Assembly: GCF_002866025.1 (NCBI RefSeq)
Contig: NZ_LNDE01000001.1
Location: forward strand, 372,001 to 436,000
DNA length: 64,000 nt
Origin: Thermotoga sp. KOL6
GTDB taxonomy: Bacteria; Thermotogota; Thermotogae; Thermotogales; Thermotogaceae
Direction: 5' to 3'
A program made the position numbers and the translations under genes. Of this stretch, positions 1-64,000 are shown one piece after another. Every line of letters starts with the position of its first letter. Positions within the stretch are counted from its first letter, which is position 1. The notes below the pieces were generated by a model. It was not told the origin of the DNA, searched no databases, and was given only the letters and a program-made list of their open reading frames with translations.

Positions 1-1
1 T

Positions 2-1192
2 CTCATAGATGAAGCGGCAGCTTATGTGAGATTGGAGTCATCTTACCCCTCAGAAGAACTTCTGAAACTAGAAGAAGAGATGAGAACGCTAGAGGACAAA
101 ATCAACGATGCTGTGGTGAAAGGAGAATACGAGGAAGCAGCAAGATTAAAAATAGAGTATCAAAAATTGAAAGAAAAGTACGAAGAGATGAGAAAAACTC
201 AAGAAAAGATAGAACCAGTAGTCGACGAAAGTGTTGTTGCAAAAGTTGTGGAACAGTGGACTGGAATACCTGTATCCCGTATCATGGAATCTGAAAAAGA
301 AAAACTTATGAAGTTGGAAGAATTGATCCATCAACGATTGGTAAATCAAGAAGAAGCGGTGAAAATTGTAGCACGGACCATCAGACGCGCCAGAGTAGGG
401 ATAAAAAATCCGAAGAGACCGATAGGTGTCTTTCTCTTCCTCGGACCCACAGGAGTTGGAAAAACAGAGCTCGCAAAAACGCTCGCGGATGTACTTTTCG
501 GTAGTGAAGATGCGATGATAAGATTGGATATGAGTGAATATATGGAGAAACATTCTGTTGCGAGACTCATCGGAGCCCCTCCTGGATACGTTGGTTACGA
601 AGAGGGAGGCCAACTCACGGAGGCGGTAAGGAGAAGACCTTACAGCGTTGTTTTGCTCGACGAAATAGAAAAAGCTCACCCAGACGTATTCAATGTTCTC
701 CTCCAGGTATTTGAAGATGGACGTTTAACTGATGGAAAAGGTAACACCGTTGATTTCAGAAACACGATAATAATAATGACAAGTAATATTGGTAGCGAAA
801 AAATCGTTGAATTTTCAGAAAATGTTCGATTTGAAATAGAAAAAGAACTCCGAAAGACATTCAAACCGGAATTTCTGAACAGAATAGATGCTGTTGTCTT
901 CTTCAAACCACTTAATGTTGATGAAGTTAAGAAAATTGTGGAAATAATGGTGAAACAACTGGAAGATCTTCTGAAAGAGAAGAAGATCACCCTTGAACTC
1001 ACCGAAAAAGCCAAGGAATACCTGGCAGAGGCGGGTTACGTCCCGTCTCTTGGTGCAAGACCACTAAGAAGAATCATAGAGTTGGAACTCGAATCTATGA
1101 TAGCAGATAAAATGTTGGAAGGAGAAATTCAAGAAGGTGATCATGTGATAGTGGACGCTGACGATTACGGCTTGAAATTGGAGAGGAGGTGA
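2..1192 (+). CDS. clpC: ClpC-type AAA+ unfoldase, C-terminal half (5' end outside window)
   Basis: Hsp100 ATPase that unfolds or disaggregates cytosolic proteins. The reading frame is open from base 2; the first visible residues (LIDEAA) are the end of the first AAA module. A short coiled middle domain follows with a UVR-like motif (EYEEAARLKIEYQKLKEKYE), which is the ClpC rather than ClpB layout. Then comes the second AAA+ module: Walker A GPTGVGKT (bases 443-466), Walker B VVLLDEIEKAHPD, TSNIGS, and PEFLNRID. The stretch between TSNIGS and PEFLNRID is unusually short and has no (I/L/V)GF loop, the usual ClpP contact. First of four tightly linked genes; its TGA lies 6 bases before the next start and its end carries that gene's ribosome site. 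Confidence 0.93.
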   Translation, partial: LIDEAAAYVRLESSYPSEELLKLEEEMRTLEDKINDAVVKGEYEEAARLKIEYQKLKEKYEEMRKTQEKIEPVVDESVVAKVVEQWTGIPVSRIMESEKEKLMKLEELIHQRLVNQEEAVKIVARTIRRARVGIKNPKRPIGVFLFLGPTGVGKTELAKTLADVLFGSEDAMIRLDMSEYMEKHSVARLIGAPPGYVGYEEGGQLTEAVRRRPYSVVLLDEIEKAHPDVFNVLLQVFEDGRLTDGKGNTVDFRNTIIIMTSNIGSEKIVEFSENVRFEIEKELRKTFKPEFLNRIDAVVFFKPLNVDEVKKIVEIMVKQLEDLLKEKKITLELTEKAKEYLAEAGYVPSLGARPLRRIIELELESMIADKMLEGEIQEGDHVIVDADDYGLKLERR

Positions 1193-1198
1193 AGATCC

Positions 1199-3029
<1,831 letters not shown>

Positions 3030-4043
3030 GGAATTGGAAATTTTCAAGAATTCTTCTGTAATTTCGAGTATGACTTTGTCACTTTCGAGACGGGCAAGAA
3101 CACTTCTTAACTTCTTTGAAGGAAAAACCACCACAAAATTCTTGCCGGGTTCTACGAACAGTTCTGCCGTGTAATTCAGATTGTGTTGTTTCACCATAAT
3201 CCTCATGACTTCCCCGATTCTTGAAAGAGTAGCATAGGATCCTTTCGAGAGCACAGCTGCTTTTCTTACAAGCTTGCTGAACACATCCTTTCTTGCCACA
3301 AGTTCTTCCACAGTTTTTGCGTTTAAAAAGGACTCCAAAGTTCTTTGCTCTTCCAGACTCACTTTGTCACCACAAATTTTCATGATCATCCGCGGGTACT
3401 TCACAACCAATTTGTCTTCTTTTTCGTAAAAATCGAGGGTTTGGATGTTCAACTTTTGAAGAGCCTTGAAAACATGTCGAACGGTTACATAAGGAATTTT
3501 CAAAGAAAAAGTAACCCTTGGCACAGCAGAAATCTGAGCGAATGTTACAACATCCGAAGATGGTCCAAACATGAAAACATCCTTTTCTTCGAACAGAAGA
3601 ATCAAAAATTCTCCCTCATCTAAGTTTGCACTGGAAAAATTCAGGGCACTTTCAAATTCCCTTTTCACAAGGGTACAAAGAAATCTTTCTTCTCCATCCT
3701 CTTGAGGAACTTCTCCTACCTTGCATTTGACATCTAGGATTTCACTCCCCGCCTTCAAGGCGAGTCTATCTTGAGAGATTGTGATGTGAAGTTCTTTGAC
3801 TTTTATATCACTCAAGAAGAATTTCACCAAATCAAGAGAAACGATTCTACTTCCTTCGAATTTCGGTATTTTTCCTAAAAATATTTCCAAACTCGCACAA
3901 TTATCACTAGCACTGATCCAAAGACCTTCCCTGAAGAAAAAACTGATAAACCTCGCACTCGGTTCTGTTGTTCCAACGAGTTTATCAAGCAAATACACCC
4001 AATTTTTCAACTCTTCACCATTGACAATCAGTTCCATGAAATT

Positions 4044-6635
4044 TCACCTCAAGAGGTCCTCTAACTGTTCTAAAACCGTTTTGATCATCTCGGGACGTTT
4101 TCCGCCAGCTTGAGCAAAATTTTTTCTTCCACCTCCACTTCCTCCAAGTAGTTTTGCTATGTTTCGAGCGATTGTTGAGGCGTTGTATTTGTCCGTGAGT
4201 TCATCTGAAACCTTCACAACAAGTGATACTTTGTTTTCAAATCGACTGAACAGAACGACTATACCCCGATTCTTTTTCAATATGTTATCTGCTATTCCTC
4301 CCAAATGTCTTACGTCAACTTCGTCGAAGATGCCATAGTAGACTCGAATTCCATCCTCAAGTCGTCTTTCAGAAACAGTTTCTTCAGAGATCTTCCCCTG
4401 CGATAGTTTCTTTTCCAATTCTTTCACCTTTTTCTTCAGATTCAAAACCCTATCGACAATTTCGTCTTCTTTGCTTCCGAGAATTTCTTTCAAATGCGAA
4501 ATTATAAACTCGTAGTCTCTCACCAACTTCAAGATCTCAAATCCTGTTACTGCTTCTATTCTTCTCACACCTGAGGACACCGATTCTTCCGATAGGATTT
4601 TGAAAAGTCCAATCTGCCCTGTGTTTCTAACATGGGTCCCTCCACAAAGTTCTTTGCTCACGCCGGGAACTTCAACCACTCTAACCACATCGCCGTATTT
4701 CTCAGTGAATAGGGCGATAACACCTGATTTTACAGCCTCTTCATAGCTGGTGTATCTCACTTCAACAGGGATCGCCTCCATGATCCATTCGTTAACCAAA
4801 TTCTCAATTTGCATTATCTCTTCCTTCGAGAGAGATTTATAATGCGTGAAGTCGAATCTCAATCTTTCGGGAGCAACCAAAGACCCTGCTTGCCTCACAT
4901 GAGGCCCGAGGATTCTTCTTAGAGCAGCATGGAGAAGGTGAGTCGCCGTGTGGTTTCTCATGGTAGCTTCCCTTCTCTTCTTATCAACCTTTAAAATAAC
5001 TTTCTCTCCCTTTCGCAATTTCCCCTCCAATATTTTTATCCTGTGTACAACTATCCCTTCTGAAGCTTCGAAAACGTATTCTACAAAACCTTTCCCGTTT
5101 TTCCACTCGGCAACTCCAGTGTCGGCCACTTGTCCTCCTTTTTCTGCATAAAACGGCGTGACAGAGAATATCACTTCAGCTACATCCTTTTCATATGCTT
5201 CCTCAACTGTTCTACCCTCTTTAGCTATGAGTACAACTTCTGATTCATCTTCTAATTTTTCGTATCCAGTAAACTTAACTCTGAAAGAGGTAGGGAGTTC
5301 ATCCAAATAATCGTATCTCTTGGCAAACTCCACATTTCCCGTGGCTAACCTAGATTTTTTCTGCTGTTCCGCCATGTATTTGTCAAAATCCTTCACATCA
5401 ATTTCTACTCCCTTTTCCTTGGCAATCTCGAGAGTCAGCTCCAGAGGGAGACCGTATGTATCGTACAATTTGAACGCATCTTGAGATTCTATTTTCCCCT
5501 TTTGTTCAGCGAGCTCGTCGAAAACTCTCATCCCTTGTTCTAAAGTTCTCAAGAATCTACTTTCTTCCGCCGAAAGAACTTCTTTCACCATCTTCTCACC
5601 TTGAACAATTTCAGGGTAGATTTTCCCCATCTTATTCACAACTGCATCGACAATTTTGTAGAGGAACGGTTCGTTCATTCCAAGAAGTATCCCATGTCTC
5701 ATGGCACGCCTTATGATCCTTCTGAGCACATAACCTCGACCTTCATTAGATGGAAAGATTCCCTCGCTGATCAAGAATGTGATAGCTCTGATATGATCTG
5801 CAATCACTCTGATGGAAATATCTTTCTTTTCATCCGTCTTGTATACGGCACTGGTTAAATCTTCTATGCGCTCTATTATTGGTTTGAACAGATCAGTATC
5901 AAAATTGCTGTAGACTCCTTGCATCATGGCGCAGAATCTTTCAAGACCCGCTCCTGTATCTATGTTCTTTCTGGACAAGGGATGCAGTTCTCCCTTTTCA
6001 TCTTGGTAGTATTCCGTGAAGACGAGATTCCAAATTTCCACAAAACGCCCCTCAGAATTCGCAGGTGTGCATTCTTCACCATCTGGACATCCTTCAGAAT
6101 ATCCCGTGTCGTAAAAAATCTCCGTGTCCGGTCCACACGGTCCTGTTGGCCCAGCGGGTCCCCAGAAATTATCTTCCTTCCCCATTCTCAATATCTTCCG
6201 CTCCGGAAGCCCTATCTTTTCATTCCATATTCTGAAAGCTTCTTCGTCTTCTTCGTAAACGGATACCCAGAGTTTCTCTTCAGGGACACCGAGCACCTGT
6301 GTGAGAAATTCCCACGCCCATTCTATCGCCTCTTCCTTGAAATAATCTCCAAAAGAGAAGTTTCCGAGCATCTCGAAGAATGTGTGGTGTCTCGGTGTCT
6401 TTCCGACGTTCTCTATATCAACTGTTCTGAGACACTTTTGACAGGTGGCTATTCTCGTATAAACGGGTTCTACCTTCCCCCAGAAAATTGGTTTAAAAGG
6501 GACCATTCCTGCTACTGTAAACAAAAGCTGAGGATCATCTGGTATGAGAGAGGCACTGGGTAAAATCTTGTGACCTTTTTTCTCGAAAAATCTCAAAAAG
6601 GCTTCTCTTATTTCTTCGGAAGTCATGTATCTCAT
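4044..6635 (-). CDS. alaS: Alanyl-tRNA synthetase
   Basis: Charges tRNA-Ala and edits mischarged Ser or Gly. At 863 residues it has the full four-part layout: class II catalytic core near the N terminus ([20 protein letters not shown]), tRNA-recognition region, editing domain with H562-X3-H566 (HTATH) and C664-X3-H668 (CGGTH), and the DHHA1/C-Ala tail with [18 protein letters not shown] 6635 overlaps the cdsA stop (ATGA) and is preceded by GGGAGTGATGGG. Translationally coupled inside the frr-uppS-cdsA operon. A second, free-standing editing protein (AlaX-L) is encoded at 53023. Confidence 0.97.
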
Positions 6636-7444
6636 CCCATCACTCCCTCGAATATTTTGAAAACTATGTAACTAACAGGTGCAACAAAGAGCAATCCATC
6701 TATCCTGTCGAGCATTCCACCATGTCCCGGTAGAGTTTTCCCCGAATCTTTGACACCGTAGTATCTTTTCAAAGCAGACTCGAAGATATCACCGAAAGTA
6801 TCTGCTACTGCCACCACAGCAGCAAACGGCAGAAAAGTTTTGTAGTTTATTACATCGATCGATAGCAGATTGTTGACGATCAATCGATATAGAAGTGTGT
6901 AAATCAAAACTCCTAGGAATCCTCCTATAACACCCTCTAAACTCTTCCTTGGACTGTAGTGAGGAGAAATTCTTATTTTTCCAAATTTAAGACCTGTAAA
7001 ATAAGCGAAAGAATCGAATACCCATGTGGATGTAAGAACGAGCAACGCATTGGCCGCTCCGAAATCACGATACATCGGTATGAAAAAACTGAGAAAAGAG
7101 GCTACGTATATCAAAGCAATGGAGAAAGATGCTACTGTTTTGAACACTTGAGTTGGATTCTTATCGCTGGCTAAAGAGGATACAACTCCCAATATGAAAA
7201 CGATGGAAAATGGTTGAAATGGTTCTTTAAAAATGATCCCGTACAGAATAGGATAAACTGCTAAAAGAATAACATAGAAGAATCTAGAATCTCTATCTTT
7301 CAGTTCAAGTGTGATCAATTCATATCCCGCGAGTATAACGATGGCCGAGACGAGCCCAACGAGACTTTCATAACTCACAAAACACAAAACAACGAACGGA
7401 GCAACAACTATTGCTGTTATCGTTCTAGTTTTTAATTCATCCAT
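6632..7444 (-). CDS. cdsA: Phosphatidate cytidylyltransferase (CDP-diglyceride synthase)
   Basis: Integral membrane enzyme making CDP-diacylglycerol from phosphatidate and CTP, the branch point for phospholipid head groups. The 270-residue protein is mostly hydrophobic helices. The CDS signature occupies about 223-249: [20 protein letters not shown] followed by GMLDRID. T. maritima CdsA of the same length has a crystal structure. The gene overlaps uppS by eight bases at its start and alaS by four at its end. PlsC, which makes its substrate, is encoded at 20022. Confidence 0.96.
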
Positions 7445-8138
7445 CGCTCAAACCCCCAAATCGCCTTTCCCGCTTTGAATAACTCTCTATAGCCCTTAAA
7501 AAATCTTTCTTTGTAAAATCTGGCCACAGCCTCTTTGTGAAGTACAACTCTGAGTAAGCAGATTGCCAGATCAAGAAATTGCTGAGTCTCATCTCTCCAG
7601 AAGTCCTTATTATCAAATCCGGGTCAGGAACGTCCGGTAGATAGAGATATCTTCGAAAAATTTCTTCTGTGAGAATTACCTCTTTTCCATTTCTGACCTC
7701 TCCGATTATGGATTCTACTGCATCTAGTATCTCTTTTCTCCCTCCGTAATTGAACGCTATAATGAGAGTCATTCTATCGAAGTTACAGGTTTTTTCTTCG
7801 ACTTCATTCCACTTTTTCAACACGTTCTCCGGAAGACCTTTTTTTCGTCCAAGTATCTTCACCCTGACTCTTTCTTTTTTGAGAAGCTCCATTTCTCGGT
7901 CTACCATTTGAATGAATAGATTCATTAGAAACTCAACTTCCTCTTTAGGACGTTTCCAATTCTCCGTAGAGAAAGAATATGCTGTGAGATATTCTATTCC
8001 AAGTTCCAATGACCACTTTACTGTGTTGTGAAGTACCTGGGCACCCCTTTGGTGCCCTTTTATTCTAGGAAGTCCTCTCCTTTTAGCCCATCTTCCATTT
8101 CCATCCATTATGATCGCAACGTGACGCGGTATTTTCAA
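7437..8138 (-). CDS. uppS: Undecaprenyl (polyprenyl) diphosphate synthase, cis type
   Basis: Extends farnesyl diphosphate with isopentenyl units to form the C55 lipid carrier used in cell-wall synthesis. At 233 residues it has the family pattern: [17 protein letters not shown] (6-22) with catalytic Asp12, the FSTENWKRP segment, and the C-terminal [19 protein letters not shown] and SELYF region. ATG 8138 overlaps the frr stop (ATGA). The order frr-uppS-cdsA is the classical bacterial arrangement and links translation recycling to envelope precursor supply. Confidence 0.97.
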
Positions 8139-8692
8139 AATTCCATGATCTCCTCTTTCTTGATTTCAAAAACCTCATCCAACTTTTTTATGAACTCATC
8201 TGTGAGTTTTTGAATCTCGTTCTCCAGCCTCCTGGCATCATCTTCCGGTATGTTCCCTTCCTTTTGTTCCTCTTTGATTTTCTTTATTATCTCCCTCCGA
8301 ATATTTCTGACAGCTATCTTTCCTTCTTCAACTATTTCTTTCGCCTTTTTGACCCACTTCTCCCTTTGCTCTGTGGTCGGTGACGGAAAAACGAGTCTGA
8401 TAGTATTACCATCGTTTATGGGATTCAAGCCCAAGTCTGAAGCATTTATTGCCCTTTCTATAAGGCTTAAAACACTCCTATCCCAGGGTTTGATAACAAG
8501 AGATCTTTCCTCGGAAATAGATATCGTGGCGAGCTGATTAATGGGCGTTGGTACACCGTAGTATTCTACTTTTATCTCTTCCAAAATGGCGGGGGACGGC
8601 TTGCCTGTTCTCATTTTTTTAAGTTCTTCTTCAATTTTTTCCAAAGTTTTCTTCATTCTCTCTCTGGCTTCTTTTATAAACGGATTCACCAT
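8135..8692 (-). CDS. frr: Ribosome recycling factor
   Basis: Splits post-termination ribosomes together with EF-G. ATG 8692 was chosen because it gives [20 protein letters not shown], the normal start and a 185-residue length, with GGGAGGGG upstream; an in-frame ATG at 8770 would add 26 unlike residues. The three-helix bundle and the conserved [13 protein letters not shown] segment are clear. First gene of the operon frr-uppS-cdsA-alaS-clamp-like, reading away from the aminotransferase at 8901. Confidence 0.97.
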
Positions 8693-8772
8693 CTTTTCCC
8701 CTCCCTTTTGTTCGAAGATCCTGTTTATCATTCTCAATGGGTGTTGTATAATATTCCCAACATCCCTCAAAA

Positions 8773-8781
8773 ATTATATCA
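8773..8781 (-). promoter_or_regulatory. Extended -10 promoter for the frr operon
   Basis: On the minus strand this reads TGATATAAT: a perfect TATAAT with the TG of an extended -10. No good TTGACA lies 16-18 bases upstream. It would give a leader of roughly 75 bases before frr. Confidence 0.6.
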
Positions 8782-8845
8782 GATTAAACTTTCCGTTTTC
8801 GAAATCTTTTGATATACGCGATTCATCACCCTGTAAAAATTGTAA

Positions 8846-8854
8846 TGATATAAT
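8846..8854 (+). promoter_or_regulatory. Extended -10 promoter for the aminotransferase-serA pair
   Basis: TGATATAAT on the plus strand, a mirror of the frr promoter in the same divergent gap. The -35 is weak (around 8826-8831). The predicted start is near 8861, about 40 bases before ATG 8901, which has an AAAGGGGGAG ribosome site. Confidence 0.65.
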
Positions 8855-8900
8855 TAGTTAAAAAAATAACAAACTCACTATCTCAGAAAGGGGGAGTTTC

Positions 8901-10055
8901 ATGGGAAACTTTCTCAAAAAACACTACATAATGGCACCCGGTCCGACTCCTGTTCCGAACGATATTTTAACAGAGGGAGCCAAGGAAACAATACATCACA
9001 GAACACCTCAGTTCGTTTCCATAATGGAAGAAACCCTTGAAGATGCAAAGTACATATTCCAAACTCAGAATAATGTTTATGCCTTCGCATCTACGGGAAC
9101 AGGCGCGATGGAAGCGGCAGTGGCAAATCTTGTAAGCCCTGGTGACAAAGTTATCGTAGTCGTGGCTGGAAAATTTGGCGAAAGATGGAGAGACATCTGT
9201 AAAGCTTATGGTGCAGACACTGTTGAAATCGAACTCGAGTGGGGAGACGCAGTTACACCAGAACAAATAGGAGACGCTTTGAACAAACATCCAGATGCAA
9301 AGGTAGTATTCACCACCTACAGCGAAACTTCAACTGGAACGGTCATAGATCTTGAAGGTATAGCAAGAGTGACAAAGAACAAGGATGTGGTTTTGGTTAC
9401 AGACGCTGTCAGCGCACTTGGAGCCGAACCGTTGAAAATGGATGAATGGGGAGTAGATGTTGTTGTTACGGGCTCTCAAAAAGGGCTCATGCTTCCCCCG
9501 GGTCTTGCTCTCATATCACTTAACGAAAAAGCGTGGAAACTGGTTGAAACATCTAAATCTCCCAGATATTATTTTGATCTTCGAGCTTACAAAAAATCTT
9601 ATCCAGACAATCCCTATACACCCGCGGTCAACATGATATACATGTTGAGGAAAGCCATTAAAATGATAAAAGAAGAGGGAATAGAAAACGTATGGGAGAG
9701 GCACAGAATTCTTGGTGAGGCGACGAGAGCAGCAGTCAAAGCACTTGGATTAGAACTCCTCTCCAAGAGACCGGGTAATGTGGTCACAGCCGTCAAAGTT
9801 CCTGAAGGTGTGGATGGGAAGTTGATTCCAAAGATCATGAGAGATAAATACGGCGTTACTATCGCAGGTGGTCAAGGAAAGCTCAAGGGGAAAATCTTCA
9901 GAATAGCACACTTAGGATACATGTCACCGTTTGACACCATAACAGCTATAACCGCTCTAGAATTTACACTGAAAGAACTTGGATACAACTTTGAACTCGG
10001 TGCAGGCGTTAAAGCTGCTGAAAGGGTTTTCACCAAAGAATTTATAGGGGAGTGA
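8901..10055 (+). CDS. Class V PLP-dependent aminotransferase (serine-pyruvate/alanine-glyoxylate type)
   Basis: A 384-residue fold-type I transaminase. Visible features are the N-terminal MAPGPTPVP loop, the [14 protein letters not shown] cofactor-binding segment, [12 protein letters not shown], and the Schiff-base lysine K194 in GSQKGLM. Family members transfer amino groups between serine or alanine and pyruvate or glyoxylate. It is followed after five bases by serA, so here it may act in serine metabolism, for example as the transaminase on phosphohydroxypyruvate or hydroxypyruvate; that is inference from context. Single promoter upstream, shared terminator after serA. Confidence 0.93.
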
Positions 10056-10060
10056 TGTAA

Positions 10061-10981
10061 ATGGCGAAATACCGAGTGCATGTGAACGATCCTCTTGACG
10101 AAGAAGCCACGAAACTCCTCATGGGTAAAGAAGAACTGGAAGTGACATCCGAACATCTTGACAAAGAAAAACTGATGGAAATAATTCCAAACGTGGATGT
10201 TCTGGTGGTGAGAAGCGCTACAAAGGTTACAGCCGATATCATAGAGGCTGGTAAGAATCTAAAAATCATCGCACGAGCTGGTATAGGACTTGACAATATA
10301 GATCTGCAGAAAGCAAAAGAAAAAGGCGTAAAAGTTCTCAATACACCAGGAGCCAGCGCACCGTCGGTTGCCGAGTTAACAATAGGTTTGATGCTAGCCT
10401 GTGCACGTCACATTGCAAGAGCCACTATTTCGTTAAAAGAAGGAAAGTGGGAGAAAAAGGTTCTTAAAGGAAAAGAACTTTTGGGAAAGACACTCGGTCT
10501 CATTGGCTTTGGGAACATAGGTCGAGAAGTTGCAAAGCGAGCTCTTGGATTCAAAATGAAAGTAATCGCTTACGATCCTGCACGACCAGAAACAAATCTC
10601 CCAGTTGAGTATGTAGATCTCGATACTCTTCTCAAAGAAAGCGACATCATCTCCCTGCACGTTCCACTCAGTGAATCAACGAAACACATTATAAACAAGG
10701 AAAGTATCGCGAAGATGAAAGATGGCGTGATAATTATCAATACTTCGCGAGGTGGAACTATTGATGAAGAAGCTTTGTACGAAGCCCTTGTGAACGGAAA
10801 AGTCTATGCCGCTGGTTTGGACGTTTTTGAAGTCGAGCCGCCAAACGACGAGATCAGGAAGAAGCTCCTAAACCTTGACAACGTTGTGGCAACTCCTCAT
10901 ATAGGAGCTTCCACTGTAGAAGGCCAGAAAAGAGTGGGGAAAGAAATTGTGGAAAAAATTTTCAAGGAATTGGGAATTTGA
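10061..10981 (+). CDS. serA: D-3-phosphoglycerate dehydrogenase, short form
   Basis: NAD-dependent first step of serine synthesis, oxidising 3-phosphoglycerate to phosphohydroxypyruvate. The 306 residues cover the substrate and Rossmann domains only; the C-terminal ACT domain that gives serine feedback in longer enzymes is absent. NAD motif GLIGFGNIGREV, catalytic Arg230 (NTSRGGTIDEEAL), Glu259 (VEPP) and His280 (TPHIGAST) are present. Co-transcribed with the aminotransferase before it. A related 2-hydroxyacid dehydrogenase activity cannot be excluded, but the neighbour supports the serine pathway. Confidence 0.92.
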   Translation: MAKYRVHVNDPLDEEATKLLMGKEELEVTSEHLDKEKLMEIIPNVDVLVVRSATKVTADIIEAGKNLKIIARAGIGLDNIDLQKAKEKGVKVLNTPGASAPSVAELTIGLMLACARHIARATISLKEGKWEKKVLKGKELLGKTLGLIGFGNIGREVAKRALGFKMKVIAYDPARPETNLPVEYVDLDTLLKESDIISLHVPLSESTKHIINKESIAKMKDGVIIINTSRGGTIDEEALYEALVNGKVYAAGLDVFEVEPPNDEIRKKLLNLDNVVATPHIGASTVEGQKRVGKEIVEKIFKELGI

Positions 10982-11108
10982 GGCCGGGATTCGTTTCCCG
11001 GCTCCTTCTTCTTCTCTTAAACATTGAAATTACAGCGAACGAGACAATTTCATAAAGAAAGAGGAAAACACAGAAAAGAAGAATGACAAATTCCTTTGCT
11101 TTCCCCAT
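10962..11108 (-). CDS. Candidate small single-span membrane protein (48 aa)
   Basis: A short frame on the minus strand starts with MGKAKEFVILLFCVFLFLYE and continues through a hydrophobic span into a basic patch (FKRRRRSRETNPG). A GGAGGG ribosome site precedes it; a second ATG at 11114 is closer to that site. The protein would be one membrane helix with a positively charged tail. It overlaps the last 20 bases of serA and runs across the serA terminator, so part of the frame has another explanation. No family is recognised; the coding potential is plausible but unproven. Confidence 0.4.
   Translation of the reverse strand: MGKAKEFVILLFCVFLFLYEIVSFAVISMFKRRRRSRETNPGLKFPIP
10983..11015 (+). terminator. 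Rho-independent terminator after serA
   Basis: Seven-base stem GCCGGGA (10983-10989) pairs with TCCCGGC (10996-11002) around a six-base loop, followed by the pyrimidine-rich tail TCCTTCTTCTTCTC. It begins two bases after the serA stop. Confidence 0.75.
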
Positions 11109-11162
11109 TTCCATTTCCCTCCAATTTGTAGACTATTCGAGACCGGTACAAGTTCAAACTTG

Positions 11163-11191
11163 TTGACAAACTCAAAAGAATATTCTACAAT
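11163..11191 (+). promoter_or_regulatory. Sigma-70-type promoter of the padR-ABC operon
   Basis: TTGACA (11163-11168), a 17-base spacer and TACAAT (11186-11191): consensus -35 and one mismatch in -10. The start would be near 11198, upstream of the palindrome at 11210-11227. This is one of the two best -35/-10 pairs in the window. Confidence 0.82.
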
Positions 11192-11209
11192 TACACAGGT
11201 GTTCTAAAA

Positions 11210-11227
11210 ATATATCTATAGATATAT
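11210..11227. promoter_or_regulatory. Perfect 18-bp palindrome, likely PadR operator
   Basis: ATATATCTATAGATATAT is exactly self-complementary. It lies between the predicted transcription start and the padR start codon, where a dimeric repressor would block its own operon. Autoregulation is typical of PadR proteins; that this one binds here is inference from position and symmetry. Confidence 0.65.
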
Positions 11228-11238
11228 CGGGTGATATT

Positions 11239-11682
11239 ATGAAAGAATTTAAAGGATACTTGAAGTTGATAGTTTTACACATTCTCTCCAAAAGACCCTC
11301 GCACGGTTATTCGATTATGAAAGAGATCTCGCAGATGTTAGGTAGTGAGCCTCCCAGTCCAGGAGCGCTGTATCCTGTTTTGGCTTCACTTAGACGTCAG
11401 AAATTAATACTGTTGCGCTCCGAGGGAAAGAAAAAGATATACAGCTTGACGGAGAAAGGAAGGGAGTTTTTGGAAAAACACAGCGACGAATACAAAGAAG
11501 CATTGGAACTAGCAAAGAAGCTAAGAGAATTCTCCGAAATAGGTGGTAAGGAACTGAAAGATGTAGCAAAGCTTATTTTCGAGAATCTTTCTTCGTTGAA
11601 TTCTTCTCAAAAGGAAAAATTACAAAATGCCCTGCGAGAGCTGAAAAAAACTGTGCAGAGGATAATATACGGAGGTGAGTAA
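11239..11682 (+). CDS. PadR-family transcriptional regulator
   Basis: A 147-residue winged-helix regulator. The N-terminal PadR domain is clear: LIVLHILSKRPSHGYSIMKE, then SPGALYPVLASLRRQKLI and IYSLTEKGREFL (about 9-80). The remainder is a charged helical region likely to support dimerisation. PadR proteins usually repress multidrug or stress exporters until a ligand binds; here the gene is directly followed by an ABC exporter and preceded by a palindromic operator candidate. The inducer is unknown. Confidence 0.93.
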   Translation: MKEFKGYLKLIVLHILSKRPSHGYSIMKEISQMLGSEPPSPGALYPVLASLRRQKLILLRSEGKKKIYSLTEKGREFLEKHSDEYKEALELAKKLREFSEIGGKELKDVAKLIFENLSSLNSSQKEKLQNALRELKKTVQRIIYGGE

Positions 11683-11683
11683 A

Positions 11684-12661
11684 ATGGAAGATATAATCGT
11701 TGTCGAGAAACTCTCCAAAAGATTCGGTGACCTGGAAGCCGTCAAAGGCGTTTCTTTCTCGGTGAAAAAAGGAGAAATCTTCGCATTCTTAGGTCCGAAC
11801 GGTGCAGGAAAAACCACCACCATAAACATGCTCACCACACTCTTGAAACCAACATCTGGAAAGGCTGTGGTAGCCGGTCATGACGTTGTTAAGGAACCAA
11901 AAGAAGTTCGAAAAAAAATAGGCATAGTTTTTCAAGACCAGTCTTTAGATCGAGAACTCACTGCGTATGAAAATATGTATATACACGGAAGAATATATGG
12001 CCACAGTGGAGAGAAACTGAAAAAGAAGATTCTAGAACTTCTAGAATTCGTTGAATTGCTGGATTTTAAAGATAAACCTGTGAAGACCTTCAGTGGAGGA
12101 ATGGCGAGGAGGTTAGAAATAGCTCGCTCACTCATTCACGAACCAGAAGTGCTTTTTCTCGACGAACCCACAATAGGCCTCGATCCTCATACGAGAGCAC
12201 ACATATGGGAGTACATCTCCAAAATGAAAAAAGAACACAATATGACCATATTTCTTACGACGCACTACATGGATGAAGCAGAGCAACTAGCAGACAGGGT
12301 GGCAATTATAGATCATGGAAAAATCATCGCGTTAGGGAGCCCGGACGAATTGAAACAGTTAGTGGGAAAAGAAGTAATCTACGTGAAATTCGCCGATTCT
12401 GTAGATTGTATTGAAAGTGAAATCATAAAGGAATGCAAAAAACTTTCGGATGGAAGGTTGGAACTGAATGTAGAAAATTCCAGTACAGCCATTCCAAAAA
12501 TATTCGAGATAGCGCAGAAGAAGGGAATAAGAATAGAAGAGATAACGTACCACAAACCAACCCTTAACGATGTTTTCTTGCATCTCACAGGAAGGGAACT
12601 TAGGGAAGAAGAAGCGGAAAATTTCTTCAAAACTGTTGCGCGAATGAGGATGCGGAGGTGA
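11684..12661 (+). CDS. ABC exporter ATP-binding protein (DrrA/antibiotic type)
   Basis: ATPase subunit of an ABC-2 exporter. ATG 11684 is preferred over an in-frame GTG at 11675 because that GTG lies inside the GGAGGTGA ribosome site. Seen in order: Walker A GPNGAGKTT, Q-loop (VFQDQSLDRELT), ABC signature FSGGMARRLEIA, Walker B VLFLDEPTIGLDP, and the switch histidine in FLTTHYMDEAEQLADR. The C-terminal ~100 residues match the extension of the daunorubicin-resistance type. It overlaps no neighbour beyond the padR ribosome site and pairs with the permease four bases downstream. Confidence 0.94.
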   Translation: MEDIIVVEKLSKRFGDLEAVKGVSFSVKKGEIFAFLGPNGAGKTTTINMLTTLLKPTSGKAVVAGHDVVKEPKEVRKKIGIVFQDQSLDRELTAYENMYIHGRIYGHSGEKLKKKILELLEFVELLDFKDKPVKTFSGGMARRLEIARSLIHEPEVLFLDEPTIGLDPHTRAHIWEYISKMKKEHNMTIFLTTHYMDEAEQLADRVAIIDHGKIIALGSPDELKQLVGKEVIYVKFADSVDCIESEIIKECKKLSDGRLELNVENSSTAIPKIFEIAQKKGIRIEEITYHKPTLNDVFLHLTGRELREEEAENFFKTVARMRMRR

Positions 12662-12665
12662 AAAA

Positions 12666-13436
12666 ATGGCAGCTTTCACAACCATGATTTACAGACAATT
12701 CATCAGATTTTTGAGATCTCGTTCCAGAGTGATTGGTATGATTATAAATCCTCTGATATGGCTCGTGTTCTTCGGACTGGGATGGAGTAAGGTTTTCGAC
12801 AATCCATGGGCCAAAGTAATGTTTGGAGGAGTAGATTATCTCACATATCTTGCTCCCGGCATATTCGCAATGACCATTTTCAACATGAGTTTCATAAGTG
12901 GAGTAAGTTTAATTTGGGATAAACAGTTCGGATTTTTCAAAGAAGTTTTGGTGGCACCATCCTCAAGAAGATTGAGCATCATAGGAAGAATCGTTGGCGA
13001 TGGAATAGTTACAGTTCTTCAGGGTTTTATAATACTGTTCTTTACATATTTTCTTGCTGAAAACTTGAAAATATCCGGTTTGATTCCTGCATTAACAGTA
13101 GGATTTCTCATGTCGGTGACAATAGCGAGCCTCGGAATAACCCTGGCCTTGAAAATGGAAAGTACGGAAGGTTTTCAGATGATTATGATGACTCTGATGA
13201 TGCCTTTGATTTTCTTGAGTGGAGCCATGTATCCTATAGACTCCATGCCCGATTGGATGAAAGTGATCGCTTATATTAATCCTTTGACTTACGCGGTTGA
13301 TGCTTCGAGAGGATACCTGGTAGGAACCAAAACCATGAAATTTTCTTTCGGAGTGGACTGGGGAATTCTGAGTATTCTGATGATAGTAGGAATCATCCTG
13401 GCAACTGAAACTTTTGAAAGAGCAAGAATAAACTGA
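12666..13436 (+). CDS. ABC-2 type exporter permease
   Basis: A 256-residue membrane protein with about six hydrophobic spans (for example IGMIINPLIWLVFFGLGW, PGIFAMTIFNMSFISGVSL, GFLMSVTIASLGITLAL). The segment PLIFLSGAMYPIDSMPDWMK is the conserved ABC-2 signature region, followed by YINPLTYAVDASRGYL. It forms the transmembrane half of the exporter encoded with the preceding ATPase. The substrate cannot be read from sequence; PadR control suggests a toxic or signalling compound. No clear terminator follows. Confidence 0.92.
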   Translation: MAAFTTMIYRQFIRFLRSRSRVIGMIINPLIWLVFFGLGWSKVFDNPWAKVMFGGVDYLTYLAPGIFAMTIFNMSFISGVSLIWDKQFGFFKEVLVAPSSRRLSIIGRIVGDGIVTVLQGFIILFFTYFLAENLKISGLIPALTVGFLMSVTIASLGITLALKMESTEGFQMIMMTLMMPLIFLSGAMYPIDSMPDWMKVIAYINPLTYAVDASRGYLVGTKTMKFSFGVDWGILSILMIVGIILATETFERARIN

Positions 13437-13458
13437 ATTTGTATCTTTTTTTAAGTAC

Positions 13459-13488
13459 TTGACATACTCAACACCAACATGTTATGAT
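13459..13488 (+). promoter_or_regulatory. Promoter of the cold-shock gene
   Basis: TTGACA (13459-13464), an 18-base spacer and TATGAT (13483-13488), the latter with the TG of an extended -10. It is bracketed by a 7-base inverted repeat, GTACTTG (13455-13461) and CAAGTAC (13492-13498). The predicted leader is short, about 30 bases. Confidence 0.75.
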
Positions 13489-13525
13489 TGACAAGTACCA
13501 TCTTTTGGTTAAGGAGGCATGTGTT

Positions 13526-13726
13526 ATGAGAGGAAAGGTTAAGTGGTTTGACGCCAAGAAGGGTTACGGATTCATCACCAAAGACGAAGGAGGAGACGTT
13601 TTCGTACACTGGTCGGCTATCGAAATGGAAGGATTCAAGACGTTGAAAGAAGGTCAAGTTGTTGAGTTTGAGATTCAAGAAGGTAAGAAAGGTCCCCAAG
13701 CAGCACACGTGAAAGTTGTCGAGTAA
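13526..13726 (+). CDS. Cold-shock domain protein (CspA family)
   Basis: A 66-residue single-stranded nucleic acid chaperone of the OB fold. ATG 13526 gives the canonical start [18 protein letters not shown]; the AAGGAGG site lies just upstream, so the longer in-frame extension from 13484 is rejected. RNP1 (KGYGFIT) and RNP2 (VFVHWSAI) are intact, with the typical ending QAAHVKVV. Single gene between its own promoter and a strong terminator. It probably melts mRNA structure when temperature falls. Confidence 0.97.
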
Positions 13727-13737
13727 AGAAACCAATC

Positions 13738-13770
13738 AGCCCCCTGACGGGGGCTTAAATTTTGTTTTCT
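13738..13770 (+). terminator. Rho-independent terminator after the cold-shock gene
   Basis: AGCCCCC (13738-13744) pairs perfectly with GGGGGCT (13749-13755) around a TGAC loop, followed by the T-rich run TAAATTTTGTTTT. Confidence 0.85.
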
Positions 13771-13773
13771 ATC

Positions 13774-13802
13774 TTGATTTTTGATAACATGTGTGGTAGT
13801 AT
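13774..13802 (+). promoter_or_regulatory. Promoter of rpmE
   Basis: TTGATT (13774-13779), a 17-base spacer and TAGTAT (13797-13802), lying just after the preceding terminator and about 45 bases before the rpmE start. Confidence 0.55.
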
Positions 13803-13847
13803 TTGCCATGTGAGAAGTAACAACTTTTCTAGAGAGGTGAGGACACG

Positions 13848-14063
13848 GTGAAAAAGGGGATACATCCGGAAATGAAGCTTGTGACGGTCAAGTGTGCGTG
13901 TGGTGCTGAGCACACTTTTTACACGACAGTAGACAACATAAGAATCGACGTGTGTTCCAAGTGTCATCCATTCTATACCTCCGGAGGAAAAGGTGGAGTT
14001 CTTATTGTAGACACGGAGGGTAGAGTGGAGAAGTTTAGAAGAAAGTATGGAGACAATTACTGA
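13848..14063 (+). CDS. rpmE: 50S ribosomal protein L31, zinc-binding form
   Basis: Large-subunit protein at the subunit bridge. The 71 residues start at GTG 13848 (GAGGTGAGG upstream) with MKKGIHPEM. Four cysteines, C16-X-C18 (CAC) and C36-X2-C39 (CSKC), are the zinc ligands of the C+ type. [11 protein letters not shown] is the conserved core. It is followed 32 bases later by an S1-domain gene and probably shares its transcript. Confidence 0.96.
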
Positions 14064-14095
14064 GAGTGATACCATCTTTGTGAGGAGGGTTTTTT

Positions 14096-14470
14096 GTGAA
14101 AGTCGGTGATTTTGTTAAGGGAAAGATTTCTAAGATCGTGAAGTACGGAGCCTTCGTGGATATCGAAGGGGGGGAAAGAGGTTTTATACACATCTCGAAG
14201 ATCTCAAAAGATTACGTCAAAAGAATTGAAGACTATCTGAAAGAAGGTCAAGAGATATCCGCGAAGGTAATAGGAAAGGCTCGAAACGGCGGATGGGAAC
14301 TCTCTCTGAGAGATCTCGCTGAAAAGAATGCCGAGTCTAAAACTGAGAAATCTGAAAAGAAAGATATGGATTTCGAAAAGAAGTTATCGAGATTTTTGAA
14401 AGAAAGCAACCAGAAATTTTCCGAATATAGGAAAAGACTGGAGAAAAAAGGCAGAAGAAGTTCTTGGTAA
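14096..14470 (+). CDS. S1-domain RNA-binding protein (GSP13/YugI type)
   Basis: A 124-residue protein with one S1 domain at 1-70 (VGDFVKGKISKIVKYGAFVD, then GFIHISKIS and WELSLRDL) and a lysine-rich helical tail ending RLEKKGRRSSW. Small S1 proteins of this type bind ribosomes or mRNA. Start is GTG 14096 after GTGAGGAGGG. It lies behind rpmE and before a strong bidirectional terminator, which fits a translation-related role; the exact function is unknown. Confidence 0.9.
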   Translation: MKVGDFVKGKISKIVKYGAFVDIEGGERGFIHISKISKDYVKRIEDYLKEGQEISAKVIGKARNGGWELSLRDLAEKNAESKTEKSEKKDMDFEKKLSRFLKESNQKFSEYRKRLEKKGRRSSW

Positions 14471-14506
14471 AAAGAAAGCGGGGAACACTCCCCGCTTTCT
14501 TTTTTC
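14471..14506. terminator. Bidirectional terminator between S1-protein gene and L,D-transpeptidase gene
   Basis: AAAGCGGGGA (14475-14484) pairs perfectly with TCCCCGCTTT (14489-14498) around an ACAC loop; flanking A and T runs extend the stem and give a U tract on both strands. It serves both convergent transcripts and reaches the stop of the minus-strand gene. Confidence 0.92.
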
Positions 14507-15695
14507 AGTACAACCTCGTAGGAAAGTCTCCTTCCTCTTTTATCACCAACACCTCGGTTCCCACACCAACAAAAGCGTCTAGCTCCTCCACGTCTCTGTT
14601 GAACATTCTAATACACCCGTGCGATATTCTCTTCCCGATCTCCCAAGGTTTTGAAGTACCATGGATAGCATAAGTAGGGTTTGAAAGCTGAAGATATCTC
14701 GTACCGAGTCCGTTCAAAGGGGTTCTAGGCGATATGTACTCCCCAAACCAATAAAGAGCTGGATCTATTTCTTTTCGAAGTATCCAGTACTTCCCTGGAG
14801 GGGTGGCATCACTCCTCCCCAAAGCCACAGGATAAACTTTGAGAAGCATCCCATCGTAGTAAAGCCCCAGCTTCGAAGAGAACAAGTTCACAACAATAGT
14901 GACAGGATTTTCTTGGAAATTCACGCGTCCTATCTTTAAAATTTGCCCTGCCACTATTTTGTCTGGATCTTCTAAACGGTTTATTAAAACAAGATCTCCT
15001 ACCCTCACACCATACTGATTTGCTATATTCCAGAGAGTTTCCCCTTTTTGTACAACATGTTTCCCGAATACAATGTAGCTGAACGTACCGTCTTCACCGC
15101 GCATTGGAACAGCTACACGTTTTATAACGTAAATTTCTTTATTCATGGAAAAGGAGTAACCATACGGTCCCTTGAATTCTATCTCAACAGTGTGGGGGCC
15201 ATCTTTAAAAAAAGATCGGAAAATGCAGATCCACTTTCTTTCTAGGTTGAAGAATTTAAAGGATTGGCCTGTTGTTTTCAAAGAAACAGGTGCAATATCT
15301 TTCGGAGAATCTACCACCGTATAAACGAAAACTTCATTTTCCCTAATATCTGAAAAAATCTTTATCCGAGGTTTTTCCATCGGAAACTTCAAGAATGAAG
15401 GCGTAGCACGATTCATTCTTTTTCCAAAGGAGTTCACACCTTCAATTACAGGAACAAAAGGACCGCCGTAGTCCACTTCGAACACGTAATCATCACCGGA
15501 TGATTTCTTGGGAAAAATGAACCCTGTTGGAGAATAGAGGAAGAATCTGTTTATTTCCCCGTCGTAAAGCCTCTTGACAGAAATTGTTATCTCATGGTCT
15601 TTTATATCCTTCAGCTCAAGAATATGATCCGCTTGCAAATAGTTCTGCCACAACATCAAGAATATCAGCAGCCACACCAACCTTGTCACTCTCAT
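14505..15695 (-). CDS. LysM plus YkuD L,D-transpeptidase, exported
   Basis: Envelope enzyme expected to form L,D cross-links in peptidoglycan or attach proteins to it. From ATG 15695 the protein is 396 residues and begins with a signal-like segment (TRLVWLLIFLMLWQNYLQA); an in-frame ATG at 15725 lacks a ribosome site. A beta-rich N-terminal region is followed by one LysM domain (about 213-257, HVVQKGETLWNIANQYGV) and the YkuD domain with HGTSKPW and the catalytic SHGCIRM (Cys361). Its start lies 80 bases inside the end of coaBC. Last gene of the minus-strand operon. Confidence 0.9.
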   Translation of the reverse strand: MRVTRLVWLLIFLMLWQNYLQADHILELKDIKDHEITISVKRLYDGEINRFFLYSPTGFIFPKKSSGDDYVFEVDYGGPFVPVIEGVNSFGKRMNRATPSFLKFPMEKPRIKIFSDIRENEVFVYTVVDSPKDIAPVSLKTTGQSFKFFNLERKWICIFRSFFKDGPHTVEIEFKGPYGYSFSMNKEIYVIKRVAVPMRGEDGTFSYIVFGKHVVQKGETLWNIANQYGVRVGDLVLINRLEDPDKIVAGQILKIGRVNFQENPVTIVVNLFSSKLGLYYDGMLLKVYPVALGRSDATPPGKYWILRKEIDPALYWFGEYISPRTPLNGLGTRYLQLSNPTYAIHGTSKPWEIGKRISHGCIRMFNRDVEELDAFVGVGTEVLVIKEEGDFPTRLY

Positions 15696-16803
15696 CAACC
15701 TTCTTGATGAATCCTTTTTTTCCATAGATAAACGCTTCTACTGTTTTTGAAGCAAAAGCTTTTCTTGCATCGTTGACAACTATAAGGTCCAAGTTTTTCT
15801 CCTTTAATTTCTTCATAGCATTACTTTCAAAGTTTTCAACTTCGGCCGCAAATCCAACTAGAATCTGATGCGTTTTTTTCTCTCCCAATTCTTTGAGAAT
15901 ATCTTTTGTCCTTTTGAGATGGAGTATCAAATCTTCTTCCGTTTTTTTGAGTTTTCCTTCATAGAACTCTTCAGGTCTGTAATCCCCAACAGCGGCGTTC
16001 ATGATCACTACATCAAAGTCTTTGTACCTTTTCATCACCTCGTTGTACATTTCTTCCGAACTTTCAACTGTAACGAATTCGTCAATGAAATAAGGAGGTT
16101 TCAAGCAAGTTGGTCCAGATATTAAAGATACTTCCGCTCCCATCCGTTTAGCAACGGTCGCCAACGCATAACCCATTCGACCTGAACTCGCGTTGGTGAC
16201 AAACCTGACGACGTCGATCCTCTCTCTCGTCGGTCCCGCTGTCACAAGAACACGTTTTCCCGTCAACTTTTTGGGGGTGGTGAGTAAATACACCGCTTCT
16301 ACAATCTTCTCGTTATCGGGGTATCTTCCCTTTCCAACTTCTCCACATGCAAGATGGCCTTCTTCTGGTTCAACTATGAACCAACCGTGCTCTCTCAATT
16401 TGTCGAGATTTTCTTGAAACACCGGGTTTTCGTACATTCTGCAGTTCATGGTTGGAACTACGATCTTAGCCTTTTTATCAAAGCTCAAAGCAATCAGTGT
16501 GAGCAGATTGTCAGCCAATCCGTTGGCTATCTTCGAAATCGTATTCGCCGTTGCTGGTGCGATTAGAAGAACATCCGTTGTTCTGGAAATCTCCGTATGA
16601 GGAATCCAACCGTTTTCTACTCTCAGCCACTTGTGGTAAACAGGGCATCCCCCTACTGCTGAAAACACGGCTGGAGACACCAAACGAGTTGCATCTGGTG
16701 TCATCACCACGATCAGTTCGTGTTTTTCCTTTCGGAGTCTACTGACAAGATCAATCGCTTTGTAAATGGCAATTCCACTGCTAACACCCACTACGATTTT
16801 CAT
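15616..16803 (-). CDS. coaBC: Bifunctional phosphopantothenoylcysteine decarboxylase/synthetase
   Basis: Two consecutive steps of coenzyme A synthesis: CTP-dependent joining of cysteine to 4'-phosphopantothenate (C-terminal CoaB) and FMN-dependent decarboxylation (N-terminal CoaC). CoaC motifs: GVSSGIAIYKAIDLVSRLRK, the catalytic histidine in WIPHTEIS, APATANTISKIANG, and the cysteine of ACGEVGKGR. CoaB begins near KRVLVTAGPTRERIDVVRFV with NASSGRMGYALA. 395 residues. Follows rpoZ by one base, an arrangement (gmk-rpoZ-coaBC) common in bacteria. PanB at 54892 supplies the same pathway. Confidence 0.96.
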   Translation of the reverse strand: MKIVVGVSSGIAIYKAIDLVSRLRKEKHELIVVMTPDATRLVSPAVFSAVGGCPVYHKWLRVENGWIPHTEISRTTDVLLIAPATANTISKIANGLADNLLTLIALSFDKKAKIVVPTMNCRMYENPVFQENLDKLREHGWFIVEPEEGHLACGEVGKGRYPDNEKIVEAVYLLTTPKKLTGKRVLVTAGPTRERIDVVRFVTNASSGRMGYALATVAKRMGAEVSLISGPTCLKPPYFIDEFVTVESSEEMYNEVMKRYKDFDVVIMNAAVGDYRPEEFYEGKLKKTEEDLILHLKRTKDILKELGEKKTHQILVGFAAEVENFESNAMKKLKEKNLDLIVVNDARKAFASKTVEAFIYGKKGFIKKVDESDKVGVAADILDVVAELFASGSYS

Positions 16804-16804
16804 A

Positions 16805-17044
16805 TCACTTCACCTTTGGAACGAGTGCTCTTAAAATTTCCTCATTCTTTATTCTTATGTATCCCTTGCTCAACTCCATGAAAGCTATACTAACAGGATT
16901 TTCGTCATCCGTGATCACGAAAGGTTTGGCATACTCTCTGATGGCTTCCGCTCGCTTGGCCACAACAACTGGTATAGCGTACTTGTAGGGAATTCTCTCC
17001 AAAAGTTCGTCGTACTTGATCTCGAGTCTCACAACTTTCTCCAT
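16805..17044 (-). CDS. rpoZ: RNA polymerase omega subunit
   Basis: A 79-residue assembly subunit of RNA polymerase. The core pattern is visible: [20 protein letters not shown] followed by a strand and [17 protein letters not shown]. Position directly after gmk (16-base overlap) and before coaBC is the standard bacterial context and supports the call for such a short protein. Confidence 0.93.
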
Positions 17045-17652
17045 CCTTTCACCTCCATTTTGAATCTTTCTATTTTCTCTGAATTCCTTGAAACACGGGC
17101 CCTCTCAGCTATCAGAATAGATACTACCCGCCTTACCGCATCGGAAAGAACCTTGTTTATCACAAGATAGTCAAATTCATCCATGAACATCAATTCCCAC
17201 TTCGCATTTTCCAATCTTACGAGAATATCCGCTTCTTTTTCCGTTCCTCTTTTGAGTATCCTTTCTTTCAAATCACTATAAGAGGGAGGAGCAACATAGA
17301 TAAAAACAGCCTTCGGGTAACTTTTCTTCACAGACAAAGCTCCTTGGACATCGATGTCCAAGATCACGTCTTTTCCTTCCTCAAGATGCTTTTCGACGAA
17401 AGATCGCAATGTCCCGTAGAGATAACCGTGAACGCGTGCCCACTCCAGAAATTCTCCCTTCTCAACACGATTCAAGAATTCCTCTTCAGTTATAAAAAAA
17501 TAATCCTTCCCATCCTCTTCATGAGGACGCTTAGGCCTTGTGGTACACGAAACAGAAAAGACAACGTTATCTACGCTTTTGAGAACCTCTTTTATGATAC
17601 TGGTCTTTCCTGCTCCGGAAGGACCGCAGATGACGAAAAGCTGGCCTTCCAT
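17029..17652 (-). CDS. gmk: Guanylate kinase
   Basis: Phosphorylates GMP to GDP with ATP. ATG 17652 gives [20 protein letters not shown] with the P-loop at 10-17; an in-frame GTG at 17661 sits one base from the GGAG site and is less likely. The GMP-binding segment [19 protein letters not shown] and the LDIDVQGA motif are intact. 207 residues, normal length. Lies between remA-like and rpoZ genes in a tight operon. Confidence 0.96.
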
Positions 17653-17663
17653 TGTCCACACTC

Positions 17664-17942
17664 CTACTTCTTGTTCTCTTTCAGAATTCTCTCAATCTCA
17701 TAGAAGTTTTCCATGAATCTTTGAGCGATCGTTTCAGGTTGTATAGCACTCAAAATGATATGATTGCTGTCTGTGATGATGATTGACCTTGTCTTTCGAC
17801 CATAAGTTGCATCGATGAGTTTCCCTTCGAGCTTTGCTTCATCTTTCATTCTCTTCAGCGGTGAAGATTCCGGATTCACAATGGCTATTACTCTGTCTCC
17901 CGCTATAACATTTCCAAAACCTATGTTGATGAGACCATACAT
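17664..17942 (-). CDS. DUF370/RemA-like regulator
   Basis: ATG 17942, with GGGGGAG upstream, gives a 92-residue protein starting [20 protein letters not shown]. The DUF370 hallmarks are present: [30 protein letters not shown] and [12 protein letters not shown]. In Bacillus the homologue RemA is a DNA-binding regulator of matrix genes; the role in Thermotoga is unknown. The order yicC-DUF370-gmk-rpoZ is conserved across Firmicutes-like genomes. Confidence 0.92.
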
Positions 17943-17955
17943 ACTTCTCTCCCCC

Positions 17956-18837
17956 TCACTCGACGTTTTGAATCTGCTCCCTGAATTGGGAGACAAGGAC
18001 CTTTCCCTCGAGGGCAAGGTTGGATAAATCACTAGAGATCGATTTTGAAAGGATGGTGTTCAACTCCCTCAACATTTCTTGACCTAGGAAATCTAGATTC
18101 AACCCCACAGGACCATCACCGTTCTCTACCAACTCGAAAGCCCGTTTTATATGACTTTTGAGCCTCGTTACTTCTTCTCTTATATCGGCCTTTGTTGCAA
18201 TGAAAGCCACATGATTTTCCAAGATGTCCTCTCTCACCGATATTTCCTGGGGAAGTATTTTTTCAACTTCTTCCTTTATCTTTTCTCGATAAAGATGAGG
18301 GAGTTCCTTTGCTTTTTTTTCTATTCCCTCCACCTTGATTTTAAGATCGCTCAAAATTTTCTTCAGATCCGCTCCTATCTTTTCTCCTTCCTTTCTTCGT
18401 TCATCTACCAGTTTTTCTAGCGTTTTCCTAAAGATCGGTTCAAGATGATACCACACTCTTTCTACTTCATCATCAGACAGCTCCAATCGAAAAACTTCCT
18501 TAAAACTCAAAAGATCTGAGAGTTTCACGGGTTCTGGTAGAGAAAGAGAATTGACGATTTCTTCAAGCACGGAATGGTAGGCCTGTACCATCTTCTGATC
18601 TATCTCAAGAGTCTTTGGCGGTTCGAGAAACTTTACATGAATTCTGATCTGTACCTTTCCTCTCTTGATGTACTCTTGAACTATAGTATTCATCTCTATT
18701 TCTTTCATAGAAAGATATCCTGGTATTTGATTGATTAAGTTCAAACCTCTAGAGTTGAGGGATTTTATCTCAACTCTAAAACAATAAGGCCCCGCTACTT
18801 CCTCCACTCTGCTGAAACCCGTCATACTTTTTATCAC
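17956..18837 (-). CDS. yicC: YicC/YloC family protein, likely endoribonuclease
   Basis: A 293-residue protein starting [13 protein letters not shown] from GTG 18837 with GAAGGAGG upstream. The N-terminal YicC domain ([18 protein letters not shown]) and the C-terminal DUF1732 domain ([20 protein letters not shown], then SHIKRAF and NTILSKS) are clear. E. coli YicC has been linked to RNA degradation; a similar role here is inference. First gene behind an extended -10 promoter of its own, although thiI-plsC-nifS read in from upstream. Confidence 0.92.
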
Positions 18838-18861
18838 TAGATATTCCTCCTTCTGGTTGAA

Positions 18862-18870
18862 ATTATACCA
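18862..18870 (-). promoter_or_regulatory. Extended -10 promoter before yicC
   Basis: Minus strand TGGTATAAT in the 36-base gap between nifS and yicC: perfect -10 with extended TG. It would start a yicC-DUF370-gmk-rpoZ-coaBC transcript independent of thiI. Confidence 0.6.
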
Positions 18871-18873
18871 TTA

Positions 18874-20025
18874 TCAACGATTATTTCCATTTATGTCCAA
18901 AAAACTCAGAATTTCTCTCAATTTTTCCAAAAAATAGTTCACTTCTTCCTCTGTGTTGTACTTGCAAAGGCTTATCCTTATAGCACCTCGGGCTATCTTA
19001 GGATCGACATTCATGGCTTTCAAAACATGACTAAGATTTTCATCTCTACTGGTACATGCAGAAGAAGTAGAGACGTAGATGTTGTAACCTGAAAGGAGAT
19101 TCTGAAGGGTAGATCCCTTTAGACCTGGGAACGACACAGACAGAGTGTTAGGGAGGGATATATCGAGTGGCGTTATAATGTACGCACCGATTTCTTTTAA
19201 GCCCATGACAAGTTTTTCCCTAAGTCTTTTCATGTGAGATACTGCACTGTCGAGTTCTTCAACGGCAAATTTCATGGCATAGGCTGTAGCAACTATACCA
19301 GGAACGTTCTGCGTCCCCGATCTAAGACCTTTTTCCTGTCCCCCACCATGAACAAAGGGTCTTATGGGAACTCCCTTTCTTATATAAGCTATTCCTACTC
19401 CCTTTGGTCCATGGAATTTGTGGGCACTGAAACTTGCGTAATCAATATTAGCCCTTTCAAGAGTGAAATGAATCTTTCCAATAGTTTGTACAGCATCTAC
19501 ATGCACAAGAATATCCTTGTTCTTTCTTTTGACGACCTTCACGATTTCTTCCACCGGTTGCACTGTTCCCACTTCATTATTTGCCGCCATCACACTCACA
19601 AGGAACGTGTCTTCATCGACGGATCGTTCGAGTTCTTCCAAGTTGATTACTCCTTTAGAATCAACTGGAATATACTTTATTCTGAAGCCTTTGGTTGAAA
19701 GATACTTCAGAGTTTCCAAAACCGCCTTGTGTTCAATTGGCGTTGTGATAATCGTTCTTTTCCTTTTCTCGAATGTCTCCGCAACGGTTTTCAAAATCCA
19801 ATTTATCGATTCTGTCGCACAAGAAGTGAAAAAGATTTCAGAGGGTGAAACCCCGAGGATCTTTGCCACGGTTTCCCTTGCTCTCTCAAGATGAAGATTG
19901 GCCTCTATTCCCATCCCATGAGCAGAATTGGGATTACCAAACTTCTCTCTGTAGAAAAAAACTATTTTCTCGAGAACACGGTCATCCATTTTTGTGGTCG
20001 CATTGTTATCGAAATACACCTTCAT
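18874..20025 (-). CDS. nifS: NifS-like cysteine desulfurase
   Basis: PLP enzyme that takes sulfur from cysteine as a protein persulfide. 383 residues. PLP lysine K203 is in SAHKFHGPKG and the persulfide cysteine C324 in SSACTSRDEN; both match the positions known for the T. maritima NifS-like structure as I recall it. The N terminus VYFDNNATTKMDD is typical. Encoded downstream of thiI and plsC with a four-base overlap to plsC. The pairing with thiI suggests it supplies sulfur for 4-thiouridine, though it may also serve Fe-S assembly. Confidence 0.95.
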   Translation of the reverse strand: MKVYFDNNATTKMDDRVLEKIVFFYREKFGNPNSAHGMGIEANLHLERARETVAKILGVSPSEIFFTSCATESINWILKTVAETFEKRKRTIITTPIEHKAVLETLKYLSTKGFRIKYIPVDSKGVINLEELERSVDEDTFLVSVMAANNEVGTVQPVEEIVKVVKRKNKDILVHVDAVQTIGKIHFTLERANIDYASFSAHKFHGPKGVGIAYIRKGVPIRPFVHGGGQEKGLRSGTQNVPGIVATAYAMKFAVEELDSAVSHMKRLREKLVMGLKEIGAYIITPLDISLPNTLSVSFPGLKGSTLQNLLSGYNIYVSTSSACTSRDENLSHVLKAMNVDPKIARGAIRISLCKYNTEEEVNYFLEKLREILSFLDINGNNR

Positions 20026-20762
20026 GTCGATTGCCCCCTCAATTCATCCACCCCTTGTTTGATGATTTCCTCAACATATTTTCTCAACTCTTCTTCATTG
20101 GAAAATTCTTCCGGATCGACGGGAGCATGTATCTTCAGATACACCTTCCCCGGGGTGAATGTCAGGCGCTTTTTCGGTATCAAATTATAAGTTCCCCAGA
20201 TCGAAACGGGAAGGATAGGAACTTTCGCTTTCATAGCGATCATGAGGCTATCCTTCTTAAACGGAAGGACTCTTCCGTCTGGAGATCGCGTGCCTTCCGG
20301 AAAAACAATAAAAGTAACGCCATTTTTCAACTTTTGGATAACTTCTCTCAGCGCCTTCACAGCTTTTCTTGGATTCTTTCTATCAAGAAATACTCCGTTC
20401 AGGTATCTTATGTACCAATTCACCCCGGGAACTTTTTTGAGTTCTTCCTTTGCAATGAAAGCTCCGGTAGTAACGAAACCAAGAATCAAGGGAATGTCCA
20501 TCAGACTTTGATGGTTGGCCACAACGATAAAATTTCTGTTCTTTGGTATGTTTTCACTGCCCCTGACGATAACCTCAGAGAAAAGCCATTTAAAAGCTCT
20601 TCTTCCAAATTTTTCGATCTCTTTTAATACGTAATCTCTCGCTCTTTTTTTGTCTCTTATCAACAAAGATCTGAACAATACGAATCCTCCGTAAAAGACA
20701 ATGTATACAGTCGCTATAAAGTAAAAATAAAGGGTTACTAAAAGATCCCTCACTCTTTTCAC
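20022..20762 (-). CDS. plsC: 1-acyl-sn-glycerol-3-phosphate acyltransferase
   Basis: Membrane enzyme adding the second acyl chain to make phosphatidic acid, the substrate of CdsA. 246 residues with an N-terminal hydrophobic segment (LLVTLYFYFIATVYIVFYGG), catalytic H84-X4-D89 (NHQSLMD) and the FPEGTRSPDG block. T. maritima PlsC is the structural model of this family. Overlaps both thiI and nifS by four bases, so it is embedded in a sulfur-transfer operon with no obvious functional link. Confidence 0.95.
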   Translation of the reverse strand: MKRVRDLLVTLYFYFIATVYIVFYGGFVLFRSLLIRDKKRARDYVLKEIEKFGRRAFKWLFSEVIVRGSENIPKNRNFIVVANHQSLMDIPLILGFVTTGAFIAKEELKKVPGVNWYIRYLNGVFLDRKNPRKAVKALREVIQKLKNGVTFIVFPEGTRSPDGRVLPFKKDSLMIAMKAKVPILPVSIWGTYNLIPKKRLTFTPGKVYLKIHAPVDPEEFSNEEELRKYVEEIIKQGVDELRGQST

Positions 20763-21925
20763 TCTATCACCTCGACCCTCCTGCTCTTGAAAGCTTCTTC
20801 TTCGAGCTCTCTCAGATTTTGAACCCTTTGTTCCAAGTCCTCGAGAATGCTCGGATGGGATCTTGTAGCAGGGTTCTTTGGAGCAAAAAAAACACAGCTA
20901 TCTTGATACGGTTTTATCGATATCTCGTAAGTCCCTATTTCCCTTGCTTTCTTCACAATCTCTGTTTTGTCAAAACCAGCGAGTGGTCTCACAACAGGCC
21001 TTGTTGTTACACTTTCAATGGACCACAAATTCTCCAGTGTTTGACTGGCAACCTGGCCAATGTTTTCCCCTGTGTAGAAGGCAATTGAATTCGTTTCTTC
21101 AGCTACTTTTTCTGCTATTCTGAACATCGATCTTCTGTACATGATCAGCGAGTATTTATCAGGCACAACCTTCTTGATCTCGAGTTGGACTTTTGTGAGA
21201 TTAACCACGTGCAACCGCAAAGGATGTCCTCCGCTGTATTCTCTGAGGATCTTCAGAATATCTCTTACCTTCTCAACAGCTCCTTCTGACGTGAAAGGCG
21301 GAGAGACAAACGTAACAGATTCTATGAGCACCCCTCTTTTCAAGGCATACCAACCAGCAACTGGACTGTCTATACCACCTGAAAGAAGAAGGACAGCCTT
21401 TCCTCCCGTACCAACAGGAAGACCACCGTAACACTCCACTTTATCGGTGAACACCAAGATGCCTTCAGGTCTCACTTCTATTCCAAGAATAAAATCTGGG
21501 TTGTGTACATCCACGGAAAGATCTTTGAAATTTTTCAATATTAAGGCACCGAGTTCACTGTTCATTTCGTAAACGCCTTTCTTGTACTCTTTGAAAGCTT
21601 TCTTCGTCTGCACTTTGAAAGTCTTGTAATCTCCTTGCTCAAGCTTTTCCTTAACGGCAAGAAGCGCAGTCCGCTTTACCTCTTCGAAATCTTGGTTCAC
21701 CAAAAATCCTCTGCTGAAATTCTGAATCCCGAAAACTTTTTTCAATTTTTCGTCGAGACTTGTGTCATCTTCCACGGGTATCAAGAAGCGTCCCCATTGT
21801 TTTTTCACATTCATACCAGTTACCTTCTCGATATTCCTCTTCAATGTTTCCTCAAATCTTTTCCTGTTCCTCCCTTTTAGACCAATCTCTGAATACCTTA
21901 TGATGTAAACTCTCAAATTTTCCAC
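20759..21925 (-). CDS. thiI: tRNA 4-thiouridine synthetase ThiI (THUMP-PPase form)
   Basis: Adenylates U8 of tRNA and inserts sulfur; may also serve thiamine thiazole synthesis. N-terminal ferredoxin-like and THUMP domains precede the PP-loop (LLLSGGIDSPVAGW) and the RPVVRPLAGFDKTEI and QDSCVFFAPKNP segments. No rhodanese domain is present, as in T. maritima ThiI of known structure. The GTG at 21925 lies inside the GGAGGTG ribosome site; TTG 21916 (three codons in) has better spacing and may be the true start. Heads the operon with plsC and nifS. Confidence 0.94.
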   Translation of the reverse strand: MENLRVYIIRYSEIGLKGRNRKRFEETLKRNIEKVTGMNVKKQWGRFLIPVEDDTSLDEKLKKVFGIQNFSRGFLVNQDFEEVKRTALLAVKEKLEQGDYKTFKVQTKKAFKEYKKGVYEMNSELGALILKNFKDLSVDVHNPDFILGIEVRPEGILVFTDKVECYGGLPVGTGGKAVLLLSGGIDSPVAGWYALKRGVLIESVTFVSPPFTSEGAVEKVRDILKILREYSGGHPLRLHVVNLTKVQLEIKKVVPDKYSLIMYRRSMFRIAEKVAEETNSIAFYTGENIGQVASQTLENLWSIESVTTRPVVRPLAGFDKTEIVKKAREIGTYEISIKPYQDSCVFFAPKNPATRSHPSILEDLEQRVQNLRELEEEAFKSRRVEVIE

Positions 21926-21976
21926 CTCCGAATAGAATTTTAACAGATCGATCTGGAGTGTTGTTGGCTATGAGTG

Positions 21977-21982
21977 TATAAT
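21977..21982 (+). promoter_or_regulatory. Probable -10 of the TPR-pilD operon
   Basis: TATAAT preceded by GTG, with no convincing -35. It lies about 40 bases before ATG 22024, which has a CAGGAGGGGTGA ribosome site. Confidence 0.45.
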
Positions 21983-22023
21983 GTAAAATGAAGGTGAAAC
22001 AAAAGTTTCAGGAGGGGTGAAGC

Positions 22024-23097
22024 ATGGCAGAACATATAATAACTTTGGTTTTGTCCGATAGAAAAGTAGATATCACCACATCCACACCTTTTGTGGTAGC
22101 TTTGAGGGATATTCTTTACGAGGGTGATTGGGAAACTCTGAAAGAAGACATGAAAAAGAAAGAAAATATAATAAAGGAGATTAACACGTGCGAAAGATTA
22201 GAAAAAATAGTTCATCTTGATGAAACTGTTTATGAACCACTAATTTTTCAGGAGTTTCAGGAATGGCTTCAGGAGGAACACATAACTCCGAAGGATTTCA
22301 AGAAAGTATCCTTGAAAGGATTGTACGACCTTGCTTTGGAATATGCAGATCGGAATCTTTACGATGTGGCACATGAGATAATCAAGTTTATGCTCGATAT
22401 CGACAATAATTACGCACCGGCTTATGAATTGAAAGGCTCACTACTCGTAGAGCAGGGAAAGATAGAAGAAGGGATAAAATATCTTGATAAAGCTGTAGAG
22501 ATAGATCCGTGGCTTGTCCAGGCTTACGCTTCCCTTGGTGAGGCATACTACAATCTAAAAGATTACGAAAAAGCGGTTCATTACTGGGAAAAAGAGTTGG
22601 ATTACGCCCCTGACGACAAACTCACCTACTTTATGCTAGCAGAAACCTATCGAGAAATGGGAAGAAAAGATCTCGCTATCGAAACATTGAAGAGGCTTTT
22701 AGAAAGGGATCCGAACAACATACCTGCCATGTACCAGATGGCAGAACTCTATAGGGAAATCGGAGAAGAAGAGAAAGCGCAGGAGATGGAAAAAAAGATC
22801 ATGGAATGTAAACCTCAATATCTCACCGAATTAGAACCATGGGCTTTGGTGATGCTGAAGCACGGAAAATATGAAGAAGTAGTCCAAGAACTCGAAAAAG
22901 TTGTAGAATCTTCCCCATTGAACACCATCGCTCGCTTGCTGCTTGTGATACCCTATGTAAAACTTGGAAAAATAGAAAAAGCGAAGGAGATATTGGAGGA
23001 TCTTTCACAAACAAATGTTTGGTACTATTATGGAAAGAAAGAAATATTCGATGAATTCCTTACAGAGGAGGAAAAAGCAATTTGCGGTATATCGTAA
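22024..23097 (+). CDS. Tetratricopeptide-repeat protein
   Basis: A 357-residue, apparently cytosolic protein. After about 100 residues of mixed helix it has at least four TPR units of 34 residues, for example APAYELKGSLLVEQGKIEEG, VQAYASLGEAYYNLKDYEKA, LTYFMLAETYREMGRKDLAI and IPAMYQMAELYREIGEEEKA, with the characteristic A-Y-G-Y pattern and DP at repeat ends. TPRs mediate protein contacts. It overlaps the prepilin peptidase gene by 16 bases; a link to type IV pilus or secretion assembly is possible but only contextual. Confidence 0.9.
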   Translation: MAEHIITLVLSDRKVDITTSTPFVVALRDILYEGDWETLKEDMKKKENIIKEINTCERLEKIVHLDETVYEPLIFQEFQEWLQEEHITPKDFKKVSLKGLYDLALEYADRNLYDVAHEIIKFMLDIDNNYAPAYELKGSLLVEQGKIEEGIKYLDKAVEIDPWLVQAYASLGEAYYNLKDYEKAVHYWEKELDYAPDDKLTYFMLAETYREMGRKDLAIETLKRLLERDPNNIPAMYQMAELYREIGEEEKAQEMEKKIMECKPQYLTELEPWALVMLKHGKYEEVVQELEKVVESSPLNTIARLLLVIPYVKLGKIEKAKEILEDLSQTNVWYYYGKKEIFDEFLTEEEKAICGIS

Positions 23098-23804
23098 GTT
23101 TCGTACTTGGAATAATTATCGGCAGTTTTTTGAATGTGGTCATCTACAGAACTGCTAAGGAGGGTCTCAAACCATGGGATCCTCCTTATTCGTTCTGTCC
23201 CAATTGTAAAAGGAAACTGAAATGGTACGACAACATTCCCATTCTGAGTTATATCCTTTTGAAAGGAAGATGCAGGTATTGCGGTTGGAGAATACCCGCT
23301 AGATACCCAGTGGTGGAAATCTTAACAGGAATTACTTTCTTTTTGAACAGTATTTTCATAGATAGAATTCTCACTTTGATATTTTCCTGTATCGCCGTTT
23401 CTGCTCTGATTGCTATTTCGTTCATCGATTTGGAAACATATATGATTCCAGATTACTTGAACTTTACATTTCTTGGATCCGCTATCGTCGTAGCCCTAGA
23501 AAAATTTTTTCTGGATCATTTGATTTCATTCATTATTTTAACTTTCATATTTTTGCTGTTGAAACTCTTTTATAGAGAAGGATTGGGAACTGGGGATGTA
23601 ATCCTCGCTATGGGAATAGGCTTTCTTCTTACACCCTTACCGGCTATTTTGGCCGTTTTACTCGCTTCCATCTCTGGTATTCTATTTGTCCTGGTGAAAA
23701 ACAGGGGAAAGGTTGACGTAAAGGCCAAAATTCCCTTTGGTCCTTTTCTTTCTTTAGGTGGATATCTCTTGTTTCTCGTATCGCACGCAGCGGGGTGGTT
23801 GTAA
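23082..23804 (+). CDS. pilD: Prepilin peptidase (type A24), bifunctional form
   Basis: Polytopic aspartyl protease that cuts type IV prepilin or pseudopilin leaders and N-methylates the new end. 240 residues from TTG 23082. Two CXXC pairs (CPNC and CRYC) form the zinc site of the methylase domain. Catalytic aspartates lie in FIDLETYMIPDYL and in GTGDVILAMGIG (GxGD motif). No pilin or secretin gene is in the window, so its substrates are encoded elsewhere. The next gene starts immediately after its stop. Confidence 0.93.
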   Translation: MRYIVSFVLGIIIGSFLNVVIYRTAKEGLKPWDPPYSFCPNCKRKLKWYDNIPILSYILLKGRCRYCGWRIPARYPVVEILTGITFFLNSIFIDRILTLIFSCIAVSALIAISFIDLETYMIPDYLNFTFLGSAIVVALEKFFLDHLISFIILTFIFLLLKLFYREGLGTGDVILAMGIGFLLTPLPAILAVLLASISGILFVLVKNRGKVDVKAKIPFGPFLSLGGYLLFLVSHAAGWL

Positions 23805-24977
23805 GTGACAAAAGTCTTTCTCAAAAGAGTCAACAGAAGACTCTCGAGAGGTCATCTGTGGATTTACGACAATGAAATATCTAAGACGGAGGGTGATTAC
23901 GAAAACGGAGACATAGTTGACATCTTCAGGCCAGATGGCACCTTTTTCGGGAAAGGGTACATAAATGACAACTCGAAAATCAGAGTGAGGATCCTCACTT
24001 GGAGAAATGACAGAGTAGATCGTTCTTTTATAGAAAAAAGGATAAAACTTGCGATCGAACGAAGAAAAAAACTTGTAAAAGATACGGACGCTTTCAGGGT
24101 AGTACACGGCGAAGGTGATTTTTTGCCGGGACTTATTGTTGATTTTTTCAACGGTTATCTGGTTATTCAGATAACAACCTTGGGAATGGAACGGATGAAA
24201 AGCTGGATTTTGGATTGCTTGATCAACATTTTCCAACCAAAAGGAATATACGAGAAATCTTCTGGACCTTTCAGAGGAAAAGAGGGCTTAGAGAACAACG
24301 AAGGGTGGATCTACGGTGAAGGGCCAGAGTTGATTGAATTCAGAATGAATGGGCTGAAATTTTTAGCAGACACAAGAGGTCAGAAGACAGGTTTCTTTTT
24401 GGATCAGAGGGAAAACGCTAGAATGGTGCTCGATATAGCCGATGGAAAAGTGTGTTTGGATGTGTTCTCTTACACTGGAAACTTTGCAGTTCATCTTTTG
24501 AAAGGAGGCGCAAAACACGTTACTCTCGTTGATTATTCTGAACGATCGTTGGAAATTGCGAAAGAAATTCTCAAAATGAACGGCTTCAAAGATCATGAAA
24601 CGATTGTCGGAAATGCGTTCGATCTCCTGAAAAGTTTCGACAAAGATGGAAAAAGGTTTGATTTGGTGGTACTTGATCCTCCCTCTTTTGCGAAGAGCTC
24701 AAGAAGTCTTGAGAGTGCAAAGAGAGGTTACAAAGAAGTGAATCTTAGAGCGATGAGAATTTTGAAAAAACCAGGGGTTCTGGTGACTTCATCATGCACT
24801 CAAATAGTTTCTGAAGAGATATTCAGAGAAATTATCATGGAAGCTTCCTACGACACGAAAACTATACTGAGCGTTTTAAAAAGAGGTGGACAACCTTCCG
24901 ATCATCCTGCTCTCATGAATGTTCCAGAAACACAATACTTGAAGTTTTATATCTTTCATGTTGACAAGAGGTGGTAG
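23805..24977 (+). CDS. RlmI-like 23S rRNA m5C methyltransferase (PUA plus SAM-MTase)
   Basis: A 390-residue class I methyltransferase. The N-terminal PUA domain ([20 protein letters not shown]) binds RNA. The catalytic part shows [14 protein letters not shown], motif [14 protein letters not shown], motif [13 protein letters not shown] and the cysteine-bearing SSCTQIVS of m5C enzymes. The layout matches RlmI, which modifies C1962 of 23S rRNA in E. coli; the exact target here is inferred. GTG start directly after the pilD stop. Confidence 0.9.
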
Positions 24978-24979
24978 AC

Positions 24980-26167
24980 GTGTTTTCGAAAAGGGTTTTG
25001 GAAACCCCTGAAAGCCCTATAAGAAAACTCGTTCCATACGCTGAAAGCGCAAAAAAACGCGGTATAAAGATATATCACTTAAACATTGGTCAACCGGATT
25101 TGAAGACACCGGAGGTGTTTTTCGAGAGTATTCAAAATCACAAACCTGAAGTAGTGTATTACTCGCACTCTGCAGGATTGTGGGAGTTGAGAAAAGCCTT
25201 TTCTTCGTACTACAAAAGAAGACAGAGAGCAAAAATCGACCCAGAACAAGTATTGGTTACAAATGGTGGGAGTGAAGCTATTCTTTTTTCCTTCGTAATA
25301 GTTGCAGATCCCGGCGATGAAATTTTGGTGCTAGAACCCTTTTATGCAAATTACCAATCTTTTGCAAGAGCAACCGGCGTGAAACTCGTACCAATAACAA
25401 GAGAAATGAGGAACAATTTTTCTATTCCAAAAAATTTGGACAAATTTGTATCCTCGAAAACCAAAGCGATTGTATTTTCGAATCCATGCAATCCCACAGG
25501 GGTTGTTTATGAAGAGGATGAGTTGAAATACCTTCTGGATTTTGTTGAAAAGAACAACCTCTTCATGATAGTTGACGAGGTGTACAGTGAGATCATCTTT
25601 CAAAAAACTTTCTTCAGTGCTTCAAGGTTGGATAGCAACAGGGTGATTGTTGTAGACAGCGTTTCGAAAAAGTTCAGCGCGTGTGGGGCAAGAGTAGGCT
25701 GTTTGATCACAAAGAACAGAGATGTAATAAACCATGCCATGAAATTAGCTCAGGGAAGGCTCGCACCCCCTCTCCTTGAGCAAATAGGTTCTATCGCCCT
25801 TCTGAACCTCGGAGACGAGTTCTTTGATTTCGTCCGGGAAACCTACAAAGAAAGAGTGAAAGTCGTTGAAAAAAAACTGGAGGATCATGGTATAAAGAGC
25901 TTTACGAAACCTTCAGGAGCTTTCTATGTAACTGTCAAGCTTCCCGTGGATGACGCCGAAGAGTTCGCTAAATGGATGCTAACAGATTTTAACTTAGATG
26001 GAGAAACAACCATGGTTGCTCCTCTCAGAGGGTTCTACCTCACACCGAAACTCGGAAGAAGCGAAATAAGAATCGCCTGCGTCCTCGAAAAAGAGGAACT
26101 GTCACGTGCTGTAGACATATTGATGGAAGGGTTGAAAACGTGGCAGAAAGTTTCTTCCTCAAAGTAA
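24980..26167 (+). CDS. Class I/II aminotransferase (aspartate aminotransferase type)
   Basis: PLP transaminase of fold type I, 395 residues. GTG 24980 is preferred to GTG 24971, which lies within the GAGGTGG site. Seen: [47 protein letters not shown], the PLP lysine in [14 protein letters not shown] and the carboxylate-binding arginine in EIRIACV. Substrate (aspartate, aromatic or other) cannot be fixed from sequence. It overlaps the HD-GYP gene by 28 bases. Confidence 0.9.
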
Positions 26168-28074
26168 CTCTTTTTTACTTAGTGTCTCTCTACCTTTCTT
26201 TAATGGAGAGGATCTCTTTCAAACCGAGAAAGTTTTTTCGTGCGCTTTTGACAGCCGCTCCCTACCTCCTTTCGGGAGTGAGCAATTTCTTGATAGTCTT
26301 TGCGAGTTCCTTTGCAATTGAAACCATCGGTTCGAACAGTTTTTGGATTTTGGTCGCTCTCCCTTTTGCATGGTTTGGAAAAATATATCTCTTCATTTCC
26401 CTCGTTCTAGTGATCTCTGTTGTTTTCATTATCAAATATGCAAGCAACCTGGAAAGAGTTTTATCTTTTCTAGATATTCTTCTCATCATGTTGATTTTGT
26501 ATCTTTCTCTTTCAAAGTATCCTCAAATCGAGATCGCACTCGTTTCGTGTGTTTTTCTTGCTATTGTCACATATTTTCTCAGAAAGAGATGGAAAACATC
26601 ATTGAAAAAAGACATTCAAACAAAGAACGAAGAACTTTCCGCCGTGAATCAAGAACTCATCGCTTTGAACCAGGAACTCACCGCTGTGAATCAAGAGCTG
26701 GAAGCTTCCTACGAAAGCTTACAAATTCTTTCAGAGCAACTGAACAGAACTATAGAATTTATGGGAAAGATAGACTTGAAATCGGACCCTTTTCCTTTTC
26801 TTGAAAAGATATTCCGAGATACTAAGAAACTATTAGAACCTCTTGCAGGGCTTGAACTTAGAAGAATGGATCGAAGGACTCTCATTGGCCAGAAAGCCGA
26901 GAAGTTTATACATAAATCATCGAAGGAAATCGAAGTGAAGCTTTTCTTTTTCAGAGATTTGGAAAGAGATGAAGAAAACTTCTTGAACTCCATCGTGAAC
27001 TTTTCCTTCTTTCTTTTGAATGCGCACAACTCTCATTTAGAAGTTCTTCGCAACAATTCAACCCTTTCCACAATTCTTTCCTCTCTGGAAGAGATCCTTT
27101 CTGTTTCAAATAGGACACAACTTTTAGAGAAAGTGCTTCGATATCTCAAAGATATGTTCCCAAAAACTGTTTTATCTTCTCTTTCCATTTTTGAAAAGGA
27201 AACCGTAGAGACGTTTTTCATAAGGGATGGAAAGCTGGAGAGAGTTAGCCCCAAAAAGGGTATCGTTGTAAAAGCTCTCAAGGAAAAAAGAGATCTAATC
27301 TTAAACGATGTTTCTGATTTCCCCGAATTTTACGATGTCACAAACGGGAGAGCGAAAGCTGCTGCTGCCGTTTTCTTCGAGTACGAGGGTATTCCGGTTG
27401 TAATAGAAATAGAGAGAGAAACAGGCTTCACCGAGTTCGAATTTTCAACTCTGAGAATGATGGCAAGGATCTTCGCCATTTTCTTTTCAAGATTAAATCT
27501 TTACAGGGAGTTGAGAAAAACCTTCTTCCAAACCATAGAGGCGTTTTCCTATGCTGTGGAATTGAAAGATCCCTACACTAGTGGTCACAGTGTGAGGGTC
27601 TCCGAACACTCCCAAGAAATCGCTAGAAGAATGGGATTACCCAAACAAACGATTGAAAAAATAAAAATAGCTGCCCTCCTCCATGACATAGGGAAGATAG
27701 GAATTAGAGGGGCTATTCTCAACAAAACGTCGAAACTTACTGAAGAAGAGTACGAGGAAGTGAAAAAACATCCTGAATTGGGAGAAAGATTGATCAGTAA
27801 AATCGAAAGCTTCTCTGACATCGCCAAGATAGTAAGGCACCATCATGAATGGTACGGTGGAGGAGGATATCCCGATAACATATCTGGCGAAGAAATTCCC
27901 ATTGAATCTCGTATAATCGCCGTGGCAGATGCTTTCGATGCTATGACCAGCAACAGACCTTATAGGAAAGCGATGAAGAAAGATGTTGCAATTAAAATTC
28001 TTGAAAAGAACGAAGGATTTCAATGGGACCCAAAAGTGTTGAGAGTTGCTCTGAAGTACTTCAAAAAGATCTGA
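26140..28074 (+). CDS. Membrane-anchored HD-GYP protein with GAF-like region
   Basis: Likely cyclic-di-GMP phosphodiesterase. 644 residues from GTG 26140. About five N-terminal membrane spans (to ~150) are followed by a coiled coil with near-exact heptads (AVNQEL, ALNQEL, AVNQEL). A GAF-like sensory region follows. The C-terminal HD-GYP domain is complete: [48 protein letters not shown] and [15 protein letters not shown]. Intact HD and GYP motifs argue for activity. Its 3' end overlaps the convergent HAD gene by 14 bases. Confidence 0.92.
26641..26703 (+). repeat. Three tandem 21-bp units encoding coiled-coil heptads
   Basis: Units begin at 26641 (GCCGTGAATCAAGAACTCAT), 26662 and 26683; units 1 and 3 differ at few bases. 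Each codes for seven residues of the form (A)(V/L)NQEL(x), so the repeat lengthens the signalling helix by whole heptads without changing its register. Confidence 0.85.
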
Positions 28075-28669
28075 CATTGAAAAACTTCATGCCTATTTTT
28101 TCACAGACTCCATCGTTCACATCGTCGTCACCGTACATAATACAATCTTCGGGAGAAGCGTTTAGCTTCTCACAGATCTCAAGATAATAACGAGGATCTG
28201 GTTTACAGAAATGAAAGTTCTCCATGTCGGTGATGAGATCGAAATCACTCTCGGATAACCCTATCCAGTTCAAACGCTTGATTATGGCAAGCTTTGGGAA
28301 CACTGGATTGGTCGCTAAAACGATCTTTCCTTCCTTTTTTCTTTCTTTCAGTAATTCCAAAACTTTCCCGATGGGCTTCAATGTTCCTTTAAGAGTATCA
28401 AAAAACTCTCCACTGTAAAACTCCATGAAAATTCTCTCCCATTCGCTTGCAATTTTTCCCGTTTTCTTTTCAAGACATTTTGTAAATCTTTCCATGTTCG
28501 TGAAACCATTCGGATTTTTCGTTATGTACTCAACACACTCTAGGATCAATTGTTTAGAAACAAAAACGTCTTCTTTCTCGAAAAAAAGCGCCAAGCTCTT
28601 AAAATAGCTCTCTGCAAAACCGTTATCTACAGCCAATGTTCCATCGTAATCGAAGAGAAATACCTTCAT
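28061..28669 (-). CDS. HAD-superfamily hydrolase
   Basis: A 202-residue phosphatase-like protein. ATG 28669, preceded by GAAGGAGGG, gives MKVFLFDYDGTLAVDNG; a longer frame from 28705 is not supported by a ribosome site. HAD motif I DYDGT (nucleophile Asp), motif II in LATNPVFP, motif III lysine in CKPDPRYY and motif IV MYGDDDVNDG are all present, with a helical cap between I and II. Substrate unknown. Stands alone between the HD-GYP gene, which it overlaps at the 3' end, and the divergent MATE gene. Confidence 0.9.
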   Translation of the reverse strand: MKVFLFDYDGTLAVDNGFAESYFKSLALFFEKEDVFVSKQLILECVEYITKNPNGFTNMERFTKCLEKKTGKIASEWERIFMEFYSGEFFDTLKGTLKPIGKVLELLKERKKEGKIVLATNPVFPKLAIIKRLNWIGLSESDFDLITDMENFHFCKPDPRYYLEICEKLNASPEDCIMYGDDDVNDGVCEKIGMKFFNVRSF

Positions 28670-28743
28670 ACAATTCCCTCCTTCGCTACAATTGTAGCAT
28701 CCCAAGATAGTTCGATGATAGAATCAATTTGGAGGTGACGAAA

Positions 28744-30117
28744 TTGGAAAGGGAGACAAGAGGAACCAAGTTACTGAGAGGCGATCCAACAAAAGCAATA
28801 GTGAAACTATCAATTCCCATGATGATAGCTATGTTAGTTCAAACCATTTATAATCTCGCGGACGGCATATGGGTAGCAGGATTGGGAACACGAGCTCTCG
28901 CATCTATTGGACTCTTTTTCCCCATATTCATGATCATCATTTCTCTCGCCGCCGGAATAGGAGTTGGAGCAAGTTCTGTTGTAGCTCAAAAGATAGGTGA
29001 GAGAAATAAAAAAGGGGCCGATTTTGCAGCTTCGATGTCTATAGCTTTGTCCATTGTCACAGGTTTAATCGGGATAGCAATTTTCTTGCCAACCATTTCA
29101 TCGATACTCAAGTTCGCAGGGGCACATGGTGAAACCCTTTATTTAGCACTAGAATATTCAACCATCTTAATCTATGCTATTCCACTTATAATGTTCAACA
29201 ACGTGGCAAACGGTGTTCTTCGTGGAGAGGGTGATACGAAACGTGCCATGATAGCCATCACCGTTGGATCGTTTCTAAACATAGCTCTCGACCCTGTCTT
29301 CATATACGTTTTCAAATTTGGAATAAGAGGAGCAGCCTACGCAACAGTTCTTTCTATTGCTTTCTCTTCTTTCCTTATTGCATACTGGTTGTTTTTCAAG
29401 AGAGATACATATGTCTCTTTTACTCTGGGATGGAGCGGTAAAATTCTTGGACAAATTCTGAAGATAGGAATACCTGCCTCACTCGCACAAGCCACCATGT
29501 CCATCGCCGTTTACGTGCTGAACATCTTCACCGTGAAAGCTGGTGGTGATAGCGGTATAGCGGTTTTCACCAGTGTCTGGCGGGTTATCAACTTTGGAAC
29601 AGTGCCTCTCATCGGAATGGCCATGGCAGTGACTTCTGTCACCGGTGCCGCTTTTGGAGAAAGAAACATTGAAAAGCTCGAAACTGCTCATCTCTACGCT
29701 GTAAAGTTAGGTTTTCTCATAGGTGTTTCTGTCATGATCTTAATTCTTTTCCTTGCTCCACTCATCGCAAAAGTCTTCACTTACTCCCAAGAAGGGATGG
29801 AAATTTATAATGATCTGGTGACAGCTCTCAGGATACTCGGTCTTTTCCTTCCTGGGGTTCCGTTTGGTATGTTTACTTCCTCCATGTTCCAGGGTATTGG
29901 CAAAGGTTTACAGAGTTTGATCGTAACCATCATGAGAACTATCGTTATGCAAGTTTTTTTCTCGTGGTTCTTTGTCTTTGTTTTGAAAACAAACCTCATT
30001 GGAGTGTGGTGGGGAATTGTCCTCGGCAATACAGTTTCTGCTGCTATAACCTTTGTATGGGGAAGATTCACTGTGAAGAGCGTAAAGAAGATGTTTCAAA
30101 CAAGCAGATCAAGTTGA
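28744..30117 (+). CDS. MATE-family efflux protein
   Basis: Twelve-span secondary exporter driven by Na+ or H+. TTG 28744 is chosen because GGAGGTGA lies five bases before it, whereas an in-frame TTG at 28729 lies on the ribosome site. The 457-residue protein has the two pseudo-repeated MATE halves; SIPMMIAMLVQTIYNLADGI and SLAQATMSIAVYVLNIFTV are equivalent first helices. Substrate unknown. Its end overlaps the convergent phosphoesterase by 22 bases. Confidence 0.93.
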   Translation: MERETRGTKLLRGDPTKAIVKLSIPMMIAMLVQTIYNLADGIWVAGLGTRALASIGLFFPIFMIIISLAAGIGVGASSVVAQKIGERNKKGADFAASMSIALSIVTGLIGIAIFLPTISSILKFAGAHGETLYLALEYSTILIYAIPLIMFNNVANGVLRGEGDTKRAMIAITVGSFLNIALDPVFIYVFKFGIRGAAYATVLSIAFSSFLIAYWLFFKRDTYVSFTLGWSGKILGQILKIGIPASLAQATMSIAVYVLNIFTVKAGGDSGIAVFTSVWRVINFGTVPLIGMAMAVTSVTGAAFGERNIEKLETAHLYAVKLGFLIGVSVMILILFLAPLIAKVFTYSQEGMEIYNDLVTALRILGLFLPGVPFGMFTSSMFQGIGKGLQSLIVTIMRTIVMQVFFSWFFVFVLKTNLIGVWWGIVLGNTVSAAITFVWGRFTVKSVKKMFQTSRSS

Positions 30118-30746
30118 TATCTTTTCACCTCGATAATGTTTCCTTCTTCTATCTCCACAAGAAATGCGTTTCCCCAAGAACAGTTTATGAAATGTATACC
30201 GTTCCAAATCTCATGACCTGGAGATTCATGTATGTGTCCAAACGCATGCAGTAAAGGTCTTTTCTCAAAAACAAACTCTCTGATAGCAACGCTACCTAGA
30301 TGTTTCATACTTCTTCCTCCTACATCCAGTATTCCGAACGGAGGAGCGTGCGAAACAAAGATGAAAGGTGTAGGAGGTTCCATTTCTTCTAACATTCTCT
30401 TAAGCTCTTCTTCTGTTTTCTCTCTATTCGTGTTGAACGGTGTGGTAGGTACGTACTCAAAGGGCACGAGCCATATCCCATCTATCTCTCTAGGCTCCGA
30501 TAAGTGTCTAGGATGATACTCGAATACATAATCGTCGTTTCCAAAGATGAAGTAATGATCTATCCCTAAGGAATCCATGAATTCCAAATATTCCTTGAGA
30601 TCCTCAGGATGTGTCTTTTTAAATGGACTGGTGATGCCACAAATATCTCCGCAGTTTATCAAAACATCGAATTCTTTCGCTATTCTCTCAAGTCCTCTCA
30701 AAAAAACGTGAGTGAAATGGAGATCAGAGACAAACAAAAATTTCAC
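30096..30746 (-). CDS. Calcineurin-like metallophosphoesterase, small
   Basis: A 216-residue cytosolic phosphoesterase. Metal-binding blocks in order: SDLHFTH, NCGDICG, FGNDDYV, VSHAPPFG and FGHIHESPG. The third block has GNDD rather than GNHD, so the usual catalytic histidine is replaced by aspartate; GN-x-D variants without that histidine also occur in the YfcE/MJ0936 group. Substrate unknown. Divergent from the small gene at 30792 with a 45-base gap containing both ribosome sites. Confidence 0.88.
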   Translation of the reverse strand: MKFLFVSDLHFTHVFLRGLERIAKEFDVLINCGDICGITSPFKKTHPEDLKEYLEFMDSLGIDHYFIFGNDDYVFEYHPRHLSEPREIDGIWLVPFEYVPTTPFNTNREKTEEELKRMLEEMEPPTPFIFVSHAPPFGILDVGGRSMKHLGSVAIREFVFEKRPLLHAFGHIHESPGHEIWNGIHFINCSWGNAFLVEIEEGNIIEVKRYQLDLLV

Positions 30747-30791
30747 AACTCAATTCACCTCCTGATAAAATGTAACTGAGGAGGGATTTAA

Positions 30792-31175
30792 ATGCTGAAA
30801 CTAGAAGCTTCCTTTTCCACTATAGAGAAGATCGTCTTGAAAAGTACCGAAGGAATATCTCATTTTTCGCTGTCAAAGGATGAAGAAAGCATAATAGTGA
30901 AATTGAAACATGGATCTTTTCCCTTTTCCATATCTCTAAAAGTGAAGGTCCTTTCAACTCAAAAAAAACCAGAGGATCCAGTTATTCTAAAAGTAGGTAT
31001 TCCTTCCTTCTTGATGGATATGTTCAAACAAAGATTGGAAAGAGAAGGATTAGAGATCTACGGCAACGAGATCTACATATACCCAAGGAAGATATCGAAA
31101 ATTTTCGAAGATCTTATTGTCTCACGCCTAGAAATAGGGGAAGAGAAACTCATTGTTTATCTTGAAGAAGTATGA
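30792..31175 (+). CDS. Uncharacterised 127-aa protein
   Basis: No family is recognised. The start is well supported (GAGGAGGGATTTAA before ATG). The sequence alternates hydrophobic and polar residues in the first half, suggesting beta strands (SIIVKLKHGSFPFSISLKVK), then has an amphipathic segment (LMDMFKQRLEREGLEI), further strands and a final LIVYLEEV. No signal peptide, cysteine pair or catalytic motif is seen. It stands alone and overlaps the end of the convergent LtaS-like gene by 19 bases. Possibly restricted to Thermotogae. Confidence 0.75.
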   Translation: MLKLEASFSTIEKIVLKSTEGISHFSLSKDEESIIVKLKHGSFPFSISLKVKVLSTQKKPEDPVILKVGIPSFLMDMFKQRLEREGLEIYGNEIYIYPRKISKIFEDLIVSRLEIGEEKLIVYLEEV

Positions 31176-32941
31176 ATTTGTTCTTCGGCAGCGAGGGGCT
31201 CGCAATTCCTGAGTATGAAATATTTGGAAGCTTCTATCTGTTGAATAGCTCTCACGTATCCATCCAAGCATTCTACGTAATTTCCGCCTTCCCCTGTTTT
31301 TTTGTTCAGGTAAAAACTCTTATCCAGTCTTCCATCCCACGAAACTATGAACACCCGTTCATCATCTATAAAAGAACCGTCCGGAACGTGATATCTTAGC
31401 GCCACAAATCCATGCTTCGTGTTCAAAAGATCTTGTCCCATGAAAAATCCTTCTTTGTACTCTATTCCCAAGATGTTCAAAATCGTGGGGAGAAAGTCGA
31501 TTTGGCCTCCTACCGTTTCGACAACACGATGAATGTTGCTTCCCGGTACATGTATAGCAAAAGGAATATTGAGTGCTATATCAAAGGAGTATTCTTTACC
31601 TAGAAGCTTGGGCATGATTGATTTTACTTCCCGATTGAATGGATACAGTCCTGCATGGTCTCCATACAATATGATCACTGTATTGTCATACAGTCCAGAG
31701 CGTTTGAGTTCATCCAAAAAAATTCCGAAAGCTTCGTCTGCATAATGAACAGACTGAAGATAGTGACCAACAATTGTATCCCTGATTTCCTCTGGGAGAT
31801 CCAATTTTCTGTGTTCTTCAGGTATGACAAAAGGAGTGTGACTGGAAATTGTAATCAAGAAAGCGTAGAAAGGTCTGGGGAAGTTTTTTAGCCTTTCCAT
31901 TGACTGCTTGAAAAAAGAAACATCAGCCAATCCCATTCCAAATATTTCATCCGGCTTGAAATCCTCGAGACTCACAAATTCGTCAAACCCGATGTGTTTG
32001 TAAACTTCTTCTCTGTTCCAAAACCAAGCAACGTTTCCATGGAAAGCGATTGTGTGGTATCCGTTCGCTTTCATTATTTTCGGGAGTGTTGGAAGTTTTA
32101 TGACGGGATATTCTTCGTAAACCACCGAGTCTCCTAAAGTATGAAGAGAAGTGTTAACAACAAACTCCGCATCTGCTGTGTTTCCACTTCCAACCTGCTG
32201 ATAGCACTTCGAAAAGTACAGTGTATCGTTGTCTCTCAAAAAAGCGTTTATATTTGGGGTGATTTCCTGACCGTTTACTTCGAGACCAACGAGAAAATTC
32301 TGTAAAGATTCCATCTGAACAACTATTATGTTTTTCCCTCTCGCGATCCCGAAGAATCTCTCATGAGAGGATACAGGATTCTTTTCAACGATCGGTGAGC
32401 CGGTGTTCTCTTCCTTTTTCTTCTCCGAGAAGAAAAGATCGATTATATCTTGAAGGTGATAGTCGAACACACCGTATCTGTTGAAAACAAACTTCGAATC
32501 CAAACTCTGAGAAGTATGAATGGCACCAATAAAAACGAAGGAAAGAACCAAAGCTCCAATAAAAGGAAGGCCGAACTTTTCTCTTCTGGTTTCTTTAAAG
32601 AAAAGCCAGACGAACGGAAGATCCGCCAGGAAAAGAAGAGAATAAAAGTCGATGAAATACTTTATGTCTCTTCCCATTTCTCCCACTTGTGGAAGAAGGG
32701 TAATCGCCGTTATGGAAGGAAGATTTCCAAAATTTTGAAAATACAAGTAATCAATAAATAGCAAAATGGAGAGCACAGTGTATAGAAGTCTGTGCCCTCC
32801 TTTGAAAACCAAGAAGAGAATCGAGACCCACCCGATTGTACTAAAAACGACAGAAATCCCAAAAGAATTAAGTGTTGAAACGTAGAAAAGAACTAATTTT
32901 ACAGCGAGAAGTATCATCAAAAAATAACCATTCATTTTCAC
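31157..32941 (-). CDS. LtaS-like membrane sulfatase/phosphoglycerol transferase
   Basis: A 594-residue protein with about five N-terminal membrane spans (to ~165) and a large extracytoplasmic alkaline-phosphatase-fold domain. The nucleophile is likely T255 in GSGNTADAEF, equivalent to the GKTSDSEF of lipoteichoic acid synthase. Other metal-site segments are VVQMESLQNF, HGNVAWFWNR, SSHTPF and ILYGDHAGLYP. The family moves glycerol-phosphate or phosphoethanolamine from lipids to glycans or polymers. The acceptor in Thermotoga is unknown. GTG 32941 overlaps the stop of the SurA-like gene; last gene of the long minus-strand run. Confidence 0.88.
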   Translation of the reverse strand: MKMNGYFLMILLAVKLVLFYVSTLNSFGISVVFSTIGWVSILFLVFKGGHRLLYTVLSILLFIDYLYFQNFGNLPSITAITLLPQVGEMGRDIKYFIDFYSLLFLADLPFVWLFFKETRREKFGLPFIGALVLSFVFIGAIHTSQSLDSKFVFNRYGVFDYHLQDIIDLFFSEKKKEENTGSPIVEKNPVSSHERFFGIARGKNIIVVQMESLQNFLVGLEVNGQEITPNINAFLRDNDTLYFSKCYQQVGSGNTADAEFVVNTSLHTLGDSVVYEEYPVIKLPTLPKIMKANGYHTIAFHGNVAWFWNREEVYKHIGFDEFVSLEDFKPDEIFGMGLADVSFFKQSMERLKNFPRPFYAFLITISSHTPFVIPEEHRKLDLPEEIRDTIVGHYLQSVHYADEAFGIFLDELKRSGLYDNTVIILYGDHAGLYPFNREVKSIMPKLLGKEYSFDIALNIPFAIHVPGSNIHRVVETVGGQIDFLPTILNILGIEYKEGFFMGQDLLNTKHGFVALRYHVPDGSFIDDERVFIVSWDGRLDKSFYLNKKTGEGGNYVECLDGYVRAIQQIEASKYFILRNCEPLAAEEQIHTSSR

Positions 32942-34680
32942 TCACCCGTTGTTGTAGAAGGAGTAGATTCTTCAGTTTTCAATTCTTCTATAAGCGATTC
33001 CACCTTGTTGTAGGCAGACTCGTAATCCATGAAATTCGGATCGATTTCTTTCATCTCGTCGAGGTAAAGTTTCGCGGACGTAGGATCCTTCAATGCCACA
33101 CTCATATCATAGAGCATGTAGTAAGAATCCAGTCTTATATTGGTAGCAGCGTCCGTCGCGTTGGCAACGGTGTAAAGCCCAAGCATAACTCTGAAAATCT
33201 GGTTCGTATCGTAACTACCGATTGATAGGTACGGTTTTATCTGGTTGTAAAGATTGGAATAATAGTTGTATCTGATGTTTATATCGCTGGGATTCATTTG
33301 ATACGCGTACTCGAGAACATATGTGGAAGACGGATAATTTTCATAGAGATAATTCACAACCGCTCTTTTTCTCTCTTCTAACAGCTTCTTTCTGTTTTCT
33401 ATCTCCGTTTTCCTTGATTTGATCTCGTTAATTGTGAGCTCTCCATACTTCTTTATGAGGTCCTCGTCTGGTCTCTGAGACTTTTCGAGAGAATCCTCAT
33501 ATTGAGTCAATTCTGTCATCTCTCTTGTGAGATTTTGGAGTTCTGTATCGACTAGTATCACATACAACGCTTTTAGTTCATCCGGTGTTTCCTCTACAAG
33601 TGTGTTGTTCTCAAAAAGAAGTGTACTCAAGTTCTCAAAAAGATTTTCCTTGTTTTTCAAATATTTCCACCAATATTCCAAGGATTTGTCATTGAACTCA
33701 TAAGAAAGATTTTCCGATTTCATGAATTCTTCCAACCACTTCTGAAACTTCTCGTGTTCAAGCTGTGTTTTTACTTCATTGTATGCATCACTGTTTTGGA
33801 ACACATCGTAATCGGAAAGTACGGAAGAAGTCTTTACTTTGAAGACGTACCATTGATCCAAAAAGTTGAAAGGACCAACAATCGATCCTGGAGTCGCACT
33901 GAAAAGAACGGCATCGATCTCATCTGGGAAAATACCTCTTGAAGCGTTGGAGAAAGGTTGGACTGTCAAACCTAAAGCCGAGGCCGCTTCATCGAAACCT
34001 AGCTCTTTCGCTCTGGATACAAATTCTTGAGCGGTTGAAGTACTATCGAACGAAATAGCTTCCAAGTCCACCTTATCGTATTTGTTCTGAAGAGTTTTCT
34101 TGTTTTCTTCAAAGTATTGCTTTATTTCTTCTTCTGACACTTCCCCAACTGTCTCTTGTACCTTCTTCACGGTGAGTTGAATACGTATCTGTGGTTCTAG
34201 ATAATTTTTTTCATAGTTCGTTAGACTTCCATACTTCATCTTTATTTGATTGAGTTGATTTTGATCTTTCTCTATCGCGGCTATAACGTTCTTAACTTCC
34301 TGCTTCACTTCTTTGTCGGAAGGCTTCAAACCACTTTTTTCAGCATAATAAAGCACCACCTTCTGCTGAAGAAAAACATCCGCTATCAGGGCTTTGAGTC
34401 TAGGCTCTTCAAAAAGAGGATCTAAAGAGGTGAGCCTGTATGAACTCAGCAAGTTGGAATAATAATCGTTGACCTCCCAAGGCATAAGCCAGTATGTGGG
34501 ATTGTCAAGAGCAGTACCATCCTTGGTGATGTAGGCGAGACTTTGGTCTATGGTGTAATTCGCTCGACTTCGTCCACTCCTCAAGTTTATTGCTACAGAC
34601 CACCAAATCATTCCCACAACGAAAGCTATGGCTATTACCCAAATGATAACTCCCTGCCATTTTTTCATCCACCTTCTCAT
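32938..34680 (-). CDS. SurA/PpiD-like anchored peptidyl-prolyl isomerase with helical tail
   Basis: A 580-residue extracytoplasmic chaperone. One N-terminal membrane anchor ([20 protein letters not shown]) is followed by a SurA_N-like helical region ([20 protein letters not shown]), a parvulin-type rotamase segment ([18 protein letters not shown] to [20 protein letters not shown], about 200-310) and a long helical tail with TPR-like spacing, ending in a Ser/Thr/Glu-rich end. It probably helps fold envelope or toga proteins. Overlaps lysS and the LtaS-like gene by four bases each. Confidence 0.82.
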
Positions 34681-36185
34681 TCTTCGATCCCTCCTTCAAA
34701 CTCCGCTTCTTCTTCTTCGAACTTTTTGGGTTTAACTAGAGGGAAAGGAATGATATCCCTTATCGTAGGGGAATCTGTAATGAACATGAACAATCTATCG
34801 AGTCCTATTCCTAACCCCCCAGTGGGCGGCATACCGTACTCTAATGCTCTCACGAAATCCATGTCCATCATGTGAGCCTCTTCATCACCTTCTTCCCTCA
34901 TTCTAGCTTGCTCCAAAAATCTTTGGTACTGATCTACGGGATCGTTCAATTCACTAAAGGCATTAGCGATTTCTCTTCCAAATATTATAAGTTCGAAACG
35001 CTCTGTGAGCCGAGGATCTTCGCGATGTCTTTTGGCAAGAGGAGAGATCACCACTGGATGATCGATGACAAACGTAGGATTCACTAGTTCTTCTTCAACG
35101 ATATCCCTGAGCTTATCTATCAAATGGGCCCTGTTCTTGATTTCTACCTCCACTCCATGCTCTTCCAATTTTTTCAAAAGAACCTCATCTCTATCTTCTA
35201 AAATGTCAACACCAAGTTTCTCCTGTAAGAATTCTCTCATTCGTACTCTTTTCCAAGGAGGTGTAAAGTCGATCTCTTTACCTTGGTAAACGACTTTCAA
35301 AGTCCCACAGGTCTTTTTCACCACCTCCACTATCAATTCTTCTGTGAGATCCATCATATCGTTGTAATCAGCGTATGCTTGATATATTTCAACGCTTGTG
35401 AACTCTGGACTGTGCTTGTACGATATCCCTTCATTTCTAAAATTCTTTCCTATTTCGTAGATTTTTTCAAACCCACCGACGATTAACCTTTTGAGATAAA
35501 GTTCCGGCGCTATTCTTAGATACATATCGATATCAAAAACGTTGAGATGTGTTACAAAAGGTCTTGCTTCAGCACCTCCCGTTACATAATGGAGTATCGG
35601 TGTTTCCACTTCCACAAAACCTCTGCTGTTTAAAAATTCCCTGATTATTTGAATAGCCTTGAATCGCTTCCTAAAACGTTCAATGGCTTCATCGTTAACA
35701 ATCAACTCCAGATATCTCTGTCGATATATGATTTCCTTGTCCTTGATTCCATGCCACTTTTCTGGAAGAGGACGCAACGCTTTGCTCAAAAGAACATACT
35801 CCTCAACATATATCGTCAACTCTCCTGTTTTACTCTTAAAAGGAAAACCCTTGACCCCTATGAAATCCCCTATTTTCACGTGTTTTTTGAAAAGGTTCAT
35901 CTTTTCTTTACCAACGGTATCACTTCTTATGTAAGATTGTATTCTTCCGGTATCATCCTTCAAATGAAAAAAAGCAGTTTTTCCATGGTGACGAACTGAC
36001 ATTACTCTACCGGCAAAACTTAATTTTTCGTTCTCTAAAACCTCTCCAGCTTGAAGATAATCATACTTTTCCTTTATTTCGCTAGCTGACATCTCCTTGA
36101 CAAAACGATAGGGATAAGGGTTTATTTTCATAGAACGGAGTTCTTGGATCTCTTTGATTCGTTGTTCTTTGAACTCCTTGAGCAC
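34677..36185 (-). CDS. lysS: Lysyl-tRNA synthetase, class II
   Basis: Charges tRNA-Lys. 502 residues with an N-terminal OB anticodon-binding domain ([20 protein letters not shown]) and the three class II motifs: motif 1 around [13 protein letters not shown], motif 2 [15 protein letters not shown], and motif 3 [16 protein letters not shown] 36185 is preceded by GGAGGTG. It follows greA in the operon, the same order seen in many Firmicutes. Confidence 0.97.
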
Positions 36186-36198
36186 AAAATCACCTCCG

Positions 36199-36669
36199 TC
36201 ACTTGCTTGCTATCGCTATAATTTGATATCTCTGTACACCACTTGGCGCTTTCACCTTTACAACGTCTCCAACCCTTCTGCCGAGAAGACTTTTCCCAAG
36301 AGGGGAATCCGAACTCAGTTTTTGAGAGAAGAAATCTGCTTCCTGGGGTGTGACTATTCTGAATTTGTGCTCCTCACCAGTATCCAGATTCTTGACGATC
36401 ACCCATTTTCCCAATGTGACTTCATCTCCTTCTTCTGAATCTTCTATGATCTCTGCATTGCTCAGAATTTGCTCGATTTCCATGATCCTACTTCCTACAC
36501 GACCTTGTTCGTTTTTCGCAGCTTCGTATTCTGAATTCTCAGAGAGATCTCCGAGTTCTCTAGCCTCCTTTATTCTTTCGGAAATCTCATACATGAATTT
36601 CCTTTTCAATTCTTCAAGCTCTTGTTTCAATTTTTCATACCCTTCACGCGTAAGACGGATCTTTTTCAT
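36199..36669 (-). CDS. greA: Transcription elongation factor GreA
   Basis: Rescues backtracked RNA polymerase by stimulating transcript cleavage. 156 residues: N-terminal coiled coil with acidic tip ([20 protein letters not shown], where DLSENSEY is the conserved tip) and the C-terminal FKBP-like domain with [17 protein letters not shown]. Start overlaps the nrdR stop by four bases. Confidence 0.97.
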
Positions 36670-37136
36670 TTTTCTTTGCCCTCCTTCTCCTTTTTGAGTT
36701 CTTTCACAATTTCTAGGAACTGATCAATTTCTCTGAAATCACGATAAACCGACGCAAACCTCACATAAGCGACTTGATCCAACCTCTTGAGTTCTTCCAT
36801 AACCAATTCACCGATTTTTTTCGTCTCCACTTCAAAAAGACCTTCTTCTCTCAGTTTCAAACAAATTCTGTTCACTGCTTCTTCGATTTGTTCGTAGGTA
36901 ACGGGTCTTTTCTCACAAGCTTTTATCATACCATTTTTTATCTTGTTTCTGTCGAATTTTTCCCTTCTTCCATCCTTTTTTATCACGAGCACGGGAGCTT
37001 CTTCGTACCTTTCATAAGTTGTGAATCTTCTCCCACACGCAACACATTCTCTTCTTCTTCTGATAGCAGCTCCATCGAGCGTTGGTCTTGAATCCAAAAC
37101 CCTTGTATCCATAGACCCACAAAATGGGCATTTCAT
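36666..37136 (-). CDS. nrdR: Transcriptional repressor NrdR
   Basis: Represses ribonucleotide reductase genes according to ATP/dATP level. 156 residues: zinc ribbon with CPFC at 3-6 and the second pair in [13 protein letters not shown], then an ATP-cone ([20 protein letters not shown]). Overlaps whiA and greA by four bases each. Its targets (NrdR boxes before nrd genes) are not in this window. Confidence 0.96.
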
Positions 37137-38008
37137 TTTACATCACCAAACCTTTCAGCCATTTTTATTATTCTTTTCAATTTGGAATACAATTGAGATT
37201 TTGTTAGATTCAATCTCTTACCTAGCTCTCTTAAGGAAAGTTCCTTGTTCCTCAATCGAGCCAATGCTACTTTTCTGAGATCTTCAGGAAGCTTGTCTAA
37301 TCCGATCCTTTTTTTCACTAACTCTATCGCCTTTATCTGACGAGCGGTACTTTCTGCTGTTCTAACGGCGTTAGCCTCTATAAAGTTCACCGTCCTGTTC
37401 ACATCACTTATTACCTTTCGTTCGGTTACAACTCGTTCTATCTCCTGAAGCTTCCTTTGCACACCGATTATCTCTAGAAAGACACCAATATCTTTTATCG
37501 ACTTTATGTAAAGCTTATGTGCATTTTGAAGTTCTAAGATACCGGCTTTTATGTTAAAATATTTTTTCAAATGTTCTTTTGTGGATTCCAACACACCTTT
37601 TTCGAAAAGATTGATTTCCAAATGATAATGATACCTGGGATCTGTCATCGAACCTCCACTGAGGAACAACCCTCTTAGAAAAGAAGCGAACAATGCTACA
37701 TCCGAAAACGGATCCACCATCATAAAACTTTCCGAATACTCACTCACAACTTTTATAAATCTTTTTTTTATATTGTGAGTTCTCTCCACAACTATTTCTA
37801 AAACAGGTACGGAGAGATGTTTCAGTAAATTCAAAAGCCGCCTTGAGGCGGCAAAAGAATGCAGAGAGAAAATGAGTTGCCTCCTTTTGAGATCGAAGTC
37901 GCCTCTCGACTTTATAAAACCGAGCAATTCAGCTCTAATTTCATCTTTGGTTCCAAAAGGAGCCCTCACAAGCTCCTCCTTCACTTCTTCAGAAAAAGTT
38001 CGACTCAA
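37133..38008 (-). CDS. whiA: WhiA/DUF199 DNA-binding protein
   Basis: A 291-residue regulator with an N-terminal degenerate LAGLIDADG-type fold ([20 protein letters not shown] is the recognisable second half) and a C-terminal helix-turn-helix ([20 protein letters not shown]). WhiA controls division and differentiation genes in Actinobacteria and affects division and metabolism in Bacillus. T. maritima WhiA has a structure. It lies directly after yvcK, as in Firmicutes. Confidence 0.95.
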
Positions 38009-38012
38009 AGGT

Positions 38013-38957
38013 TCACCACCTCGAAATCCGCTCTATTAAGCTTGCCAGTTTCAAAGGATCGTGTCTCACTTTTTTTCTCCCGTCCGATGGATCGACTATT
38101 TCAATCAAAAGAGGTTCAGCAAGCACAACGTTTTGGAGATTCTCTACGTCTATTTCAACAAAATCACTGCCCTCATTCTTGTAACTTTCCAAAACTTCTG
38201 ATGAGGGCTTCCTCGTATTTATTATCACAAAATCGACACTCTTTCCAAGATACTTCTCAAGTTCTTTCACGTGATCTGATACCCTGTATCCTTTTGTTTC
38301 TCCGGGTTGGGTCATCAGATTGCATACGTAAATTTTTTTAGCCTTTGAAGTTGCGAGCGACTCCCTAACACCATCTACTAGAACGTTCGTTATGATACTG
38401 GTATAGAGACTACCCGGTCCAAAAATTATCATCTCAGCTTCAGAGATGGCTTCAATCACTTCTGGAAGAGCTTTTATAGGCTTGTCAAGACGAACTTCCT
38501 CTATTTTCTTACCTTTCTTCACAATGTTCATCTCACCGATGACTTCTTCTCCATCATCGAATTTTGCCACGAGCCTCGCATGTTCTTCACTCACGGGTAG
38601 AACTCGACCTTTTAAAGCCAAAACTTTCTCTAGAGTCTTTATAGCCTCTGAAAAACTTCCTTCGATTTTCGTGAGTGCCGCTATGATAAGATTACCCAAA
38701 CTGTGCCCCTTCAATGAACCTTCTGAAAACCGATAATTCATCAGTTTAGCCAGTAGATTCTCATCCTCTGCAAGTGCCACAATGTTGTTCCGCACATCCC
38801 CGGGCGGTGGTACGTTCAGTTCTTTTCTGAGCTTTCCGGAACTTCCTCCTTCATCTGTAACAGAAACAACAGCCGTTACCTCGAAAACAGGAAAGTGTTT
38901 CAATCCCTTTAGAAGAGTAGAAAGACCCGTTCCTCCTCCAATCGCAACCACTTTCAT
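38013..38957 (-). CDS. yvcK: YvcK/CofD-like protein (gluconeogenesis factor)
   Basis: A 314-residue Rossmann-like protein with GGGTGLSTLLKGLKHFP at the N terminus, VTDEGGSSGKLRKELNV, GDVRNNIVAL and the later FGPGSLYTSII. In Bacillus it binds UDP-GlcNAc and is needed for growth on gluconeogenic carbon and for normal cell shape. Sits between rapZ and whiA, two bases after rapZ, in the conserved trio. The same sugar nucleotide feeds MurB upstream. Confidence 0.95.
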   Translation of the reverse strand: MKVVAIGGGTGLSTLLKGLKHFPVFEVTAVVSVTDEGGSSGKLRKELNVPPPGDVRNNIVALAEDENLLAKLMNYRFSEGSLKGHSLGNLIIAALTKIEGSFSEAIKTLEKVLALKGRVLPVSEEHARLVAKFDDGEEVIGEMNIVKKGKKIEEVRLDKPIKALPEVIEAISEAEMIIFGPGSLYTSIITNVLVDGVRESLATSKAKKIYVCNLMTQPGETKGYRVSDHVKELEKYLGKSVDFVIINTRKPSSEVLESYKNEGSDFVEIDVENLQNVVLAEPLLIEIVDPSDGRKKVRHDPLKLASLIERISRW

Positions 38958-38959
38958 AT

Positions 38960-39805
38960 CTACACCTTCTCTAAATCCCTATGTTTTTCAATCACCGAAA
39001 TCCCTTCCTCTTTCAACATTTCCGATACTCTATGGGCGATATAGACAGATCTATGTTTACCACCTGTACACCCTATCCCTATTGTAACGACCCTCCTTCC
39101 GGTTTTCTTATACTCTTCTATCGCTACTTTCAATACCTCAAAGACGCGTTGAATGTATTTCTCAACGATAGGGTAATTTTTGAAGTATTCCTCAACCTCC
39201 CTATCTAGTCCTGTTTTCAGAGAGAGAGCGGGTACATAATGTGGATTCGGTAGAAAACGGGCGTCGAATATAAAATCTACGTCCATGGGTGTTCCGTATT
39301 TAAAGCCAAAACTCACTATTCTGACAGAAATCTTACCTGAATGGTTCATGAGCGATTGTGCCAATATTTCTCTCAATTGATGGGTATTCAATTTCGTCGT
39401 GTCCACAACAAGATCTGCTATTTCCTTTATGGGTGAAAGCACTTCAATTTCCTTCTCTATAGCTTCTTCTAAACCTATTTCCTCCCTTTGGAGAGGATGC
39501 CTCCTTCGTGTCAAAGCGTACCTTCTTAAAAGTTCTTCTTTTGTAGCCTCTAGAAATAAAACAAGAGCGTTGGTTGTTTCTTTTATTTTCTTTATCGTTT
39601 GAACGGGATCACCAAAGAGCTCACTCCGCACATCCACCGCTATGGCCATCCTTTCGAGATCAGAACTCATGAAGAGGCGCAAAAGCTCTTCTAAGATATT
39701 CCCTGGAACGTTATCAACACAAAAATATCCTAGGTCCTCCAAGAAACCCATAGCAGTTGTTTTACCTGCTCCAGAAAGTCCGGATACAACTACCAACCTT
39801 TTCAA
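38960..39805 (-). CDS. rapZ: RapZ/YvcJ nucleotide-binding regulator
   Basis: P-loop protein of 281 residues: Walker A GLSGAGKTTAMGFLEDLGYF near the N terminus and the conserved C-terminal block FGFKYGTPMDVDFIFDARFL, followed by IGCTGGKHRSVY. The E. coli homologue senses glucosamine-6-phosphate and guides RNase E to sRNAs; the Bacillus homologue affects competence. Its role in Thermotoga is unknown, but the rapZ-yvcK-whiA order is highly conserved. Confidence 0.95.
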   Translation of the reverse strand: MKRLVVVSGLSGAGKTTAMGFLEDLGYFCVDNVPGNILEELLRLFMSSDLERMAIAVDVRSELFGDPVQTIKKIKETTNALVLFLEATKEELLRRYALTRRRHPLQREEIGLEEAIEKEIEVLSPIKEIADLVVDTTKLNTHQLREILAQSLMNHSGKISVRIVSFGFKYGTPMDVDFIFDARFLPNPHYVPALSLKTGLDREVEEYFKNYPIVEKYIQRVFEVLKVAIEEYKKTGRRVVTIGIGCTGGKHRSVYIAHRVSEMLKEEGISVIEKHRDLEKV

Positions 39806-39810
39806 AGCTT

Positions 39811-40074
39811 TTATTCACCGTCCTTCAAAAACTGTGAAAGTTTTTTCTTCAAGTTCCTAACTTCTTCCAGCATTTTCATGTTTTCCAACACGGTGTTTGC
39901 AAGCATAACAAAAAGTATGTAATCCATTCCCACTTCGTCAACAAACTCTTCGTACCGTCTGAAATCCTTCTCTATTTTCTCAATGGTTTTTCTAACAACT
40001 TCTGTATCCTCATCCGTAACCAGACTATAGGTCCGTTTTCCAAGCTTAATCGTTACTTTCTTCTTCATCTTCAA
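39811..40074 (-). CDS. zapA: ZapA-like cell-division protein
   Basis: An 87-residue protein with a short beta start (VTIKLGKRTYSLVTDEDTE) and a long helix ending in a coiled coil (LENMKMLEEVRNLKKKLSQF), the ZapA layout. ZapA bundles FtsZ filaments. It overlaps the upstream coiled-coil gene by 29 bases and precedes rapZ by five, putting a divisome gene at the head of the rapZ-yvcK-whiA group. The call is from pattern and length. Confidence 0.78.
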   Translation of the reverse strand: MKMKKKVTIKLGKRTYSLVTDEDTEVVRKTIEKIEKDFRRYEEFVDEVGMDYILFVMLANTVLENMKMLEEVRNLKKKLSQFLKDGE

Positions 40075-40312
40075 TCATCCCCTGATTTGTAGTAAAAGAA
40101 AGAAATCTTTGAATCTTTTCCACCAAGGTATTGAGGGAACGTTTGTGATGCTCTATTGTTTTCTCAAGTTGCCTCTTTTCTTCCTCGAGAGAAACGACCT
40201 TTTTGTTGAGAGTTTCTATCTTTTCCCATAGCTCTTTGTTCTCTCTCTTGAGATTTTTGTAATCTTCGATTATCGCTTCGATCATCTTTTCCAGTTCTTC
40301 GAGCTCTTTCAC
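40046..40312 (-). CDS. Small coiled-coil protein, ZapB-like by context
   Basis: An 88-residue protein that is almost wholly heptad coiled coil (ELEKMIEAIIEDYKNLKREN, then ELWEKIETLNKKVVSLEEEK and RQLEKTIEHHKRSLNTLVEK), ending in an acidic tail EDEEESND. No enzyme motif. Because it overlaps zapA and resembles in size and composition the ZapB coiled coil that partners ZapA in E. coli, a divisome role is proposed; homology to ZapB is not shown and convergence is likely with such a simple sequence. Confidence 0.75.
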   Translation of the reverse strand: MKELEELEKMIEAIIEDYKNLKRENKELWEKIETLNKKVVSLEEEKRQLEKTIEHHKRSLNTLVEKIQRFLSFTTNQGMIEDEEESND

Positions 40313-40337
40313 GATACTCCCCCCTTCGATTCATTCA

Positions 40338-40913
40338 CTATATTAACACATCCCGAACATCTTTTACCTCTATTCCTTCTGGGATTTTGGCACCATGAAG
40401 TAACAGTCTCACACCTTTTTCAGTATAAGTTGTTTTCACGAGATCCAATCCTGCGGTTTCGATCATTCTAAAAATATTGTTCAATTCCGAATAAGAAACC
40501 TCCACTTCGAACTCCTTTACAAGACTCAGATTCCTTATTCTCGACCCTTTCACGGCGAGTTCTGCAGCGAGGGAATAAGCTTCTATGAGCCCTCTCACAC
40601 CCAACTTCACACCACCGAAGTACCTCGTGACAACGATGGCAACGTTCATCAGATCGTATTTTTTTAAAACCCCAAGGATAGGTCTTCCAGCCGTTCCACT
40701 AGGTTCTCCATCATCCGAAGAATGCTCTAAAATACCGTTTGTCGAGTAAATACGATAAGCCCAGCAGTTGTGAGTTGCATCTCTTCTCGATACCATTTTC
40801 AGTTTTTCCCGGAAGTCCCTCTCACCTTCCACCGGGAACGCCGTAGCATAGAATTCCGATCTTTTTATGTTTATTCTCTCGCTGTGAAAATCCGTCACCG
40901 TTTTCCATTCCAC
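40338..40913 (-). CDS. yigZ: YigZ/IMPACT family protein
   Basis: A 191-residue protein. The N-terminal UPF0029/IMPACT domain carries FYATAFPVEGERDFREKL, DATHNCWAYRI, DDGEPSGTAGRPIL and VVTRYFGGVKLGVRGLIEAY. The C-terminal DUF1949-like ferredoxin fold follows. Function is not established; the eukaryotic relative IMPACT acts on translation control. It overlaps the end of murB by 19 bases. Confidence 0.92.
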   Translation of the reverse strand: MEWKTVTDFHSERINIKRSEFYATAFPVEGERDFREKLKMVSRRDATHNCWAYRIYSTNGILEHSSDDGEPSGTAGRPILGVLKKYDLMNVAIVVTRYFGGVKLGVRGLIEAYSLAAELAVKGSRIRNLSLVKEFEVEVSYSELNNIFRMIETAGLDLVKTTYTEKGVRLLLHGAKIPEGIEVKDVRDVLI

Positions 40914-41797
40914 CAGATCTCTACCTCCGTTTCCAAATCAACACCATATTTTTCTTTTACTTTCTTTTTCACCACCTCTATCAAACGCATCACATCATTA
41001 AAAGTGGCATCCCCAAGGTTCACGATAAAACCTGCATGTTTCTCTGAAATCTGCGCGTTACCGATTTTGTAACCTTTCAATCCAAGAGATTCTATAGCAC
41101 TACCAACGTAAAAGTCTGGTCTTGGACGCTTGAAAACACTGCCGGCGCTTGGAAGGTCAAGGGGTTGTTTCTCCAAACGACGTTTGAGAAAATTCATCAT
41201 TTTTCTCCTTATCTCTTCTTTCTTGTCTTTTCTGAAACGCATCATAACACGGGTAATGATCACTTTTTCCTTTTTGAAGGAACTATCTCTGTAACCAAAA
41301 GATATTTCATTTTTTGAGAGCCAATATCTCTTTCCATCTTTCAAAACCTCAACTGCTTCAACGAATTCTCCAATCTCTCCGCCGTAGGCTCCAGCGTTCA
41401 TGTACACAGCTCCCCCCACACTTCCTGGAATTCCGTAAGCAAACTCGAGCCCACCAAGCTCTGCTTCCATTAGAAAAAGGCACAATCTTTTTAAAGGAGT
41501 CCCGCACTCTACCGTTACTTTCCCTCTCTTTATCTCTATCTGGTTGAGTCTTTCCGTTTTCAAGACTACCATTTCAAGATCCTCGTCTTGAACCAAAAGG
41601 TTGGTTCCCAGTCCCATTATTTGAAAAGGGATATTGTTTCTCAGTAATCTTACAACCTTTTCCAGTGAAAGAACGTCGTTAGGAAGGGCAAGGTACTTAA
41701 CTTTGCCTCCTATTTTTATACTCGTGTGACAGGAAAGCTTTTCAGATGTTTTCACATCACAACCTGATTTGAGAATGTCCACAAAAAGTTTATCCAA
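40895..41797 (-). CDS. murB: UDP-N-acetylenolpyruvoylglucosamine reductase
   Basis: FAD/NADPH enzyme completing UDP-MurNAc synthesis for peptidoglycan. TTG 41797 (300 residues) is chosen because AGGAGG lies nine bases before it; a longer frame from TTG 41818 would begin before that site. FAD-binding segments HTSIKIGGKVKYLA, GLGTNLLV, YGIPGSVGGAVYMNAGAYGG and the catalytic SAGSVFKRP region, ending ISEKHAGFIVNLG, are intact. First gene of the twelve-gene minus-strand run, divergent from rlmN. Confidence 0.95.
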   Translation of the reverse strand: MDKLFVDILKSGCDVKTSEKLSCHTSIKIGGKVKYLALPNDVLSLEKVVRLLRNNIPFQIMGLGTNLLVQDEDLEMVVLKTERLNQIEIKRGKVTVECGTPLKRLCLFLMEAELGGLEFAYGIPGSVGGAVYMNAGAYGGEIGEFVEAVEVLKDGKRYWLSKNEISFGYRDSSFKKEKVIITRVMMRFRKDKKEEIRRKMMNFLKRRLEKQPLDLPSAGSVFKRPRPDFYVGSAIESLGLKGYKIGNAQISEKHAGFIVNLGDATFNDVMRLIEVVKKKVKEKYGVDLETEVEIWWNGKR

Positions 41798-41824
41798 AAC
41801 AAGATCCCTCCTAAACAAATATAG

Positions 41825-41830
41825 TATAAT
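41825..41830 (+). promoter_or_regulatory. Probable -10 of the rlmN operon
   Basis: TATAAT within the narrow murB-rlmN divergent gap, 21 bases before the TTG start. The -35 is not recognisable, and the leader would be about 15 bases, just enough for the GGGAGGTG site. Confidence 0.45.
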
Positions 41831-41851
41831 TTCAAACTGGGAGGTGTTGAT

Positions 41852-42883
41852 TTGAAAAACTTACTCGACTTCTCTTACGAAGAGCTGGTCAACGAAATCA
41901 CACGTCTAGGTTTAGAACGATATAGGGTAGATCAAATTTTGGATTGGGTATACGACAAAAAAGTGAACGATTTCGATGAGATGACGAACTTATCCAAGAA
42001 ACATCGTGCGTTGTTGAAAGAGTACTTCGCTATTTCTTTTCTAAAACTCCTAGATAAGAGGGTATCCAAAATAGATGGTACCACTAAGTTCCTCTGGGAA
42101 CTCGAAGATGGAAACACTATAGAATCTGTCATGCTTTTTCACCCCGACAGGATAACAGCCTGCATATCAACACAAGTCGGTTGTCCGGTGGGTTGTGTGT
42201 TCTGTGCCACCGGTATGAGTGGTTTTGTTCGGAATCTCTCGACAGGAGAAATTGTAGCTCAGATTTTATCCATGGAGAAAGAAGAGAGGAAGAAAATTGG
42301 GAATGTTGTCTACATGGGAATGGGAGAACCACTGTTGAATTACGAAAATACGGTAAAAAGTATAAGGATACTCAATCATAAAAAGATGGGTAACATAGGG
42401 ATTAGAAGGATAACTGTTTCTACCGTCGGTATTCCGGAGAAGATCGTCCAGCTAGCCGAGGAAGACCTCGATGTGAAACTCGCCCTTTCTTTACATGCAC
42501 CAACAAATTTCAAGAGAGATCAGCTTGTACCGTTGAACAGAAAATATTCGATCGAAGAAATCTTGAACGCTTTGAAAATTTATCAGAGAAAAACGGGGAA
42601 GAGAGTGACTATAGAGTACGTACTTATAAGAGGAGTGAACGATGAGATCAGCGACGCCAAGAAGCTTGCTGAAATCCTCAAGAATTTGAAGGTGTTTGTG
42701 AATCTAATACCTGTGAATCCGACCACGGAGACTATGAAGAAACCTTCAAGACAGAGGTTACTAGCCTTTAAAAGGATACTCCTCGAAAACGGTATAGAAG
42801 CCGAGATTAGGAAAGAAAAGGGTAGCGATATTGAGGCCGCTTGCGGACAACTGAGAATAAAAAGAAAATTTTCAATGCCATGA
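41852..42883 (+). CDS. rlmN: RlmN, 23S rRNA (A2503-C2)/tRNA (A37-C2) methyltransferase
   Basis: Radical-SAM methyltransferase acting at the peptidyl-transferase centre. 343 residues from TTG 41852 with GGGAGGTG upstream. The Fe-S cysteines are in CVFCATGMSG, preceded by STQVGCPVG. GMGEPLLNYENT, SLHAPT and the C-terminal AACGQLR, whose cysteine is the transient methyl-adduct residue, are present. First of four genes whose order matches the Bacillus rlmN-prpC-prkC-rsgA-rpe locus apart from the missing phosphatase and kinase. Confidence 0.96.
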   Translation: MKNLLDFSYEELVNEITRLGLERYRVDQILDWVYDKKVNDFDEMTNLSKKHRALLKEYFAISFLKLLDKRVSKIDGTTKFLWELEDGNTIESVMLFHPDRITACISTQVGCPVGCVFCATGMSGFVRNLSTGEIVAQILSMEKEERKKIGNVVYMGMGEPLLNYENTVKSIRILNHKKMGNIGIRRITVSTVGIPEKIVQLAEEDLDVKLALSLHAPTNFKRDQLVPLNRKYSIEEILNALKIYQRKTGKRVTIEYVLIRGVNDEISDAKKLAEILKNLKVFVNLIPVNPTTETMKKPSRQRLLAFKRILLENGIEAEIRKEKGSDIEAACGQLRIKRKFSMP

Positions 42884-43494
42884 AGACCTTCTTTGGAATA
42901 GTAATAGGATTCGTAGCGGGAGGGTTATTTTTTCTTTTTGTAATCAAACTCTATCAAGATCAATTCGTAACAGTTCCCGATGTTACGGGGCTTTCTGGAA
43001 CCGAAGCTTGTGAAAAGTTGAAAGAATTTGGTTTGATATGTGATAAGGTTGCTTCTGGTACTGTTATTGACACGTACCCTCATCCGGGATCCAAAGTAAA
43101 AAAAGGAAGAACCGTGAATCTATATTATGAAAATCCTTTGAAAAGAATCATTCCACATCTTTCGGGCATAAAACTTTCGGTAGCGGAAGAAATTTTGAAG
43201 AAATCAGGTTGGAAATACGAAATAATATATTTTCCATTCGGCGAAGAAGAGAGCAAAGTGCTCGCAATTTATCCGACGGAAGGAATTCCTCACAATGGAA
43301 CCATTACCCTTTTGGTGGACACTGGAAAAAAGGACACGTATTTCTTTGTTCAGAACTACGTCGGGATGAAGTTTGAGGAGTTAAAAACGGAGGATCGCTT
43401 CATCTTTATTGGAAGAGGAAGTCGTGTTGTGGGGCAGTATCCTCCTCCAAATTCTATAGCAAAAGAAGTAATTTTGATACTCGGGGAGGAGTAA
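42880..43494 (+). CDS. Membrane-anchored PASTA-domain protein without kinase domain
   Basis: ATG 42880 overlaps the rlmN stop (ATGA) and gives a 204-residue protein: a short cytosolic start, one membrane span (FFGIVIGFVAGGLFFLFVIK, 4-23) and an outside part with two clear PASTA units (VTVPDVTGLSGTEACEKLKE; IIPHLSGIKLSVAEEILKKS) and a degenerate third (FVQNYVGMKFEELKT). PASTA domains bind peptidoglycan fragments and normally end PrkC-type Ser/Thr kinases. Here no kinase precedes the membrane span. It lies between rlmN and rsgA exactly where prpC-prkC lie in Firmicutes. Confidence 0.88.
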   Translation: MKTFFGIVIGFVAGGLFFLFVIKLYQDQFVTVPDVTGLSGTEACEKLKEFGLICDKVASGTVIDTYPHPGSKVKKGRTVNLYYENPLKRIIPHLSGIKLSVAEEILKKSGWKYEIIYFPFGEEESKVLAIYPTEGIPHNGTITLLVDTGKKDTYFFVQNYVGMKFEELKTEDRFIFIGRGSRVVGQYPPPNSIAKEVILILGEE

Positions 43495-43497
43495 AGC

Positions 43498-44379
43498 TTG
43501 CGTAGAACAGGTGTAGTGGTGAGCTTCCATTCCAATATGGTGACAGTTGAAGACGAAAAGACGGGGGAAAGACTCCTCTGTAAATTGAGAGGAAAATTTC
43601 GTTTACAGAATCTGAAGATCTACGTTGGTGATAGAGTGGAATACACACCGGATGGTACGGGATCCGGTGTAATAGAAAATGTGTTCCACAGAAAGAATTT
43701 ACTCGACAAACCTCATGTTGCAAACGTGGATCAGGTAATCTTGGTTGTCACGGTGAAAATGCCTGAAACTCCAACCTACATAATCGATAAATTTTTGGTA
43801 CTCGCTGAAAAAAACAGTTTGGACACGATCATTGTCATTAACAAAATGGACCTTTACGATTCCGAAGATCTCAAAAAAGTAGAAGAGCTGTATAAAGTCT
43901 ATTCAATCCTCTACCCAATTGTGAAAACCAGCGCAAGAACAGGATTGGGCATTGACGAGCTAAAGGGATATTTGAAAGGGAAAATAAGCACAATGGCCGG
44001 CCTTTCAGGTGTGGGGAAGAGTAGCTTGCTCAATGCGATCAATCCTGGGTTGAAACTTAGAGTGAGTGATGTTTCACAGAAGCTGAAGAGAGGTCGACAC
44101 ACTACAACCTCTGCCCAGCTTCTCAAATTTGATTTCGGTGGATATGTAGTCGATACTCCAGGCTTTGCAAACTTGGAAATAAGCGACATACCAGCAAATG
44201 AATTGAAGTACTATTTCAAAGAGTTTGAAAGCAGGCAGTGTTTCTTTTCTGACTGTAATCATGTGGATGAACCAGGCTGTGGAGTAAAAGAAGCCATGGA
44301 AACAGGAGAAATAGCAAGGAGTCGTTACGAAAATTACGTAAAAATGTTTTACGAGATTCTAGGGAGGGGGAAGAAGTAA
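43498..44379 (+). CDS. rsgA: Ribosome small-subunit-dependent GTPase RsgA
   Basis: Circularly permuted GTPase that checks maturation of the 30S subunit. 293 residues from TTG 43498. N-terminal OB fold (RRTGVVVSFHSNMVTVE), then permuted GTPase motifs in the order NKMD, TSARTGLG, GLSGVGKSSLLN and DTPGF, and a C-terminal zinc knuckle (CFFSDCNHVDEPGC). Matches T. maritima YjeQ of known structure. The rpe start overlaps its final base. Confidence 0.96.
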   Translation: MRRTGVVVSFHSNMVTVEDEKTGERLLCKLRGKFRLQNLKIYVGDRVEYTPDGTGSGVIENVFHRKNLLDKPHVANVDQVILVVTVKMPETPTYIIDKFLVLAEKNSLDTIIVINKMDLYDSEDLKKVEELYKVYSILYPIVKTSARTGLGIDELKGYLKGKISTMAGLSGVGKSSLLNAINPGLKLRVSDVSQKLKRGRHTTTSAQLLKFDFGGYVVDTPGFANLEISDIPANELKYYFKEFESRQCFFSDCNHVDEPGCGVKEAMETGEIARSRYENYVKMFYEILGRGKK

Positions 44380-45041
44380 TGATAAAGGTAGCCGCCTCTA
44401 TTCTTGCTTGCGATCTTGCAAGACTCGCAGATGAAGTCAAAAGGGTAGAAAAACACGTGGACATGATACATTTCGATGTCATGGACGGACACTTCGTTCC
44501 CAATATCTCCTTCGGTCTCCCCGTTCTTAAAGCTTTAAGAAAGGAAACCAAACTACCGATAAGTGTACATCTAATGATCACAAATCCAGAAGATTATGTT
44601 GATCGTTTTATTGAAGAAGGATCAGACATCATAGCTGTTCATTACGAAACAGCACCGCATCTTCACAGATTGGTTCACAAAATAAGAGACATGGGGGCAC
44701 AAGCTTTTGTTGCCATCAATCCACACACGCCTGTTTTCCTTTTATCTGATATCATAATGGATATCGATGGAGTGCTCGTAATGAGTGTCAATCCTGGATT
44801 TTCCGGCCAGAGATTCATAGCGAGGAGCCTAGAAAAGATAAGGAATCTACGCAAAATGGTGAAAGAACTAGGTTTAGAGACAGAGATAATGGTCGATGGT
44901 GGTGTAAACGAAGAAAACGCTTCTATACTCATAAAGAACGGGGCCACTATTCTTGTTATGGGATACGGAATTTTCAAAAATGAAAATTACGTGGAATTGG
45001 TGAGATCCATTAAACAGGAAAGAGGGGAATTTGCTGATTAA
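44379..45041 (+). CDS. rpe: Ribulose-phosphate 3-epimerase
   Basis: TIM-barrel enzyme interconverting ribulose-5-phosphate and xylulose-5-phosphate in the pentose phosphate pathway. 220 residues with VAASILACDLARLADEV, the metal-ligand HFDVMDGHFVPNISFG, SVHLMI, MSVNPGFSGQRF and VDGGVNEENA. Ends the rlmN operon and overlaps the last 32 bases of convergent mutS. Confidence 0.97.
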   Translation: MIKVAASILACDLARLADEVKRVEKHVDMIHFDVMDGHFVPNISFGLPVLKALRKETKLPISVHLMITNPEDYVDRFIEEGSDIIAVHYETAPHLHRLVHKIRDMGAQAFVAINPHTPVFLLSDIIMDIDGVLVMSVNPGFSGQRFIARSLEKIRNLRKMVKELGLETEIMVDGGVNEENASILIKNGATILVMGYGIFKNENYVELVRSIKQERGEFAD

Positions 45042-47394
45042 ACTTTTTCTTTTCCCTCCTCTTTCCATCATTCAGCTTGAAATTCTTTTCTATGATTTCT
45101 AGTGCTCTCTTTATAACGTTATCTGGAATACCGGCAATTTTGGCTACCTCAATTCCGTAGCTTTTGTCAGCCACCCCATTGACAACTTTATGTGTGAATA
45201 TCACCTTGTCTTTCTCTTCCTTAACGAGGATAGTTTTGTTTTGAACTTGAGGGAAGCCCTTTTCAAGGTCCGTTAGTTCGGTAAAATGGGTTGCGAACAA
45301 AACTTTACAACCTCTCGAAATCAGTTCTTCTGAGATTGCCCAGGCAATACTGATTCCATCTTGGGTACTAGTTCCTCTACCTACTTCATCTAGTAACACC
45401 AGACTTCTTTTGGTAGCTTTCAGAAGAATCAACGCCATTTCGTTCATCTCGACGAGAAAGGTACTTCTGCCACCCGCAAGATCGTCTCTGGCACCCATCC
45501 TTGTGAAGATTCTATCAAATATCGGAAGAACAGCTCTTCGCGCGGGCACAAAAGAGCCAATTTGTGCCATGAGAGCTATCAATCCAATCTGCCTTATGAA
45601 AGTAGACTTCCCACTCATGTTCGGTCCAGTTATTACTAGAAATCTTTTCTCCTCATTCATGTACACATCATTTTCCACAAAATCTCTTGTGAATCTTTCG
45701 ACAACAGGATGTCTTCCTCCCTCTATCTTCATTTCATTCTCGGAAAATTGAGGTCTTGTGTAACCATAAAGTATGGCATCATAAGCCAGAGTGGAGAGAG
45801 CATCTATTTTTGCAAGTTCATCAGATATGTTTAAAAGAGTTTCTTTATGTCTTTTTACCTCCTCACACACGTTTTTGAAAAGTTCTCTTTCCAACTCCTC
45901 AACCTTCTCTTTTGCAGCCATTATTTTTGTCTCAAACTTTTTCAGTTCTGGAGTTACAAATCTTTCCGAATTCACAAGTGTTTGCTTCCTTTCGTAATCA
46001 TCGGGCACCTTATCCAAGTTGGCTTTCGTCACCTCGATGTAATAGCCAAAGACTTGATTGTACCCTACTCTCAACTTCTGTATCCCTGTTCTTTGCCGTT
46101 CTTTCTCCTCAAATTCTTTCAATTTGTCCTCAGAGTGTTCGAGAAGATCCCTATATTCATCCAGCTCTCGCGAAAAACCTCTCCTTATAACCTTCCCTTC
46201 GCCGGGGTTTCCTGTAGGATCATCTTCTATCGCCCTTTCCAAAAGATCGAGAAGATCTTTCGGGAACACCAGCTTATGCAAAGAAACAAAGGTAGAAATC
46301 TCTTCGTTCAGTTTCGGTAGAACTCTCAGAGTTTCCCTCAATGATACAAGATCTCTTGGAACAGCTCTGTTGTATTCTATCCTCGCAACGATCCTTTCAA
46401 GATCTCTCACATTCGAAAGCAACTCTCTTACTCTATCCAACTTGATCCTATCTTCTTTAAACCTTTCAACGATGTCGAGTCTCTCCTCTATCCTGTTTCT
46501 GTCAACGAGGGGATGTAAGATCCATTTTTTTAAAAGTCTCGCTCCCATAGCAGTTTCTGTGTGATTCAAAACGTCAAACAGGTTTTTTCCCTTTTCTCCG
46601 GGAACGAGAGAAAGATTCTCTACAGTTGCAGAATCTAAAAGCATAAAGTTCTTTTGAGACATGAGAACCGGTGGTTTCAGGTTAGGATTTTCTGTTATCA
46701 TCGTGTACTTTACGTATTTTATTAACGCTGAAAGTGCTTTCAGAGATACCGCTGAAAGCTCAAAATGGTGAACATCTTCTACACCATACACCTTTTTCAC
46801 TTCTTCTTCCGGGTTGGAGAAATACCAATCATCGATCACCTCGATATAAACACCTGGGAACCTTTCTCTGAGATCATCTACCAACTCTTTGGGACAGATT
46901 ATCTCAGAAATGGAATAGGCCTTCATTAGGTCGAATACTTCTTGTTTATCAGTGTTCTCGTGCACCAACACTTCTCCGGTTGAAACATCGCAGAAGACGG
47001 CGCAATATTTGCCATTTTCGAATATGAAGACAGTCATATAGTTGTTCGTCTCTGTAAGAAATTCATCCTCTACTAGAGAACCAGGAGTCACAACTCGTGT
47101 AACTTCTCTTCTGATGAGCTTCTTAGATTTGGAAGGTTCTTCCATCTGATCACAAATAGCAACTTTGTATCCTGCCTCGACAAGTTTTTTCAAATAAGTG
47201 TTCAACGCATGATGAGGTATACCCGCCATAGGAGCATCTTGTCGTTTCGTTAGAACGATATTCAAAACCTTGGAAACCGTGTGTGCGTCTTCGAAGAACG
47301 CTTCGTAGAAATCTCCTAATCTGAAGAGAAGTATGGAATCTTTGTAACGTTCCTTTATCCTCAAGTATTGTTCCATGAGAGGAGTTATTTTCAT
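45010..47394 (-). CDS. mutS: DNA mismatch repair protein MutS
   Basis: Mismatch recognition ATPase, 794 residues. The N-terminal mismatch reader FRLGDFYEAF carries the F-x-E motif. Connector, lever and clamp domains follow, then the ATPase: Walker A GPNMSGKSTFIRQ, the signature region GRSTFLVEMNEMA, Walker B LVLLDEVGRGTSTQDG and the FATHFTEL loop. The tail ends NQQIPLFPV; QIPLF fits the consensus of a sliding-clamp-binding peptide. Start overlaps the acetyltransferase stop by four bases. Confidence 0.97.
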   Translation of the reverse strand: MKITPLMEQYLRIKERYKDSILLFRLGDFYEAFFEDAHTVSKVLNIVLTKRQDAPMAGIPHHALNTYLKKLVEAGYKVAICDQMEEPSKSKKLIRREVTRVVTPGSLVEDEFLTETNNYMTVFIFENGKYCAVFCDVSTGEVLVHENTDKQEVFDLMKAYSISEIICPKELVDDLRERFPGVYIEVIDDWYFSNPEEEVKKVYGVEDVHHFELSAVSLKALSALIKYVKYTMITENPNLKPPVLMSQKNFMLLDSATVENLSLVPGEKGKNLFDVLNHTETAMGARLLKKWILHPLVDRNRIEERLDIVERFKEDRIKLDRVRELLSNVRDLERIVARIEYNRAVPRDLVSLRETLRVLPKLNEEISTFVSLHKLVFPKDLLDLLERAIEDDPTGNPGEGKVIRRGFSRELDEYRDLLEHSEDKLKEFEEKERQRTGIQKLRVGYNQVFGYYIEVTKANLDKVPDDYERKQTLVNSERFVTPELKKFETKIMAAKEKVEELERELFKNVCEEVKRHKETLLNISDELAKIDALSTLAYDAILYGYTRPQFSENEMKIEGGRHPVVERFTRDFVENDVYMNEEKRFLVITGPNMSGKSTFIRQIGLIALMAQIGSFVPARRAVLPIFDRIFTRMGARDDLAGGRSTFLVEMNEMALILLKATKRSLVLLDEVGRGTSTQDGISIAWAISEELISRGCKVLFATHFTELTDLEKGFPQVQNKTILVKEEKDKVIFTHKVVNGVADKSYGIEVAKIAGIPDNVIKRALEIIEKNFKLNDGKRREKKKFNQQIPLFPV

Positions 47395-47834
47395 CCTCCC
47401 ACCACCTTCACCATCTTCACGTGCGGGATGTTCGCTTCGTAAAAAATATCACCTACCACCGTGTAACCAAGCTTCTCATAGAACCCTTTCACTCGTACTT
47501 GGGCGTTCAAAACGATTCTTTTTGCTCCTCTGGTCACAATTTCCTTCTCTATCTCTTTCATCAAATGTCTTCCATATCCCTTGTTTCGTTCTTCTTTGAG
47601 AATAGCCACACGTTCTATTTTAAAAGTATCCCTGTCGATCTTTCTCACTCTAGCAACTCCCACGAATTTTCCGCTGGTTTCTAAGAGAACGTGTAATGCC
47701 TCTGAATCTTTCCCATCCATCTCATCTTCCTCGGATACACCCTGCTCCTCTATGAAAACCTTCCTTCTTATTTTCAACGCTTCCTCAAAAAGATCCCTAT
47801 TCGATTCAAAGAAAATAATTCTCATCTGTATCAC
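47391..47834 (-). CDS. GNAT-family N-acetyltransferase
   Basis: A 147-residue acetyltransferase of the GNAT fold: KIRRKVFIEEQGVSEEDEMD near the N terminus (an ElaA/YjcF-like start), the acetyl-CoA loop in ILKEERNKGYGRHLMKEIEK (R-x-x-G-x-G) and LNAQVRVKGFYEKLGYTVVG at the end. Acceptor substrate unknown. Precedes mutS with a four-base overlap; the functional link, if any, is not evident. Confidence 0.9.
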   Translation of the reverse strand: MIQMRIIFFESNRDLFEEALKIRRKVFIEEQGVSEEDEMDGKDSEALHVLLETSGKFVGVARVRKIDRDTFKIERVAILKEERNKGYGRHLMKEIEKEIVTRGAKRIVLNAQVRVKGFYEKLGYTVVGDIFYEANIPHVKMVKVVGG

Positions 47835-47858
47835 CTCTCAAGATATTTTAACCCTAAG

Positions 47859-47867
47859 TGGTAGAAT
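47859..47867 (+). promoter_or_regulatory. Extended -10 promoter before the DUF4139-like gene
   Basis: TGGTAGAAT with an extended TG; no good -35. It lies about 24 bases before ATG 47891, which follows a GGGGGTGAG ribosome site. Confidence 0.5.
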
Positions 47868-47890
47868 TTCCAGGTAGGGGGTGAGATACC

Positions 47891-49066
47891 ATGAGGATTC
47901 TGTTGATTGTTTTAGTCATTTCCGGTACAGTTTTCTCTTCTCCCATATTGCTTCTTTTCCAAAATCAAGCGATTCTCATGAACCATGTGAAAGTAAACGG
48001 AATTGAAACGTTTCCTTTACCTCATGATTGGAGTGTGATGGATGTTCTCGGAGCGGAATCTTGGTACACAGAACCTGGCGAAAAGGTTGATTGGGAGGAA
48101 ATTGTAAAAGGTCGTCTCGTGGAAATAGCAGACACCCCTCCTGATAAATGCGAGGTAGTGAGTCTTTCCCCTATCATCTTGAAAAAAGGTACAAAGCATT
48201 ATTTTTACAACACATCTTTGAGAAAATGGTTAGTTTTTGATTACAGCCAAACCAGGAATGTAGAGGCAAAACTCGTTGTGAAAGCTCGAGGTGAAGTGAC
48301 CGTTCTTCTTCAGTCTAATGGAAGCTGGAAGGCAGAATACTATCTCTTCGAAAGAAATCTTATAGGGAACGTCTTCCTGAACATTTCTAATGTGGAGAAA
48401 GCAGATGTTTTTCTTGTGTCTAGACCAATGACTGAAGAAGGGGGAAGAGTAATGTTCGCCAAAAGTAATTTAGTAGGCGAATCATTTCATGAAGAATTTG
48501 AAACAAACGAAGTAAAAATCTTCCATGTGGGTGAAGTAGAAGATATCAAGAAACCTCTCACGGTAGAATTTATATCAACCTCGATTTCCAATATAGATGA
48601 GTACTATTTCTACAGTTTTGGCGTGAATGAGGGAAGCTTTGGATTTCAGAAAAGCACTTTTATGAAGAAATTCAAAACTCCCACGGATCTCCCTGGTGGG
48701 ACCGTAAATGTGGTCTCGAAAGTTTCGGGGGTGGACTTGATCATAGGAAAAACACAGATAAGCGATATCGCAAAAGATGCCGAAATAGAACTTCCAATTG
48801 CATCTTCTTGGGATGTTCGTGTCAGAGGTGAACTTGTTGAAGAAAGAGAATACAAAGATCTTCACGAACGCAGTTGGAGGGTGATCGTTCAGAATCTGAA
48901 AAAACGAGAAGTAAAGGCAAAGGTGATAATTCATGGAAGAGAACTCGAGATAGTCAAAAGTTCTCTCAAGCCATCTAAAGTCATGTCCGATATGATCGTT
49001 TTTGAATTGAATGTTCCGTCATCTTCAGAAAAGACATTCGAATTTACCGTGAAAAGCAGGTGGTAA
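47891..49066 (+). CDS. Secreted protein with DUF4139-like C-terminal half
   Basis: A 391-residue protein with a signal peptide (RILLIVLVISGTVFSSPILL, cut probably near residues 16-18). The rest is beta-rich. The C-terminal ~130 residues resemble DUF4139: LPGGTVNVVSKVSG, then LIIGKTQISD, ELPIASSWDVRV, and the ending WRVIVQNLKKREVKAKVIIH to SSSEKTFEFTVKSRW. No catalytic motif. It probably works outside the inner membrane. Followed three bases later by an EamA carrier. The DUF assignment is from pattern memory and is tentative; the gene is firm. Confidence 0.75.
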   Translation: MRILLIVLVISGTVFSSPILLLFQNQAILMNHVKVNGIETFPLPHDWSVMDVLGAESWYTEPGEKVDWEEIVKGRLVEIADTPPDKCEVVSLSPIILKKGTKHYFYNTSLRKWLVFDYSQTRNVEAKLVVKARGEVTVLLQSNGSWKAEYYLFERNLIGNVFLNISNVEKADVFLVSRPMTEEGGRVMFAKSNLVGESFHEEFETNEVKIFHVGEVEDIKKPLTVEFISTSISNIDEYYFYSFGVNEGSFGFQKSTFMKKFKTPTDLPGGTVNVVSKVSGVDLIIGKTQISDIAKDAEIELPIASSWDVRVRGELVEEREYKDLHERSWRVIVQNLKKREVKAKVIIHGRELEIVKSSLKPSKVMSDMIVFELNVPSSSEKTFEFTVKSRW

Positions 49067-49069
49067 AAA

Positions 49070-49936
49070 TTGGTAAAGGCAATCCTGAGTCTTCTTTTTG
49101 TCACGTTCATATGGGGAGCCACGTTTCCACTTCAGAAAGTAGCATTGGAGGGAGTGTCACCCACTTTTTACATTGCTTTGAGATTTTTCATCGCCGCTTT
49201 CCTCTCCCTCCTTTTTTTTGGGAAAGGAAACTTCAAATACGGAATCATTCTTGGAATAGTTCTTGGAGTGGCATACACCACTCAAACCTGGGGGCTCATT
49301 TTGACTACCTCTACGAAAAGTGGTTTCATCACATCGTTGTACATTGTTTTCGTTCCCGTTTTTGCTTATTTCCTAGAGAAAGAGATTCCCACACTCTTTC
49401 AAATTTTCTCGTTTTTGATAGGAACATCAGGACTCTATTTAATCTCCGGAGGAATAGGAAACTTCAATTTGGGAGATCTTCTGACAGTTTTCTGTGCGGT
49501 GAGTTTTGCACTTCATCTCGTGTTGGTGACAAAATTTTCAAGACTCGTTAGCGAGAAAGATCTTCTTTTTCCCCAGTTTCTTGCAGTTTCTATCTTTGGT
49601 TTGATATTGAATATTTTCTTCAAAAACTGGAAGATTACCCCTGCCGCCACTGGAAGCGCTCTATTCACAGCAGTTTTCGCCACAATTCTTGCGATATACC
49701 TTCAAGCAAAGTATCAAAAGAAGATCGGTAACAATGTCTCGGCACTCGTTTTTCTCGGTGAACCTGTGTTCTCTGCTGTTCTCTCCTACTTCATCCTGGG
49801 AGAAACCATGTCACGAAAACAATTTTTTGGTTCGTTTCTCCTTCTGACTTCCATATTATTCTCAAGTCTTGAACGTGTTAAAATAGTTCGTAGTACGAAC
49901 CAAAAAGGGAGGGATGGATGTGAAGACGTTACTTAA
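49070..49936 (+). CDS. EamA/DMT-family transporter
   Basis: A 288-residue protein with about ten membrane spans in two EamA halves. First half: LLFVTFIWGATFPLQKVALE and GVAYTTQTWGLILTTSTKSG. Second half: VFCAVSFALHLVLVTKFSRL and FLGEPVFSAVLSYFILGETM, the latter a highly typical EamA block. TTG 49070 follows CAGGTGG. Substrate (amino acid or other metabolite) cannot be told. Its end overlaps the start of the amidohydrolase. Confidence 0.93.
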   Translation: MVKAILSLLFVTFIWGATFPLQKVALEGVSPTFYIALRFFIAAFLSLLFFGKGNFKYGIILGIVLGVAYTTQTWGLILTTSTKSGFITSLYIVFVPVFAYFLEKEIPTLFQIFSFLIGTSGLYLISGGIGNFNLGDLLTVFCAVSFALHLVLVTKFSRLVSEKDLLFPQFLAVSIFGLILNIFFKNWKITPAATGSALFTAVFATILAIYLQAKYQKKIGNNVSALVFLGEPVFSAVLSYFILGETMSRKQFFGSFLLLTSILFSSLERVKIVRSTNQKGRDGCEDVT

Positions 49937-51077
49937 AGGTGCTACAATCTTTCCCATCACTTCGAATCCTTTCAAAGGAGACATTTTGATCTCGAACGGA
50001 AAAATAGAAAAGATTGGGGAAAATATTCAAGATCCAAACGCGGAAATCGTCGATCTAACAGGAAAGTTTCTCTTTCCCGGTTTCGTGGATGCTCACTCAC
50101 ATATCGGTCTTTTTGAAGAAGGAGTAGGCTATTACTATAGTGATGGAAACGAGGCAACGGATCCTGTAACTCCCCACGTGAAAGCACTCGATGGTTTCAA
50201 TCCCCAGGATCCTGCCATTGAAAGGGCATTGGCAGGTGGAGTCACCACCGTTATGATCGTTCCTGGAAGTGCCAATCCGATAGGAGGTCAAGGGAGCGTC
50301 GTAAAGTTTAAGTCCATCATTGTGGAAGAGTGCGTTGTAAAAGATCCAGCAGGACTGAAGATGGCGTTTGGTGAAAATCCGAAGAGAGTATACGGTGAAA
50401 GAAAACAACAGACTCCCTCAACTAGAATGGGAACAGCAGGTGTGATAAGAGATTATTTTATCAAAGTGAAGAACTATATGAAGAAAAAAGAAATCGCCGA
50501 AAAAGAAGGAAAGGAGTTCACTGAAACGGATTTGAAAATGGAAATAGGTGAATTGGTGCTGAGAAAAAAGATACCTGCCCGGATTCATGCACATCGAGCA
50601 GATGACATACTCACCGCAATCAGAATAGCGGAGGAATTCGGTTTCAATTTGGTAATAGAGCATGGAACCGAAGCGTACAAGATCTCAAAGATACTGGCTG
50701 AAAAGAATATACCCGTCGTTGTTGGTCCACTCCTCACATTCAGAACGAAGCTGGAACTCAAGGATCTAACAATGGAAGTCATAGCAAAACTCGTGGAGGC
50801 TGGAGTAATGATCGCGTTGATGTGCGATCACCCTGTGATACCTCTCGAATACGCCACTGTTCAGGCAGCTACCGCTATGAGATATGGCGCAAGAGAAGAA
50901 GACCTCCTGAAGATTCTCACAATAAACCCAGCCAAGATCCTTGGCCTGGACAACACAATAGGATCAATTGAAGAAGGAAAAGATGCAGATTTGGTTGTGT
51001 GGAGTGATCATCCATTCAACATGAAATCGAAAGTTGAAAGAGTTTTCATCGAAGGGATGGAAGTGTTCAGAAGATGA
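49920..51077 (+). CDS. Amidohydrolase-superfamily protein
   Basis: Metal-dependent hydrolase of about 385 residues. GTG 49920 is preferred because GGGAGGG abuts an in-frame ATG at 49914 (two codons earlier) without spacing. Composite beta domain at the ends (ILISNGKIEKIGENI; EEGKDADLVVWSDHPF) and a TIM barrel with the HxH site in FPGFVDAHSHIGLFEEG, ARIHAHRADD, VIEHGTEAYK and MCDHPVIPLE. It resembles imidazolonepropionase-like and dipeptidase-like members; substrate unknown. A hairpin follows directly. Confidence 0.9.
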   Translation: MKTLLKGATIFPITSNPFKGDILISNGKIEKIGENIQDPNAEIVDLTGKFLFPGFVDAHSHIGLFEEGVGYYYSDGNEATDPVTPHVKALDGFNPQDPAIERALAGGVTTVMIVPGSANPIGGQGSVVKFKSIIVEECVVKDPAGLKMAFGENPKRVYGERKQQTPSTRMGTAGVIRDYFIKVKNYMKKKEIAEKEGKEFTETDLKMEIGELVLRKKIPARIHAHRADDILTAIRIAEEFGFNLVIEHGTEAYKISKILAEKNIPVVVGPLLTFRTKLELKDLTMEVIAKLVEAGVMIALMCDHPVIPLEYATVQAATAMRYGAREEDLLKILTINPAKILGLDNTIGSIEEGKDADLVVWSDHPFNMKSKVERVFIEGMEVFRR

Positions 51078-51100
51078 GGGGCCTCAAATTGCGAGGCCCC
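51078..51100. terminator. Hairpin at the amidohydrolase/fabG convergent junction
   Basis: GGGGCCTC (51078-51085) pairs perfectly with GAGGCCCC (51093-51100) around a seven-base loop. It overlaps the fabG stop codon. There is no T run on either strand, so terminator activity is uncertain. Confidence 0.5.
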
Positions 51101-51824
51101 CATCCACTACGATGACTTGTCCTGTGATGTAACTCGATTCATCGGAAGCAAGGAAAAGATACACATTAGCAACTTCTTCTGGCTTTCCAAATCTCCCAAG
51201 AGGAATTTGAGACAGTGTTGCCTCTCGAATTCTTTCCGGGAGTTTTTCGGTCATAGGTGTTTCTATGAAACCAGGAGCAACCGCATTCACTCTTATGTTC
51301 CTCCCCGCAAGTTCTTTTGCCCATGTTTTCGTCATACCGATAACTCCCGCCTTTGTGGCCGCGTAATTTGTCTGCCCTGCATTACCGTGGATTCCCACAA
51401 CAGAGGAAGTGTTGATAATGGTACCACTTCTCTGTTTTATCATGTAAGGAACCACAGCTTGGGTAACATTGAAAACTCCTTTCAAATTCACACTTATCAC
51501 CGCATCCCAATCTTCCTCTCTCATTCTAACAAGAAGAGCATCTCTTGTGATCCCGGCATTGTTCACCAGCACGTCAATACGGCCGTACTTTTGAACAACT
51601 CTTTCCACGACTTCTTTTACTTGATCCCTGTTTGTTACATCAAGAAGGTAGGGATCCACTTTTCCTGAAAGATCTTGTGCTTCATCAACAAGTACGTCGA
51701 GGTTCTCTTTGGAAACATCGCACGCTACGACAATGGCACCTTCCTGAGCGAAGAGGAGGGCTGCTGCCCTTCCTATACCGCTTGCGGCACCTGTAATCAT
51801 GCACACTTTTCCTTCGAGCCTCAT
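51084..51824 (-). CDS. fabG: 3-oxoacyl-ACP reductase (SDR family)
   Basis: NADPH-dependent ketoreductase of fatty acid elongation. 246 residues with the SDR cofactor loop TGAASGIGRAAALLF, VNNAGITRDALLVRM, the catalytic Ser in NTSSVVGI and Y-X3-K in TNYAATKAGVIGMTK, and the ending YITGQVIVVDGG. GGAGGTG precedes ATG 51824. It stands alone rather than in a fab cluster, so another carbonyl substrate is possible. Confidence 0.93.
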   Translation of the reverse strand: MRLEGKVCMITGAASGIGRAAALLFAQEGAIVVACDVSKENLDVLVDEAQDLSGKVDPYLLDVTNRDQVKEVVERVVQKYGRIDVLVNNAGITRDALLVRMREEDWDAVISVNLKGVFNVTQAVVPYMIKQRSGTIINTSSVVGIHGNAGQTNYAATKAGVIGMTKTWAKELAGRNIRVNAVAPGFIETPMTEKLPERIREATLSQIPLGRFGKPEEVANVYLFLASDESSYITGQVIVVDGGLAI

Positions 51825-51852
51825 GTGAACACCTCCTACAGTGTTTTCTAAA

Positions 51853-51861
51853 ATTGTACCA
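51853..51861 (-). promoter_or_regulatory. Extended -10 promoter of fabG
   Basis: Minus strand TGGTACAAT with extended TG and no clear -35, about 29 bases upstream of the fabG start codon. Confidence 0.55.
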
Positions 51862-51887
51862 TGCTTTTTTGATTAAAAAATGGGGAG

Positions 51888-51893
51888 TATAAT
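51888..51893 (+). promoter_or_regulatory. Probable -10 for the anchored phosphoesterase gene
   Basis: Perfect TATAAT, 27 bases before ATG 51920, divergent from the fabG promoter. The upstream A/T-rich stretch gives no clear -35. Confidence 0.45.
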
Positions 51894-51919
51894 TTATTTT
51901 CAGTGAGGAGATGAAAAAA

Positions 51920-52969
51920 ATGAAGACATTTTTGACAATAACAGCACTTGCTATGATTGTGATATCCGGTTTGAAATTCTTAGACACCTATTTTTTTGTC
52001 GTTTCGGAAAAAGATTTGATATACAAGACCATTCAGAACGTGGAGAAAGAACAATTAGGAGATGAATTCACTTTTATCGTCTTCGGTGATAACAAAAATT
52101 CTGTTTCAACCTTTTCTAAGTTGATAGATGCGGTGAATAAAGAGAAAGCGATTGCTTTCGGTGTTAACACAGGTGACATGGTTTTCGATGGTTCCATGTT
52201 TAAATGGCAGCTCTACCTGAAGCAATTAAAGAGATTCAAAATTCCAGTTTTTCATGTCCCAGGGAATCACGATCTAGCAGACCATCCAGAGAACTATATG
52301 AAGATCTTCGGCCCTCTTTATTATTCTTTTCAGACTGGAAACTCTTATTTCATTGTGGTCAACAATGCCAATGAAGACATCGATGCGTATCAACTAGAAT
52401 GGCTGAAAAATGAACTGGGAAAATCGCAATCTTGGAGATACCGTTTCGTTTTCATGCACGTACCTATATTCGACCCGAGGGTAAAGAAACAACCTGGCCA
52501 TTCTATGAAGAATCTAAAGAAGGCTCAAGATCTCTTGAGTCTCCTAAAAAAGTACCATGTTACCAGAGTCTTCGCCGGTCACATCCATGGTTACTTTGAG
52601 GGAGAATGGGATGGTGTTCCATACACAATAACTGGAGGGGCCGGAGCAGAACTTTTCGGAATCGATCCTGAACACTACTTTTATCATTTCATAAAAGTTC
52701 ACGTTACTCCAGAAAACGTGAGCTACGAAATAATAAAACTACCCACTCCCGATTTCAACATAATCGACAGGACAATTCATACCTTTTGGATATACACTTA
52801 TTCTTTTGTGCTCCAGAATTACTGGATAGTACTTTTAGGAACCAGTCTTTTCCTGTTGAGTGCTGTTGTAGTATCTGGTAAAGAGAGGGAATTATTCGAA
52901 CACTTGATGAAAAGAAAAATCGTCAGATTTGTTGCGAGAATCTGGCGCCTTCTCGGAAATCAAAAGTGA
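51920..52969 (+). CDS. Membrane-bound calcineurin-like metallophosphoesterase
   Basis: ATG 51920, eight bases after GAGGAG, is preferred to the ATG that abuts that site. The ~349-residue protein has an N-terminal membrane segment (FLTITALAMIVISGLKFL), a metallophosphoesterase domain (FIVFGDNKNS, NTGDMVFDG, VPGNHDLADHP, FMHVPIFD, FAGHIHGYF) with the full GNHD motif, and a second hydrophobic span near the C terminus (YWIVLLGTSLFLLSAVVV) before a basic tail. The catalytic domain is probably outside the cytoplasmic membrane. Substrate unknown. Confidence 0.88.
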   Translation: MKTFLTITALAMIVISGLKFLDTYFFVVSEKDLIYKTIQNVEKEQLGDEFTFIVFGDNKNSVSTFSKLIDAVNKEKAIAFGVNTGDMVFDGSMFKWQLYLKQLKRFKIPVFHVPGNHDLADHPENYMKIFGPLYYSFQTGNSYFIVVNNANEDIDAYQLEWLKNELGKSQSWRYRFVFMHVPIFDPRVKKQPGHSMKNLKKAQDLLSLLKKYHVTRVFAGHIHGYFEGEWDGVPYTITGGAGAELFGIDPEHYFYHFIKVHVTPENVSYEIIKLPTPDFNIIDRTIHTFWIYTYSFVLQNYWIVLLGTSLFLLSAVVVSGKERELFEHLMKRKIVRFVARIWRLLGNQK

Positions 52970-53022
52970 TAAAGAATTAAAATTATAAAAATACTCAACT
53001 CGATTTTTTATCAAGAGGGAGG

Positions 53023-54141
53023 ATGAATGTGAGAACGATAAAGATCGAGAGAGTGGTAATGGAGAAAGAAAAAACGATAGCGATCGCGAAAGAAAGTCCT
53101 TTTTATCCTGATGGGAAAGGCGGTCAACTGGGAGATAGAGGGAGAATTGGACCGGCAAATGTGATCAAGGTGAAAGAACAAGGAAAATACATTCTTCACT
53201 ATCTGGATGCCCCGATCGAACCGGGTGAGTACGAGTACGAAATAGATCTCTCAAGGAGAAAAGATATCGCTTGCCAACATACCGCTCAACACATTCTTTC
53301 TGCAGCTTTTTTGAAGGTAGCTGATTTAGAAACGGTGAGTTTTCATATGGGGGAGGAGATTTCAACTATCGTTTTAAACGCTCCTTTCGTTTTAGAAGAG
53401 GTTTTGGAAGAAGTGGAGGATCTCGCGAACGATGTAGTAAGAGATTGTGAAAGAGTGGAGATCTCGGAGCTGACTTACGAAGAAGTGAGTGAGCTGAACC
53501 TTAGGAAGTTACCAATGGTTAAAGGAAAAATTCGAGTGGTGAAAATAGGGGATTTCGACATCACAGCGTGTGGTGGCTTCCATGTGGAAAACACGGGTGA
53601 AATCGGTTTGATCAAGATCATCGATTCTGAAAAAGTTAAAAGGACATTTACCAGAGTTTACTTCGTTGCGGGGAAACGTGCCTTGAAAGATTACAAAGAG
53701 AAAGATAGGATTCTAAAATTGCTGAGCAAAATACTCACTACATCATCTCAGGAATTGGTGAAGAGAGTGGAGAACCTTTTAAAAAGTGTGAAAGAAAAGA
53801 GCACAAAACTTGACAAACTCTCAGAAAAATATGCACAGCTTCTTTCCAAAACGATAAAACCAGAAAAGATAGGACGTTTCGACTTCTACTTTCTCAACAA
53901 AGTAGAAGAAGGAAAATTTCTTCCCAAGTTTCTTGCCGATCAAGAAAACGCCGTGATAGTTCTGGAGTATCCGGATCACATCGAGATAGTCTCAAACTGG
54001 GTGGATTGCAGGGAGATTTTCAAAAAGGTGAAAGAGAAGATGAACGTAAAAGGCGGAAGTGGTCAGAAAAGAGCTGCGATGTTCGTAGATTCCCCAGAAA
54101 AAGCCGTGGAAGAAATCAAGGAGATACTAAGATGGTTCTGA
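53023..54141 (+). CDS. alaX: AlaX-L-type alanyl-tRNA editing protein
   Basis: Stand-alone relative of the AlaRS editing domain, expected to deacylate Ser- or Gly-tRNA-Ala in trans. 372 residues. N-terminal beta region with SPFYPDGKGGQLGDRG, zinc/catalytic H86-X3-H90 (HTAQH) and C183-X3-H187 (CGGFH), then a helical linker and a DHHA1-like end (NVKGGSGQKRAAMF) as in the long AlaX form. The ribosome site GGGAGG abuts ATG 53023; GTG 53029 has better spacing and may be the start. Overlaps the next gene by ten bases. Confidence 0.9.
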   Translation: MNVRTIKIERVVMEKEKTIAIAKESPFYPDGKGGQLGDRGRIGPANVIKVKEQGKYILHYLDAPIEPGEYEYEIDLSRRKDIACQHTAQHILSAAFLKVADLETVSFHMGEEISTIVLNAPFVLEEVLEEVEDLANDVVRDCERVEISELTYEEVSELNLRKLPMVKGKIRVVKIGDFDITACGGFHVENTGEIGLIKIIDSEKVKRTFTRVYFVAGKRALKDYKEKDRILKLLSKILTTSSQELVKRVENLLKSVKEKSTKLDKLSEKYAQLLSKTIKPEKIGRFDFYFLNKVEEGKFLPKFLADQENAVIVLEYPDHIEIVSNWVDCREIFKKVKEKMNVKGGSGQKRAAMFVDSPEKAVEEIKEILRWF

Positions 54142-54926
54142 ATTTTGTAGGAACTGGGAACCTCACGAGATTTTTTATAGAATGTTTGAAAGAACAATTT
54201 GAAATTGGATACATTCTATCTCGTGATCTGAGAAAGGCGACAAACCTTTCCAAAACTTGTGGTGGTCATCCCGCCACAATTGACAACCATCCAACTATGA
54301 GCGGTGTTGTTTTCGTGATAGTACCAGACAAGTACATAGAAGATGTTGCGAAACATTTGAAAATGGGGGATGCTGTACTCATGCATTGTTCTGGTTTTCT
54401 CAGCTCGGATATCTTCAAAAGAAAAAAGAGGGCATCCCTCCATCCAAATTTTTCTTTTTCAAATCTCAAAAAAGCCCTTGAAATGAGGAAGCAAATCATT
54501 TTTGGAATCGAAGGGGACGAAGAAGGAGTCGCCACTGCCATCGAAATTGTGAAAGCGATATCAGGAAAATACCTGCTGATTCCATCAGAGAAAAAAAAGA
54601 TGTACCATCTTGCTGCTGTCATCGTGTCGAACTTCCCGATAGCTCTCGCTTCCATCTCCAAAAAGATCTACTCTCTTCTTGGAATAGAAAAACCGGAAGA
54701 ACTCATTCATGCTCTCATGAAAGGAGTCGTTGACAACTTAAAAGAGATAGGTGTAGAAGGTGCTTTGACAGGGCCCGTAAAACGCGGTGATTGGGAAGTG
54801 GTTGAAGCAGAAAGGATGGTGTTTGAAAAGATTTTTGGAAGTTATACCCTTTACGACGAAATCGTAAAAATTTTGAAGGAGGTGGCAGGTAGTGAACGTG
54901 ATGAAGTTAAAAAAGATGAAAGGTAA
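54132..54926 (+). CDS. Rossmann plus DUF2520 NAD(P)-dependent oxidoreductase
   Basis: ATG 54132 gives a 264-residue protein; the frame is open further upstream but that part is a shadow of alaX. The N terminus MVLNFVGTGNLTRFFIE is a compact dinucleotide-binding motif, followed by FVIVPDKYIEDVAKHL. The C-terminal helical DUF2520 domain includes YHLAAVIVSNFPIALA and GALTGPVKRGDWEVV. It overlaps panB by 35 bases. Family members look like 6-phosphogluconate or ketopantoate reductases; with panB next door a ketopantoate reductase role is an attractive inference, not shown. Confidence 0.87.
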   Translation: MVLNFVGTGNLTRFFIECLKEQFEIGYILSRDLRKATNLSKTCGGHPATIDNHPTMSGVVFVIVPDKYIEDVAKHLKMGDAVLMHCSGFLSSDIFKRKKRASLHPNFSFSNLKKALEMRKQIIFGIEGDEEGVATAIEIVKAISGKYLLIPSEKKKMYHLAAVIVSNFPIALASISKKIYSLLGIEKPEELIHALMKGVVDNLKEIGVEGALTGPVKRGDWEVVEAERMVFEKIFGSYTLYDEIVKILKEVAGSERDEVKKDER

Positions 54927-55686
54927 AGAAAAAATAGTGATGATTACAGCATACGATGCTCCTAGTGCTAGAATCGCTCAAGACGCTGGAATAGACATAA
55001 TACTGGTTGGTGATTCCCTCGGAAATAACGTTCTTGGGTATAAAGATACAATACCTGTTACCATGGAAGAGATGCTAATCCACGTTGCCGCTGTGAGAAG
55101 AGGAGCACCAAATGCTTTCATAGTAGCTGATATGCCGTTTCTCTCTTATCAAATTTCGATGGAAAAAGCTGTAGAAAATGCTGGAAAATTCTTGAAAGTA
55201 GGAGCAAACGCGGTTAAGATAGAAGGTGGAGAGGAATTCGGTGATTTAGTCCAAAAACTCGTTGATTCCGGAATCCCTGTGATGGGTCATATTGGACTCA
55301 CCCCACAATTCGTGAACCGCTTTGGAGGTTACAGAGTCCAAGGAAAGACAGAAGAAAGTGAGGAATACCTCCTTAGAAGTGCCAAAGAGTTGGAGAAAAG
55401 GGGGGCGTTCGCTATCGTTTTGGAACTTGTGGTCGAAAGAGTGGCTAAGGAGATCACTGAAAGCATTGCCATTCCCACCATAGGTATTGGAGCAGGTAGA
55501 TTCTGTGACGGGCAAGTTCTCGTTTGGCATGATCTTCTAGGAATGAATCCAGACTTTTCCCCTCGGTTTTCCAAGAAATATTTAGATCTTTATTCTGTCA
55601 TTCTAGACGCACTCCAAACTTTCAAAAAAGAGGTAAAAGAAGGATCTTTTCCATCAGAAGAACACATATTCACAGATAAATCCTAA
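54892..55686 (+). CDS. panB: 3-methyl-2-oxobutanoate hydroxymethyltransferase
   Basis: First step of pantothenate synthesis: transfers a hydroxymethyl group from methylene-tetrahydrofolate to ketoisovalerate giving ketopantoate. 264 residues from GTG 54892 with GGAGGTGG seven bases upstream. Motifs MITAYDAPSARIAQDAGID, VGDSLGNNVLGYKDTIPVT, VADMPFLSYQ, KIEGG and GHIGLTPQ, ending TIGIGAGRFCDGQVLVWHD, are intact. CoaBC in the same window uses the downstream product. Confidence 0.96.
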   Translation: MNVMKLKKMKGKEKIVMITAYDAPSARIAQDAGIDIILVGDSLGNNVLGYKDTIPVTMEEMLIHVAAVRRGAPNAFIVADMPFLSYQISMEKAVENAGKFLKVGANAVKIEGGEEFGDLVQKLVDSGIPVMGHIGLTPQFVNRFGGYRVQGKTEESEEYLLRSAKELEKRGAFAIVLELVVERVAKEITESIAIPTIGIGAGRFCDGQVLVWHDLLGMNPDFSPRFSKKYLDLYSVILDALQTFKKEVKEGSFPSEEHIFTDKS

Positions 55687-55701
55687 AGGAGGTGTATGTT
55701 C

Positions 55702-56925
55702 ATGAGAAAATTCCTGGTGATAGTCCTAATACTCAGTGCACTCATCGGTATCTCACAACAGTTCAAAGATGTTCCAGTGAACCACTGGGCTTATGAGGCG
55801 GTAACAGAAATGGCAAAACTCGGAGTACTCACCGGTTTGCCGGACGGTACCTTCCAAGGAAATTCTTACCTCACAAGGTATCAAGCTGCCGTCGCTTTCT
55901 ACAGGCTCTACAACATTCTCAAACAACCATCTGCAAATATTTCTGGGCTCATAAACAAAGTCAGTACCCTCGAAGATCTCGTGAGCACCGCTTTGATGAA
56001 AGTGCAGAATCTTTCTGACAACTTTGGGGGAGTTACTTCCGATCTTGAGACTCTCAAGAACGATGTTGCGAACTTGAAATCCACACTCGTTGACCTCAAG
56101 AATCTCAGAATGGAAGTTATGAGTCAGGTTCAGAGTCAGTCCGATAGTATCAAAGAACTCGACAGCAAAGTTGGTGAGGCACTCTCTCGAATTGCCGCTT
56201 TGGAGGCCAAATTTGCTGAAGATTACGTCAAAAAGGATTACGTTGACTCCAGAATATCTCAAGTCATGTCGAAATTGAATGATCTTGAACAGAAAACACT
56301 GGCAGTTGAGAAAAAATCTACAGATCTCGAAGAACTCGTTGTGAACACAACAACTTCTTTGAAAGCTTACGTCGAAGATACTCTTAAGTCGTACACGAAG
56401 ACTCTCGATCAAAAACTTTCAGAAGTATCTGCCACCCTCGACAAAAACAACACCATTCTGTCCGGTGAAATCGGGAATCTCAAAGTCCTCGTCTCCAAAT
56501 TTCAAAGCGATCTTGAATCTCTGCAGAAAACAGCGAAAGCACTTGATGCTCGCGTGAGCGTTCTCGAGGGACAAGTCACTACCATTAACAGCCGCATGGA
56601 AAATTTGGAAAAGAGAGTTGCACAAGTTGAGTCCACAGCCGAAAAAGTGACTTCTCTCGAAAGGAATATAGGAGCGATCACCGCAAGGGTCACCAAGATA
56701 GAAGAAGAAGTCCAAAACCTCAGTCAGAGCAACACTGAACTCTCTCAAAAAGTCGGTGATGTTGTCTCTTCCAAACCTTGGATGGAAGACGTCAACAGCG
56801 TGAGTGCAACTCTCAGCAAGAAGATTTCCGACGTACAAACCATGGCACTGGCAGGAGTTGCCATAGGAATTTTGGGAGTGATAATAGGATTTGTAATGAG
56901 CGGCAGTACGAGTGGTGGCGGATGA
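55702..56925 (+). CDS. Omp-alpha-type toga spacer protein (SLH, coiled coil, C-terminal anchor)
   Basis: Rod-shaped protein that in T. maritima links the outer toga to the peptidoglycan. ATG 55702 (nine bases after AGGAGG) starts a signal peptide, RKFLVIVLILSALIGIS, cut before QQ. One SLH domain follows (FKDVPVNHWAYEAVTEMAKL, then PDGTFQGNSYLTRYQ) for wall binding. About 300 residues of heptad coiled coil come next, rich in Asp/Ser/Lys/Leu, and a C-terminal hydrophobic anchor (MALAGVAIGILGVIIGFVMS) ends in Gly/Ser. Despite its likely high expression no separate promoter is obvious after panB. A palindrome and a terminator follow. Confidence 0.92.
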   Translation: MRKFLVIVLILSALIGISQQFKDVPVNHWAYEAVTEMAKLGVLTGLPDGTFQGNSYLTRYQAAVAFYRLYNILKQPSANISGLINKVSTLEDLVSTALMKVQNLSDNFGGVTSDLETLKNDVANLKSTLVDLKNLRMEVMSQVQSQSDSIKELDSKVGEALSRIAALEAKFAEDYVKKDYVDSRISQVMSKLNDLEQKTLAVEKKSTDLEELVVNTTTSLKAYVEDTLKSYTKTLDQKLSEVSATLDKNNTILSGEIGNLKVLVSKFQSDLESLQKTAKALDARVSVLEGQVTTINSRMENLEKRVAQVESTAEKVTSLERNIGAITARVTKIEEEVQNLSQSNTELSQKVGDVVSSKPWMEDVNSVSATLSKKISDVQTMALAGVAIGILGVIIGFVMSGSTSGGG

Positions 56926-56929
56926 TACA

Positions 56930-56943
56930 TGCTTAATTAAGCA
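56930..56943. repeat. Perfect 14-bp palindrome after the Omp-alpha gene
   Basis: TGCTTAATTAAGCA begins four bases after the Omp-alpha stop and four bases before the terminator stem. As RNA it could form a five-pair hairpin with an AAUU loop. It could protect the mRNA end or bind a protein; neither is shown. Confidence 0.6.
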
Positions 56944-56946
56944 TTG

Positions 56947-56975
56947 AAGGGGCCGAAGGGCCCCTTTACTTTTTG
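56947..56975 (+). terminator. Rho-independent terminator after the Omp-alpha gene
   Basis: AAGGGGCC (56947-56954) pairs perfectly with GGCCCCTT (56959-56966) around GAAG, followed by TACTTTTT. Confidence 0.9.
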
Positions 56976-56977
56976 AG

Positions 56978-56986
56978 TGGTATAAT
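56978..56986 (+). promoter_or_regulatory. Extended -10 promoter of the ruvB operon
   Basis: TGGTATAAT, a perfect -10 with extended TG, immediately after the terminator. No -35 is recognisable; the position it would occupy is the terminator stem. About 35 bases before GTG 57022. Confidence 0.65.
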
Positions 56987-57021
56987 TTTTCAAGAAAAAG
57001 AAAAATCGAAGAGGTGAAACG

Positions 57022-58026
57022 GTGAGTGATTTTCTCACACCAGAGAGAACTATTTACGATTCCGGTGTCCAATTTCTGAGGCCAAAAACACTGGACGAAT
57101 TCGTGGGACAAGAAAAGGTTAAAAAGAAGCTTTTTCTTGCGTTGGAGGCAGCAAAAATGCGAGGAGAGATTCTGGATCATGTCCTCCTCGCGGGTCCTCC
57201 GGGGCTTGGAAAAACAACCCTTGCCCACATCATAGCGAGTGAGCTTCAGACGAACATTCACGTAACGAGTGGACCTGTTCTTGCAAAACAAGGAGACATG
57301 GCCGCTATTCTCACCAGTTTGGAAAGAGGAGATGTACTCTTCATCGACGAAATACACAGGTTGAACAAGGCGGTAGAAGAACTCCTTTATTCAGCGATTG
57401 AGGACTTTCAAATCGACATAATGATAGGGAAAGGTCCCAGTGCGAAATCCATCAGAATAGACATTCAACCTTTCACTCTCGTTGGAGCCACCACTAGGAG
57501 TGGACTTCTGAGTTCTCCTCTCAGAAGTCGATTTGGAATCATTTTGGAACTCGACTTCTACACGATCGAAGAGTTGAAAGAAATCATAAAGAGGGCAGCC
57601 AGCTTGATGGAAGTAGACATAGAAGATGTTGCTGCCGAAATGATCGCTAAAAGATCCAGGGGAACACCACGAATAGCAATAAGACTCACAAAGAGAGTAA
57701 GAGACATGCTTACCATCGAGAAGGCCGACAAAATAGACATGGATATCGTAAGAAAAACGATGGAAGTACTCAACATAGACGAAGAGGGGTTGGACGATTT
57801 CGATAGAAAGATTTTGAAAACGATCATTGAGGTTTACAAGGGCGGACCAGTCGGTTTGAATGCTTTAGCAGCATCTCTAGGCATTGAACCGGATACGCTT
57901 ACCGAAGTGTACGAACCCTATCTCCTTCAATCTGGTTTTCTCGCAAGGACTCCAAGAGGAAGAATCGCAACGGAGAAGGCTTACAAGCACCTCAACTACA
58001 ATTTTCCGGAGAATCGCCTCTTCTGA
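57022..58026 (+). CDS. ruvB: Holliday junction branch migration ATPase RuvB
   Basis: AAA+ hexameric motor working with RuvA on Holliday junctions. 334 residues from GTG with GAGGTGAAAC upstream. LRPKTLDEFVGQEKVKKKLF, Walker A GPPGLGKTTLAH, Walker B VLFIDEIHRLNKAVEE, sensor 1 GATTRSGLLS, and the C-terminal winged helix GGPVGLNALAASLG with RTPRGR are present. Matches T. maritima RuvB of known structure. Heads a seven-gene plus-strand run to dnaB. Confidence 0.97.
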   Translation: MSDFLTPERTIYDSGVQFLRPKTLDEFVGQEKVKKKLFLALEAAKMRGEILDHVLLAGPPGLGKTTLAHIIASELQTNIHVTSGPVLAKQGDMAAILTSLERGDVLFIDEIHRLNKAVEELLYSAIEDFQIDIMIGKGPSAKSIRIDIQPFTLVGATTRSGLLSSPLRSRFGIILELDFYTIEELKEIIKRAASLMEVDIEDVAAEMIAKRSRGTPRIAIRLTKRVRDMLTIEKADKIDMDIVRKTMEVLNIDEEGLDDFDRKILKTIIEVYKGGPVGLNALAASLGIEPDTLTEVYEPYLLQSGFLARTPRGRIATEKAYKHLNYNFPENRLF

Positions 58027-58037
58027 GGTGAAGCCAC

Positions 58038-58730
58038 ATGGGATTGAAAGAAAATCTAGAAAACGTAATGAACAGGATAAAGGAAGCCGCACACCGTGCA
58101 GGTAGGGATCCTTCGGAAGTAAAACTCGTTGTTGCAACGAAGTACGCAGATGTTAAAAAAATGGAAGAACTCTTTCTTCTAGGTGTCCGAGAGTTTGGAG
58201 AAAACAGGGCTCAAGATCTCATCAGAAAGAGTGAATATTTCAAAGACAGGCCTATCGTTTGGCATTTTATAGGAAGGATCCAAACGAACAAGGTGAAGTA
58301 TATTGTTCCAAGATGTGAATTGATACACTCGGTTTGGAGAGTTGAAGAACTCGAAGAGATAGAAAAAAGAGCGAAAAAACTGGGGAAAATCCAGAAAATT
58401 TTGATAGAAGTAAACGTTTTCGGAGAAAAAACAAAGGCCGGCCTATTGCTTCAAGAGGTGGAGGGGTTTTTGAAAATGTGCGAAACTTTCAAGCAAATAG
58501 AAGTTTTGGGGTTCATGACGATGGCACCGTACGTGGAAAACCCTGAAGAGGTGAGATGGGGATTTAGGATTCTCAAAGAACTGCGTGATGAACTTTCCAA
58601 GAAGTACAACAGTAACAATGTAAAACTGAAAGAACTCTCTATGGGTATGAGCAACGACTTCGAGGTTGCGATAGAGGAGGGAGCAACGATGGTAAGAATA
58701 GGAAGCGCTATATTCAAGGGAGGGAGATGA
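58038..58730 (+). CDS. yggS: YggS/PROSC-type PLP homeostasis protein
   Basis: TIM-barrel PLP-binding protein of 230 residues related to alanine racemase but without the second domain. PLP lysine in LVVATKYADV; GENRAQDL, WHFIGRIQTNK and ELSMGMSNDFEVAIEEGAT are the conserved blocks, with the phosphate-binding RIGSAIF at the end. The family keeps PLP levels balanced. The pairing yggS-yggT is common in bacteria. Confidence 0.95.
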   Translation: MGLKENLENVMNRIKEAAHRAGRDPSEVKLVVATKYADVKKMEELFLLGVREFGENRAQDLIRKSEYFKDRPIVWHFIGRIQTNKVKYIVPRCELIHSVWRVEELEEIEKRAKKLGKIQKILIEVNVFGEKTKAGLLLQEVEGFLKMCETFKQIEVLGFMTMAPYVENPEEVRWGFRILKELRDELSKKYNSNNVKLKELSMGMSNDFEVAIEEGATMVRIGSAIFKGGR

Positions 58731-59027
58731 ATGTTCGTGATAGCGAATTTTCTCAGAGCTCTGGCAGTAACCCTCAGAGTATTCATATACGTAGAGATCG
58801 TTTCTATATTGATTTCTGTGATTTTCAGTTGGGTTATGCCGTACTATTACCATCCCGCAAGGAGATTCTTTGAGGTTCTTTCTTCCCTGATTTTGAATCC
58901 TATAAGACGTTTTCTACCACCTATAGGACCCGTGGACATCTCACCGATGATAGCCATTTTTATTCTTCTTTTTTTAGACGGATTTCTTGTTGAAACTCTC
59001 TTCGATCTGGCGGTGAGGTTATCGTGA
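58731..59027 (+). CDS. yggT: YggT-family membrane protein
   Basis: A 98-residue protein with two hydrophobic spans (VFIYVEIVSILISVIFSWVM and PMIAIFILLFLDGFLVETLF) around a polar loop with NPIRRFLPPIGPVDISP, the YggT signature. The family has been linked to cell shape and division loci near sepF in other bacteria. Starts directly after the yggS stop and overlaps nadK by four bases. Confidence 0.92.
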   Translation: MFVIANFLRALAVTLRVFIYVEIVSILISVIFSWVMPYYYHPARRFFEVLSSLILNPIRRFLPPIGPVDISPMIAIFILLFLDGFLVETLFDLAVRLS

Positions 59028-59800
59028 AAATAGCCATTCTGTACAGGGAAGAAAAAAGAAAGGAAGGAGAATTTTTGAAAAACAAGATTTCGAAAGAACA
59101 TGATGTGGTAGTCTTTGGCGAAGAAAATGTACTAGACGATGTCGAAGCCGATTTGATAGTAGTGGTAGGTGGAGACGGCACAATGCTCAGAGCAGCCAAA
59201 AAAGCAGCAGATGGGACTCCTTTGGTTGGTTTCAAAGCGGGAAGACTTGGTTTTCTGACTTCTTACACCCTCGAAGAGGTAGATCAATTTCTCGAAGATC
59301 TGAAGAACAAGAGCTTCCGCGAAGAATTGAGATGGTTCATACGTGTAGATAGCGAGTTAGGTTCTCATTTGGCTTTGAACGATGTCGTAATGGAAAGGGA
59401 TTTGAGCGGAAAAATGGTGGAAATAGAGGTGAACGTAGAACACCATTCCTCCATGTGGTTTTTTGCAGATGGCGTTGTAGTATCTTCTCCCACAGGTTCA
59501 ACAGCGTACTCTCTGTCCATTGGTGGACCCATAATATTCCCGGAATGCGAAGTGTTGGAAATCTCACCGATCGCCCCACAGTTCTTTCTAACGAGAAGTG
59601 TGGTGATACCTTCCAATTTCAAAGTGGTAATCGACTGTCAAAGAGAAATCAATTTGCTGGTCGACGGTATGATGCTAGGAAAAACCAAGAAGGCCATTGT
59701 TCAAAAAGCAGATAGATACATCAAGATACTGCGCCCTACTAAATACGATTATGTAACAGTGATCAGAGATAAATTGGGCTATGGGAGGCGTATCGAGTGA
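59024..59800 (+). CDS. nadK: NAD kinase
   Basis: Makes NADP from NAD. 258 residues from GTG 59024. The GGDGTMLRAAKKA motif with catalytic Asp, GRLGFLTSYTL, the NDVVMERDLSGKMVEIEV region and the later SPTGSTAYSLSIGGPI are intact. Matches T. maritima NadK of known structure. Overlaps yggT and phoU by four bases each. Confidence 0.96.
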   Translation: MKIAILYREEKRKEGEFLKNKISKEHDVVVFGEENVLDDVEADLIVVVGGDGTMLRAAKKAADGTPLVGFKAGRLGFLTSYTLEEVDQFLEDLKNKSFREELRWFIRVDSELGSHLALNDVVMERDLSGKMVEIEVNVEHHSSMWFFADGVVVSSPTGSTAYSLSIGGPIIFPECEVLEISPIAPQFFLTRSVVIPSNFKVVIDCQREINLLVDGMMLGKTKKAIVQKADRYIKILRPTKYDYVTVIRDKLGYGRRIE

Positions 59801-60504
59801 ATAAATTGCTGAACGAAAGGGTTGAAGAATTTAAGAAAGGTGTCCTAAAAGCGGGTTGGTTCATAGAAAAAATGTTCAGAAATTCCATATCTGCTCTCAT
59901 CGAAAGGAATGAATCACTCGCGAGAGAAGTGGTTGCCGATGAAGAAGTTGTCGATCAGATGGAGGTAGAGATTCAGGAAAAAGCCATGGAGATATTGGGA
60001 CTCTTCTCACCAATCGGGAAACCTCTTTTGACAGTGACTGCAGGGATAAGAGTAGCAGAACTCATAGAAAACATAGCAGACAAATGCCATGACATAGCAA
60101 AGAACGTGCTCGAACTGATGGAAGAACCTCCCTTGAAACCTCTCGAAGATATTCCTACTATGGCGAATCAAACATCGGAAATGTTGAAATTCGCCCTTCG
60201 AATGTTCGCGGATATAAACGTGGAAAAATCCTTTGAGGTTTGCAGAATGGATTCAAAAGTGGATGATTTGTACGAAAAGGTGAGAGAAGAACTTTTACTC
60301 TACATGATGGAGTCACCAAAGTACGTAAGAAGAGCCCTTCTCTTGCTCGAAATAGCAGGCTACATAGAGATCATCGCAGATTACGCTACAAACATCGTGG
60401 AAGTCTCAGTGTACATGGTTCAGGGAGAACCTTACAAGTGTTATCACGATGAGCTGCTTCTTTTCAAAAAATCCGGAGGGGTTCTCTTTGAAAGTACTGA
60501 TTAA
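59797..60504 (+). CDS. phoU: PhoU-like metal-binding protein
   Basis: All-helical protein of 235 residues made of two three-helix repeats. The metal-cluster motifs are ELIENIADKCHDIAKNV in the first half and EIAGYIEIIADYATNIVEVS in the second (E/D-X3-D pattern). T. maritima PhoU of known structure binds iron clusters. PhoU usually inhibits phosphate uptake together with pstSCAB; here it stands apart from any pst gene, between nadK and the LptF/G fusion. GTG start overlaps nadK by four bases. Confidence 0.93.
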   Translation: MNKLLNERVEEFKKGVLKAGWFIEKMFRNSISALIERNESLAREVVADEEVVDQMEVEIQEKAMEILGLFSPIGKPLLTVTAGIRVAELIENIADKCHDIAKNVLELMEEPPLKPLEDIPTMANQTSEMLKFALRMFADINVEKSFEVCRMDSKVDDLYEKVREELLLYMMESPKYVRRALLLLEIAGYIEIIADYATNIVEVSVYMVQGEPYKCYHDELLLFKKSGGVLFESTD

Positions 60505-63500
60505 ATACCTGATGAAACTCTCTGTTATTCCTTTTCTCGTTGGTCTAGCTGGATTCATAATCTTCGTCAGTATAGAGATACTCTACCAGCTCTCCGACTT
60601 GATAGTTCGTCACAGGGTGGGTATTGAGAAATTGTTTCTCCTTCTTTATTATTACCTACCTTACTTTGTTGCCATGGGTGTTCCCGTTGGGGTCCTTCTT
60701 GCTGTTTTCTGGGTTTTCTCGAAACTTTCGGAAGATAGAGAACTCATGGCTATTCAAGTCCATGGAATTTCCCAGAAAAATTTGATAGTCCCCTTCATCT
60801 TGTTAGGATCTTTGCTTTCCATCATTGTCTTTTTTCTGAACGACAGGATAGTTCCTGCATACCAATCTAAAGCCGAAGAGGCGATGTCTAAGTACGTTCT
60901 CAGAAAACCAGAAGTTTTTGTAGTTGAGAACGTCATATCGAAAATAGGAGAAGATCAATACTTCTACGTAGAAAAGTACGATGAGAAGACGAATACCCTT
61001 TGGAATGTTGTAATTTTCAAATACGGAAGTGAGGAGAAAATCGTTACAGCAAAAAGAGTCCAGAAAAAAGATGATAAATGGTATCTATTTGACGGTAGAT
61101 ACTACTCGATTGATAAGGATGGATTTTTGAAACTCGATGTCCATTTCTCCGAAATGGAACTCGATATCACGGAAGACATAGAAAATCTTCTACGAGTTGG
61201 AAAGACTCCCAGAGAAATGACTGGAAAAGAACTCAAAGAGAAGATAAACTTCTTCAGAAAGGTTGGAATAAAACCTTCACCTTGGATAGTTGAGCTCCAC
61301 AGTAGATATGCAAATTCTCTGACCCCGATAGTGATAGTTTTAGTTGGAGTTCCTCTTTCGTTGCTCTTCCAGTTGAGGAGTAAATCCTGGGGTGTGATTT
61401 TCACCTTTGTTCTCGTCGTTTTGTATCAAGGGAGTGGAGCATGGTTAAGTGCCATGGGAAAGGAAAATCTTCTTGATCCTCTGTTAGCTCCATGGATTCC
61501 AAACATCGTTTTTACTGTGGTGGGAGGTATCCTTTTCATTCTCCTTGATACTGTCTTCGCCTACAGAATCAGGGAGTTTTTCACAAAGTTGTTTGTAGTT
61601 GGTGTATTTTTCTTGGCTTCTTCCCTCTTTTCTGCCCAACTCAATATCATAGCCGAAAAGGTGAACAAATATCCAGATACTTTCGTTTTCGAAGGTGGTG
61701 TGAAGATTCTCTACAAAGATGCATACGTGGAAGCAAACGAAGTTGTTGTCCATCTGAACGAAGAAGGAAAGGTGAAAGGTTTCGAAGCGACCGGTAAAGT
61801 TTCTTACAGAAAAGGAGATACCTTTCTGAAGAGCGAAAGATTGGTGTTCAAAACCGAGAAAGAGCAAAGCATTCTATACTACCTTCGAGGGAATACGAGG
61901 ATAGAAGTGAACAAAGAGAAAAAGCAGATATATCTGTCTGGAGAAGAACTCACTTCCGAAGGATCGAAAACTGTGATGGAAAAGGGATACATTACCACTT
62001 GTTCTTCAAATCCACCACATTACAAACTCAAAGCACAGCACGTGGAAATAGTAGAAAACGAGTACCTTCTTGCAAAAGATGTGGTTTTTTATCTTCTGGG
62101 AATTCCCATATTCTATCAACCTATCTTTTTCACAAATCTTTCCGACAAACCCCAACCATTTTCCGTTGAGGTGGGAATGGGAGAAGAACCATATGTGAAA
62201 ACATCGTACAACATTTCCTACGGTGAAGGGAATGTCTTTTTTCTAACGAAGAACGTGCTGAAGAAAGGAACATGGAAAGAACTCAAATGGAATCATTCTT
62301 TTGGAGTTTTCTCGGTCAATCTGGAATACACCGAATCACTTTCTGAACAAGGGGTCAAAGCAAAAATTTTCGACAAAGAGAATTCTTTTCTCTTCGAACA
62401 AGAAAACTCTAAAAGAGTCTATCAGTTTGATCATAACGGGAAATTGTTCAATGGAAGCATCAGTGTTAGACTGAAGAGAGAAGCGAATGAAGGCGGGGAT
62501 GTACTGATCGCTCCACAACTTACTGTTAAAAATCTTTCCATTAAAGCAGATTGGGGAACTTTTCTTGTGAGCAATTTTTACCATGAAACGAAGATAGAGA
62601 AAGGAGAACGGACCTTTGGTACACTGAACTCCTCCTTTCGATCGAAACCTTTTTTCCTCATCCAATCTTTCAGTGTCAACACCGCCGGAAAGTATCTTTT
62701 CGAAAACAGTCAACTCAATCGAACCACAAGTTTTCTGAAAAGCGATACCATTTTGGATTTTCAAAATTTGTCCTTTGGAAAAATTCTCATTCTAGATGAT
62801 AAAATATACGCTGGCATTTACGAATCATCTGAGGAAGGTTACCGTATTGGTAATTTCTTCACAACCTCTTTGAGATTACCAATAGGTCCCCTTTCTTTTG
62901 AAAGTTATTATAAGCTTTATACCCTTCAAGGAAAGAATCTTAGGAAATTTTCCCAAAACAAAGCTAAAAACGAACTCGATCTGAAATCAAAATTTTCCCT
63001 TGGGAATCTCTCTATCTCCGTTGAAACGACGTACGATTTCCTCAAAGAAGAATTTTCTGATCCCTATTTGAAGGTTTCTTCCTCTTTCAAAACCGGTATG
63101 ATCACAAACGGATTAAACGCAACTACACGGTTCGTCTTGGACGATTTGCAAAAAAGTTACACCAAATGGGAATTCACACAAAAAACAGGGGCGGTTTACA
63201 ACAAACTTTACTTCATTTATCACTACAAAAAACCACACGTTCAATACATCGAAGATCAGCTCAGAATTTATGGAAAAGAGTTCTTCTTCATGGAAAATCC
63301 AAGGATAACTGCCTACTCAAAGATAAAAGTCGACCCCTTTGAGTTGGAAAGATTTTGGATACGCGGAGGTTTCAAAAGAAATCAATCCTCGCACACGTTG
63401 AAAGCAGAATTCTATAAAGAGGATCTCGACCTCTCTTATGAAGTAAAAAACGACGATCCAACTTTTTCTGTCTCATTGAAACTAAAAGATTGGAATATAG

Positions 63501-63676
63501 AATCTTTTTCTTTCTCCATTGAAAAATCACTCCACTGCTTAGGAGCAAAAGCTTCGATGTCTTTTGGGAAGAATCTCTCTTTAAAGAATTTCTCACTATT
63601 TTTCTACATAAGAGACTTTCCAAACGAAGGAATCGGATTCGATACGAACGAAGGAATTGGATTGAACATGTTTTGA
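60488..63676 (+). CDS. LptF/G-type permease fused to LptA/LptD-like beta-rich domain
   Basis: A 1062-residue single ORF. TTG 60488, eight bases after GGAGGGG, is preferred; the frame is open to 60449. Residues 1-365 look like one LptF/LptG permease: six spans with an outside domain (about 90-235), VLIKYLMKLSVIPFLVGLAG, VGVLLAVFWVFSKLSEDREL and the late DPLLAPWIPNIVFTVVGGIL. A signal-peptide-like segment follows (FTKLFVVGVFFLASSLFSAQ; possible cut after A383). Then come OstA/LptA-like strands (FVFEGGVKILYKDAYVEANE), the LptD-like PIFYQPIFF, and about 500 residues of alternating beta pattern ending in Phe. Overlaps phoU by 17 bases. A lipid or glycolipid export role is inferred. Confidence 0.85.
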   Translation: MKVLIKYLMKLSVIPFLVGLAGFIIFVSIEILYQLSDLIVRHRVGIEKLFLLLYYYLPYFVAMGVPVGVLLAVFWVFSKLSEDRELMAIQVHGISQKNLIVPFILLGSLLSIIVFFLNDRIVPAYQSKAEEAMSKYVLRKPEVFVVENVISKIGEDQYFYVEKYDEKTNTLWNVVIFKYGSEEKIVTAKRVQKKDDKWYLFDGRYYSIDKDGFLKLDVHFSEMELDITEDIENLLRVGKTPREMTGKELKEKINFFRKVGIKPSPWIVELHSRYANSLTPIVIVLVGVPLSLLFQLRSKSWGVIFTFVLVVLYQGSGAWLSAMGKENLLDPLLAPWIPNIVFTVVGGILFILLDTVFAYRIREFFTKLFVVGVFFLASSLFSAQLNIIAEKVNKYPDTFVFEGGVKILYKDAYVEANEVVVHLNEEGKVKGFEATGKVSYRKGDTFLKSERLVFKTEKEQSILYYLRGNTRIEVNKEKKQIYLSGEELTSEGSKTVMEKGYITTCSSNPPHYKLKAQHVEIVENEYLLAKDVVFYLLGIPIFYQPIFFTNLSDKPQPFSVEVGMGEEPYVKTSYNISYGEGNVFFLTKNVLKKGTWKELKWNHSFGVFSVNLEYTESLSEQGVKAKIFDKENSFLFEQENSKRVYQFDHNGKLFNGSISVRLKREANEGGDVLIAPQLTVKNLSIKADWGTFLVSNFYHETKIEKGERTFGTLNSSFRSKPFFLIQSFSVNTAGKYLFENSQLNRTTSFLKSDTILDFQNLSFGKILILDDKIYAGIYESSEEGYRIGNFFTTSLRLPIGPLSFESYYKLYTLQGKNLRKFSQNKAKNELDLKSKFSLGNLSISVETTYDFLKEEFSDPYLKVSSSFKTGMITNGLNATTRFVLDDLQKSYTKWEFTQKTGAVYNKLYFIYHYKKPHVQYIEDQLRIYGKEFFFMENPRITAYSKIKVDPFELERFWIRGGFKRNQSSHTLKAEFYKEDLDLSYEVKNDDPTFSVSLKLKDWNIESFSFSIEKSLHCLGAKASMSFGKNLSLKNFSLFFYIRDFPNEGIGFDTNEGIGLNMF

Positions 63677-63687
63677 GAGGTGATAAC

Positions 63688-64000
63688 ATGCGCGTTCCTC
63701 CCCACAATTTGGAAGCAGAGATCGCCGTCCTCGGTAGTATATTGATCGATCCTTCTGTTATAAACGATGTGTTAGAAATTATCAGTTATGAAGATTTTTA
63801 CCTCAAAAAACACCAGTACATTTTCAAAGCGATGGAGGAACTTTACGATGAAGGAAAACCAGTGGATGTCGTTTCCGTTTGCGACAAATTGCAGAGTATG
63901 GGAAAACTCGAAGAAGTCGGCGGAGACATTGAAGTTGCTCAATTAGCGGAGGCGGTACCGAGTTCTGCACATGCCGTTCACTATGCAGAGATTGTTAAGG
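63688..64000 (+). CDS. dnaB: Replicative DNA helicase DnaB, N-terminal part (3' end outside window)
   Basis: ATG 63688 after GAGAGGTGATAAC starts MRVPPHNLEAEIAVLGSILI, the typical DnaB N-terminal domain. It continues through EDFYLKKHQYIFKAMEELYD and GKPVDVVSVCDKLQ to the window edge, about 104 residues. The helicase domain is not visible. The N-terminal domain forms the hexamer collar and primase contact. Confidence 0.93.
   Translation, partial: MRVPPHNLEAEIAVLGSILIDPSVINDVLEIISYEDFYLKKHQYIFKAMEELYDEGKPVDVVSVCDKLQSMGKLEEVGGDIEVAQLAEAVPSSAHAVHYAEIVK

Follow-up and report, generated by a model that had tools for sequence, protein, structure and literature searches.

In the analysed window, i.e., the whole stretch of 64,000 nucleotides from Thermotoga sp. 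KOL6, an open reading frame starting with ATG (42880..43494, +) encodes a stand-alone membrane-anchored PASTA protein of 204 aa (Pfam PASTA, E = 1.7e-26). It is preceded by rlmN (41852..42883, +; TIGR00048, 8.3e-120) and followed by rsgA, also named cpgA, yloQ or engC (43498..44379, +; PF03193, 6.2e-55), and rpe (44379..45041, +; TIGR01163, 1.2e-87), with the RlmN, RsgA and Rpe neighbours identified by equivalog models. As the rlmN stop and the start of the PASTA gene overlap by 4 nt (ATGA), the end of the latter is separated from the rsgA start by 3 nt, and base 44379, the last one of rsgA, is common to rsgA and rpe, the four genes look like a single transcription unit. Further downstream, rpe (+) and mutS (-) are convergent, their 3' ends overlapping by 32 nt (window 45010-45041). 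Open reading frames and profile searches agree with the preliminary description, according to which rlmN, rsgA and rpe are arranged as in Bacillus, with the membrane span plus PASTA part of PrkC between them.

In the AlphaFold2 model, the protein starts with a single N-terminal membrane helix (residues 2-26; 42883..42957, +), a hydrophobic segment with Gly conserved in the family. This helix is followed by PASTA repeat 1 in a short form (residues 30-84; 42967..43131, +), with a pLDDT of 84-96 over most of the domain, by repeat 2 (residues 88-149; 43141..43326, +) and by a third repeat with a weak first half (residues about 154-202; 43339..43485, +). When scored singly with the Thermotogota PASTA profile, repeats 1 and 2 gave values of 2.8e-25 and 1e-23, respectively, whereas repeat 3 reached 1.7e-5 over its C-terminal half (profile positions 33-64 only), so that the description of this unit as degenerate holds. 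Likewise, the assignment of the repeats to PASTA is borne out by the Pfam model (PF03793), which matches in three stretches at 92.4 bits, above its gathering cut-off of 23.2. On the other hand, the NCBIfam Stk1/PknB model NF033483 scores far under its cut-off (55.8 versus 450 bits), with a match confined to the membrane and PASTA part (model positions 342-516 of 563). The single-sequence AlphaFold2 model has a pLDDT of 72 and the helix and strand order of PASTA, i.e., a helix plus three strands, and all 25 of the 25 best PDB matches found with this model by Foldseek are PASTA structures, albeit at a modest best E-value of 1.5e-3. Support for the PASTA fold is strong for repeat 1 and modest for repeats 2 and 3. 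A Hanks kinase domain is not present in the 204-aa frame, nor does Pfam report a transpeptidase domain in the protein. A search of the C termini of Thermotogota members gave no Ig-like domain; compared to the plan of three PASTA repeats plus Ig-like domain in the PrkC ectodomain, the protein has two clear repeats and a degenerate third one. Provided that the ATG is the start, the cytoplasmic tail would be essentially nil. The conserved start MRTTENK upstream of this ATG was not taken to indicate a longer tail, as its conservation is explicable as a by-product of the reading frame of the RlmN C terminus. The protein also triggers the PD-T4-6 models of PADLOC at 2.2e-8. As these matches lie in the C-terminal part of the model and look like PASTA cross-hits, the protein was not regarded as a defence gene; PASTA-only proteins in general may be liable to such miscalling.

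The 204 codons are collinear in four relatives of the genus at identities of 62-70%, and there are no indels in the PASTA gene among the genus members compared. Within the genus, pN values of 0.19-0.23, about two to three times those of the neighbour genes, compare with pS values of 0.73-0.84. From the collinear codons, a pN below pS and a position conserved across five families of the phylum, it follows that the frame is not a chance one. The gene is real, conserved and under purifying selection, which also rules out pseudogene decay.

Searches with Pkinase (PF00069) and PP2C_2 (PF13672) gave no match in the genome (1.71 Mb, 99.9% complete), while control genomes gave matches. Thus, PF00069 did not reveal a stand-alone Hanks kinase elsewhere in the genome, and a PP2C phosphatase partner gene is not present at the locus. 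For T. maritima, the discussion of a survey from 2005 says that no Ser/Thr kinase was identified, its table being less clear (PMC1262709). The only other PASTA match of the genome is a protein of the transpeptidase type with C-terminal PASTA and SxxK- and KTG-like motifs, which, judging from its sequence, is a penicillin-binding protein (PBP).

Across Thermotogota, 99 of 103 genomes have a PASTA match, but several families have such matches solely in frames about 600 aa long, which are probably PBPs. Comparison of the loci revealed the kinase-less order rlmN-PASTA-rsgA in five families (f1, there in the own genus and one other, f2, f3, f10 and f11) and the order PASTA-rsgA-rpe in f6. In other genera of f1, the PASTA gene is located elsewhere (L006, L020, L025, L031). 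Families f8 and f9 possess an intact yugP-rsmB-rlmN-rsgA-rpe cluster without PASTA gene, in f5 rsgA comes directly after rlmN, and in f7 rsgA-rpe stand without PASTA gene. A PASTA kinase does not occupy the slot at any Thermotogota locus examined; Hanks kinases were detected in 27 of the 103 genomes, mainly from f9. At five loci of f3 (L004, L008, L011, L016, L029), two PASTA repeats are followed by a long low-complexity tail with a conserved QGGQF end.

For the same slot outside the phylum, 287 further genomes of the same domain were sampled, the first 151 of which (G103-G253) all belong to different families, apparently with a single genome for each higher group, the taxonomic spread being judged from family codes. 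Loci from genomes with PASTA matches were fetched around these matches and around rpe and then annotated; in two cases (L127, L142), our own PASTA profile missed a PASTA that Pfam reports. At least 51 of the 151 distant genomes (48 from the first pass plus G170, G200 and G217 from coordinates) encode a kinase-less membrane-anchored PASTA protein just upstream of rpe, with rsgA intervening before rpe in some, whereas only 5 of the 151 have a PASTA kinase in this position. The consensus order is fmt-rsmB-(rlmN)-PASTA-(rsgA)-rpe, and in many cases fmt, yugP, rsmB or rlmN is found upstream of the PASTA gene. A PASTA-only gene followed by rsgA-rpe, as in Thermotoga, is present in Fusobacterium (L243), its relative (L190) and three further loci (L147, L199, L228), and rlmN adjoins the PASTA-only gene at L102, L159 and L211. 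Kinase plus PP2C in the Bacillus order are encoded at L173 and L205, the former showing yugP-rsmB-rlmN-X-rsgA-rpe with the PP2C-kinase pair as X. Two tandem PASTA-only genes lie between rsmB and rpe at L108 and L115 (f140), while at L224 (G208) rlmN-rsgA-rpe is found without any PASTA gene, like in Thermotogota f8 and f9. At L227 (3718-4953, G220), rlmN and a PASTA-only gene are followed by a separate tail-anchored Pkinase-like gene and rpe; the HRD and DFG motifs of this Pkinase-like protein look lost, as in a pseudokinase, and the arrangement could be a split or an intermediate state.

From the fetched outgroup loci, 86 kinase-less proteins were compared. Their most hydrophobic segment precedes the repeats and is strong in 85 of the 86, with a median of 12.5 residues on its N-terminal side and about 10 residues from the segment to the first repeat. 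Usually, there are three repeats at near-constant spacing, and slot kinases with three repeats share this spacing. In many of the 86, the C terminus is formed by a domain of about 75 residues. When profiled from kinase-less proteins only, this Ig-like domain matches PASTA kinases at their C termini (down to 4.9e-20) and, weakly, Bacillus subtilis PrkC (6.8e-4); in the PrkC sequence used, Arg500 falls at the published number. Moreover, when 28 kinase-less proteins were profiled over their whole length, the profile matched the Staphylococcus aureus PrkC ectodomain 3PY9 at 1.4e-45 over 282 residues (chain 8-289), thus spanning all three PASTA repeats and the Ig-like domain, the latter described from this ectodomain structure (PMC3601408). 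In line with such an end-to-end match including the Ig-like domain, the kinase-less slot proteins and the PrkC ectodomain are one family, of which the Thermotoga protein, with the Ig-like domain not found in Thermotogota members, is a reduced version. With kinase-less occupants in at least 51 genomes versus kinases in 5, and with the match over the whole length of the PrkC ectodomain, the locus is a slot for a PASTA protein, the kinase being optional. Consequently, the placement of a kinase-less PASTA protein in the position of prpC-prkC stands with regard to slot and composition, but as an oddity of Thermotoga it does not, given the numbers elsewhere. A wide distribution of PASTA-only proteins at unrelated loci, which according to the preliminary description would refute it, is found only in part: the proteins are very widespread, but mostly at the same locus.

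Concerning the order of events, the ectodomain tree is weakly resolved and unrooted. At face value, 10 changes of the kinase state are needed, but well-supported branches force only one, and a tree in which the 13 kinases are held together has a higher likelihood and is not rejected (p-AU 0.725), so that the tree does not demonstrate multiple origins of PASTA kinases. In a tree of RlmN, RsgA and Rpe, the positions of the kinase-bearing lineages are not supported. The ectodomain tree would be compatible with kinase and ectodomain having been joined just once, and the frequency of the kinase-less form moderately favours gain as the direction. Tentatively, and at somewhat less than even odds, we propose that the slot was originally occupied by a kinase-free PASTA protein, membrane-anchored and wall-binding, which had a core function in the envelope across many bacterial phyla, and that PrkC/PknB arose by the joining of a Hanks kinase, perhaps once. 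Since the ectodomain trees are unrooted, the direction is not readable from them, and they are equally blind to the reverse scenario, in which a Thermotogota ancestor with PP2C-PrkC in the slot lost both catalytic domains and kept an ectodomain that is now shrinking. The gene order yugP-rsmB-rlmN-X-rsgA-rpe, identical to that of the PP2C-kinase version at L173, would fit this loss, as would the signs of reduction within the phylum (a shortened third repeat, the missing Ig domain and the lack of the gene in f7-f9). We nevertheless regard it as rather unlikely, because the slot contains a PASTA kinase at none of the Thermotogota loci examined, because kinase-less forms outnumber the kinase in the slot about tenfold across the sampled lineages, so that losses would need to be very common, and because kinases forming one clade, which is not rejected, fit a single fusion. 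Of the two histories offered in the preliminary description, an ancestral sensor that later gained a kinase is therefore compatible with the data and slightly favoured, whereas for a lost kinase with the sensor kept, a slot kinase is lacking at the Thermotogota loci examined.

With respect to function, some slot proteins appear to have no membrane helix as anchor but, as read from sequence, a lipoprotein-like signal (L112 and L119, f24) or a signal peptide (L199, f47), and 14 of the 61 genomes with slot-type kinase-less PASTA proteins have no Pkinase match at 1e-5. Together with the tail of only a few residues, these forms and genomes indicate that the shared job of the slot proteins lies outside the membrane and most likely consists in the binding of peptidoglycan. 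Accordingly, with a probability of roughly 0.6, we consider the Thermotoga protein to be a kinase-free member of the PrkC ectodomain family whose site of action would be extracytoplasmic. Behind the membrane anchor, the PASTA repeats would project into the periplasm and there bind peptidoglycan or its precursors. The protein could thereby serve as an anchor or adaptor, keeping itself at sites of wall growth, perhaps together with partners like the PASTA-bearing PBP, and presumably without any catalysis of its own in the cytoplasm. Some lineages have a Hanks kinase attached to this ectodomain at the same position, by which the wall-binding protein would have become a receptor kinase of the PrkC type. 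For PrkC/PknB, binding of muropeptides by the PASTA domains has been established, but not for every such domain: in B. subtilis PrkC, only one of the three binds, through Arg500 (PMC3601408). By eye, the matching positions in the 204-aa protein are Pro, Pro and Gln, without any Arg. As T. maritima MurE incorporates D-lysine (PMC3829189), PrkC and the Thermotoga protein may have different ligand specificities. Some PASTA-only proteins from outgroup loci (L106, L113, L120, L121, L141, L160 and others) have Asp or Asn inside the membrane helix and, after it, a Met-Pro exit motif (for example, FDQILMPWYT); this was not seen in Thermotogota.

Instead of a wall ligand, the PASTA repeats might directly contact the PASTA-bearing PBP or the divisome, making the protein an adaptor. 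The PBP found as the only other PASTA match of the genome would suit such a role, and since PASTA binds a ligand only with the right site (PMC3601408), many of these domains may be structural. However, families of the phylum without slot protein still show PASTA matches, located in frames about 600 aa long that are probably PBPs, arguing against a mutual dependence and making an adaptor improbable. Least probable is a transmembrane receptor, in which wall fragments bound by the PASTA array would cause the helix to signal to a separate partner in the cytoplasm or membrane (another kinase, a histidine kinase or a transporter): the single helix with conserved glycines in Thermotogota, the close coupling to rsgA, whose product is a PrkC substrate in B. 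subtilis (PMC6449344), and the arrangement at L227, with a degenerate kinase encoded separately right after the PASTA gene, would fit, but a Hanks kinase is found neither in the own genome nor in 14 of the 61 genomes with slot proteins, the cytoplasmic tail has few residues here and a median of 12.5 in the family, and lipoprotein and signal-peptide forms occupy the same slot. In lineages with the latter forms, where the membrane anchor is apparently replaced, a transmembrane relay would not be available. Hence, the earlier suggestion that the protein binds wall fragments and passes a signal in another way is weakened in its relay part, while wall binding stays the preferred reading.

Research on PASTA kinases has treated them as wall sensors in Gram-positive bacteria. 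Should their ectodomain indeed be a much wider protein that keeps its slot even without any Hanks kinase, wall binding and not signalling would be its basic job, one could test how a major bacterial receptor kinase arose, and a conserved, uncharacterised envelope protein beside rsgA and rpe would be pointed to. In the openly accessible literature, with subscription papers mostly outside reach, no paper was found on the conserved slot or on the relation of PASTA-only proteins to the whole PrkC ectodomain. The type of protein is already annotated in databases, where 'PASTA domain-containing protein' (COG2815) is the label given to short membrane proteins with PASTA repeats.

Among known systems, PASTA-bearing PBPs such as SpoVD, PBP2x and the one of the own genome likewise have PASTA outside the membrane, but the 204-aa protein is without transpeptidase domain and its PASTA repeats make up the entire ectodomain. 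The PrkC/Stk1/PknB kinases (NF033483) share, in their Bacillota members, the slot rlmN-X-rsgA-rpe and have a single membrane helix followed by PASTA repeats. In contrast to these, the Thermotoga protein has neither kinase domain nor PP2C partner, its repeats are shortened, and no Ig-like domain was found among Thermotogota. B. subtilis has prpC-prkC-cpgA(rsgA) as one operon that is conserved across Firmicutes, with RsgA as a substrate of PrkC (PMC6449344), whereas in Thermotoga rsgA is retained beside a kinase-free partner.
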